Below, one piece after another: positions 1-33,083 of a DNA stretch of 33,083 bases. Numbering within the stretch: the stretch's first letter is position 1; each line of letters begins with the position of its first letter. Source of the DNA: Gemmatimonadota bacterium. Its GTDB lineage: Bacteria; Gemmatimonadota; Gemmatimonadetes; Gemmatimonadales; GWC2-71-9. The notes under the pieces are model-generated. The model made no database searches. It worked only from the letters and a program-made list of their open reading frames with translations, and was not told the DNA's origin. The DNA is taken from assembly GCA_029863245.1 (NCBI GenBank), contig JAOTVV010000033.1, positions 1-33,083 of the forward strand, in the 5' to 3' direction. Made by a program: the position numbers and the translations under genes.

Positions 1-2219
1 TCGGCGCGCACGCCACAGCGCCGTGCGCGAGCTGTCACGTGATCCCCGGCTATGCGCCGCTCTTCACCACGACCGACCAGAACGATTGTGTCGCGTGCCA
101 TCAGAGTGATCACGACGCCCAGCACGGGGCCGGTTTCCCCACCGACTGCGTGAGGTGTCACTCCCTCGATACCTGGGTTGGCGGGGCGTTCGACCATATC
201 ACCGCGTCGGCCGGATTCAACCTCGTCGGCGCGCACGCGCTCGCGCCGTGCGCCAGTTGTCACGTGATCCCCGGCTATGCGCCGCTCTTCACCACGACCG
301 ACCAGAACGATTGTGTCGCGTGCCATCAGAGTGATCACGACGCCCAGCACGGCGCCGGTTTCCCCACCGACTGCGTGAGGTGTCACACCCTCGATACCTG
401 GGTCGGCGGGGCGTTCGACCATATCACCGCGTCGGCCGGATTCAACCTCGTCGGCGCGCACGCCACGGCGCCGTGCGCGAGCTGTCACGTGATCCCCGGC
501 TATGCACCGCTCTTCACCACGACCGACCAGAACGATTGCGTCGGATGCCATCAGAGTGATCACGACGCCCAACACGGCGCTGGTTTCCCCACCGACTGCG
601 TGAGCTGTCACACTGTCGAAACCTGGGTTGGCGCGACGTTCAACCATAGGACGGCGTCAGGCGGCTTCCAGCTCCTCGGCGCGCACGCCACGGCGCCGTG
701 TGCCAGCTGTCACGTGATCCCCGGCTATGCGCCGCTCTTTACGACGACCGATCAGAACGACTGTGTCACGTGCCATCAGAGTGATCACGACGCCCAACAC
801 GGCGTTGGTTTCCCCACCGACTGCGTGAGCTGCCACACCGTCGATACCTGGACGGGTGGAACGTTCGACCACGTTAGTGCCTCGACTGGATTCGCTCTCG
901 TCGGCGCGCACGCCACGGCGCCGTGCGCCAGCTGTCACGTGATCCCCGGCTATGCGCCGCTCTTTACGACGACCAATCAAAACGACTGTATCGGGTGCCA
1001 TCAGAGTGATCATGACACCCAACACGGGGCCGGTTTCCCCACCGACTGCGTGAGCTGTCACACCCTCGATACCTGGGTCGGCGCGACGTTCGACCATATC
1101 ACGGCGTCGGCTGGATTCGCTCTCGTCGGCGCGCACGCCACGGCGCCGTGTGCCAGCTGTCACGTGATCCCCGGCTATGCGCCGCGCTTTACGACGACCA
1201 ATCAAAACGACTGTATCGGGTGTCATCAGAGTGATCACGACGCCCAACACGGGGCCGGTTTCCCCACCGACTGCGTGAGCTGTCACACCCTCGATACGTG
1301 GGTCGGCGCGACGTTCGACCATATCACGGCGTCGGCTGGATTCGCTCTCGTCGGCGCGCACGCCACGGCGCCGTGTGCCAGCTGTCACGTGATCCCGGGA
1401 TACGCGCCGCGCTTCACGACGACCAATCAAAACGACTGCATCGGGTGTCATCAGAGTGACCACGACGCCCAACACGGGAGTGGTTTCCCCACCGACTGCG
1501 TGAGCTGTCACAATCTCAATACCTGGCTCGGCGCGACGTTCGACCATGCGACGGCGTCGGCTGGATTCAACCTCGTCGGCGCGCACGCCACGGCGCCGTG
1601 TGCCAGCTGTCACGTGATCCCGGGATACGCGCCGCGCTTTGCGCCGACCAGTCAAAACGACTGTATCGCGTGCCATCAGAGTGATCACGACGCCCAACAC
1701 GGGAGTGGTTTCCCCACCGACTGCGTGAGCTGTCACAATCTCAATACCTGGCTCGGCGCGACGTTCAACCATACGACGGCGTCGGGCGGCTTCCAACTCC
1801 TCGGCGCCCACGACGTGGCGCCGTGTGCGAGCTGTCACGTGATCCCGGGATACGCGCCGCGCTTTGCGACGACCAATCACAACGACTGTATCGGGTGTCA
1901 TCAGAGTGACTATGACACACACCACGCCGGAACGGGGTTTTCGACCGACTGCCTGACGTGCCATACGATCAACACGTGGGGCGGGGCCACGTTTAACCAC
2001 GACGCACTGTACTTCCCCATCTACTCGGGCAGACATGCCGGCAGGTGGAGTAATGACTGCACAATCTGCCATGAGGTGCCTGACAACTTCCAGCAGTTCA
2101 CGTGCTTCAACTGCCACAAGCACAATAAGAGCTCAATGGATGACGAGCACCGAGGCGAGAATGGCTACGTGTACGAAAGCACGGCGTGCCTCCGGTGCCA
2201 CCCAGACGGGAGAGGGTAG
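1..2219 (+). CDS. Giant tandem-repeat multihaem c-type cytochrome (5' end missing, at least 30 haem sites)
   Basis: The reading frame is open from base 3, so the true start lies left of the window; the GTG at 39 is only an internal codon. The 738 visible residues contain nine repeats with an exact 225-bp period (repeat Cys codons at 24, 249, 474, 699, 924, 1149, 1374, 1599 and 1824). Each repeat has three CxxCH motifs (CASCH, C[VI]xCH, C[VL]xCH) and four other conserved His (QSDH, QH, F[DN]H, GAH) that could be distal haem ligands. A non-repeated tail adds CTICH, CFNCH and CLRCH, giving 30 haem-binding motifs. Such proteins are exported and haem-loaded in the periplasm; the high haem density fits long-range electron conduction. 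No signal peptide can be seen because the N-terminus is missing. It lies 26 bp upstream of the barrel gene in the same orientation. The cytochrome call is firm; the electron-wire role is inference. Confidence 0.95.
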   Translation, partial: GAHATAPCASCHVIPGYAPLFTTTDQNDCVACHQSDHDAQHGAGFPTDCVRCHSLDTWVGGAFDHITASAGFNLVGAHALAPCASCHVIPGYAPLFTTTDQNDCVACHQSDHDAQHGAGFPTDCVRCHTLDTWVGGAFDHITASAGFNLVGAHATAPCASCHVIPGYAPLFTTTDQNDCVGCHQSDHDAQHGAGFPTDCVSCHTVETWVGATFNHRTASGGFQLLGAHATAPCASCHVIPGYAPLFTTTDQNDCVTCHQSDHDAQHGVGFPTDCVSCHTVDTWTGGTFDHVSASTGFALVGAHATAPCASCHVIPGYAPLFTTTNQNDCIGCHQSDHDTQHGAGFPTDCVSCHTLDTWVGATFDHITASAGFALVGAHATAPCASCHVIPGYAPRFTTTNQNDCIGCHQSDHDAQHGAGFPTDCVSCHTLDTWVGATFDHITASAGFALVGAHATAPCASCHVIPGYAPRFTTTNQNDCIGCHQSDHDAQHGSGFPTDCVSCHNLNTWLGATFDHATASAGFNLVGAHATAPCASCHVIPGYAPRFAPTSQNDCIACHQSDHDAQHGSGFPTDCVSCHNLNTWLGATFNHTTASGGFQLLGAHDVAPCASCHVIPGYAPRFATTNHNDCIGCHQSDYDTHHAGTGFSTDCLTCHTINTWGGATFNHDALYFPIYSGRHAGRWSNDCTICHEVPDNFQQFTCFNCHKHNKSSMDDEHRGENGYVYESTACLRCHPDGRG
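24..2048 (+). repeat. Nine 225-bp in-frame tandem repeats inside the cytochrome gene
   Basis: Units begin at the first Cys codon of CASCH at 24 and recur every 225 bp without any length change up to 1824; the ninth unit diverges after its second CxxCH. Spacing is constant, but sequence variants are shuffled between units: units 1-2 share CVRCH and a GGAFDH block, units 3 and 8 share a TASGGFQLL block, units 7-8 share an NLNTWLGATF block. This pattern fits unit duplication plus gene conversion. The array probably continues left of the window. Read-length-limited assembly could have collapsed or expanded the copy number. Confidence 0.95.
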
Positions 2220-2245
2220 GCGACCGTGCCACTGAGGAGTCTGGG

Positions 2246-3781
2246 ATGAAGAGACTTGCGGCCTTCGTGGCCCTGCCGATCATACTAAGCCTGGTCGGGC
2301 CTGCTGCCCACGCGCAGCAAGGCCTCGACGTGGTGGTCGAATTCATTGCCGGATCCAACCTCTATATCAACGCCGGCACGGAGAGTGGAATCAGCGCTGA
2401 TGATACGCTGCTGGTCTATACCGAGGCGAACGGCGTGTTGCTTGGAGAGATCGTGGTGGTGAGCGCGACGCGTGAACGTGCCGTCGTCGCCTTCGCCGGC
2501 AGCCCATTCCAAGCCACTCGTGGAAAGGGGCTGTACGTCGTGCCCAAACACGCGTTCGTCGCCCCACCCCCCCAACCAGTCGCGCCGGCGGAACGCCAAC
2601 GACTGCGGCGTTCGTCTGAGGCAGGGATGCAAATCAGTGGCCGCCTGTCGTTGGATGTCAACGCGCTCCAAACGTGGAGCACGGCGCCTGAGATCGGTTC
2701 TACCGAACGCACGTTCACGACTCCGACCGCCCGGCTACGTGCGACGTTGACACACCTTCCCGGAGATCTGCGGCTTCAGGTCAACATGCGGGCATCCAGC
2801 CGCTACAGCTCCGGTCTGGTGCAACCAGACCAGTCGTTCCGGGTCTACCAGGCTAGTTTGGCACGGGATTGGAAGGGTGTTCAATTCCAACTCGGTCGCT
2901 TCTACAACCGGTACGAGACGTACAGCGGCTACTGGGATGGCATGCTGCTGCATTTCGGCGGCGACGGAATCGGCATTGGCAGCGCAGTCGGATTTCAACC
3001 GGCAACTTCAAACCAACGCTTCTCGGACCAGCTACCCAAGTATACGGTGTTCGTCAACGCTGGGCATCGCGGCCGGTCGGTGCGATACGCCACTGACCTC
3101 TCATTCCACGAGATCCGGCCCCGCAACGGTCTACGGAACCACATGTATGCCGGATGGTCGCAGCGTCTACAGGTGGGGGGATTCCAGCTGAGCCAGAACA
3201 TCCAGGTGGACCGTGACGAGACCACCAGGAAATGGGTGGTGACCCAACTCCTGGCGCGCTCGGCCATACCGCTGGGGAGGTGGGTCAGCCTCCAGGTTCG
3301 GTACGCCTTGCGTCAACCCTACTCCATGACACTGCTCGACAACCTGATCACGACACGACGCGACCAGGGATCCGTCGGGCTCCGTGTCTGGCTTGGCAAT
3401 GGTTCGCTCGGTGCCGACGCGACCGTCAACCAGGTCAGAGACGAGAGCAGGAGTTACACCTATGCCGGTTCCTTCAGCTTCCCCAATACGGCCATACTCG
3501 GGTTGGGGTTCAGTAGCTCGATTAGCTATTGGGTGCTCGAAGATAGGAAGGCCGTCTACCTATCGGGTGCCCTGAGCCGCACGTTTGGTCGCGTCCACCT
3601 ACAGGCATCGTATTACCGCTATCAGACGGATGGGATCACCACCGTCCTCGCGCACACCGGCGACCTGTCGCTCACGTTCCCCCTGACGAAACGGCTATAC
3701 TCATCCCTTCAAGGCCGGATCCAACGGGGTGAGAACTTGGAAAGTAATTTTCTCTTCGGCGGCTTCTGGTTGAACTTCTAA
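2246..3781 (+). CDS. Outer-membrane beta-barrel protein with N-terminal SH3-like domain, partner of the cytochrome
   Basis: The 511-residue product starts at ATG 2246, with GAGGAG at 2234-2239 as ribosome-binding site. Longer in-frame starts would overlap the cytochrome gene and lack a signal peptide at the N-terminus. Residues 1-24 are a typical Sec signal peptide ending AHA/QQ. Residues about 25-105 form a small beta-rich domain with the pattern 'NLYINAGTESGISADD' then 'GEIVVVSATRE', like the SH3-like domains of FlgT and related envelope proteins. From about residue 125 to the end there are alternating polar/aromatic strands with turns, and the protein ends in LNF, a C-terminal aromatic residue typical of assembled outer-membrane barrels. 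It has no CxxCH. By position it could be the porin sheath of a porin-cytochrome conduit, analogous to MtrB/PioB, but no family-level match to those is claimed. Its TAA overlaps the next ATG (TAATG), so the next gene is probably translationally coupled. Confidence 0.8.
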   Translation: MKRLAAFVALPIILSLVGPAAHAQQGLDVVVEFIAGSNLYINAGTESGISADDTLLVYTEANGVLLGEIVVVSATRERAVVAFAGSPFQATRGKGLYVVPKHAFVAPPPQPVAPAERQRLRRSSEAGMQISGRLSLDVNALQTWSTAPEIGSTERTFTTPTARLRATLTHLPGDLRLQVNMRASSRYSSGLVQPDQSFRVYQASLARDWKGVQFQLGRFYNRYETYSGYWDGMLLHFGGDGIGIGSAVGFQPATSNQRFSDQLPKYTVFVNAGHRGRSVRYATDLSFHEIRPRNGLRNHMYAGWSQRLQVGGFQLSQNIQVDRDETTRKWVVTQLLARSAIPLGRWVSLQVRYALRQPYSMTLLDNLITTRRDQGSVGLRVWLGNGSLGADATVNQVRDESRSYTYAGSFSFPNTAILGLGFSSSISYWVLEDRKAVYLSGALSRTFGRVHLQASYYRYQTDGITTVLAHTGDLSLTFPLTKRLYSSLQGRIQRGENLESNFLFGGFWLNF

Positions 3782-5094
3782 TGTCCAGCGACTCTCTCAT
3801 CATCCTGGCCATCGGCGTCGTGCTCGTGACGTCGATTTGGATCCCCGTGCTTGTGCGCCATCGGAAGGTCGAACGGGAAGCCGCGCACGCCGAAGAACGC
3901 GCGCTTCGTTATGGTTTGCACGAACCGGCGTCGTTGCACCCGCTCGTGCATCCCGGGGCTTGTATTGGCACGGGAAATTGTATTGCCGTCTGCCCGGAAG
4001 ACGATGTCCTCGCACTGCGTCACGGACAGGCACGCCCTATCAGTCCCGCACGATGCATCGGCCACGGCCTCTGCGAACGCGCCTGTCCAGTGGAAGCGAT
4101 TCAACTCGTGTTCGGTACGGCGAAACGCGGAGTGGACATCCCGCGTATCAAGAAGAACTTCGAAACGAATGTACCCGGCATATACATCGTCGGGGAGTTG
4201 GGCGGCATGGGTCTCATTCGGAATGCGTTCGAACAGGGGCGGCAATGCATCGAGGGCATCGCCAAAGAACGCAAGGGACCCGCCAATGTGTTGGACGTCC
4301 TGATCGTCGGCTGCGGTCCTGCCGGACTCTCAGCAGCCTTGAACTGCCGCCATCACAAGCTGCGCTTCAAGACACTCGAGAAAGAGGACATCGGTGGTAC
4401 CGTCCGATATTATCCGCGGAAGAAAGTCGTCATGACCTCACCGGTGCAAGTTCCGGGATACGGAAGGCTTGGATTTCGCGAGATTCTGAAAGAGGAACTC
4501 ATCGCGCTGTGGGACGAAATCGTCGCCAAGACCGGACTGACGGTCAACACGCGTGAATCGGTCGAGCGGGTGACGCCGACCGCAGACGGCTGCTTTGAAG
4601 TGTCCACCAACAAGACTACGTACAAAACCAAACGCGTGGTGTTGGCCATCGGCCGGCGGGGCGTGCCCAGGAAGCTCGACGTTCCCGGAGAGGAACTTCC
4701 CAAAGTCATCTATTCGCTGCTGGAGCCGGAAGCGTACCAACGGGACCGCATCCTCGTGGTCGGCGGTGGAGACTCGGCCATCGAAGCTGCTCTGGCGCTG
4801 GCCGACCAGCCCAGCAACCAGGTGAAGATCTCGTACCGCAAGGACGCATTCAGTCGCATCAAGCCCCGAAACCGTGAACGGATCGAGGAAGCCGTGGGAC
4901 GGCGGCATGTGGAGATCCTCTGGTCAACGAACGTCAAGGAGATCAAGCCCAAATCTGTCGTCTACACAAACGGTCGTGACGGGCCCTTTGAAGTGGAAAA
5001 CGACGTCATAGCAGTCTTTGTGGGTGGCGAGCTGCCCACCAAGTTCCTAAGAGATTGCGGGGTTGCGATCGACACCAAGTTCGGAACACCCTGA
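3781..5094 (+). CDS. Membrane-anchored iron-sulphur/flavin NAD(P)H oxidoreductase
   Basis: A 437-residue protein. Residues 4-25 are one hydrophobic helix followed by RHRK, so the rest is probably cytoplasmic. Residues 61-72 and 92-103 are two ferredoxin-like motifs, C61-x5-C67-x3-C71P and C92-x5-C98-x3-C102P; in both the usual second Cys is replaced (T64, H95), suggesting 3Fe-4S or unusually ligated clusters. Residues 129-160 contain a VPGIYIVGELGG segment like the C-terminal FAD-contacting motif of thioredoxin-reductase-type flavoproteins. It is followed by the FAD Rossmann motif GCGPAG (177-182) and the NAD(P) motif GGGDSA (328-333), with SYRKDAFSR after it. No redox-active CxxC is present, so it resembles TrxR-like ferredoxin/NAD(P) reductases rather than true thioredoxin reductase. 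It overlaps the barrel stop codon by 1 base. Likely role: moving electrons between NAD(P)H and the haem chain through unidentified partners; the direction is unknown. Confidence 0.85.
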   Translation: MSSDSLIILAIGVVLVTSIWIPVLVRHRKVEREAAHAEERALRYGLHEPASLHPLVHPGACIGTGNCIAVCPEDDVLALRHGQARPISPARCIGHGLCERACPVEAIQLVFGTAKRGVDIPRIKKNFETNVPGIYIVGELGGMGLIRNAFEQGRQCIEGIAKERKGPANVLDVLIVGCGPAGLSAALNCRHHKLRFKTLEKEDIGGTVRYYPRKKVVMTSPVQVPGYGRLGFREILKEELIALWDEIVAKTGLTVNTRESVERVTPTADGCFEVSTNKTTYKTKRVVLAIGRRGVPRKLDVPGEELPKVIYSLLEPEAYQRDRILVVGGGDSAIEAALALADQPSNQVKISYRKDAFSRIKPRNRERIEEAVGRRHVEILWSTNVKEIKPKSVVYTNGRDGPFEVENDVIAVFVGGELPTKFLRDCGVAIDTKFGTP

Positions 5095-5195
5095 GCTCGT
5101 CGTTGTACTCGGAGATCAATGACGGGAAGTGGTATTCGCGTGGGTGTGCTTCTGCGAGAGCACCCAGTCGGTCGCCATCTCGTCCAACGCGCCGA

Positions 5196-5262
5196 GAGCT
5201 GCCGACCAAGTTCCTCCAGAGCTGCGGCGTGCAGATCAACCGGAAGTTCGGAGAACCGTAAC
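5196..5262 (+). pseudogene. 3' remnant of a second flavoprotein copy
   Basis: The last 22 codons before the TAA at 5260 read RELPTKFLQSCGVQINRKFG plus EP. The intact flavoprotein ends GELPTKFLRDCGVAIDTKFG plus TP, so 15 of 22 residues agree and both stop right after the same motif. At DNA level the last 57 bases are about two-thirds identical. Upstream of about 5196 the similarity disappears and no start or other motif of the family is present. This is best read as the tail of a tandem paralogue whose body was lost, possibly by recombination with the intact copy. It lies 168 bp downstream of the corresponding segment of the intact gene. Confidence 0.75.
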
Positions 5263-5500
5263 CTCCCGCAAGGCGCCGCGCACGGGGCCGGCCCGCGGTC
5301 GGACCCACCCGCCACAGCATCACCTTGATGTCGCGCGGTTCGCGTGTTGATTCCGTCATGCCGCAGGTCGCGGGTGAGATTGTGGTGCGCCACCCGCGAC
5401 TCCGAAGCCGGGACCCCCCGGCGCCACGTTGTGCCCCGGTGTTCCGGGACCGCCGGCCCCCCAGGAATCCCCGCCCCCCCGCTTGCGACGTCGTGACCGG
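5263..5500. other. Intergenic stretch with one copy of a 44-bp dispersed repeat
   Basis: No convincing gene is seen. The stretch is G+C-rich with runs of C around 5415-5480. Bases 5321-5364 are one copy of a 44-bp repeat whose second copy is at 7159-7202. The interval ends at the stop codon of the minus-strand di-haem gene. No clear terminator hairpin with a T run was found for either neighbour. Confidence 0.6.
5321..5364 (+). repeat. 44-bp dispersed repeat, copy 1
   Basis: It matches 7159-7202 at 40 of 44 positions in the same orientation, including the shared core GCGGTTCGCGTGTTGATTCC. The two copies flank the interrupted di-haem gene. The second copy lies 36 bp upstream of a DUF885 gene start, so the sequence may be a leader or promoter-region fragment that was duplicated. 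Confidence 0.8.
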
Positions 5501-6739
5501 TTACAGCGTTTCGAGAAACCGCAGCAGCTGTGACCGCTTGCGGTGTGACAGCTCCAGGAATCGATCTCGCGAGCCTGTGGCTTCTCCACCGTGCATCTCA
5601 ATAGCTTGTTCGATGGTCGTGGCTCGGCCGTCGTGCATGTAAATGGTCGAGAACCGCAGCCCCATCAAAGGCTCCGTACGGAACTCCGATGGCAAGGCCT
5701 CGCCGTTGCAGATGTCGGACAGCTCCTCGCCCATGTCGTGAAGCAGCAGGTCGGTGTACGCGAAAACCTTCTTACGGCTCATAGCGCGAATCGGGTGGCG
5801 ATCGGTTCGGAGGGCAGGCACGTGACACGAGGCGCAGCCGATCTCCGAGAACACCCGCGCTCCCCGAACCGCGTTCATTCCGCCATGCACCCGTGACGGC
5901 GGAGCGAGGAACTGCACGAAGCGAATCGACGCTTCCAGATCTTCTTCGCTGATTTCCGGATCCAGCGTCGGATCCACACCATCGGGCAGTGGTTCCCCGG
6001 CAATGGTCTGTTCGTCCGGCTCAGCCTCACTCGTGATCCCTTGTTCGTAGATCCAGGCATCGGTGATGAAATCGGTGAGATTGGAAACCTGTCCCTTCCG
6101 CCCGAACCGACCGATACCATCATCAGTCCAGTGCGGCCGACCCGAAATGCCGTCGTGGTCGCGGTCGTCAGGATCGGCGTGTCGCAGGATCTCATGCTCT
6201 GCCACCGCTTCCAGCAAGCCGAACCCGAAGAGATCGGGCGTGGTGCGCAGGCCAACGCCAGTCACACCAGGCGGTAACGGCTCCTTGGTAATACCGGCCT
6301 CCCGTAACAGCGGTGTCACGCTGTCCTGCACGACGGACCCGCCATTGATGTCAGTGAACCCCTCTCAAGTCTCGCCATCAAACGCAGTAGCGTGGGTTTC
6401 AATCTGTATGCCAAAGCCACCAGTTACCGGACCCGAGTGACAAGTGGCACATGAGTTCGAGTTGAAGAGCGGACCCAGTCCCGTCTCCGGAGTGAAGATG
6501 GTCTGAAACACCACACTTCCGAGCTCGAACTCGCGGCGCTGAGAGCGATTCAGGGACGGCAGCGGACGTCCAGCCCGTACTGCGTTGAGAAACGCGGTGA
6601 AGTCTAGACCGTCCGACTCCGACGCATCGGGACCGGTCAGCTCGTCCGTACACGCGACAGTCGCGGCCACGATGCCCGCCAGGAGTGCGGGAAGAGCGCG
6701 CCGGTGCACGTGACGTTTGCGGCTGCGACAGATAGACAT
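5501..6739 (-). pseudogene. Di-haem oxidoreductase (DHOR/thiol-oxidoreductase-like) interrupted by an in-frame TGA
   Basis: Reading right to left from ATG 6739 (ribosome-binding site AAGGAGGT at 6744-6751) the frame encodes a signal or lipoprotein leader ending VAC (Cys30), then a first haem site CATCH (residues 97-101). It meets TGA at 6367-6365 (codon 125), with no frameshift. The same frame continues: 'DHDGISGRP' and 'IGRFGRKGQ' are characteristic of the di-haem oxidoreductase family (distantly related to cytochrome c peroxidase/MauG), a second haem site CASCH lies at codons 302-306, and the frame ends at TAA 5503-5501. Total span is 413 codons, near the family's lower size range. TGA could derive from CGA (Arg) by one transition. 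Options: a true nonsense mutation, a sequencing error, or (unlikely) readthrough. If real, only a truncated one-haem protein is made. No MauG-type partner gene is adjacent. Confidence 0.8.
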
Positions 6740-6841
6740 CGATACCTCCTTTTGGAGTGCAGCGCGACTCGCTGGAGGGCGCGATCGTGACGGGTGGGTC
6801 TCTTCGGCATTCGATCCCGTACCCACCGAAGGTTCGGCGGC

Positions 6842-6886
6842 AGCGCCCCGTGTCGATATACGACATGTCGAGCTGTGTGGGGCGCT
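6842..6886. promoter_or_regulatory. Nested inverted repeat, possible operator or structured leader
   Basis: AGCGCCCC (6842-6849) pairs perfectly with GGGGCGCT (6879-6886). Inside lies TGTCGATATACGACA (6851-6865) overlapping the perfect palindrome CGACATGTCG (6861-6870), giving three alternating TGTCG/CGACA half-sites. It lies about 100 bp upstream of the di-haem gene start. It could bind a dimeric regulator or form RNA structure; no regulator is assigned. Confidence 0.4.
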
Positions 6887-7158
6887 CACCCGGGTCGCGC
6901 GGGAGAACATGCATGCCTTGCAGTGTCGCCAACCGTGGCAGTCACGATTGCGACGGAGGGAGCCTGCGGCCAATATGCTGACATGGCGTAAGACGATCCG
7001 TGAGGTGGGTCACTTGCACCGCGTGGACGTTGTCCGTTTTCGGTCAACGGAAGCCACGATCAGACGGCGCGGACGTTCTCTAGCAAGATTCTATCGGCGC
7101 TGAGTGCGTGGAGGTCATGGCAGCCACGTCGAAGGCAGCACCCGCCCGCCGGCACGCA

Positions 7159-7202
7159 CACCTTGATGCCCCGCGGTTCGCGTGTTGATTCCTGCATGCC
7201 GC
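7159..7202 (+). repeat. 44-bp dispersed repeat, copy 2
   Basis: It is the partner of 5321-5364 (40 of 44 identical, same orientation). It ends 36 bp before the ATG of the DUF885 gene, so this copy may include native upstream sequence of that gene. Confidence 0.8.
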
Positions 7203-7238
7203 CTGTTCATCCGCACCCGGCCTACGGAGATCGACACC

Positions 7239-9023
7239 ATGCGCCGCACCACCAATCGGCTCACCCTCCTCACGCTGCTCGCCACCCTGACGGCTCCGCT
7301 CGTCCACGCAACCCGTGCAACCGCTCAGGCACCTGAGCCTGCGGCCACCAGCGCGCTGCGTGACACCATCGAGCTGATCGCCGCGGATCAGCGGGCCCTG
7401 TCTCGCCGCTACGGGGTTGCCTACTCACCCGCTCAACGCGAGCGCATGCGGGAGTTCTACACGAGCTGGCGCGCCCGCCTCGCGGCCGTGGATTTCGAGG
7501 CACTGAGCCAAGAGGGCCGAGTGGACTACGTGCTGCTCGACACCGAGCTGCGCTACCGGCTCACCACACGGGACCGAGAGGCTCGGCAGTACGAGGAGAT
7601 GCTGCCCTGGCTCCCGTTCGCACCTACCATCATGGACCTCGAGGAGACGCGGCGGCGCCTGGAGCCGATCGATCCGGCCCAGATCGCCGCGACCCTCGCG
7701 CGGCTGGCGCAACGGATCGACAGCACTCGGCAACATGTGGCAGAGGTGTGGAGCGGGAACGCGGGACGACGATCCACGACACCCACACTCGCGCGCGTCG
7801 TCGCCCGCCGCACCGGGATGCTGCTCCAGGAACTGCGCGAGACCCTGCAGCACTGGAACCGGTTCTACGCCGGATACGATCCGATCTACACCTGGTGGAC
7901 CGCCGAACCCTACGCCAAAGCCGATTCGGCACTGGCGTCGTACGGCAAGGTCCTCCGCGAGACCGTGCTCGGCATCCGCCCGGGAGCGCCCGAGCCAATG
8001 GTCGGCGATCCCATCGGCGCCGACGGCCTCGAGATAGACCTCGCGCATGAGATGATTCCCTACTCCATCGATGAGCTGATCGCCATCGCGGAGCGGGAGT
8101 TCGCGTGGTGTGAGGCGGAATACCGGAAAGCCGCGCGGGAGATGGGCTTCGGTGACGACTGGAGGGCCGCGCTCGAGCAGGTGAAGCAGCGCTACGTGCC
8201 GCCCGGTGACCAGCCGCGGCTCATCCGCGATCTCGCGAGAGAGGCGGAGGCGTTCGTCGAAGAGCACGGCCTCCTAACCGTACCGCCGCTCGCCAAAGAG
8301 GTCTGGCGCATGGAGATGATGTCGCCGGAGCGGCAGCGCGTGGCGCCGTTCTTCCTGGGCGGCGAAGTCATCCAGGTATCGTACCCCACCGACGGCATGA
8401 CCCACGAGGAAAAACTCATGAGCATGCGGGGCAATAACCCGCACTTCTCCCGCGCCACCGTGCACCACGAGCTGATCCCCGGTCACCATCTCCAGGGGTT
8501 CATGACCTCACGCTATAACGCGCATCGCGGGATGTTCTCCACGCCGTTTTGGGGCGAAGGCTGGGCGCTCTACTGGGAGATGCTGCTCTGGGACCTCGAC
8601 TTCCCACGCAGTCCGGAGGATCGCATCGGCATGCTGTTTTGGCGTTCCCACCGCGCGGCGCGGATCATCTTCTCGCTCCGGTTCCACCTGGGCACCATGA
8701 CGCCCGACGAAGCGGTGGACTTCCTGGTGGAGCGCGTGGGACACGAGCGGGCGAACGCCGAGGGGGAGGTGCGCCGGTCGGTGGCGGGAGATTATTCGCC
8801 GCTGTACCAGGCCGCGTACATGCTCGGCGGTATCCAGTTCCGCGCGCTTCACCAAGACCTCGTGGGTTCCGGGCAGATGACGGACCGCGAGTTCCACGAC
8901 GCGATCCTGCACGGGGGCCGGATGCCGGTGGAGATGGTGCGGGCTCGGCTCACCGGTGAGCCGCTGACGCGCGACTACTCGGCCCGCTGGCGGTTCGCAG
9001 GGGACCCGCTCTCACGGCGGTAG
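7239..9023 (+). CDS. Secreted DUF885 family metallopeptidase-like protein
   Basis: A 594-residue protein. ATG 7239 was chosen because it is followed by a clean Sec signal peptide (residues 1 to about 31, ending ATAQA) and preceded by CGGAGA at 7225-7230; an earlier in-frame start at 7182 would bury the signal. The hallmark is H409-H-E-L-I-P-G-H-H417, the HExxPGHH-type motif of DUF885 proteins, which look like zinc-dependent peptidases of the gluzincin type; a downstream 'EGWALYWE' supplies a likely further Glu ligand. The length matches the family (about 550-620). It is probably periplasmic, acting on peptides or peptide-like substrates; the actual substrate is unknown. A second DUF885 protein at 20825-22762 has a Tat leader instead. 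It appears to be a single-gene unit, 10-37 bp before the next lipoprotein gene. Confidence 0.9.
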   Translation: MRRTTNRLTLLTLLATLTAPLVHATRATAQAPEPAATSALRDTIELIAADQRALSRRYGVAYSPAQRERMREFYTSWRARLAAVDFEALSQEGRVDYVLLDTELRYRLTTRDREARQYEEMLPWLPFAPTIMDLEETRRRLEPIDPAQIAATLARLAQRIDSTRQHVAEVWSGNAGRRSTTPTLARVVARRTGMLLQELRETLQHWNRFYAGYDPIYTWWTAEPYAKADSALASYGKVLRETVLGIRPGAPEPMVGDPIGADGLEIDLAHEMIPYSIDELIAIAEREFAWCEAEYRKAAREMGFGDDWRAALEQVKQRYVPPGDQPRLIRDLAREAEAFVEEHGLLTVPPLAKEVWRMEMMSPERQRVAPFFLGGEVIQVSYPTDGMTHEEKLMSMRGNNPHFSRATVHHELIPGHHLQGFMTSRYNAHRGMFSTPFWGEGWALYWEMLLWDLDFPRSPEDRIGMLFWRSHRAARIIFSLRFHLGTMTPDEAVDFLVERVGHERANAEGEVRRSVAGDYSPLYQAAYMLGGIQFRALHQDLVGSGQMTDREFHDAILHGGRMPVEMVRARLTGEPLTRDYSARWRFAGDPLSRR

Positions 9024-9060
9024 TGGACAAGATATGAGCACTGATGACGCGGGGGGCCAG

Positions 9061-9645
9061 ATGCTGCACCGCAGGCTCATCCCATTCATCGCGGTGGCAG
9101 CGCTCATCGCCTCCGTTGGCTGTGCTGGCGCGCCAGCCCAACAATTCAAGTACGAGGCGGACGTCGGCGTGGTGGTCCCGGATGGTGCTGGCGGCCACTG
9201 TCTCGTCATCCCACGAGAGGCGATCGACTCGGGCACAGCACTTCAACTCGTGTCCACGTCGTTCGCCGGGTCCGGAGAGGCGCCGTCGGTGGGCCGGCTG
9301 CGTGTGACCGGCGACGAAACCGGTGGTTGCGGGGAGATCCACGCCGGCCCGTCCGACCACCGCTACCGCGTCGCGCTCCCGGACGGATACTCCACGTGGG
9401 GCGCACCGCACGTGGCGCTGTTCGAAGCCGGGTCCGTCACCATCCAGGACGGCGAGCCGGTCGGGGACCTGGACGGCGACGGAACGCCGGAGCGGTTCCG
9501 GATGTGCGCCAGCATGGAGGGCCTGCATCTCACCATCTGGTCCGGCGACCTGCTCAGCGGCACGCGCCGGTGGCATTTCTACTACTACCTCGGCTACGAC
9601 GTGGAGCCCGACTGCACCGAGGCGGAGTACGCGATTTCTCCGTAG
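9061..9645 (+). CDS. Lipoprotein of unknown function
   Basis: A 194-residue protein from ATG 9061. An in-frame ATG at 9034 would add nine residues ahead of the basic MLHRR n-region. The leader MLHRRLIPFIAVAALIASVG ends at a Cys that could be lipid-modified. The mature part is beta-rich, with a GDLDGDGTPERFR segment resembling the calcium-binding loop of FG-GAP/EF-hand-like repeats (D-x-D-x-D-G). There are five or six Cys outside the leader, which could form disulphides in the periplasm. It starts 37 bp after the DUF885 stop and may be co-transcribed. The function is not recognised. Confidence 0.75.
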   Translation: MLHRRLIPFIAVAALIASVGCAGAPAQQFKYEADVGVVVPDGAGGHCLVIPREAIDSGTALQLVSTSFAGSGEAPSVGRLRVTGDETGGCGEIHAGPSDHRYRVALPDGYSTWGAPHVALFEAGSVTIQDGEPVGDLDGDGTPERFRMCASMEGLHLTIWSGDLLSGTRRWHFYYYLGYDVEPDCTEAEYAISP

Positions 9646-9745
9646 CACGGACTGGGGCGTCGTGGGGCCGAATCGGAGCGATCTTGTTAGGATTCCGTGA
9701 GACGCACATACTTGGTCCGGTTTAAGGAGTCTGTAGCGGCCTCAC

Positions 9746-9763
9746 CGCGACGGCGCCGTCGCG
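9746..9763. promoter_or_regulatory. Perfect 18-bp palindrome upstream of the activase gene
   Basis: CGCGACGGCGCCGTCGCG is its own reverse complement. A second small hairpin, CCGGCATTGCCGG, lies at 9810-9822. Both sit in the 209-bp gap between the lipoprotein and the activase gene. They could be a terminator for the former (no T run follows) or a regulator site for the latter. Confidence 0.4.
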
Positions 9764-9854
9764 TTCGCGCTGTCGCGTGCAGCAGCCGCGTGGGCGCCCG
9801 TAGCTCGACCCGGCATTGCCGGCCAGGCCCACGTCGAACCGACTGGTGGTGCTG

Positions 9855-12800
9855 GTGACGGATGTCTTCCTGGGGATCGATGTCGGATCGACGACGGTCA
9901 AGGCCGTCGCCGTGGACCGAACCACCTCCATCCTCGCCCAGCGGTACGTTCGCGCGCACGGGCAGCCCCGGCCGACCATCCGGGGAGCGGTTCGGGACGT
10001 CCTGCAGGTCGTCGATCCCTCGGATATCCGCGGCGTGGGGCTCACCGGCTCCGGCGGCGGGCCGACCGCGGCGCTCATCGGGGGCTCTCACGTCAATGAG
10101 CTGATCGCCCAGACTCGAGCCTTAGGCGAGCTTTACCCCCAGGCGCGTACGGTAATCGAGATCGGCGGACAGGACAGCAAGTTCCTGTCGCTTCAATGGG
10201 ACGCCGACATCCGCCGCATGACCCTACTGGATTTCGCGATGAACACCGTCTGCGCGGCGGGGACAGGATCGTTCCTCGACCAGCAAGCCGAACGGCTGGG
10301 CATCACGATCGACCGAGAGTTCTCGACCCTGGCGCTCGAATCCCGGAACCCCGCCAGGATCGCCGGCCGGTGCACGGTGTTCGCCAAGTCGGACATGATC
10401 CATTTGCAGCAGAAGGGCACACCACTCCCGGACATCCTTGCCGGTCTCTGTCTCGCCCTGGCGCGCAACTTCAAGAGCACCATTGGGAAGGGTAAGGCGT
10501 TCATCCCGCCAATCCTGTTCCAAGGAGGCGTGGCATACAACGGCGGGGTGGTGCGGGCCTTCGAGACCGCACTGAAACTGGAGTCGGGCGAGCTGATCGT
10601 TCCCGAGCACCATTGGCTGATGCCCGCCATCGGCGCCGCACTACTGGCGATGGACGAGGTAGACGACGGCCGATTCACCGTGTTCCGCGGCCTCGATCCT
10701 CTCGAGACGGCGGTCCGCACGGCGCCGTCGAGTCGCAAGAGCCTGGCTCCGCTGTCCGCACCGACGCCGTCAGACGCGGGAGCCGCTTTATCGCCACTCC
10801 CAATACCATCCTCTCGGGAAACCGTGTACGTCGGCATCGACGTCGGCTCGATCAGCACCAAGGTCGTGCTCATCGACCGAGACGCACGCGTGCTGGCGCA
10901 CCGCTACTTGCCCACGGCCGGCGCGCCCCTCGACGCGGTGCGTCGGGGACTCCGCGAGGTCGGGATGGAGGCCGACGGCTGGGCAGACGTGAGGGGCGTC
11001 GGCGCGACCGGCTCGGGACGGTACCTGACCGCGGATTTCGTCGGGGCCGACGTCGTGCGCAATGAGATCACCGCGCAGGCGCGGGCGGCCACCGCCATCG
11101 ATCCCACGGTGGACACGATCTTCGAGATCGGCGGGCAGGACAGCAAGTATGTGCGGCTGGACCACGGTGCGGTGGTGGACTTCGCCATGAACAGCGCCTG
11201 CGCCGCCGGTACCGGATCGTTCTTGGAGGAACAGGCCGACCGGCTGCGGATCGACATCGAGCGGGATTTCAGTCGCCTGGCCCTCTCGTCCGCCGCGCCG
11301 GCATGTCTGGGCGAGCGATGCACCGTCTTCATGGAATCCGACCTCGTGCACCACCAGCAACAGGGTGCCGGGGTGAACGAGCTGGCGGCTGGCTTGGCCT
11401 ACTCCATCGCGCAGAACTACCTCAACCGGGTGGTCGACGGTCGCGCGGTGGGCCGCAACGTGTTCTTCCAGGGAGGTGTGGCCGGAAACTCGAGCGTCGT
11501 TGCCGCCTTGCGGATGCTCACCGGCCGCCGGATTACCGTGCCGCCGCATCACGAGGTCACCGGCGCGATCGGTGTGGCGATCCTCGCCTTGGAACAGTTC
11601 GAAGTGCGCCGCGAACAATCGTCGCAGGATGGGGACCTCCACCTGCCGACACGGTTCAGGGGATTCGATCTCTCCACTCGCGAGTACGAAGCCACGACCT
11701 TCGAGTGCAAGGCGTGCGCCAATCTGTGTGAAATCAGTCAAGTGGTCATCGACCACGAGGCCCCGATCTTCTATGGCGCCCGTTGCGACAAGTTCGAGGA
11801 GGCCGGGCGTACCCCGGCGCACGGCGGCGCGGCCGAGGTCCCTGACCTCTTTGCGGAGCGGACCGCGCTGCTCCTGGGCGATTACGCGGCGCCCAACGGG
11901 CGTCGCAATGGGCGCCGGCGCGTCGCCATCCCGCGGGCGCTCGTGTTTCACGACCTGTTCCCGTATTGGCGGACCTTCTTCGGGAACCTGGACATCGAGC
12001 TGGTTCTCTCGGACAGCACCAATCCACGCATCCTACGCACTACGTTGGAGGCCGCTTCGGTCGAGACATGTCTGCCCGTGAAGCTGGTGTACGGCCATGT
12101 GCTCGACCTCGTCGAGCAGGATGCCGACTTCATCTTCCTGCCCAGCGTGATCAACCGCGAAAACGTGGCCCCGGGCCAAGCCGCGAACATGTACTGCCCG
12201 TTCATACCGGCCGCGTCGCATCTCGTGAGGGCTCACGTGGAGTCCAACGGCGGCCGACACCGCGTGCTGCACTTCCCGCTCCACCTGCTGTGGGACCAGG
12301 TGGGACGTGGCGAGTTGAAGCAGCTTGCCGGTCAGTTGGGGGTGGCGAAACGGCGCATCGGTGCCGCCGCGGCCGCCGGCGCGGCCGCGCAGCGCGAATT
12401 CTACGCAGACCTGCGACGGCGTGGTCGCGAGGTGCTGGAGCAGCTCGACCGCGGGCGACCGGCGGCCGTGTTGGTTGGCCGGCCATACAATGCCTGCGAC
12501 CCCGGCGCCTGCCAGGACTTGCCGCTCAAGGTGCGCAAGTTGGGCGTGCTCCCGATCCCCATGGACTTCCTGCCGCTCGAGACCGTTGACGTCTCCGCTC
12601 GGTACGGCAACATGTTTTGGCGCAGCGGGCAGGACATCCTCGCGGCAGCAACGCTCATCAGGGACGATCCCCGGCTCCACGCCATCTATCTGACCAACTT
12701 CAACTGCGGACCCGACTCGTTCATCATCAGCTTCTTCCGGGAGATCATGGGCGACAAGCCGTTCCTCGAGCTGGAGCTGGACGATCACATGGCCGACGCG

Positions 12801-12875
12801 GGCGTGGTGACCCGTTGCGAAGCGTTCTTCGAGAGCCTGGGGGTGGGACGCGGCCGCCTCGGAGCGTCGACGTGA
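9855..12875 (+). CDS. Doubled 2-hydroxyacyl-CoA dehydratase-type activase (BadF/HgdC ASKHA) fused to DUF2229 region
   Basis: About 1006 residues from GTG 9855 (GTG 9846, GTG 9849 and TTG 9816 are in-frame alternatives; none has a strong ribosome-binding site). Domain 1 (about 5-300) and domain 2 (about 324-600) are both ASKHA ATPase modules. Each has GIDVGS, IGGQDSK, CAAGTGSFL and RCTVF motifs; the Cys in the last two are those that bridge the single 4Fe-4S cluster between subunits in HgdC. The C-terminal part (about 620-1006) carries ECKACANLCE, GARCDKF and NRENVAPGQ, typical of the DUF2229 portion of large activase-related proteins. Known activases use ATP to push an electron to a low-potential dehydratase cluster. 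Here one chain could act as an internal activase dimer. The partner-type domain is encoded next door with a 4-bp overlap. The substrate is unknown; no CoA-dehydratase pathway genes are nearby. Confidence 0.88.
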   Translation: MTDVFLGIDVGSTTVKAVAVDRTTSILAQRYVRAHGQPRPTIRGAVRDVLQVVDPSDIRGVGLTGSGGGPTAALIGGSHVNELIAQTRALGELYPQARTVIEIGGQDSKFLSLQWDADIRRMTLLDFAMNTVCAAGTGSFLDQQAERLGITIDREFSTLALESRNPARIAGRCTVFAKSDMIHLQQKGTPLPDILAGLCLALARNFKSTIGKGKAFIPPILFQGGVAYNGGVVRAFETALKLESGELIVPEHHWLMPAIGAALLAMDEVDDGRFTVFRGLDPLETAVRTAPSSRKSLAPLSAPTPSDAGAALSPLPIPSSRETVYVGIDVGSISTKVVLIDRDARVLAHRYLPTAGAPLDAVRRGLREVGMEADGWADVRGVGATGSGRYLTADFVGADVVRNEITAQARAATAIDPTVDTIFEIGGQDSKYVRLDHGAVVDFAMNSACAAGTGSFLEEQADRLRIDIERDFSRLALSSAAPACLGERCTVFMESDLVHHQQQGAGVNELAAGLAYSIAQNYLNRVVDGRAVGRNVFFQGGVAGNSSVVAALRMLTGRRITVPPHHEVTGAIGVAILALEQFEVRREQSSQDGDLHLPTRFRGFDLSTREYEATTFECKACANLCEISQVVIDHEAPIFYGARCDKFEEAGRTPAHGGAAEVPDLFAERTALLLGDYAAPNGRRNGRRRVAIPRALVFHDLFPYWRTFFGNLDIELVLSDSTNPRILRTTLEAASVETCLPVKLVYGHVLDLVEQDADFIFLPSVINRENVAPGQAANMYCPFIPAASHLVRAHVESNGGRHRVLHFPLHLLWDQVGRGELKQLAGQLGVAKRRIGAAAAAGAAAQREFYADLRRRGREVLEQLDRGRPAAVLVGRPYNACDPGACQDLPLKVRKLGVLPIPMDFLPLETVDVSARYGNMFWRSGQDILAAATLIRDDPRLHAIYLTNFNCGPDSFIISFFREIMGDKPFLELELDDHMADAGVVTRCEAFFESLGVGRGRLGAST

Positions 12876-14140
12876 GCACCACGGCGTTACGCAAGACCGT
12901 CCTCATCCCCCGCATGTGCGATCACGCCCTCACCGTCGGGGCCGCGATGCGAGCGCAGGGCGCCCGGGCCGAGGTCCTGCCGCCGCCGGACGACGAGACG
13001 CTCGCGATCGGGCTCAACCTGTGCGCCGGACGCGAGTGTTCGCCCTGCTTCACGTGTACGGGTGACATCATCCGCCGTGCCCGACAACCCGGATTCGATC
13101 CCGCGACGTCGGTGTTGTTGATGCCCACCACGGCGGGACCGTGTCGCTTCGGACAGTACAGCACCTTGTTGCGGAACGTGCTGGACGAGCAGGGACTCGG
13201 CGACATGGAGATCGCCTCGCCGTCGGGCGAGAACTCCTATCGCGGGTTCAGTGACCACCCCGCCAAGCTCCGAGCCCTCATGTGGGAAGGCGTGGTGGCC
13301 GTCGACCTGCTCCAGAAGCTCCTGCATGAGTACCGGCCCTACGAGACGGAGGCGGGAAGTGCCGACCGACTCTACGCTCGACGCCTCGATCTGGTGGTGG
13401 AGGCGACCGCGGCCGGTGGCGGGACACACACGGTGAAGTCGTTGCGCAACGCCGCCGCGGAATTCGCGGCGCTCCCGGTCGATCGCCGTGAGCTGAGACC
13501 CCTCATCGGCCTCGTGGGCGAGATCTACCTCCGCTTCAACACCTACAGCAACCAGGACGTCGCGCGGCAGGTCGAGAACGCGGGCGGTGAAGTGACGGTG
13601 GCCACGCTCATGGAGTGGTTGTACTTCACGAACTGGCAGGCCAAGCGTCTCGCCTCCTCCCGCGGGGCGCACACCGAGTTCTTGAAAGTGTCTCTGGTGG
13701 ATCTCTATCAGCAGCGCGCAGAACACCGTCTGCTCAACGCGGTGGCCCACGCGCTGCGGTACCCACATGAAGCAGCGGTTGCGCAACTCATGTCGAACAT
13801 CCGCCCGTATTACGAACCCATGCTCGGCACCGAGGCGGTCCTGAGCATGGGGAGGGCCATCGAGTACGCGCGGAACGGATTGAGCGGCATCCTGAACATC
13901 ATGCCCTTCTCCTGCATGCCCGGAATCATCGTCGCCGGGATGGCCCCGCAGATCCGGGCCGACCTGGATAACGTGCCTTGGCTCGACGTCATCTATGCGG
14001 CACAGGGTGGAACGAATATCCAGACGCGTCTGGAAGCGTTCATGCACCAGGCCCACCAGTTCCAGCGGCGCCGGTCCGCCCAGGCCGGCAGCAACTCTCA
14101 CGACCGGTCTGCCGCGCGTTCATCCTCGCCGCTAAGTTAG
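12872..14140 (+). CDS. HgdB/double-cubane-like Cys-rich dehydratase-type partner protein
   Basis: A 422-residue protein from GTG 12872, whose GTGA overlaps the stop of the activase gene, so translation is probably coupled; earlier in-frame starts lie inside the activase gene and are rejected. Near the N-terminus C51-x4-C56-x2-C59-x2-C62 and C91 (GPCRFGQ) could bind an iron-sulphur cluster, and PFSCMPG near residue 345 gives another conserved Cys. 'LVGEIYLRFNTYSN' and 'RPYYEPMLGTEAVLSMG' resemble the C-terminal portion of the large (about 1400-residue) activase/dehydratase fusion proteins. Here the fusion is split in two genes. The family is thought to receive electrons from the ATP-driven activase. 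The reaction is not identified. The last 30 residues are Ser/Arg-rich and look like a disordered tail. Confidence 0.82.
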   Translation: MSTTALRKTVLIPRMCDHALTVGAAMRAQGARAEVLPPPDDETLAIGLNLCAGRECSPCFTCTGDIIRRARQPGFDPATSVLLMPTTAGPCRFGQYSTLLRNVLDEQGLGDMEIASPSGENSYRGFSDHPAKLRALMWEGVVAVDLLQKLLHEYRPYETEAGSADRLYARRLDLVVEATAAGGGTHTVKSLRNAAAEFAALPVDRRELRPLIGLVGEIYLRFNTYSNQDVARQVENAGGEVTVATLMEWLYFTNWQAKRLASSRGAHTEFLKVSLVDLYQQRAEHRLLNAVAHALRYPHEAAVAQLMSNIRPYYEPMLGTEAVLSMGRAIEYARNGLSGILNIMPFSCMPGIIVAGMAPQIRADLDNVPWLDVIYAAQGGTNIQTRLEAFMHQAHQFQRRRSAQAGSNSHDRSAARSSSPLS

Positions 14141-14185
14141 GCGTTCGGCTCGACCGGCGATCCCGAACCCCATCCCACCTCCCGG

Positions 14186-15604
14186 ATGTCCACACCCACG
14201 CGCGCGCCCAAATCGTTCGACCGCTCCATCGTGGAGGGCCCCATCCCCCGCGCGGTGTGGAAGCTCGCGTGGCCTACCATGCTCCAGAATGTCCTCGGTG
14301 GCCTGCAGGGAATCGTGGACCACGTGATGGTGGGTCGCTACGTCGGCTTCACAGGCAACGCGGCTATCGGCGTGGCGTGGCAGATCTTCCTCGTCGTCAT
14401 CGTCTTCATCGCCTCGCTGTTCACCGGCATGGGTGTGCTGGTGGCGCGGTTCGCCGGCGCCAACGATCCCAAGAAGGTGAACCGCACCGTCTACCAGGCT
14501 TTCATCACGGCAGGGGCCCTGTCACTCGGCGTGCTCGCTCCCCTCGGCTACGTGCTGTCGCCATCCCTGCTCGGACTGGTGAACGCCACACCGGAGGTCC
14601 AGGCCGAAGCGCTGCCTTACCTCCGCATCATGTTTGTGTTCAGCCTCGGCATGCTCGTCTTCTTCATGTTGGGAGGCGCGCTGCGCTCGGCCGGCGACGC
14701 GCGTACGCCATTGCGCTACGGCATCGCCCTCACCGCACTGAACATCGTGCTCAACATCGTGTTCATCCGCGGCCTCGGGCCGATCCCGGCATTCGGTACC
14801 GCGGGTGCCGCGATGGGCACCGTGACGGCCGGCGGCATCCTGAGCGTCGTCGCGCTGCACCGGCTCTTCTTCTCACACCGCTGGGTGGTGCAGTTCCACC
14901 GCGGCATGCGGCTCTCGCCCGATTGGCGGATCATCCGCTCCCTGTTCCGGTTCGGCATCCCCGCCGGCATCCAGGGCGTGGCGATGAACATCGGCGGCGT
15001 AATCCTGCTGCGCTTCATCGGCTCGCTCGCGCGGAGCGCGGAGGCCCAGGCCGCCTACGCCGTGGGCTATGCGGAGCTGTTCTCCCTCATTACGTGGACC
15101 TCGGCCGGTCTCATGGGTGCGGCGGCTGCCGTGGCCGGTCAGAACCTGGGCGCCGGCCGCCCGGACCGCAGCCTCCACGGCGTGCACGTGGCCGCATTCA
15201 TCGGGCTCGGCGTGGCCGCTGCCGTCGGCGCCGCGTTCCTCACCATCCCGCGCACCTTGCTCGGAGTCTTCGGCATGAACGATCCGGTCGTGGCCGACTT
15301 GGGAGTGCAGCTGCTCGGGTTCCTGAGTGTGTCGGGGTTGTTCGTGACGGTGGCGCTGGCCTACACCGGCGGCCTCCAGGGCACGGGCGACACCAAGAGC
15401 CCGCTCTACATCTCCATCGTGTCGCAGCTCGTCGTGCCGCTTGGCATGTGCGGCGTGATCGACCACTTCGGCACGCTCAACGCGGACGACATCTGGCTCG
15501 CGATCGTGCTGGGGCACGTCACCCGGGCCACGCTCAGCGTGGCGCGGTTCCGGCAGGGCCGGTGGCGGGATATTCGGGTAGAGATCGAGCCGGTCGGGGG
15601 GTAA
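14186..15604 (+). CDS. MATE family multidrug/cation efflux transporter
   Basis: A 472-residue protein from ATG 14186. It shows about 12 hydrophobic helices arranged as two similar halves: MVGRYVGFTGNAAIGVA in the first half is the recognisable MATE start, and QGTGDTKSPLYISI in the second half is the typical loop after helix 10. MATE proteins export drugs or metabolites across the inner membrane in exchange for Na+ or H+. There is a 45-bp gap after the dehydratase-like gene in the same orientation, so it could share the transcript, but a functional link is not evident. The start lacks a strong ribosome-binding site (CCCGG only). Confidence 0.92.
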   Translation: MSTPTRAPKSFDRSIVEGPIPRAVWKLAWPTMLQNVLGGLQGIVDHVMVGRYVGFTGNAAIGVAWQIFLVVIVFIASLFTGMGVLVARFAGANDPKKVNRTVYQAFITAGALSLGVLAPLGYVLSPSLLGLVNATPEVQAEALPYLRIMFVFSLGMLVFFMLGGALRSAGDARTPLRYGIALTALNIVLNIVFIRGLGPIPAFGTAGAAMGTVTAGGILSVVALHRLFFSHRWVVQFHRGMRLSPDWRIIRSLFRFGIPAGIQGVAMNIGGVILLRFIGSLARSAEAQAAYAVGYAELFSLITWTSAGLMGAAAAVAGQNLGAGRPDRSLHGVHVAAFIGLGVAAAVGAAFLTIPRTLLGVFGMNDPVVADLGVQLLGFLSVSGLFVTVALAYTGGLQGTGDTKSPLYISIVSQLVVPLGMCGVIDHFGTLNADDIWLAIVLGHVTRATLSVARFRQGRWRDIRVEIEPVGG

Positions 15605-15688
15605 CCGCCCAGCGTTCTGCGTAACGTGTTGCCCCACAACAGCTTTCGACGATGTGCCGTACGGTTGGGTGCGACGGTGCTCACGGTT

Positions 15689-15733
15689 CCGTGACGCCGC
15701 TGTGGTTGACCAGGTATCGTTGCTGAAGGCGCC
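15689..15733 (+). repeat. 45-bp dispersed repeat, copy 1 (upstream of lipoprotein genes)
   Basis: CCGTGACGCC, then 14 unmatched bases, then GGTATC and TGCTGAAGGCGCC, with the same spacing as at 18700-18744. This copy ends 54 bp before the ATG of the small lipoprotein gene at 15787. Confidence 0.6.
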
Positions 15734-15786
15734 GGTGGCCCCCGTTCCCGGCGGCTCGATTCTGCGACGTGGAGAATGTTGCTTCG

Positions 15787-16221
15787 ATGCGCACACCCTG
15801 GTTGCTCACGCTAACCCTGGTACTCGGCTGCGCTTCAACGGTCGGGCCGGACCTCAGCGGTACGTTCGCTGTGGCCGCCAACCTGGGCGAGCCGTTCACC
15901 CTCAAGGTGGGACAGCGAGCGCGGATCGATGACGCGGATCTCGCCGTGCGCTTCGTGGAGGTAGTGGGCGACTCCCGCTGCCCCAGCAACGCGCTCATCC
16001 TGTGCGTGTGGGAAGGCGACGGCGCGATCCTCGTGGAGATCGCCCCGCTCGGCGGTGGGGACGCGCGCGCCGACACCCTGCACACGACGCTCGATCCCAA
16101 GTGGGTGCTGATGGGCACCGTGTTGCTTGAGCTGCTGCAAGTCGACCCGTATCCCACGGACTTTACGCCGATCCCGCTCGACGCGTACGAGGCCACGTTC
16201 ACCGTGAGGATGGTTCGGTGA
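15787..16221 (+). CDS. Small lipoprotein of unknown function
   Basis: A 144-residue protein from ATG 15787, followed by a short lipoprotein leader (MRTPWLLTLTLVLGC); the in-frame start at 15769 would place six residues ahead of the basic n-region. The mature domain is a compact beta-rich region with two Cys (SRCPSNALILCVWEGDG) that probably form a disulphide; it reads like an immunoglobulin-type fold but no family is recognised. It overlaps the next gene by 4 bp (GTGA), so the two lipoproteins form a coupled pair. Confidence 0.75.
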   Translation: MRTPWLLTLTLVLGCASTVGPDLSGTFAVAANLGEPFTLKVGQRARIDDADLAVRFVEVVGDSRCPSNALILCVWEGDGAILVEIAPLGGGDARADTLHTTLDPKWVLMGTVLLELLQVDPYPTDFTPIPLDAYEATFTVRMVR

Positions 16222-16619
16222 GGCACCGCTGGGGTCTCGGGGTCGTTTCATTGGTCGCTGCCACCGTGATGGTGTCGGCCGGCGGATGCGACGGCGCCGC
16301 AGGGCCGGATAACGTGAGCGTGCGGCTCGAGAACGCCTCCCCGGCGTCCTTTGCCGAGGCGACGCTGTATACGTCGGAGGGGCCACAGACGTCGTACGAT
16401 GTCGGAACCGGAGAGTCGACGCCCTACATCGCCGTTGCGACCGCGTATCGCATCGCCACCACCGAGGTAGTAATCGAGGACGACACGCTCCGGCTCCAGG
16501 TGATCGACTTCGTGGGCGAGGAGCCGTTATCGGCCGGCCGGTACACCTACGTGATCTCGGTGGTCGGCCTTGGTACGGCGAGTCCGTCCCTCACGCAAGA
16601 GATTCGCAAGGACACCTGA
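16218..16619 (+). CDS. Small lipoprotein of unknown function, coupled to the preceding one
   Basis: A 133-residue protein from GTG 16218, which overlaps the upstream stop codon by 4 bp. The leader ends VSAGGC, a good lipobox. The mature domain starts VRLENASPASFAEATLY, a beta-sandwich-like pattern common in small secreted proteins of Gemmatimonadota (recollection of style, not a named family). No catalytic motif is seen. It is probably membrane-anchored at the periplasmic side and expressed together with the 15787 gene. Confidence 0.72.
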   Translation: MRHRWGLGVVSLVAATVMVSAGGCDGAAGPDNVSVRLENASPASFAEATLYTSEGPQTSYDVGTGESTPYIAVATAYRIATTEVVIEDDTLRLQVIDFVGEEPLSAGRYTYVISVVGLGTASPSLTQEIRKDT

Positions 16620-17057
16620 GCGGCCGACCCTTCCCCTGCCTGGCCGAGCGCGAAGTTTGTCCCCATATTTCATCATAGACCGACATCGAGTCGCGATGCT
16701 GTTGCGCGTGCTACGTACCTGTTTTCCCCACCTCCCCGGTGGCCGGTGCGTCCCGACGACGGGCGTGCCCGGACCGGGGTGTTTTCCCGAGCCTCCTCTG
16801 CGCAAAGAGCGCGTCGGGCTGCCGGATGATGACCGCAAGCGGCATCCGTTCGGTGGTGGCAGGTCAGGACGCACAGATCGGGTCCGACACCGGTTGTCGA
16901 GACCGGCTCGCTGAACCCGCCACCTTCATTCACGAATACCCGGGCGGACTCTGTGTCGGCGAGGCCGTTCCATGTCTGATCGACCGTGTCCGACCCCGGA
17001 TTGCCAAACTCATCTCGAATCCGCAACCTCGCCGCGACTGAGCGATTCGCGAACCCG
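16620..17057. other. Intergenic stretch, no firm gene
   Basis: The gap is 438 bp long. On the minus strand between about 17092 and 16880 a frame reads with protein-like composition (DEFGNPGSDTVDQTWNGLA, then ARVFVNEGGGFSEPV), but it overlaps the start of the HsmA-like gene, has no visible ribosome-binding site, and becomes Arg/His-rich junk after about 16880. It could be a decayed secreted-protein fragment. Nothing else is supported. Confidence 0.5.
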
Positions 17058-17438
17058 ATGTCGACGCCGCTGATCGTCTCCACCACGCTCATTACGCTGG
17101 CGCTCGTCTTCTACTCGCTCGGCGTGTGGTCGGAGCGGATCGCGCGCTATCTCAAGCCATGGCACGTGTCCGCCTTCTGGACCGGCTTCGTGTTCGACGT
17201 CTCCGGCACCTGGGCCATGCACCAGATGGCCGAAGGGCGGTTCGACCTCACGGATCCGCACACGCTCACCGGGCAGATCGCCCTGTGGCTCATGCTCGCC
17301 CATGCCATCTGGGCGACACGGGTAGCGCGGAAAGGGACCGAGGAGGCCCGCATCGGCTTCCACCGCTACAGCCTCGTGGTATGGCTGATCTGGCTGGTGC
17401 CCTACGCCAGCGGCGCATACCTCGGCATGCGGGGGTGA
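17058..17438 (+). CDS. HsmA/TIGR03987 family four-helix membrane protein
   Basis: A 126-residue protein from ATG 17058. Four hydrophobic helices are visible, with the family pattern LALVFYSLGVWSE, LKPWHVSAFWTGFVFDVSGT, LMLAHAIWAT and FHRYSLVVWLIWLVPYASG. These conserved Trp/His positions match the small integral membrane proteins annotated HsmA/TIGR03987. The biochemical function of the family is not established to my knowledge. The longer in-frame start at 16986 adds a polar non-homologous stretch and is rejected. A GC hairpin follows the stop (17443-17459). Confidence 0.82.
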   Translation: MSTPLIVSTTLITLALVFYSLGVWSERIARYLKPWHVSAFWTGFVFDVSGTWAMHQMAEGRFDLTDPHTLTGQIALWLMLAHAIWATRVARKGTEEARIGFHRYSLVVWLIWLVPYASGAYLGMRG

Positions 17439-17442
17439 GGTG

Positions 17443-17459
17443 CGGCGCTCCCCGCGCCG
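17443..17459 (+). terminator. GC-rich hairpin after the HsmA-like gene
   Basis: CGGCGC, loop TCCCC, GCGCCG: a perfect 6-bp stem starting 4 bp after the stop codon. There is no following T run, so it may be a weak or factor-assisted terminator. Confidence 0.4.
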
Positions 17460-17595
17460 AGCGGAACACCGACGAGGCGGCAGGGCTGGCGTTGACCGGT
17501 ACGGCGGATATGATGCTGTTGGCTCGACGAAGCGTGAGACGAAACCACTGAGGACTGAGAGTCCACTGTTCCTTCCAGAAGCTAGGAGCGTTCCA

Positions 17596-18063
17596 ATGCC
17601 ACGCAACACAAGAATGACCGGCCTGCTGCTGCTCGGTCTGCTCGCGGCTGCCTGTGCCCCTGCGGAACCGCCGGCGAACCCTGACGAGGTGCTGCAGCAG
17701 TACGACGCGTACAACGCGGCGTTCGGGGCCAACGACGTCGAGACGGTTCTCGCGTTCTACACGGACGATGCCGTTCGGCTGCCGTCCGATGGCTCGATCA
17801 TCACCGGCCTCACCATCATCCGGGACTCGATGGTGGCCTTCCGGGGGCAGAACGACTACGTACTCGACGAGTACAGCACCCCCGAAATCCAGATATCCGG
17901 TGACCTCGCCGTGACCTACTCGACCTTCGACGAGCACTGGACCTCGAAAGCGTCCGGCGAGTCGACACGACAGATGGGGCGATGGCTCGTCGTGTGGGAA
18001 CGCCAGGATGATGGCAGCTGGAAGATCGCCAAGGAGATGTGGACGGCCGAGGGATCCCAGTAG
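17596..18063 (+). CDS. SnoaL/DUF4440-like (NTF2 fold) lipoprotein
   Basis: A 155-residue protein from ATG 17596 with TAGGAGCG just upstream. The leader MPRNTRMTGLLLLGLLAAAC has a strong lipobox (AAAC). The mature part has the NTF2-fold signature of the DUF4440/SnoaL group: an N-terminal helix 'YDAYNAAFGANDVETVLAFY' followed by TDDAVRLPSDG, and late strands ending DDGSWKIAKEMW. Members bind small molecules or act as hydrolases or isomerases; no catalytic assignment is possible. It lies 17 bp before the DinB-like gene and is probably in one unit with it. Confidence 0.85.
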   Translation: MPRNTRMTGLLLLGLLAAACAPAEPPANPDEVLQQYDAYNAAFGANDVETVLAFYTDDAVRLPSDGSIITGLTIIRDSMVAFRGQNDYVLDEYSTPEIQISGDLAVTYSTFDEHWTSKASGESTRQMGRWLVVWERQDDGSWKIAKEMWTAEGSQ

Positions 18064-18080
18064 CCTTCCGAGGTCCGCAG

Positions 18081-18629
18081 ATGTCGGTCTTCACCAATCC
18101 GGCCTCACGATCGGCCGAGCAGGCCAGCGCCTATACCGCGGCGGTGTTGGATCTCCTCGGTGCGCGGGACCCGCTCGAGGTCCTGCGAGAGACCGAGTCT
18201 GCGCTCCGGGACGTGATCGACGGGCTGTCCGAGGAGCAGCGGGTCCGACCCGAGGCGACCGCGAACTGGTCGGTGCGACACGTGATCCAGCACCTGGCCG
18301 ATTCCGAGCTGGTGTGGGGCTACCGGCTCCGGATGGTGCTGGCGCACGATCGCCCGGCGCTCACCGGGTACGACCAGGACCGGTGGGCGGAGCGCCTCAG
18401 GTATAGCGACGTGGACGCGGAGCAGGCACTGCGTGATTTCGCCGTGCTCCGCGACGGGAACCTTCGCCTGTTGGCCCGCGGATCGACCGACGATCTCGCG
18501 CGCGTCGGGGTGCACGCCGAACGCGGCGAGGAGAGCGTGGCCCACATGATCCGGATGTACGCCGGGCACGATCTGCTCCACCTGAGGCAGATCGATCGGA
18601 TCCGACGCGGCATGACCACTGCGACGTAG
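18081..18629 (+). CDS. DinB-like metal-binding four-helix protein
   Basis: A 182-residue protein from ATG 18081. The start at 18039 would overlap the upstream gene and is not needed for the fold. It is an all-helical protein with H71 in HVIQHLADSE and the pair H163/H167 in AGHDLLHLRQID. These three His are at the places of the DinB/YfiT metal triad. Family members include bacillithiol- and mycothiol-dependent transferases, but many in non-thiol organisms are of unknown function. It is cytoplasmic, with no signal peptide. Confidence 0.88.
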   Translation: MSVFTNPASRSAEQASAYTAAVLDLLGARDPLEVLRETESALRDVIDGLSEEQRVRPEATANWSVRHVIQHLADSELVWGYRLRMVLAHDRPALTGYDQDRWAERLRYSDVDAEQALRDFAVLRDGNLRLLARGSTDDLARVGVHAERGEESVAHMIRMYAGHDLLHLRQIDRIRRGMTTAT

Positions 18630-18699
18630 CGGCCGGCGCCCCATGCCATGCCCGGACCCGGATTGCCGTGTCGGCCTGGTGCGCGCCCGCGATGCCAAG

Positions 18700-18744
18700 C
18701 CGTGACGCCCGCCCTACGCAGCGGGTATCACTGCTGAAGGCGCC
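18700..18744 (+). repeat. 45-bp dispersed repeat, copy 2
   Basis: It shares both conserved blocks (CCGTGACGCC and GGTATC..TGCTGAAGGCGCC) and the exact 14-base gap with 15689-15733. It ends 17 bp before the ATG of the lipoprotein gene at 18761. Confidence 0.6.
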
Positions 18745-18760
18745 CCCACACCGAGGACAC

Positions 18761-19153
18761 ATGCGTCTCCCCAGTATCTTGCTCGCCACGGTCGCCCTCG
18801 CGTGCACCGATGCCATCTCCTCGGTGCCCGAGACGATCCGGCTCACCAACAAGACCGCCGGCGACATCGCGTACGTTGCCGTGGAGCAGGAACTGGCAGC
18901 GCTGGTCGATCCGGCGCCGCAGCTCATCGGACAGACGGTGCGCGACCGGGCGGTGCGGGCGGGCGAGACCGTCGTCGCGGACGACATCATGGGCTACGTA
19001 CACGGCAGCGGCGTGGTGTTCTTCATCTACGAGGTCAACGGCTCCCTGGACGATCCCGGGGTCACCGCCGATTTCGCGACCACCGTGACGGTGACGGGCG
19101 ATGCGCTGCGGGAGAGCCGCAGGCGGGTGGAGATCACCAACCTCGGTCCCTGA
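18761..19153 (+). CDS. Small secreted lipoprotein of unknown function
   Basis: A 130-residue protein from ATG 18761 with a short lipoprotein leader (MRLPSILLATVALAC). The mature region begins with IRLTNKTAGDIAYVAVE, similar in layout to the 16218 protein (VRLENAS...), then further beta strands and an end RRVEITNLGP. No catalytic motif is present. The longer in-frame start at 18668 is rejected because it hides the leader. A hairpin at 19216-19234 lies downstream. Confidence 0.75.
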   Translation: MRLPSILLATVALACTDAISSVPETIRLTNKTAGDIAYVAVEQELAALVDPAPQLIGQTVRDRAVRAGETVVADDIMGYVHGSGVVFFIYEVNGSLDDPGVTADFATTVTVTGDALRESRRRVEITNLGP

Positions 19154-19215
19154 TTCCTCGGCAGCGCCCCGCCACCACCCTGCTTCACACCCCACCCACC
19201 AACCCGTAGCTTGTA

Positions 19216-19234
19216 GGAGACTGCAACAGTCCCC
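19216..19234 (+). terminator. Possible terminator hairpin
   Basis: GGAGACTG, loop CAA, CAGTCCCC forms an 8-bp stem with one mismatch. It is followed by the perfect palindrome GTCCTAGGAC at 19239-19248. It lies 63 bp after the lipoprotein stop. There is no strong T run. Confidence 0.35.
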
Positions 19235-19344
19235 TATAGTCCTAGGACGCTCGTCTTCTTCGGGTTCTGGGTGAGGATCGCATGGTGACACAGACAATCA
19301 CCCTCGCGGATATCACGCTCACCTCGTCACGGTTCTGAGGCGGA

Positions 19345-19842
19345 GTGCTGGACCTCAACCAGCTGCCCGCTCTCTTTCCGCGCACCGGCCTTCAGGTGCG
19401 GCTACTGGTGCCGCCGGACCAGTTCCTGAAAAGCCTCAGTGGCGAGGTCACTCCGAACGGGTCTGAGCAGGGCCGTGGAGATGTTCTCGTCGGTCCGGTG
19501 GCGGCGGACGCGATCCGGATTCGTCGCGTGCGGTCGTTCTTTCGTAACGACTTCGCACCCCAGTTCAGCGGGAGTCTCTCCGAAGACGGCTCATTGTTGG
19601 AGGGCAGCTTTGAGGCCGCCCTCATCGTACGTCGCTTCCTCACGCTGTGGCTTGCCGGTGCCGTACTGTTTGTGGTCCTGAAAGTCCTGCCCGGCGTCGA
19701 GATGGAGGGATCGGTCTTGGTACCACTTTTCATGTTCGTCGTTGGTGCGATGGTGCCCCGTCTGGGGTGGTGGTTCGGTCGCGGTGACCGTGACCGCATC
19801 GAGGCAGCGCTCATTCGCGCTGCCGGCCACGGGGACAACTGA
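19345..19842 (+). CDS. Two-helix membrane protein of unknown function (possible lost N-terminus)
   Basis: A 165-residue protein from GTG 19345 with GAGGCGG just upstream. Residues about 1-85 are soluble, with the distinctive FFRNDFAPQFSGSLSEDGSLL segment. Two hydrophobic helices follow (LTLWLAGAVLFVVLKVLPG, and VPLFMFVVGAMVPRLGWW) and then a charged tail. No named family is recognised. An ATG at 19282 in the same frame reads MVTQTITLADITLTSSRF and then meets TGA at 19336, directly followed by this frame. Either the gene has lost its first 18-19 codons to a nonsense change (CGA to TGA is one step), or the GTG is the true start and the upstream reading is chance. Confidence 0.65.
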   Translation: MLDLNQLPALFPRTGLQVRLLVPPDQFLKSLSGEVTPNGSEQGRGDVLVGPVAADAIRIRRVRSFFRNDFAPQFSGSLSEDGSLLEGSFEAALIVRRFLTLWLAGAVLFVVLKVLPGVEMEGSVLVPLFMFVVGAMVPRLGWWFGRGDRDRIEAALIRAAGHGDN

Positions 19843-19886
19843 CCCCGGCGTCGGACCCGTCCCGCTCTTGTCCGCCGGTCCGGCCG

Positions 19887-19908
19887 GGTGCAGCTTTGGC
19901 GCCAACCG
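19887..19908 (+). repeat. 22-bp repeat, copy 1 (before VIT1-like gene)
   Basis: Matches 20740-20761 at 20 of 22 positions in the same orientation; contains the palindromic core TTGGCGCCAA. The two copies bracket the VIT1-like gene. Confidence 0.6.
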
Positions 19909-19996
19909 TTCCCTGCTTCAGGTGATCCCGTGAGCACCTCCACCAAGCTCGCCTCGATCATGGCGGCGGGCTGTTGCAGTGAAAGGATCGAGGCAG

Positions 19997-20692
19997 ATGT
20001 CGACGAAGCACACCGAACGTCATCGGACCGAGCGGATCGGCTGGCTGCGCGCCGCGGTCCTGGGCGCGAACGACGGGATCGTCTCGACCGCCAGCCTCGT
20101 CGTGGGGGTCGCCGCCGCCAACGCGACCCGCGGCAACGTGCTGATCGCCGGTGCCGCCGGTCTGGTGGCGGGGGCGATGTCGATGGCCGCGGGCGAGTAC
20201 GTGTCCGTGAGTTCGCAGGCCGACACGGAACAGGCCGATCTCGCACGCGAACGCGGTGAGCTCGACACGGACGCCGAGCACGAACTGGCCGAACTCGCGA
20301 CGATCTACGTCGGCCGCGGTCTAGAGCCGTCGCTCGCGCGGCAGGTGGCCGAACAACTCACGGCCCATGATGCCCTGGCAGCGCATGCTCGGGACGAACT
20401 CGGCATCTCCGAGGTCATGAGCGCGCGGCCGCTACAGGCGGCGCTCACCTCGGCCCTGACGTTCGCCGTCGGCGCCGGACTGCCGATGCTGGTGGTGCTG
20501 CTCGTGCCCGAGCAGGCGCTCGTCTTCGTCGTCGCGGCCTTCTCGCTGGTGTGTCTCGCCTTGCTCGGGGGCCTGGCGGCGGCGGTGGGTGGCGCTCGGA
20601 TCTCGACGGGCGTGGCCCGCGTCACCCTGTGGGGCGCGCTGGCCATGGCTTTGACGGCGGGCATCGGGAGACTGCTCGGGACGGTGGTCTGA
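19997..20692 (+). CDS. VIT1/CCC1 family iron/manganese transporter
   Basis: A 231-residue protein from ATG 19997, with AAAGGA and GAGGC upstream; GTG 19979 is an in-frame alternative. The N-terminal LGANDGIVSTASLVVGVAAA is the VIT/CCC1 signature, followed by GLVAGAMSMAAGEYVSVSSQ (helix 2, with metal-route Met and Glu) and a cytoplasmic acidic stretch 'ERGELDTDAEHELAELATIYVGRG'. Three more helices follow (from about residue 155). VIT proteins move Fe2+ or Mn2+ out of the cytoplasm in exchange for protons. No ferritin-like domain is fused. It is flanked by a 22-bp repeat pair; neighbours are unrelated. Confidence 0.92.
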   Translation: MSTKHTERHRTERIGWLRAAVLGANDGIVSTASLVVGVAAANATRGNVLIAGAAGLVAGAMSMAAGEYVSVSSQADTEQADLARERGELDTDAEHELAELATIYVGRGLEPSLARQVAEQLTAHDALAAHARDELGISEVMSARPLQAALTSALTFAVGAGLPMLVVLLVPEQALVFVVAAFSLVCLALLGGLAAAVGGARISTGVARVTLWGALAMALTAGIGRLLGTVV

Positions 20693-20739
20693 CCGGCTCC
20701 GGCGACGGGGGCGGGATCTCTTGCGGAGACGACCGGCGC

Positions 20740-20761
20740 GGTGCAGTTTCGGCGCCAACCG
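20740..20761 (+). repeat. 22-bp repeat, copy 2 (after VIT1-like gene)
   Basis: Partner of 19887-19908 (20 of 22 identical). It lies 63 bp before the second DUF885 gene. Confidence 0.6.
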
Positions 20762-20824
20762 GTGTGGGCGCGCCAACGACACACGTGACTGCCCACATCC
20801 ACCTCACCTCCACAGGACCTCCAC

Positions 20825-22762
20825 ATGAATCGCCGCACCTTCGTCCGGAAGACTTCACAGACCGCCATGGGCTTTGGCATCCTGCGCTACGCAGCCGCCT
20901 GCCGCCCCGCCGGCACGGGTGATGACCGATTCGCCGAGCTGCGCGATCGGTACTTCGTTCGCACGCTGGAGCTGAACCCGGTCACGTCCACCTACCTCGG
21001 CGGCGACGGGTATAGCGACGCGCTGGCGGGGGTGAACGGCCGGCTGCGCGATTTCTCTCCCGACGGCATCGCCACCGAGGTCGCGTTCTATCGGGACACC
21101 GTGCGCGAGCTGGAGCGCTTCGACCCCGATTCGTTGAGCGAAGCTGACCGCATCGACCATACGGTCATGGGCGCGCAGATCGCGTACATGCTGCGCCAGC
21201 TCGACCAGCGTCGCTATCACGAGCGCTGTTTGGACACCTACGTCGCCGAACCGTTCCGCGGCGTGGACTGGCAGATGCAGCAGATGCAGACGCTCGAGGG
21301 GGGCCTGCTCGGCACCGAGGACGAATGGGCGTTGGTCGTCAGCCGCGTTCGGGCCGTGCCGCAATACCTCGACGTAGCACGAGGCAATCTCCTGGCCGGC
21401 AAGGCGGCGGGGAACCGGCCCGACTGGCGCATGGTGGAGGAAGACGGCATCACCGCTTCGCGCGCGGCCGCCGAGTACTTCAGCAGGACGCTGGGGGACA
21501 CGGCGAGAGGGTATCTGGGTGCCCGGCCGTTCGCCGCTCGCATCGCGGCCGACATCGACGCAGCCGGCCGGAGCGCGGCCGACGCGTTCGAAGCGTTCGC
21601 GGGGTTCCTCGAACGCGAACTGGACCCAGGCGACCGCACCGACCGCTACGCAGCAGGCGAAGAGGAATACGCCTGGCGGGTCCGCCACTGCCTGCAGGAC
21701 ACTCGCACGCCGGCCGAGCTGTACGAATACGGCGCGGCGCAGGTGGCGCTTTACGAGCACCAGATCTTCACGGTCGCTGAGGAGGTGGCGCGCGAGGCCG
21801 GGCTCGGCCTGTCCTTCGCCACACCGCCCGAGCGCCGCGCGAGCGTGCGCGCGGTGATGGAGCACCTCTCCACGGATTCGCCGACGACGGATGACGAGCT
21901 GCTCGGCTGGTACCGCGACGCCGCGGCGCGGGCCGTGGCGTACGGTCGGGAGCATGGGCTGTTCGACATCCCGGCCGATTACCGGTTGGACATCGTGCCC
22001 ACGCCGCCAGTGCTCCAGGGGACGATCGGCGCGGCCTACTATCCGGCGCCGCCGTTCAAGACGTCGGGCGTGGGACGGTTCTATCTCTCGCCCACGGGGA
22101 ACGACCCGGCTGCGCTGCGCGAGAACAACCGCGCCTCCGTGGCCGACACCGCCGTGCACGAGGGATTCCCGGGGCACGACTGGCACTTCAAGTACATGAC
22201 GCTCCATGCAGCGGAGATTTCACCCATCCGCTGGCTCACACCCGGCGCCGTCGAAGACTCGTTCTCGATGTGGGAGGACTCGATGGCGTCGGAGGGCTGG
22301 GCGCTCTACTCGGAAGAGCTGATGGCCGAGCCGGTCGCGGACCGCCCACACGGGTTCTACTCGGCGGGGGACTACCTCTACGAGCTGCAGGGACAGCTGC
22401 TCCGCGCGGTCCGCGTGCGCGTGGACGTCGGGATCCACACCGGCCGCATGACCTTCGACGAGGCGGTGGACTACTTCGCCGAACACGTGAGCTTCTATCC
22501 CGGCGCCTGCGCGCGCGCCGGCGGGGACGCAACGGCACGCGCGATCTGCGACGGCGCGCGGAAGTCGATGTACCGCTACTCGAAGTGGCCGACCCAGGCG
22601 ATCACCTACAACCTGGGAAAAAACGCGATCGTCGGACTGCGGGAGGCATACCGGGAGAAGCTGGGCGCAGACTACTCGCCCACGACCTTCCACGAGCGGT
22701 TCATGGCGATGGGCACGATCCCGGCGGGCTACTTCCGGAGCGTCTTCCTGGAGCGCGCCTAG
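20825..22762 (+). CDS. DUF885 family metallopeptidase-like protein with Tat-type leader
   Basis: A 645-residue protein from ATG 20825, with AGGA about 10 bp upstream. The N-terminus MNRRTFVRKTSQTAMGFG is a Tat-like leader (RRTFVRK) ending near AAAC, so a Tat-exported lipoprotein is possible. The metal-binding motif is TAVHEGFPGHDWHFKY (HExxPGH), and a later ASEGWALYSEEL gives the downstream Glu. It is longer than the 7239 protein, and similarity between the two is limited to the catalytic parts, so they are separate lineages rather than a recent duplication. The use of Tat suggests folding or metal loading before export. It converges on the CLC gene with a 30-bp gap. Confidence 0.9.
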   Translation: MNRRTFVRKTSQTAMGFGILRYAAACRPAGTGDDRFAELRDRYFVRTLELNPVTSTYLGGDGYSDALAGVNGRLRDFSPDGIATEVAFYRDTVRELERFDPDSLSEADRIDHTVMGAQIAYMLRQLDQRRYHERCLDTYVAEPFRGVDWQMQQMQTLEGGLLGTEDEWALVVSRVRAVPQYLDVARGNLLAGKAAGNRPDWRMVEEDGITASRAAAEYFSRTLGDTARGYLGARPFAARIAADIDAAGRSAADAFEAFAGFLERELDPGDRTDRYAAGEEEYAWRVRHCLQDTRTPAELYEYGAAQVALYEHQIFTVAEEVAREAGLGLSFATPPERRASVRAVMEHLSTDSPTTDDELLGWYRDAAARAVAYGREHGLFDIPADYRLDIVPTPPVLQGTIGAAYYPAPPFKTSGVGRFYLSPTGNDPAALRENNRASVADTAVHEGFPGHDWHFKYMTLHAAEISPIRWLTPGAVEDSFSMWEDSMASEGWALYSEELMAEPVADRPHGFYSAGDYLYELQGQLLRAVRVRVDVGIHTGRMTFDEAVDYFAEHVSFYPGACARAGGDATARAICDGARKSMYRYSKWPTQAITYNLGKNAIVGLREAYREKLGADYSPTTFHERFMAMGTIPAGYFRSVFLERA

Positions 22763-22763
22763 T

Positions 22764-22781
22764 CACGCGAGGGGGCGCGTG
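22764..22781. terminator. GC hairpin between convergent genes
   Basis: CACGCG, loop AGGGGG, CGCGTG: a perfect 6-bp stem in the 30-bp space between the DUF885 and CLC stop codons. It could act for both strands; no T run on either side. Confidence 0.45.
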
Positions 22782-22792
22782 CGCGGCGGCTT

Positions 22793-24862
22793 TCAGACTC
22801 CGGTCGCACCGCTGGCTGCCGGCGTCCAGCTCCCCCGCTGCAGCTGCCGGATGCGATCGCCGGGCCCGAGCACGAGCAGCACGTCGCCGCTCCTGAACGT
22901 GTAGTCGGCCGGGGGCGATGTGGTCAGGCTCTGCTTCCCGTGCTCGTCGGAGTGCCGGACCATGAGCACGCTCACCCCGTAGGTTCGGCGCACGTCGAGT
23001 GCGGCGATGGACTTCCCGGCGAATGCCGGCGGAGCCGGCACCTCGGCCACGACCGCGCCGCCGGCACCGGGAAACAGCTCCCCGTCGGTATCGGGCTGCA
23101 CCGCCGTGGCCATGTTCCCGGCCATATCGCGCATGAAGACCTCGGTGTTGTACCGCTCGATCACGTCCTCCGGCCAGATCACGCCGACCAGCCTGCCGTC
23201 GTCCATGACCGGCACTTCCCCGCGATAGCTCTCCATGGACTTCATCACTTCGGCGAGCGAGTCGTCGGGCCGAACCCGGGGGATGTCGCTCTTGACGCAG
23301 AGATCTTCGGCGATGACGAGCACCTCGAGGACCGACGGGTCCCGCATCACGGGACGGATCTCGTCCGCCGTGATGATCCCCTGCATGCGCCCGTCTTCCC
23401 CGATCACGAACACTGTGCTGCCGGGGTGATCGATGAACGTCGCGAGGAGCGCCGGCAGCCCGTCCTCGGGTGAGGCGGTGGCGAAATCCTCCCGCATAAC
23501 CGCCCGCACCGGCACGTTTTGCAGGACGTTGAGCGCCTTGCCGCGGTGGATGTCGATGCCGCGCCGCAGGAGCTTGAGCGTGTAGATCGAGGCACGCTGC
23601 ATCCGCGTTGCTAGGAGCGTCGCGATGATGCAGCTGATCATGAGCGGCAGGATGATCCGGTACTCGCCCGTCAGCTCGAAGATGATCAGGATGGCCGTGA
23701 TGGGGGCGTGCGTGCCGGCGGCGACGACGGCACCCATGCCAACCAGGGCGTAGGCTCCCGCACCGGCCGTGGTCGCCGGCCACAGCGTGTGCACCACCGT
23801 TCCGACCGCGCCACCGAGCATGGCACCGATGAACAGCGACGGCGCAAAGATACCGCCCGAGCCCCCGGAGCCGATCGTGATCGAGACCGCCAGGATCTTC
23901 GCCACCACGAGGAGCGCCATGAACTCCCACACCAAGCGGCCGTGCAGCGCTTCGTTGATGGCCTCGTAGCCCACGCCGAAGATCTGCGGCAGCCAAATCC
24001 CCATGAACCCGATGAGCAACCCGCCGAGCACGGTGCGCAGGGGCGGGAAGACCTGAAGCCGATCGAAGGCATCTTCCATACCGTACAGCGCCCGGATGAA
24101 TCCCAACGCCACGATCGCAGCCAGGATGCCGAGCCCCGCGTAGGCGAACAGCTCGCCCGCGTTCACGAGCGCGTAGGCGGGGACCTCGAAGGCCGGGAAG
24201 TTGCCCAGGTAGTGCTGGCTCACCACCGTCGCCGCTACCGACGAGATCACGATCGGCGAGAACTGCGACACGCCGAAATCTCCCAGGATGATCTCGACGG
24301 CGAACAGCGCTCCGGCGACGGGCGCGTTGAAGGTGCCCGCGATGCCGGCGGCGGCGCCGCAGCCGACCAGCGTCCGCAACTTGCGCTGGTCGATCCGGAG
24401 CCACTGGCCCAGTGTGGAGCCGAGGGCGGACCCAATCTGCACGATTGGTCCCTCCCGACCCACCGATCCGCCCGATCCGATGGAGATTCCCGATGCGACG
24501 AGCTTCGCCAGGACCACGCGCGGGCGGATGCGGCCGCCCTGGAGGGCAACGGCTTCCATCACTTCCGGCACGCCGTGCCCTTTGGCCTCGCGGGCGAAGT
24601 AGTGGATGATCAGCCCGACGATCAGCCCGCCCGCGGCCGGCGCGAGGAGCTTCCACCAAAACGGCAGCGACTGGATGTACTCGAGGGTGTACGGCCCCTG
24701 ATGCCAGGCCACCCGGTTGACGAACTGGATGAAGAGCCGGAACCCCACCGCACACAGCCCACCGAGCAGCCCGATCACCACGGCCACCAGGACCATGTAG
24801 ATCTGTTCGGTCTGGCGCATGCTGGCGTGGAAACGCCGCAGCGGTTGGAGCAGAGCTGGCAT
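22793..24862 (-). CDS. CLC-family chloride channel/transporter with CBS pair and TrkA-C-like domain
   Basis: A 689-residue protein from ATG 24862 (a GTG one codon earlier is also in frame). The membrane part (about 20-430) has the CLC signatures GHGVPEV (95-101, in place of GSGIP), GSVGREGP (132-139, with the gating Glu E137) and GSGGSGGIFAPSL. The position matching the intracellular proton Glu of CLC-ec1 (E203) appears to be Ile191 in LFAVEII, which argues for channel-like or uncoupled transport, by alignment of that motif by eye. Two CBS domains follow (about 445-575), then a C-terminal region ending SGDVLLVLGPGDRIRQLQ that resembles TrkA-C/RCK-C ligand-binding domains. Nucleotide or second-messenger control of gating is likely but not shown. 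Confidence 0.93.
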   Translation of the reverse strand: MPALLQPLRRFHASMRQTEQIYMVLVAVVIGLLGGLCAVGFRLFIQFVNRVAWHQGPYTLEYIQSLPFWWKLLAPAAGGLIVGLIIHYFAREAKGHGVPEVMEAVALQGGRIRPRVVLAKLVASGISIGSGGSVGREGPIVQIGSALGSTLGQWLRIDQRKLRTLVGCGAAAGIAGTFNAPVAGALFAVEIILGDFGVSQFSPIVISSVAATVVSQHYLGNFPAFEVPAYALVNAGELFAYAGLGILAAIVALGFIRALYGMEDAFDRLQVFPPLRTVLGGLLIGFMGIWLPQIFGVGYEAINEALHGRLVWEFMALLVVAKILAVSITIGSGGSGGIFAPSLFIGAMLGGAVGTVVHTLWPATTAGAGAYALVGMGAVVAAGTHAPITAILIIFELTGEYRIILPLMISCIIATLLATRMQRASIYTLKLLRRGIDIHRGKALNVLQNVPVRAVMREDFATASPEDGLPALLATFIDHPGSTVFVIGEDGRMQGIITADEIRPVMRDPSVLEVLVIAEDLCVKSDIPRVRPDDSLAEVMKSMESYRGEVPVMDDGRLVGVIWPEDVIERYNTEVFMRDMAGNMATAVQPDTDGELFPGAGGAVVAEVPAPPAFAGKSIAALDVRRTYGVSVLMVRHSDEHGKQSLTTSPPADYTFRSGDVLLVLGPGDRIRQLQRGSWTPAASGATGV

Positions 24863-24865
24863 CAC

Positions 24866-25072
24866 AGTTCGCCAGCAATGTACGACAGGGACGTTGCTGT
24901 CCGTAACCGTCGGCGGGTGAGAACGCTATTCCTTCCTCTTGTGGCCTCGCGCCGACTCATCGGGGCGCATTGCCTATACCCTCCCGGTAGGAGCAGGTGG
25001 CGCGGTTTGCCGGCTGGTGCCAAGTTGGGTGGGGAGCAGCCGAGCACCTACTGTGTGGAAACGGAGCACTCC
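24866..25072. other. Divergent intergenic region
   Basis: 207 bp between the CLC gene (minus) and the DUF1080 gene (plus). It should carry both promoters. No hexamer pair or palindrome stood out, and no short gene is supported. Confidence 0.5.
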
Positions 25073-26017
25073 ATGAGCAGCGCACGCCGTGTTCTTTCAG
25101 CCTCGGCCATCGTCGCCGTCCCGGTCGTCGCCACCCTGCTGGCCCACGCGCCGGACCCAGCTCCCGCGCCGATCATCGGCCGCTGGGACCTGACCGTGAC
25201 CGGCCTCGATTTCCCTGCGTGCGCCTGGCTGGAGGTCAAGCAGTCCGGCGACCGGACGCTCGTGGGGCAGTTCGTCGGATGGTGGGGGAGCGCGCGGCCG
25301 GTCTCCAGGGTCGAGGTCGCGGACGGCGTGGTGCGCTTCGCGATCCCGCCGCAGTGGGAGCGCGGCGACGCGGACCTTCGCGTGGAAGGCACGCTGCGGA
25401 ACGATACGTTGAGCGGCACGATGCTCGATCCGGCGGGCAACCGGCTCACATGGACCGGCCGGCGGGCACCCGCCCTGCGGCGTCCCACGCCGCCGCCATG
25501 GGGCACCCCCATCACGCTGTTCGACGGGCGCGATCTCTCGCGCTGGCAAACCCCATCCGCCAACTGGCGCGTCGTCGACGGCATCCTGACCAACGTCGAG
25601 TCGGGCGGAAACCTCGTGACGCGCGACTCCTTTCGCGACTTCAAGCTGCACATCGAGTTCAAGTATCCTACGGACGGCAACAGCGGCGTGTACCTGCGGG
25701 GCCGCCACGAAGTGCAGATCGAGGATACGCCGCCCTCCCGGGTGCGCACCGAGGCGCTCGGCGCCATCTACGGCTTCCTCGCGCCGAGCGAGGACGCGGC
25801 CAAAGGGCCGGACCGGTGGCAGGCATACGACATCACCCTGATCGGGCGAATGGTGACCGTGGTGCTGAATGGCACCACCGTGATCGGCAATCGCGAAATC
25901 CCCGGTATCACCGGCGGGGCCCTGTCGTGCGATGAGGGCGCACCCGGACCGCTCATGCTGCAGGGCGACCACGGGCCGGTCGCGTTCCGGAACATTGTCC
26001 TGACCCCCGCGGAGTAG
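25073..26017 (+). CDS. Secreted DUF1080 (3-keto-disaccharide hydrolase-type) protein
   Basis: A 314-residue protein from ATG 25073, with ACGGAGC upstream. Residues 1 to about 25 are a signal peptide. Residues about 28-135 form a first beta-rich domain (GRWDLTVTGLDFPACAWLEV...) that reads like a lipocalin/immunoglobulin-type fold. Residues about 145-314 are a DUF1080 domain: ITLFDGRDLSRWQ, NWRVVDGILTNVESGGNLVT, FKLHIEFKYPTDGNSGVYLRG and the end GPVAFRNIVLTP are its usual landmarks. DUF1080 is a concanavalin-like fold, and some members hydrolyse 3-keto sugars. It is probably periplasmic and may act in carbohydrate breakdown, but no sugar operon surrounds it. A much longer frame upstream is antisense to the CLC gene and rejected. 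Confidence 0.9.
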   Translation: MSSARRVLSASAIVAVPVVATLLAHAPDPAPAPIIGRWDLTVTGLDFPACAWLEVKQSGDRTLVGQFVGWWGSARPVSRVEVADGVVRFAIPPQWERGDADLRVEGTLRNDTLSGTMLDPAGNRLTWTGRRAPALRRPTPPPWGTPITLFDGRDLSRWQTPSANWRVVDGILTNVESGGNLVTRDSFRDFKLHIEFKYPTDGNSGVYLRGRHEVQIEDTPPSRVRTEALGAIYGFLAPSEDAAKGPDRWQAYDITLIGRMVTVVLNGTTVIGNREIPGITGGALSCDEGAPGPLMLQGDHGPVAFRNIVLTPAE

Positions 26018-26252
<235 letters not shown>

Positions 26253-26293
26253 AGCGCGTACGTTTTCAAAGGAAGTCGTTGAGAAGTGCGCCT

Positions 26294-26367
26294 GGCACTG
26301 ATACGAGTTCGTTCACCGAGACGCGCGCCTAGCGAGTTAAGCCCTCGCAGGTCATGCGCTAACCGTT
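26294..26367 (+). repeat. 74-bp dispersed repeat, copy 1
   Basis: It aligns without gaps to 28382-28455 (offset 2088). Both outer blocks are nearly identical (GAGTTCGTTCACCGAGA and CAGGTCATGCGCT.ACC.TT) while the middle differs at about ten places. A small hairpin (GCGAG/CTCGC) lies in the middle of this copy. It sits between the aldo/keto fragment and the membrane-protein gene. Confidence 0.75.
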
Positions 26368-26472
26368 ATGCCGCATCCGTGGGTAGTAGGCTCGGGCGAG
26401 CGGTCAAATCTCGACATCGGTAGAACGGTATCATCCGAGACGCTTCCCAGCAGCGTCGTGCGCGACTGAGCA

Positions 26473-27237
26473 TCAACCCGCCATGTCCGGTGGCGCCCCG
26501 CCCTCCTCCGACTGTGGGCCCTCCCGAAGCAGCGCGATTCCAGAAGCAACCAGCGGCACGATGAGCAGCGTGGCGACGGCTAGTAGACTGGGCAACTTGA
26601 AGTCACGCGCCGCCCAGGCCGGAGCGAACATCAGGAGAAAGAGCGCGGCCACGGCGAGAAGCGCCACGCCCGTTCCGCGGGGCCGCCGGCCGGCCATCCG
26701 CGCGAGCACGAAGAACGGGACGACAACGATGGAGCCCATGAGCGATGCCAGCAGCATATTCACCACAGTCGCATCCTGTGACTCCGTGCCGATGATGGAT
26801 GCGAGGACGAACACAGCCCAGAATGCACCGAATACGCTCAGGATCACGGACGCCGTCTTTCGTGGTCCCCAGTAGGCTAGCAATGCGCTGAACAGCCAGG
26901 TCGTCCACAGGGCGACCAGGATGAGCATGACCCAATCGGACGAGTCCTCGAGGGTCGCCCCGCGTGACCGAAGCGCTGAGACAACGAAGGCCGTCGCGAG
27001 GCCTCCGATCAAGTAGGCATGGTATCCAGCCCGATGCGCCGCTTGCCGTTGGAACTCATCGTGATCCCTGAGCCAGCCCAACTCGCGGAGGATGCCTGGC
27101 CCGAACGCACCCAGGCCCGCCAGGGCCAGGAAGCCTTCGGCTACGAACATCCAGAGGAGCACCCCGAGGATCACAAGGCCGGCCGCGACCAGTCCGGGCA
27201 GCGGGGGAAGTGCTATTCTTCCAGCCTGTCTAGCCAT
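26473..27237 (-). CDS. Polytopic membrane protein of unknown function, paired with an HTH regulator
   Basis: A 254-residue protein from ATG 27237; the longer in-frame start at 27369 lies inside the regulator gene. Six or seven hydrophobic helices are visible (for example LVAAGLVILGVLLWMFVAEG, WVMLILVALWTTWLFSALLAYWG, VVVPFFVLA), with an acidic tail. No family is recognised. Its start overlaps the 3' end of the HTH gene by 8 bp, so it is translationally coupled to it and shares its promoter. Pairs of a short Cro-like HTH protein and a multi-helix membrane protein are common in bacteria; the membrane partner's job is usually unknown. Confidence 0.8.
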   Translation of the reverse strand: MARQAGRIALPPLPGLVAAGLVILGVLLWMFVAEGFLALAGLGAFGPGILRELGWLRDHDEFQRQAAHRAGYHAYLIGGLATAFVVSALRSRGATLEDSSDWVMLILVALWTTWLFSALLAYWGPRKTASVILSVFGAFWAVFVLASIIGTESQDATVVNMLLASLMGSIVVVPFFVLARMAGRRPRGTGVALLAVAALFLLMFAPAWAARDFKLPSLLAVATLLIVPLVASGIALLREGPQSEEGGAPPDMAG

Positions 27238-27460
27238 GGTCTTCCTCCCGGTCAATCTCGAACAACGCCTCCACAGGGACGCCGAACGTCTGCGCGATCC
27301 GTATTGCCAGACCAACGGAGGGATTGTACCGGCCCTTCTCGATGGAGAGGATCGTTTGGCGTGTGACACCGACCCGATCAGCCAACTCCTGCTGGGTCAT
27401 GTCGTGGAGTTGGCGTCGGTGGCGCCGCACATGATTCCGGACATCGTGAGGTGGCTTCAC
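27230..27460 (-). CDS. Small Cro/XRE-type HTH transcriptional regulator
   Basis: A 76-residue protein. The HTH core is MTQQELADRVGVTRQTILSI followed by EKGRYNPSVGLAIRIAQTFG, with VPVEALFEID at the end: the YozG/Cro-like small regulator layout. The start chosen is GTG 27460; the predicted transcription start for the promoter at 27467-27495 falls at about the same base, so the mRNA may be leaderless. An in-frame GTG at 27430 is an alternative. It overlaps the membrane-protein gene by 8 bp. Likely an autoregulator of this two-gene operon. Confidence 0.9.
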   Translation of the reverse strand: MKPPHDVRNHVRRHRRQLHDMTQQELADRVGVTRQTILSIEKGRYNPSVGLAIRIAQTFGVPVEALFEIDREEDHG

Positions 27461-27466
27461 TCAACA

Positions 27467-27495
27467 TGTATACAGGTAGCTGTACATAATGTCAA
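27467..27495 (-). promoter_or_regulatory. Sigma70-type promoter with dyad operator for the HTH operon
   Basis: On the minus strand TTGACA (27495-27490) and TATACA (27472-27467) are separated by exactly 17 bases. Between and over the -10 lies TGTACAGCTACCTGTATACA, an imperfect dyad with TGTA.CAG / CTG.TACA halves (27486-27467), suited to binding by the encoded HTH protein and blocking RNA polymerase. The expected start site is at about 27460, coinciding with the GTG codon. Confidence 0.75.
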
Positions 27496-27658
27496 GTCAC
27501 CTATACACAGCGATCCACGCTGACCTCGGGTTTGCTTGGCGGAAGAGTGAGGATGATTGAGATACCGTGAGTCTTGCGAGGAACGTGACTCGCAGGCCTT
27601 CAGATCCACGGCCCCGCCGCGTTGGAAAGCGGCATAACATGGTCTTGAAGCTGACGCC

Positions 27659-27825
27659 GGAACCTCCCTCACTTTGGTAGACACTTTCACCTAACCAGGG
27701 GAGGTGTCGAGATGGTACGCGCCGGGCCACGGAAGATCCGCGAGTACAGTCTCGAGTTCAAATTGACGGCGGTGCGGCTGAGCCAGCAGCCGGGGATTCA
27801 GGTGCAGGCGGTCGCCGCGGCGTTA
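27659..27825 (+). mobile_element. Left end of an IS3-type insertion sequence (remnant)
   Basis: Bases 27659-27711 match 32836-32886 almost perfectly (one substitution near CTTT[GC]GTAG, one near GGGG[AT]GG and a 2-bp indel), and both lead into an ATG with the same first codons. From 27712 the protein reads MVRAGPRKIREYSLEFKLTA and VRLSQQPGIQVQAVAAAL, the N-terminus of IS3-family OrfA (HTH region). After about codon 38 the transposase homology stops. No OrfB or right end follows. Confidence 0.8.
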
Positions 27826-28320
27826 GCCTTCGCCATCATGGGGTGCGTGCGTTCCGTCCCGTACCCGGACCATGAGGGCGTCGCCGGCCTCAGCGGCGAC
27901 CAGGCCGCCGCGCAGGTCGCCGGGTGCTACACGCTCCGCATCGGTCCATGGCGCGAATCCGACGGCACGGTGCTTCACCAGCCTCGCGTGGACGCACCAG
28001 CCTTTCAGCCTCCTCCGCTCGTGCGGCTCGACGCCGAAGACAGCCCCGTGCCGGTGTTCGGGCATTTCCGCCTCACGCCCCAGCCGAGCGCCGATACCGG
28101 ATTCATCTACGGATCGTGGCGCGGCGGGCCAGACTCGTTGATGCTGGAATGGTCGCGGAAAGGCGCCATGGAGCCGATGTATGTCCTCGCCTTGGGACGC
28201 CACGATAGCCGGTGGGTGGGGCAAGCTGTCGTGAGTAGCGATGTCGTGTACGCCCACCCATTCCGCGAGGCCGAGGCACACGCCGTGGCGTGTCCACCAC
28301 TGGGGCAACCTCCTCCGTGA
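27712..28320 (+). CDS. Chimeric gene: IS3 OrfA start fused in frame to a lipoprotein of unknown function
   Basis: A 202-codon frame from ATG 27712. Codons 1 to about 38 are transposase OrfA N-terminus. Codons about 39-45 (AFAIMGC) look like the end of a lipoprotein leader with Cys45, and the rest (VAGCYTLRIGPW..., HFRLTPQPSADTGFIYGSW) is a beta-rich secreted domain of a kind frequent in Gemmatimonadota (recollection). The IS end has evidently replaced the native start and most of the leader while keeping the frame. The joined segment AVAAALAFAIMGC is still hydrophobic, so export could work from the internal GTG at 27802, or the gene may be dead. No catalytic motif is seen. Confidence 0.7.
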   Translation: MVRAGPRKIREYSLEFKLTAVRLSQQPGIQVQAVAAALAFAIMGCVRSVPYPDHEGVAGLSGDQAAAQVAGCYTLRIGPWRESDGTVLHQPRVDAPAFQPPPLVRLDAEDSPVPVFGHFRLTPQPSADTGFIYGSWRGGPDSLMLEWSRKGAMEPMYVLALGRHDSRWVGQAVVSSDVVYAHPFREAEAHAVACPPLGQPPP

Positions 28321-28381
28321 CAGGCAGGTGGACTTTGTCGAGCACGCTTCTAGCCTGAGGAATCCGTTGATTCAACCACAA

Positions 28382-28455
28382 GGCGTGGATATGAGTTCGT
28401 TCACCGAGAGGCGCACCCCGCGGGCCGAGCGCTCACAGGTCATGCGCTGACCATT
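28382..28455 (+). repeat. 74-bp dispersed repeat, copy 2
   Basis: Partner of 26294-26367; outer blocks are nearly identical, and the middle here contains the palindrome GAGCGCTC. It ends 24 bp before the SnoaL-like gene start and directly precedes its ribosome-binding site. Confidence 0.75.
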
Positions 28456-28479
28456 GGACCGACAAGGAGGCGCGGTTAC

Positions 28480-28881
28480 ATGACCCCCCTGGCAGTGGCT
28501 GACGCCTTTGTGGCCGCCATCAACGCGGGCGAAGCCGACGGCCTGGCCAGTCTGATGACCCCGGGCCACATGTTCGTGGACGCCGACGGTTCGGAGCATG
28601 TCGGCCGGGACAAGATGAAGGCCGGGTGGCGAGAATACTTCGAGTCGGTGCCGGACTTTCAGATTGAGATTTCCGACCGGCTCGAGACGAAGAACACGGT
28701 GGTTCTCTTGGGCCGGGCCAGCGGGACGTTTGTGCAGGACGGAGAGCTGAAGCCAGACAATCACTGGAGCGTTCCGGCGGCCTGGAGAGTCGTGGTCGAC
28801 AGGGACTTGGTGGCTGTGTGGCAGTTGTACGCGAACCAGCACCTGATGCACCAGATCATGGACCGCATCAGGGTGGCCTAA
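28480..28881 (+). CDS. SnoaL-like (NTF2 fold) protein
   Basis: A 133-residue cytoplasmic protein from ATG 28480 with a strong ribosome-binding site AAGGAGG (28464-28470). The N-terminal AVADAFVAAINAGEADGLAS plus MTPGHMFVDADG and GRDKMKAGWREYF are typical of the SnoaL-like/NTF2 family. These small cone-shaped proteins bind hydrophobic ligands or catalyse isomerisation/aldol steps; the activity here cannot be assigned. A His in the first motif (GHMFVD) corresponds to the usual polar pocket position. It stands alone after the 74-bp repeat. Confidence 0.88.
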   Translation: MTPLAVADAFVAAINAGEADGLASLMTPGHMFVDADGSEHVGRDKMKAGWREYFESVPDFQIEISDRLETKNTVVLLGRASGTFVQDGELKPDNHWSVPAAWRVVVDRDLVAVWQLYANQHLMHQIMDRIRVA

Positions 28882-28922
28882 CTAGGCGCCCTGCGACTGG
28901 CGGTCTGATGATGCTAGCTTTC

Positions 28923-29045
28923 ATGCGTGGCGGTGATATTCGAAAGGGAAACCCGCCAAGGCACCACAGAACCTCGCCAAGCACGGATCGACCTTTTCCG
29001 AGGCGGGTGACGCGGTTCGGCGGTCCGCTGTCGCTCGGCACGGCG
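28923..29045 (+). pseudogene. BrnT-like toxin remnant with two frameshifts
   Basis: Read across three frames the segment gives VIFE, then (after one extra base near 28945-28951) PAKAPQNLAKHGSTFSEAGD, then (after another shift near 29015) FGGPLSLG. BrnT toxins have the order 'FEWDP.KA..NL.KHGVSF.EA..VFGDPL'. The Trp of WDP is also lost. The remainder of the RNase-fold toxin is missing. An antitoxin-like tail follows at 29046-29147, which fits the toxin-first order of brnTA loci. Confidence 0.7.
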
Positions 29046-29147
29046 ATGGGAGTAGATGTCGTCGTGCTCGACCCAGACGTTGCTGCGCTATTTCCCACGG
29101 CGAGGGCGGTTAACGACGCCCTCCGGAAAGTTACCGGTCTCAAGTAG
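29046..29147 (+). pseudogene. Antitoxin-like C-terminal fragment
   Basis: From ATG 29046, 33 codons read MGVDVVVLDPDVAALFPTAR then AVNDALRKVTGLK and stop. The pattern 'V.LDPDVA..F....VN.ALR' resembles the ends of small RHH-type antitoxins found downstream of BrnT-like toxins. The N-terminal half expected for such a protein is absent or merged into the damaged toxin region. It ends 8 bp before the next gene. Confidence 0.5.
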
Positions 29148-29155
29148 GACCAAGC

Positions 29156-29971
29156 ATGCGAGCCCGCCGGCACCCCGATACTCGCCTGTGCATCCCGCTG
29201 GTCGCGGCGGTTGTCCTGAGCTGTCAATCTACCAGCGCCCCGCGTAGGTTCGACGTCGTACGGCGGCTCCCCCACGACACCGCCGCTTACACCCAGGGTC
29301 TCGTGTACGCTGGCGGCCAGCTATACGAGAGCACGGGGCGGCTTGGACGGTCGGAGGTCCGCAAAGTGGACCTGCTCACCGGCGGCGTCACCGCGGCTGC
29401 CTCGCTCGCTCCAGATCGTTTTGGTGAGGGGCTCGCCCTACTGGACGGGAGGCTGTTTCAGCTCACCTGGAAGAGTGGGGTTGGGTATGTCTACGACGCG
29501 GCGACGCTGGCGCGCACTGACTCATTCTCGTACGCCGGCGAGGGATGGGGCCTGACGACCGACGGCATATCGCTCATCATGAGCGACGGAACCGCCACGC
29601 TCCGGTTCCTGGATCCGAGCAGCTTCGAGATCCTTGCGGCGCTGACCGTACGGGACGGAGGCTCGCCTCTCACCCAACTCAACGAATTGGAGTACGTGAA
29701 GGGTCAGATCTACGCGAACGTGTACCAGAGCGATTGGATCGTGCGGATTGATGCGCGCACGGGCGAGGTGCGCGAGTGGATCGATCTCGCCGGCCTGCTG
29801 CCGAGGAAGGACAGGACGCGCGCTACTGACGTCTTGAACGGCATCGCCCATGACGCGGCCAGTGGTCACTTCCTTGTGACGGGCAAGCTCTGGCCGACGA
29901 TGTTCGAACTCCGCTTGCATCAGGCACCCGGTGACTCCGGTTCACGTCATGCCGGTGACCGTGATCCGTAG
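29156..29971 (+). CDS. Glutaminyl-peptide cyclotransferase (beta-propeller type), lipoprotein
   Basis: A 271-residue protein from ATG 29156. The leader ends VVLSC, a lipobox, so it is probably anchored in the periplasm. It belongs to the plant/bacterial beta-propeller glutaminyl cyclase family (Glu_cyclase_2): LPHDTAAYTQGLVYAGGQLY, ESTGRLGRSEVRKVDL, GEGLALLDGRLFQLTWKSG, LNELEYVKGQIYANVYQSDW and LNGIAHDAASGHFLVTGKLW follow in the usual order through five blades. These enzymes convert N-terminal Gln of proteins or peptides to pyroglutamate, with release of ammonia. The length is normal. It appears to be a monocistronic unit. Confidence 0.93.
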   Translation: MRARRHPDTRLCIPLVAAVVLSCQSTSAPRRFDVVRRLPHDTAAYTQGLVYAGGQLYESTGRLGRSEVRKVDLLTGGVTAAASLAPDRFGEGLALLDGRLFQLTWKSGVGYVYDAATLARTDSFSYAGEGWGLTTDGISLIMSDGTATLRFLDPSSFEILAALTVRDGGSPLTQLNELEYVKGQIYANVYQSDWIVRIDARTGEVREWIDLAGLLPRKDRTRATDVLNGIAHDAASGHFLVTGKLWPTMFELRLHQAPGDSGSRHAGDRDP

Positions 29972-30031
29972 GAAGTACGCTATCTAACCCCGCCTTACGC
30001 TACTACTCTCGATCCTTTGGGGGGTCCGACC

Positions 30032-31042
30032 ATGCGCCGTTCGATAATCTCCGCCGCACTTCTCCTTCTCACCGCATCTGCAGGTCTGGACAGTCAGGAG
30101 CTCCAGTTCGCCGAAATGGGTGACTGCCAGCTCGAGAACGGGGGAATCATCCGAGACTGTCGCATCGGCTACCGCACGGTAGGCAGTCTCGGCGCCGACC
30201 GCTCGAACGCCGTGCTGTTCCCGACCTGGTTTGGGGGGACCAGCGAGCAAATCCTTCCGCTCCTGGGGCCGGACGGCATGGTTGACCCATCGGAGCTCTT
30301 CGTGATCGTGGTCGACGCCTTCGGCAATGGCGTCTCCTCGTCGCCATCAAACAGCACTGTTCAAAGCGGACCTGCATTCCCCAGGATCACGATCCGTGAT
30401 ATGGTCCGTCACCAACATCGGCTTCTCGCCGAGCGGCTCGGGGTCTCCCAACTGAAGGCCGTCGTCGGGATATCGATGGGCGGCATGCAAGCATTTGAAT
30501 GGGCCGTGAGCTATCCGGAGTTCGCGGACAAGATCGTCCCCGTTGTCGGCTCGCCTCGACTCGCGGTCTACGACGTCGTCCTCTGGGAAACGGACCTCAG
30601 GATTCTGGAGTGGTTTCTCGATTGCAGATGTCAGCCAGCAGCCGCCCTTGAGCAGGGACTGTTCTTCTTGATGGGAGGCCCGGACTACCAGTCGCGTGTC
30701 TTCCCCCGGGATAGCCTCCCAAAAGCGCAAGCTGAGCTGGAGGCGGCGTCTCTGACAGAGGAGAGGGCACGCGATCTGAGCAGTCAGCTCCACGCAATGA
30801 TAGACCACAACGTCGCTGCGCCGTTCAGCGGCTCGCTGGAGCGGGCTGCGTCTCAGGTTCAGGCGGAGGTCTTCGTCGTCGTAGGCCTCACCGATCACGT
30901 TGTGACGCCGGGCCCGGCCTTGGAGTTCGCCCGCCTCTTGCAAGCACACACGCTCCAGTTGACCAGCGACTGCGGGCACCAAGCTCCATGGTGCGAAGAG
31001 GAGGAATTCAACGCTGCCGTCCGAGAGTTCCTCCGCAAGTGA
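30032..31042 (+). CDS. Secreted MetX-like alpha/beta hydrolase
   Basis: A 336-residue protein from ATG 30032 with a G-rich ribosome-binding region (GGGGGG) upstream; the in-frame start at 30017 is less likely. Residues 1 to about 24 are a signal peptide. The fold and order of motifs match the homoserine O-acetyltransferase-like group: the oxyanion strand region VLFPTWFGGTSEQI, the nucleophile elbow GISMGGMQAFEWA with S148, the acid D288 (GLTDHVVTP) and the His H316 (DCGHQAP). Classical MetX is cytoplasmic, so a secreted version is more likely a hydrolase or acyltransferase with another substrate. No methionine genes are nearby. An IS-end motif lies 20 bp downstream. Confidence 0.88.
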   Translation: MRRSIISAALLLLTASAGLDSQELQFAEMGDCQLENGGIIRDCRIGYRTVGSLGADRSNAVLFPTWFGGTSEQILPLLGPDGMVDPSELFVIVVDAFGNGVSSSPSNSTVQSGPAFPRITIRDMVRHQHRLLAERLGVSQLKAVVGISMGGMQAFEWAVSYPEFADKIVPVVGSPRLAVYDVVLWETDLRILEWFLDCRCQPAAALEQGLFFLMGGPDYQSRVFPRDSLPKAQAELEAASLTEERARDLSSQLHAMIDHNVAAPFSGSLERAASQVQAEVFVVVGLTDHVVTPGPALEFARLLQAHTLQLTSDCGHQAPWCEEEEFNAAVREFLRK

Positions 31043-31062
31043 GAGCGCACCCGCCCCGAAAA

Positions 31063-31086
31063 GCCGGGCAGATAGGTAACAGATAG
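31063..31086 (+). mobile_element. Isolated IS481-like end motif
   Basis: A 24-bp block including GATAGGTAACAGATAG matches 32963-32986 at 23 of 24 positions in the same orientation. At 32963 it is part of an insertion-sequence end. Here nothing else of the element is visible, so this is a scar of an excised or decayed copy. Confidence 0.6.
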
Positions 31087-31150
31087 GAAGCGCTGATTTG
31101 TGCGCGTGGCAGATTCCAGATACGTTCACCAACCTGGGAGATCCGGCGGC

Positions 31151-31309
31151 GTGAAACTGCTTGCGTTGGTCGGCGCCACCATCGGTGGGGCGGTTGGGTG
31201 GTGGCTCGGCAGTCTCCTTGGTCTCATGGCCGCGTTCTTCTTCAGTGTCATTGGCACCGCCCTTGGCGTCTACGGTGGCGCGCGTGTGGCGCGACGATAC
31301 TTGGGATAG
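31151..31309 (+). CDS. Small glycine-rich membrane protein
   Basis: A 52-residue protein from GTG 31151, with GGGAGAT at 31137-31143 upstream; the in-frame start at 31100 adds a polar stretch without a better ribosome-binding site. Two hydrophobic segments rich in small residues (LVGATIGGAVGWWLGSLLG and AFFFSVIGTALGVYGGARVA) form glycine-zipper-like helices, then RRYLG. Such proteins are common and uncharacterised; a role in membrane association is all that can be said. Confidence 0.7.
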   Translation: MKLLALVGATIGGAVGWWLGSLLGLMAAFFFSVIGTALGVYGGARVARRYLG

Positions 31310-31373
31310 ACGGTGCCACATACGAGCGCCTCAAGCTGCCGCGCGCATATCCTCTCACTGCCCGGAGGCATCC

Positions 31374-31892
31374 ATGCCCTCCGACCCCGCCGCTATCGCT
31401 CACGCCGTACTCGATGCGTGGAACACCCATGACTTACCCCGGTTTCTCGACATGCTGACCGAGGATGTCGAGTGGTACGATCCGGCCATGCCCCACCCAC
31501 CCGCTGTGGGTCGACCTGCCGTCCGCGCCTTTGCCGAGTCCGTGCTCCGGGCCTTTCCGGACTTCCGTTATGACATTCGCGAGCCCCTCTGCGTGTCCAC
31601 TGATGGTACGCGGTGTGTGGTTCCGTGGCGTATTACCGCGACGCACGTCCAGCCACTGACCCCACCGGGGTATGCGCCCACGGGGCGACAGCTCACGATC
31701 GATGGCCTCGACCAGCTCGACTTGCGCGACGGGCAGGTGGCGCGAATCCTCACGTGCTTCGATGTCATCGTCGCGGCGGAGCAACTGCTCAGCATTACGC
31801 TCCGTCCCAAGGCGCGCAGCTGGCGTCAGCGGTTCCTCGTGGGGCTGCAACGGGCCGCAGCTCTTCGTGCGCGCCGGCTCACACGCGCCTGA
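31374..31892 (+). CDS. SnoaL-like polyketide cyclase/ester cyclase-type protein
   Basis: A 172-residue protein from ATG 31374 with CGGAGG upstream. Landmarks: VLDAWNTHDLPRFLDMLTED, then VEWYDP, GRPAVRAFAESVLRAFPDFR, and DGLDQLDLRDGQVARILTCFD: the NTF2-fold ester cyclase pattern with the dimer-forming late strand. It has no signal peptide. The last 25 residues are Arg-rich and not part of the fold. The window holds two other NTF2-fold proteins (17596, 28480), but sequence similarity among them is low. Confidence 0.88.
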   Translation: MPSDPAAIAHAVLDAWNTHDLPRFLDMLTEDVEWYDPAMPHPPAVGRPAVRAFAESVLRAFPDFRYDIREPLCVSTDGTRCVVPWRITATHVQPLTPPGYAPTGRQLTIDGLDQLDLRDGQVARILTCFDVIVAAEQLLSITLRPKARSWRQRFLVGLQRAAALRARRLTRA

Positions 31893-32128
31893 AGCTGCGG
31901 CGCGCTCGGGTCTCGTCGGCGGCGGGCGTCGTGCTGCAGCGTCTACGGCGGCGGCGGCGGGCGGGAGGGCCACCGACGGGAAGATCCTTCTCGCCAAGGC
32001 TGACGGCTGATGGCCCGCTACCGCAGAAAAACGTGCCGCGTCGCATCGATGTGGTTAGCTCGACCGGCGCTCTCATGACGACGTTCCCGTGTGCCCACTT
32101 GCATTTCCCCCAGCGCCGAGCCGAGCTT

Positions 32129-32677
32129 ATGGGTATGGCAGCCTCTTCGTTCTACACGGCCGAGATGGTCCGCGCCCTCCCGGAGGACGGCAACCGCTAC
32201 GAGACGGTGTACGGGGAGCTGCTGGTGACGCCCGCACCGCGGGCGTTCCATCAGCTGGTTGCACAGCGACTCACCACTGCTCTGTCGCAGTACCTGGATC
32301 ACCAGCGTGTTGGCCAGGTATTCGCGTCACCCGCAGACATCTCGTGGACACCGGACACGCTAGTGCAGCCGGACGTGTTCGTGGTGGATCTCGCCGAGGC
32401 CCGGACCCTCGACTGGAGCCAAATGCAGCATCTCCTGCTCGCACTCGAAGTGTTGAGCCCGTCATCCGTCCGCGCCGATCGGTTCACCAAGCGCACGCTG
32501 TATCAGGACGTCGGTGTGCCGACGTACTGGATCATCGATGCCGACGCACACGAAGTGGAAGTGTGGACGCCCGAAGACACCTTCCCCACCGTCGAGCGTG
32601 AGCGCGTTAGGTGGCAGCCCACGGGAACTGCTGAGGAGTTCGTTCTCGAGTTGAGAGAGTTGTTCCGGCCAATTTGA
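32129..32677 (+). CDS. Uma2 family (DUF820) PD-(D/E)xK-type nuclease
   Basis: A 182-residue protein from ATG 32129 (ATG 32135 is an equally possible start). The family pattern is complete: PEDGNRYETVYGELLVTPAP, QPDVFVVD (Asp of the active site), LLALEVLSPSS (Glu), the Lys-containing RFTKRTLYQDVGVPTYWIID, and the C-terminal ELRELF. Uma2 proteins share the restriction-endonuclease fold; many are thought to be of mobile-element origin and their cellular role is unsettled. It lies between an IS-end scar (31063) and a double IS insertion (32836 onward), so it may have been carried in. A strong hairpin follows at 32724-32755. Confidence 0.92.
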   Translation: MGMAASSFYTAEMVRALPEDGNRYETVYGELLVTPAPRAFHQLVAQRLTTALSQYLDHQRVGQVFASPADISWTPDTLVQPDVFVVDLAEARTLDWSQMQHLLLALEVLSPSSVRADRFTKRTLYQDVGVPTYWIIDADAHEVEVWTPEDTFPTVERERVRWQPTGTAEEFVLELRELFRPI

Positions 32678-32723
32678 CGGACGGTATTGTGTGAGGTCTC
32701 AGTAGCGTTTTCGCCACGCCAAG

Positions 32724-32755
32724 AAGAGCCGAGGAGTATCATCCCCTCGGCTCTT
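32724..32755 (+). terminator. Intrinsic terminator-like hairpin
   Basis: AAGAGCCGAGG (32724-32734), a 10-base loop, then CCTCGGCTCTT (32745-32755): a perfect 11-bp stem followed by CATTTG. It is placed 46 bp after the Uma2-type gene stop and is the strongest hairpin in the window. Confidence 0.75.
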
Positions 32756-32806
32756 CATTTGAGCTTCACATGTTTCGAAAATGCAGCCATATGGATCTCA
32801 GCTGTT

Positions 32807-32834
32807 AGCTGAAGGCTGACAGCTGAAGGCTGAG
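32807..32834. repeat. Short tandem repeat, 14 bp x 2
   Basis: AGCTGAAGGCTGAC is followed immediately by AGCTGAAGGCTGAG. A shorter related piece (CAGCTGTT) precedes them. It is directly adjacent to the left end of the IS3-type remnant at 32836. Confidence 0.8.
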
Positions 32835-32835
32835 G

Positions 32836-32928
32836 GGAACCTCCCTCACTTTCGTAGACACTTTCACCTAACCAGGGGTGGTGTCGATGGCACGCGCGGG
32901 ACCACGGAAGACCCGCGAGTACCGTCTT
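32836..32928 (+). mobile_element. IS3-type left end, truncated after 14 codons of OrfA
   Basis: The same leader as at 27659 (ACACTTTCACCTAACCAGGG) leads to ATG 32887 and MARAGPRKTREYRL, the start of IS3 OrfA. At 32928 the homology ends exactly where TGTTACCCATGTG of another element begins. This is a nested insertion: the IS481-like element cut into the IS3-type OrfA. Confidence 0.8.
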
Positions 32929-33083
32929 GTTACCCATGTGCCCGGTCCGTACCCGATGAACGGCCGGGCTGATAGGTAACAGATAGACCGGGATATAGGT
33001 AACACATCATTCCCGGGGTTGGCGGAAGCGATTGCGGTTGTGCGCGCCGATGATCGCGCGTGTGCGTTCGTGAAAGCGTCCGA
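32928..33083 (-). mobile_element. IS481-like insertion sequence end (continues right)
   Basis: From 32928 there are several GTTACC/GGTAAC motifs in alternating orientation (TGTTACCCATGTG at 32928, GATAGGTAACAGATAG at 32971-32986, ATAGGTAACA near 32995) separated by CCGG-containing spacers, an arrangement I associate with terminal regions of IS481-type elements (recollection). On the minus strand the frame from 33081 leftward reads GRFHERTRAIIGAHNRNRFR then QPRE and TGA, which could be the C-terminal end of its transposase. The rest lies beyond the window. Confidence 0.55.

Follow-up and report, generated by a model that had tools for sequence, protein, structure and literature searches.

Introduction

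Which partner passes electrons to a very haem-rich conduit at the inner membrane? Porin-cytochrome systems of the type called PCC3 are, according to the available part of the PCC3 literature, widespread and among the most haem-rich proposed electron conduits. In the accessible sections of He et al. 2017 (PMC5566968), their inner-membrane entry was proposed, on the basis of motifs, to be quinone-linked. The question is raised again by a 33,083-nucleotide stretch of DNA from a Gemmatimonadota bacterium (hereafter the window, meaning this entire stretch), where genes for a multihaem cytochrome and a predicted outer-membrane barrel lie directly beside a gene for a predicted NAD(P)H-type flavoprotein.

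Three tightly packed genes at a contig edge

The three genes are arranged in the order cytochrome, barrel, and flavoprotein, all on the plus strand and closely packed. The cytochrome stop at 2219 is followed after 26 bp by the barrel start at 2246, and the barrel and flavoprotein genes overlap at 3781, where stop and start codons share TAATG. These open reading frame coordinates bear out the spacing described in a first-pass annotation of this DNA. The haem chain, barrel, and membrane-anchored Fe-S flavoprotein that it had named are also real genes, with the cytochrome present as a fragment and the barrel and membrane anchor being predictions. Base 1 of the window is base 1 of the contig, so anything located 5′ of the cytochrome fragment lies beyond the contig edge.

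The cytochrome frame (3..2219, plus strand) is open from the first bases of the window to its stop, and encodes the C-terminal part of a multihaem c-type cytochrome whose 5′ end is lost at the contig edge. Because the N-terminus is missing, the description “giant” gives a lower bound on its size. The fragment carries 30 CxxCH motifs in 738 amino acids, or 24.6 residues per haem, and thus has the very many haems, the repeats, and the low residue:haem ratio that characterize PCC3. Eight repeats of 75 residues (225 bp; 3..1802, plus strand), each with three haems and with adjacent units 83-97% identical in DNA, are followed by a C-terminal unit. The C-terminal signature FPIYSGxH...W..C..CH...F.C..CH...GY.Y.S..C..CHP is common to this protein and the barrel-adjacent cytochromes of loci L022, L024, L025, L035, L036, and others. 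Likewise, we judged the haem spacing of 34-21-20 in the window cytochrome and of 34-22-21 in the 64-haem frame of L035 to be the same rhythm. By these sequence features, the window cytochrome is the counterpart of the PCC3 cytochrome encoded next to the barrel (the “extracellular” one).

The second gene (2246..3781, plus strand) encodes a predicted outer-membrane beta-barrel of 511 amino acids, with a hydrophobic, signal-like N-terminus, a beta domain at residues 27-101, 22 strands at residues 129-510, and a C-terminal Phe. Its AlphaFold2 model (mean pLDDT 80.9) shows the 22 long strands preceded by the beta domain and matches outer-membrane barrels when compared using Foldseek and VIA-align; MtrB is absent among the matches listed. 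MtrCAB and MtoAB with CymA or CbcL also combine an outer-membrane barrel with a multihaem cytochrome, but they differ from the window in having another inner-membrane entry and far fewer haems. Homologs of the barrel sit downstream of giant cytochromes in other loci. A barrel gene adjoining that of a repeat-rich cytochrome with a very high number of haems is also how PCC3 is described in the available part of He et al. 2017 (PMC5566968), and the short gap and 22-strand model of the window agree with this description. The window cytochrome and barrel therefore fit the PCC3 porin-cytochrome type, and the three genes very likely form the downstream portion of a gene cluster of this type.

A permuted ferredoxin-flavoprotein lacking CxxC

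The third gene (3781..5094, plus strand) encodes a predicted membrane-anchored Fe-S flavoprotein of 437 amino acids, a circularly permuted protein of the TrxR/YpdA type. A predicted N-terminal membrane helix (approximately residues 5-25; 3793..3855, plus strand) is followed by RHRK. Among 92 flavoprotein-family frames, 86 have such an N-terminal hydrophobic segment, and its C-terminal flank is the more positive one in 81 of those 86.

Next is a ferredoxin-like region (residues 61-103; 3961..4089, plus strand) with the pattern C-x2-T-x2-C-x3-CP ... C-x2-H-x2-C-x3-CP. An Fe-S domain had been expected from the first-pass annotation, and the ferredoxin-like region upholds this expectation, whereas the two CxxCxxCxxxCP motifs of a standard 2[4Fe-4S] protein are not found, with Thr and His occupying the second-Cys sites. 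The second-Cys site of motif 2 is His in 91 of the 92 family members (one could not be read), and that of motif 1 is Cys in 40, Ser in 38, Thr in 8 (as in the window), Ala in 3, and Gly in 2.

The remainder of the protein holds a permuted FAD segment (residues 118-160, FETNVPGIYIVGELGG...; 4132..4260, plus strand), equivalent to the C-terminal tail of ordinary YpdA/TrxR proteins, and an FAD/NAD(P) core (residues 171-435; 4291..5085, plus strand) that matches YpdA at E 4e-50, has no CxxC, and carries Ala in GCGPAGL. We call the domain order permuted because, when profiles were compared, the segment matched the tails of 20 ordinary relatives with an hhalign probability of 96% (E 4e-9), compared to less than 1% for three control pieces. 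When applied to two TrxR-like genes of the same genome, the permuted profile scored 141.5 and 85.0 bits versus 143.1 and 88.0 bits for the native-order profile.

The cysteines of better-known relatives are missing as well. No CxxC of the TrxR kind was found in the 45 residues before the NADPH motif in any of the 85 members (of 92) in which that motif is readable, and 11 of these 85 have a single Cys there. In YpdA bacillithiol disulfide reductase, the Cys after GxGP has a catalytic role. Two solved YpdAs (7a7b, 7a76) carry it, whereas 31 of the 32 readable members (of 92) have Ala at the corresponding site of the FAD strand and the remaining one has Gly; the window protein has Ala. Because of the absent cysteines and the domain order, we rejected a plain thioredoxin or bacillithiol reductase identity. 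Judged from its sequence, the protein is a fusion of a ferredoxin region with a circularly permuted member of the YpdA/thioredoxin-reductase type, and it lacks CxxC. It shares the FAD/NAD(P) core of YpdA, thioredoxin reductase, and TrxR-type ferredoxin-NADP reductase (structures above plus 2zbw and 3ab1), but places the C-terminal FAD segment before this core and adds the ferredoxin region and membrane helix.

These observations also bear on a role outside the electron path, in which the flavoprotein would help to make or guard cytochromes, either by reducing thiols or haem as they mature or by sensing redox state. Its relationship to TrxR and YpdA is in keeping with such a role, and many reduced thiols are required for proteins of 20-70 haems. 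However, the lack of CxxC in every readable member and of the YpdA cysteine in all 32 argue against it, and we consider this explanation very improbable.

Public annotations label family members, for example, “thioredoxin reductase” or “NAD(P)-binding domain-containing protein,” and none of the titles and abstract openings listed in our literature searches describes such a protein.

The flavoprotein gene co-occurs with PCC3 parts

A set of 80 loci, retained solely by similarity to the flavoprotein, was used to examine gene neighbourhoods. An inner-membrane protein (IMP) of the PCC3 kind is encoded in 68 of these loci, a cytochrome frame of at least 8 haems in 63, and a barrel in 43; in 54 loci there are at least two frames with 8+ haems. 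At least one PCC3 part is present in 71 loci, whose record titles include Bacteroidota, Ignavibacteria, Nitrospirae, and Gemmatimonadota. Four of the nine loci without any PCC3 part end within approximately 300 bases of the gene and three have one flank of approximately 2 kb. The other two, L101 and L056, have longer flanks. These nine loci count against the path proposed below.

Strong matches in 298 Gemmatimonadota genomes gave a similar picture: 29 genomes have both flavoprotein and IMP, two have IMP alone, two have flavoprotein alone, and 265 have neither. If six weaker IMP matches are added, the number of genomes with IMP but no flavoprotein rises from 2 to 8. The two genes share one contig in 26 of the 29 pairs, all within 8 kb and 19 within 1 kb. 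By their labels, the 29 genomes represent 19 genera in six families, and the coincidence has a Fisher exact p of ~1e-35, a value that is not corrected for relatedness. Given these figures and the shared neighbourhood of the 80 loci, it is hardly conceivable that the genes are chance neighbours with unrelated functions, a reading for which we found no support. Conservation of the neighbourhood in other genomes means that the arrangement in the window is not due to chance.

The first-pass annotation had made its proposal depend on the three gene families occurring together elsewhere, and they do. Both data sets support its idea of an outer-membrane conduit for electrons that includes a conserved Fe-S flavoprotein of the NAD(P)H type. 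This co-occurrence makes the flavoprotein look like a fifth component of PCC3, one that is not named in the available part of the PCC3 literature.

Gene order varies among the loci. That of the window is kept in L035 and L108, both with the IMP gene upstream, and L035 has a stop/start overlap of the same kind. All five genes of L025 lie on one strand. Arenibacter sp. F20364 (L091), Yeosuana marina (L072), and Emticicia aquatica (L099), which are cultivable environmental bacteria, also carry the complete cluster. The flavoprotein gene is divergent from that for IMP in many proteobacterial loci, which therefore cannot produce a single transcript.

A candidate di-haem-b protein in related loci

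In the available part of He et al. 2017 (PMC5566968), PCC3 has four components. These include a second, periplasmic cytochrome of approximately 20 haems and an IMP of approximately 300 amino acids with two WX3HX13H motifs and SGxxG, and the HX13H motifs led to the proposal that IMP is a quinone-active cytochrome b. The related loci resemble this description: a further cytochrome, with about 20-24 haems, is present in many of them, each of the 50 aligned IMPs carries at least two HX13H motifs, and their SGxxG residues are invariant or nearly so. What the window and most related loci add is the Fe-S flavoprotein gene.

At E ≤0.1, Pfam matches among the 50 IMPs were to DUF4405 (17; best 9e-6), Ferric_reduct (4; 6e-4), and Ni_hydr_CYTB (3; 0.01). 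An IMP model had no match among solved structures at E 0.001 using Foldseek, and the best sequence match to solved structures was at chance level (E 0.1). Based on the four histidines and the weak Pfam matches, IMP is probably a membrane protein that binds two b haems.

Two IMP profiles found no match in the assembly of the window, the 20-haem cytochrome of L035 matched only the window cytochrome there, and the window cytochrome itself has no match in its genome outside this contig, which breaks off at base 1 before reaching the upstream positions where both missing genes would be expected. Contigs of seven of 11 further relatives likewise end inside cytochromes. We infer that IMP and an approximately 20-haem cytochrome are encoded in this organism too.

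These partners alter the arrangement first envisaged. The flavoprotein was thought to stand in for a quinol dehydrogenase; it is indeed conserved, but its role as a replacement is not supported, as an IMP bearing two HX13H motifs is encoded alongside it in most of these loci. Direct coupling of flavoprotein to cytochrome was not borne out either. Coupling would instead run through IMP and the second cytochrome.

IMP could still exchange electrons with the quinone pool, leaving the flavoprotein as a side entry or a separate, co-regulated NAD(P)H dehydrogenase. The reasoning of He et al. (PMC5566968, as available), the divergent genes of many Proteobacteria, and the two phylum genomes with a strong IMP match and no flavoprotein all speak for this possibility. 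Against it are the near one-to-one co-occurrence in one phylum, the shared neighbourhood across many groups, and the 31 of 80 IMP frames on the same strand and within 600 bases of the flavoprotein gene, the last of which suggests a direct partner. We regard a quinone-linked PCC3 as rather unlikely.

A proposed electron path

For the NAD(P)H-driven path that we favour, we infer the donor, the direction, and every electron-transfer contact as follows. Electrons from NAD(P)H would first enter the FAD of the flavoprotein anchored in the inner membrane, whose Fe-S domain would hand them one at a time to the pair of b haems predicted for IMP, in a split, NADPH-oxidase/MsrQ-like manner. The predicted periplasmic cytochrome of ~20 haems would take electrons to the outer membrane, where the giant cytochrome and barrel would present them outside the cell. 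The chances that the cluster in the window moves electrons along this whole path, from cytoplasmic NAD(P)H to an extracellular acceptor, seem to us about even.

Precedent comes from the flavin reductase Fre, which reduces the haem-b protein MsrQ (available parts of PMC11031084 and PMC5676040). In MsrPQ with Fre and in NADPH oxidases, as in our proposal, a cytosolic NAD(P)H flavoprotein passes electrons to a di-haem-b membrane protein and on to the far side. However, their flavoproteins are of the FNR/Fre type, whereas that of the window is TrxR-type, permuted, Fe-S-fused, and predicted to be membrane anchored, and the acceptor in PCC3 would be a multihaem wire. Furthermore, NADPH oxidases fuse FRD and FNR in one protein, whereas IMP and the flavoprotein are encoded by separate genes. 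PCC4, as described in the available part of He et al. (PMC5566968), resembles these loci in its porin, its cytochromes, and an IMP whose His motifs are the same. “Other redox-active proteins” were reported for PCC4, among them, in one subgroup, an Fe-S gene of pfam13247. It differs in having cytochromes of 4, 5, and 10 haems and no extracellular cytochrome, and its Fe-S gene belongs to another Pfam family.

Electrons might also flow inward from a donor outside the cell, such as Fe(II), Mn(II), a solid, or an electrode, through the cytochromes to the flavoprotein, which, perhaps with another input, would make reduced pyridine nucleotide. Fe(II) oxidisers were the bacteria for which PCC3 was originally listed (He et al. 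2017, PMC5566968, as available). Titles of four of the 80 loci (L042, L049, L053, and L074) name Gallionella or Gallionellaceae. However, electrons moving inward would have to work against the membrane potential, and Fe(II) as a donor is much too oxidising to reduce NAD(P)+. Both PCC3 clusters of ES-1 are also lower on Fe(II) than on thiosulfate in the part of the source available, and inward conduction is improbable overall. The same ES-1 decrease counts against the outward path as well, as do the failure to find IMP and the approximately 20-haem cytochrome in this assembly, the phylum genomes with IMP but no flavoprotein, the divergent proteobacterial genes, and the lack of a significant Foldseek match for the IMP model.

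More broadly, we tentatively suggest, at somewhat below an even chance, that PCC3 works in many phyla as a trans-envelope wire of five parts driven by NAD(P)H, in which a circularly permuted ferredoxin-flavoprotein with His/Ser-modified motifs and a split NOX-like di-haem-b protein would feed cytoplasmic electrons directly to cytochromes of 20 to 70 haems without passing through the quinone pool. The permuted core together with CxxHxxCxxxCP provides a clean sequence marker for a flavoprotein family that public annotation hides. A conserved NAD(P)H-type partner suggests that electrons move outward in PCC3, and it offers a concrete, different, and directly testable proposal for how they enter.

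The flavoprotein gene and its surroundings

The window is one entire contig of a genome that is 94% complete in 75 contigs. Among named proteins, its best matches come from Gemmatimonadota, which we therefore take as the phylum. It opens with the C-terminal part of a multihaem cytochrome (3–2219, + strand), in which eight 75-residue units precede a distinct C-terminal unit and a haem spacing of 21-20-34 recurs. Its 30 CxxCH motifs and 738 residues give the size of a fragment, and the contig begins within the cytochrome repeats. The tight spacing reported in the first-pass annotation was borne out: 26 bases separate the cytochrome from the predicted outer-membrane beta-barrel (2246–3781, +), whose stop is overlapped (TAATG) by the start of the predicted membrane-anchored Fe-S flavoprotein (3781–5094, +).

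About 100 bases past this intact gene lies a 21-codon echo of the flavoprotein C-terminus (ELPTKFLQSCGVQINRKFGEP, then a stop; 5196–5261, +), which may be left over from a second copy or from recombination. A di-haem oxidoreductase (DHOR) follows (5501–6973, –). Its C-terminal part occupies a single frame (5501–6331, –), and a lipoprotein-like N-terminal part with CxxCH apparently lies in a different frame (6365–6973, –) that has no Pfam match, pointing to either breakage or sequencing error. Domain matches also identify two DUF885 proteins (7182–9023 and 20825–22762, both +) and a BadF/BadG-type CoA-enzyme activase with two such domains and DUF2229 (9816–12875, +).

Association with porin-cytochrome clusters

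The flavoprotein alignment matched at least 586 stretches of genome contigs, and a relative is encoded in at least 505 of them. Our named loci are the 80 top-ranking ones; gene context played no role in their selection, and flanks of at most 10 kb, frequently shorter, were scanned. The inner-membrane protein (IMP) of the porin-cytochrome cluster PCC3 occurs in 68 of the 80, a cytochrome frame with at least 8 haems in 63 (two such frames in 54), and a barrel in 43. At least one of these parts accompanies the flavoprotein in 71 of 80 loci selected by its similarity alone, which upholds the co-occurrence proposed for an electron conduit. None was found within the scanned flanks of the other nine; in four of these the sequence runs out no more than about 300 bases from the gene, in three one flank measures some 2 kb, and two (L101 and L056) have longer flanks. 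Cytochrome frames with 61–70 CxxCH motifs are predicted in L046, L057, L100, L035, and L098, from symbiont, Saprospiraceae, Rhodothermia, and Rubrivivax assemblies.

Among 61 genomes, 12 carry relatives, including the window's own. Of the 11 others, 9 are accompanied by an IMP, 8 by a big cytochrome frame, and 3 by a barrel, and seven lie on contigs that stop inside cytochromes.

Among 80 IMP frames in related loci, 31 share the flavoprotein's strand and lie no more than 600 bases from it, and another 34 are on the other strand, no more than 1,500 bases away. L025 encodes, on a single strand, IMP, flavoprotein, 23-haem and 31-haem cytochromes, and barrel. The order in L035, whose flavoprotein is 59% identical to the window's and which has the same type of stop/start overlap, is IMP, 20-haem cytochrome, 64-haem cytochrome, barrel, and flavoprotein. 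Our best guess is that similar genes (IMP and 20-haem cytochrome) lie to the left of window base 1.

We also searched both families in 298 Gemmatimonadota genomes. Cut-offs were placed where matches drop steeply, at E 1e-50 or better for the IMP (31 of 37 genomes with any match) and E 1e-60 or better for the flavoprotein (31 of 123); the next-best flavoprotein matches (1e-48 and weaker) begin near residue 136–170, without the ferredoxin region. With at most seven IMP and five flavoprotein candidates scored per genome, so that misses are possible, both families were found in 29 genomes, the IMP only in 2, the flavoprotein only in 2 (the window's own and a partial match), and neither in 265. Including six genomes with weaker IMP matches would raise the IMP-only count to 8. 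Of the 29 pairs, 26 share one contig, each within 8 kb.

The IMPs resemble that of PCC3, for which He et al. describe HX13H and SGxxG features (PMC5566968): HX13H occurs at least twice in 50 of 50 aligned IMPs, and the SGxxG residues are invariant or nearly so. An AlphaFold2 model is a helical bundle (pLDDT 90) with no significant Foldseek match. The three commonest weak Pfam matches among the 50 are DUF4405 (17), Ferric_reduct (4), and Ni_hydr_CYTB (3), the latter two being haem-b families.

A permuted flavoprotein with a predicted membrane anchor

The family is large, with 7,999 of 8,000 scored candidates reaching E 1e-60. The solved structure nearest to its FAD/NAD(P) core is YpdA (E 4e-50). 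Ordinary members close the FAD site with a C-terminal tail ('ETNVPGIYIAG...'); here this tail is absent from the C-terminus and is found between the ferredoxin region and the core, as first signaled by a weak second match to solved YpdA and TrxR chains at the expected position. A profile of this segment, built from 33 members whose borders were readable automatically, matched the C-tails of 20 ordinary relatives (probability 96%, E 4e-9), whereas three control pieces scored below 1%. A cruder comparison of permuted and native profiles with two genes of the same genome did not decide between the orders. The permuted pattern is present in 84 of 92 members and was not detected in the other 8. We read the protein as a circular permutation of a YpdA/TrxR-type core. 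CxxC was found in none of 85 readable members; in 11 of them a lone Cys occupies the corresponding stretch.

At the N-terminus, a hydrophobic segment is followed by basic residues. The segment is present in 86 of 92 family frames, and because charge is more positive after it than before in 81 of these 86, the positive-inside rule is consistent with a cytoplasmic enzyme domain. The window's ferredoxin region reads CxxTxxCxxxCP...CxxHxxCxxxCP. The second-motif His is conserved in 91 of 92 members (the remaining one unread), and 51 of these 91 carry another residue in place of the second Cys of motif 1; the Fe-S clusters are therefore non-standard, likely 3Fe or His/Ser-ligated 4Fe, judging from ferredoxins in general. 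In one branch (L025, L026, and L027), a zinc-ribbon-like CxxC...CxxC insert lies between the membrane helix and the ferredoxin region.

Relation to known systems and a possible mechanism

He et al. give PCC3 four parts, and the words thioredoxin, ferredoxin, and 4Fe-4S are absent from their main text; for PCC4, a separate cluster whose IMP is similar, they report additional redox genes, including one that has an Fe-S domain (PMC5566968). The flavoprotein is not named with PCC3 in the passages covered of PMC12442390, PMC10734462, PMC8788666, and PMC12016527. A table row in PMC10734462, '4Fe-4S ferredoxin iron-sulfur binding domain protein', was included there for a haem-like motif, and it is probably a different protein because the four Gallionellaceae flavoproteins in our named loci lack such a motif. 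Within the passages, titles and abstract openings covered, the flavoprotein is thus unreported as a PCC3 component.

MsrQ, a di-haem-b membrane protein, is described as being reduced by the separate cytosolic NAD(P)H flavoprotein Fre (PMC11031084, PMC5676040), and we propose a similar arrangement in which the NAD(P)H flavoprotein would reduce the putative di-haem-b IMP. Unlike Fre, the flavoprotein is permuted, predicted to be membrane anchored, and Fe-S bearing. Electrons would then run outward through the PCC3 conduit, a direction favored because electrons leaving the cell move with the membrane potential, as they do in NADPH oxidases. Quinone may also feed the IMP, and minerals, partner cells, or oxygen might serve as outside acceptors. 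The flavoprotein/IMP pair would be an independent solution to Fre/MsrQ-type electron transfer.
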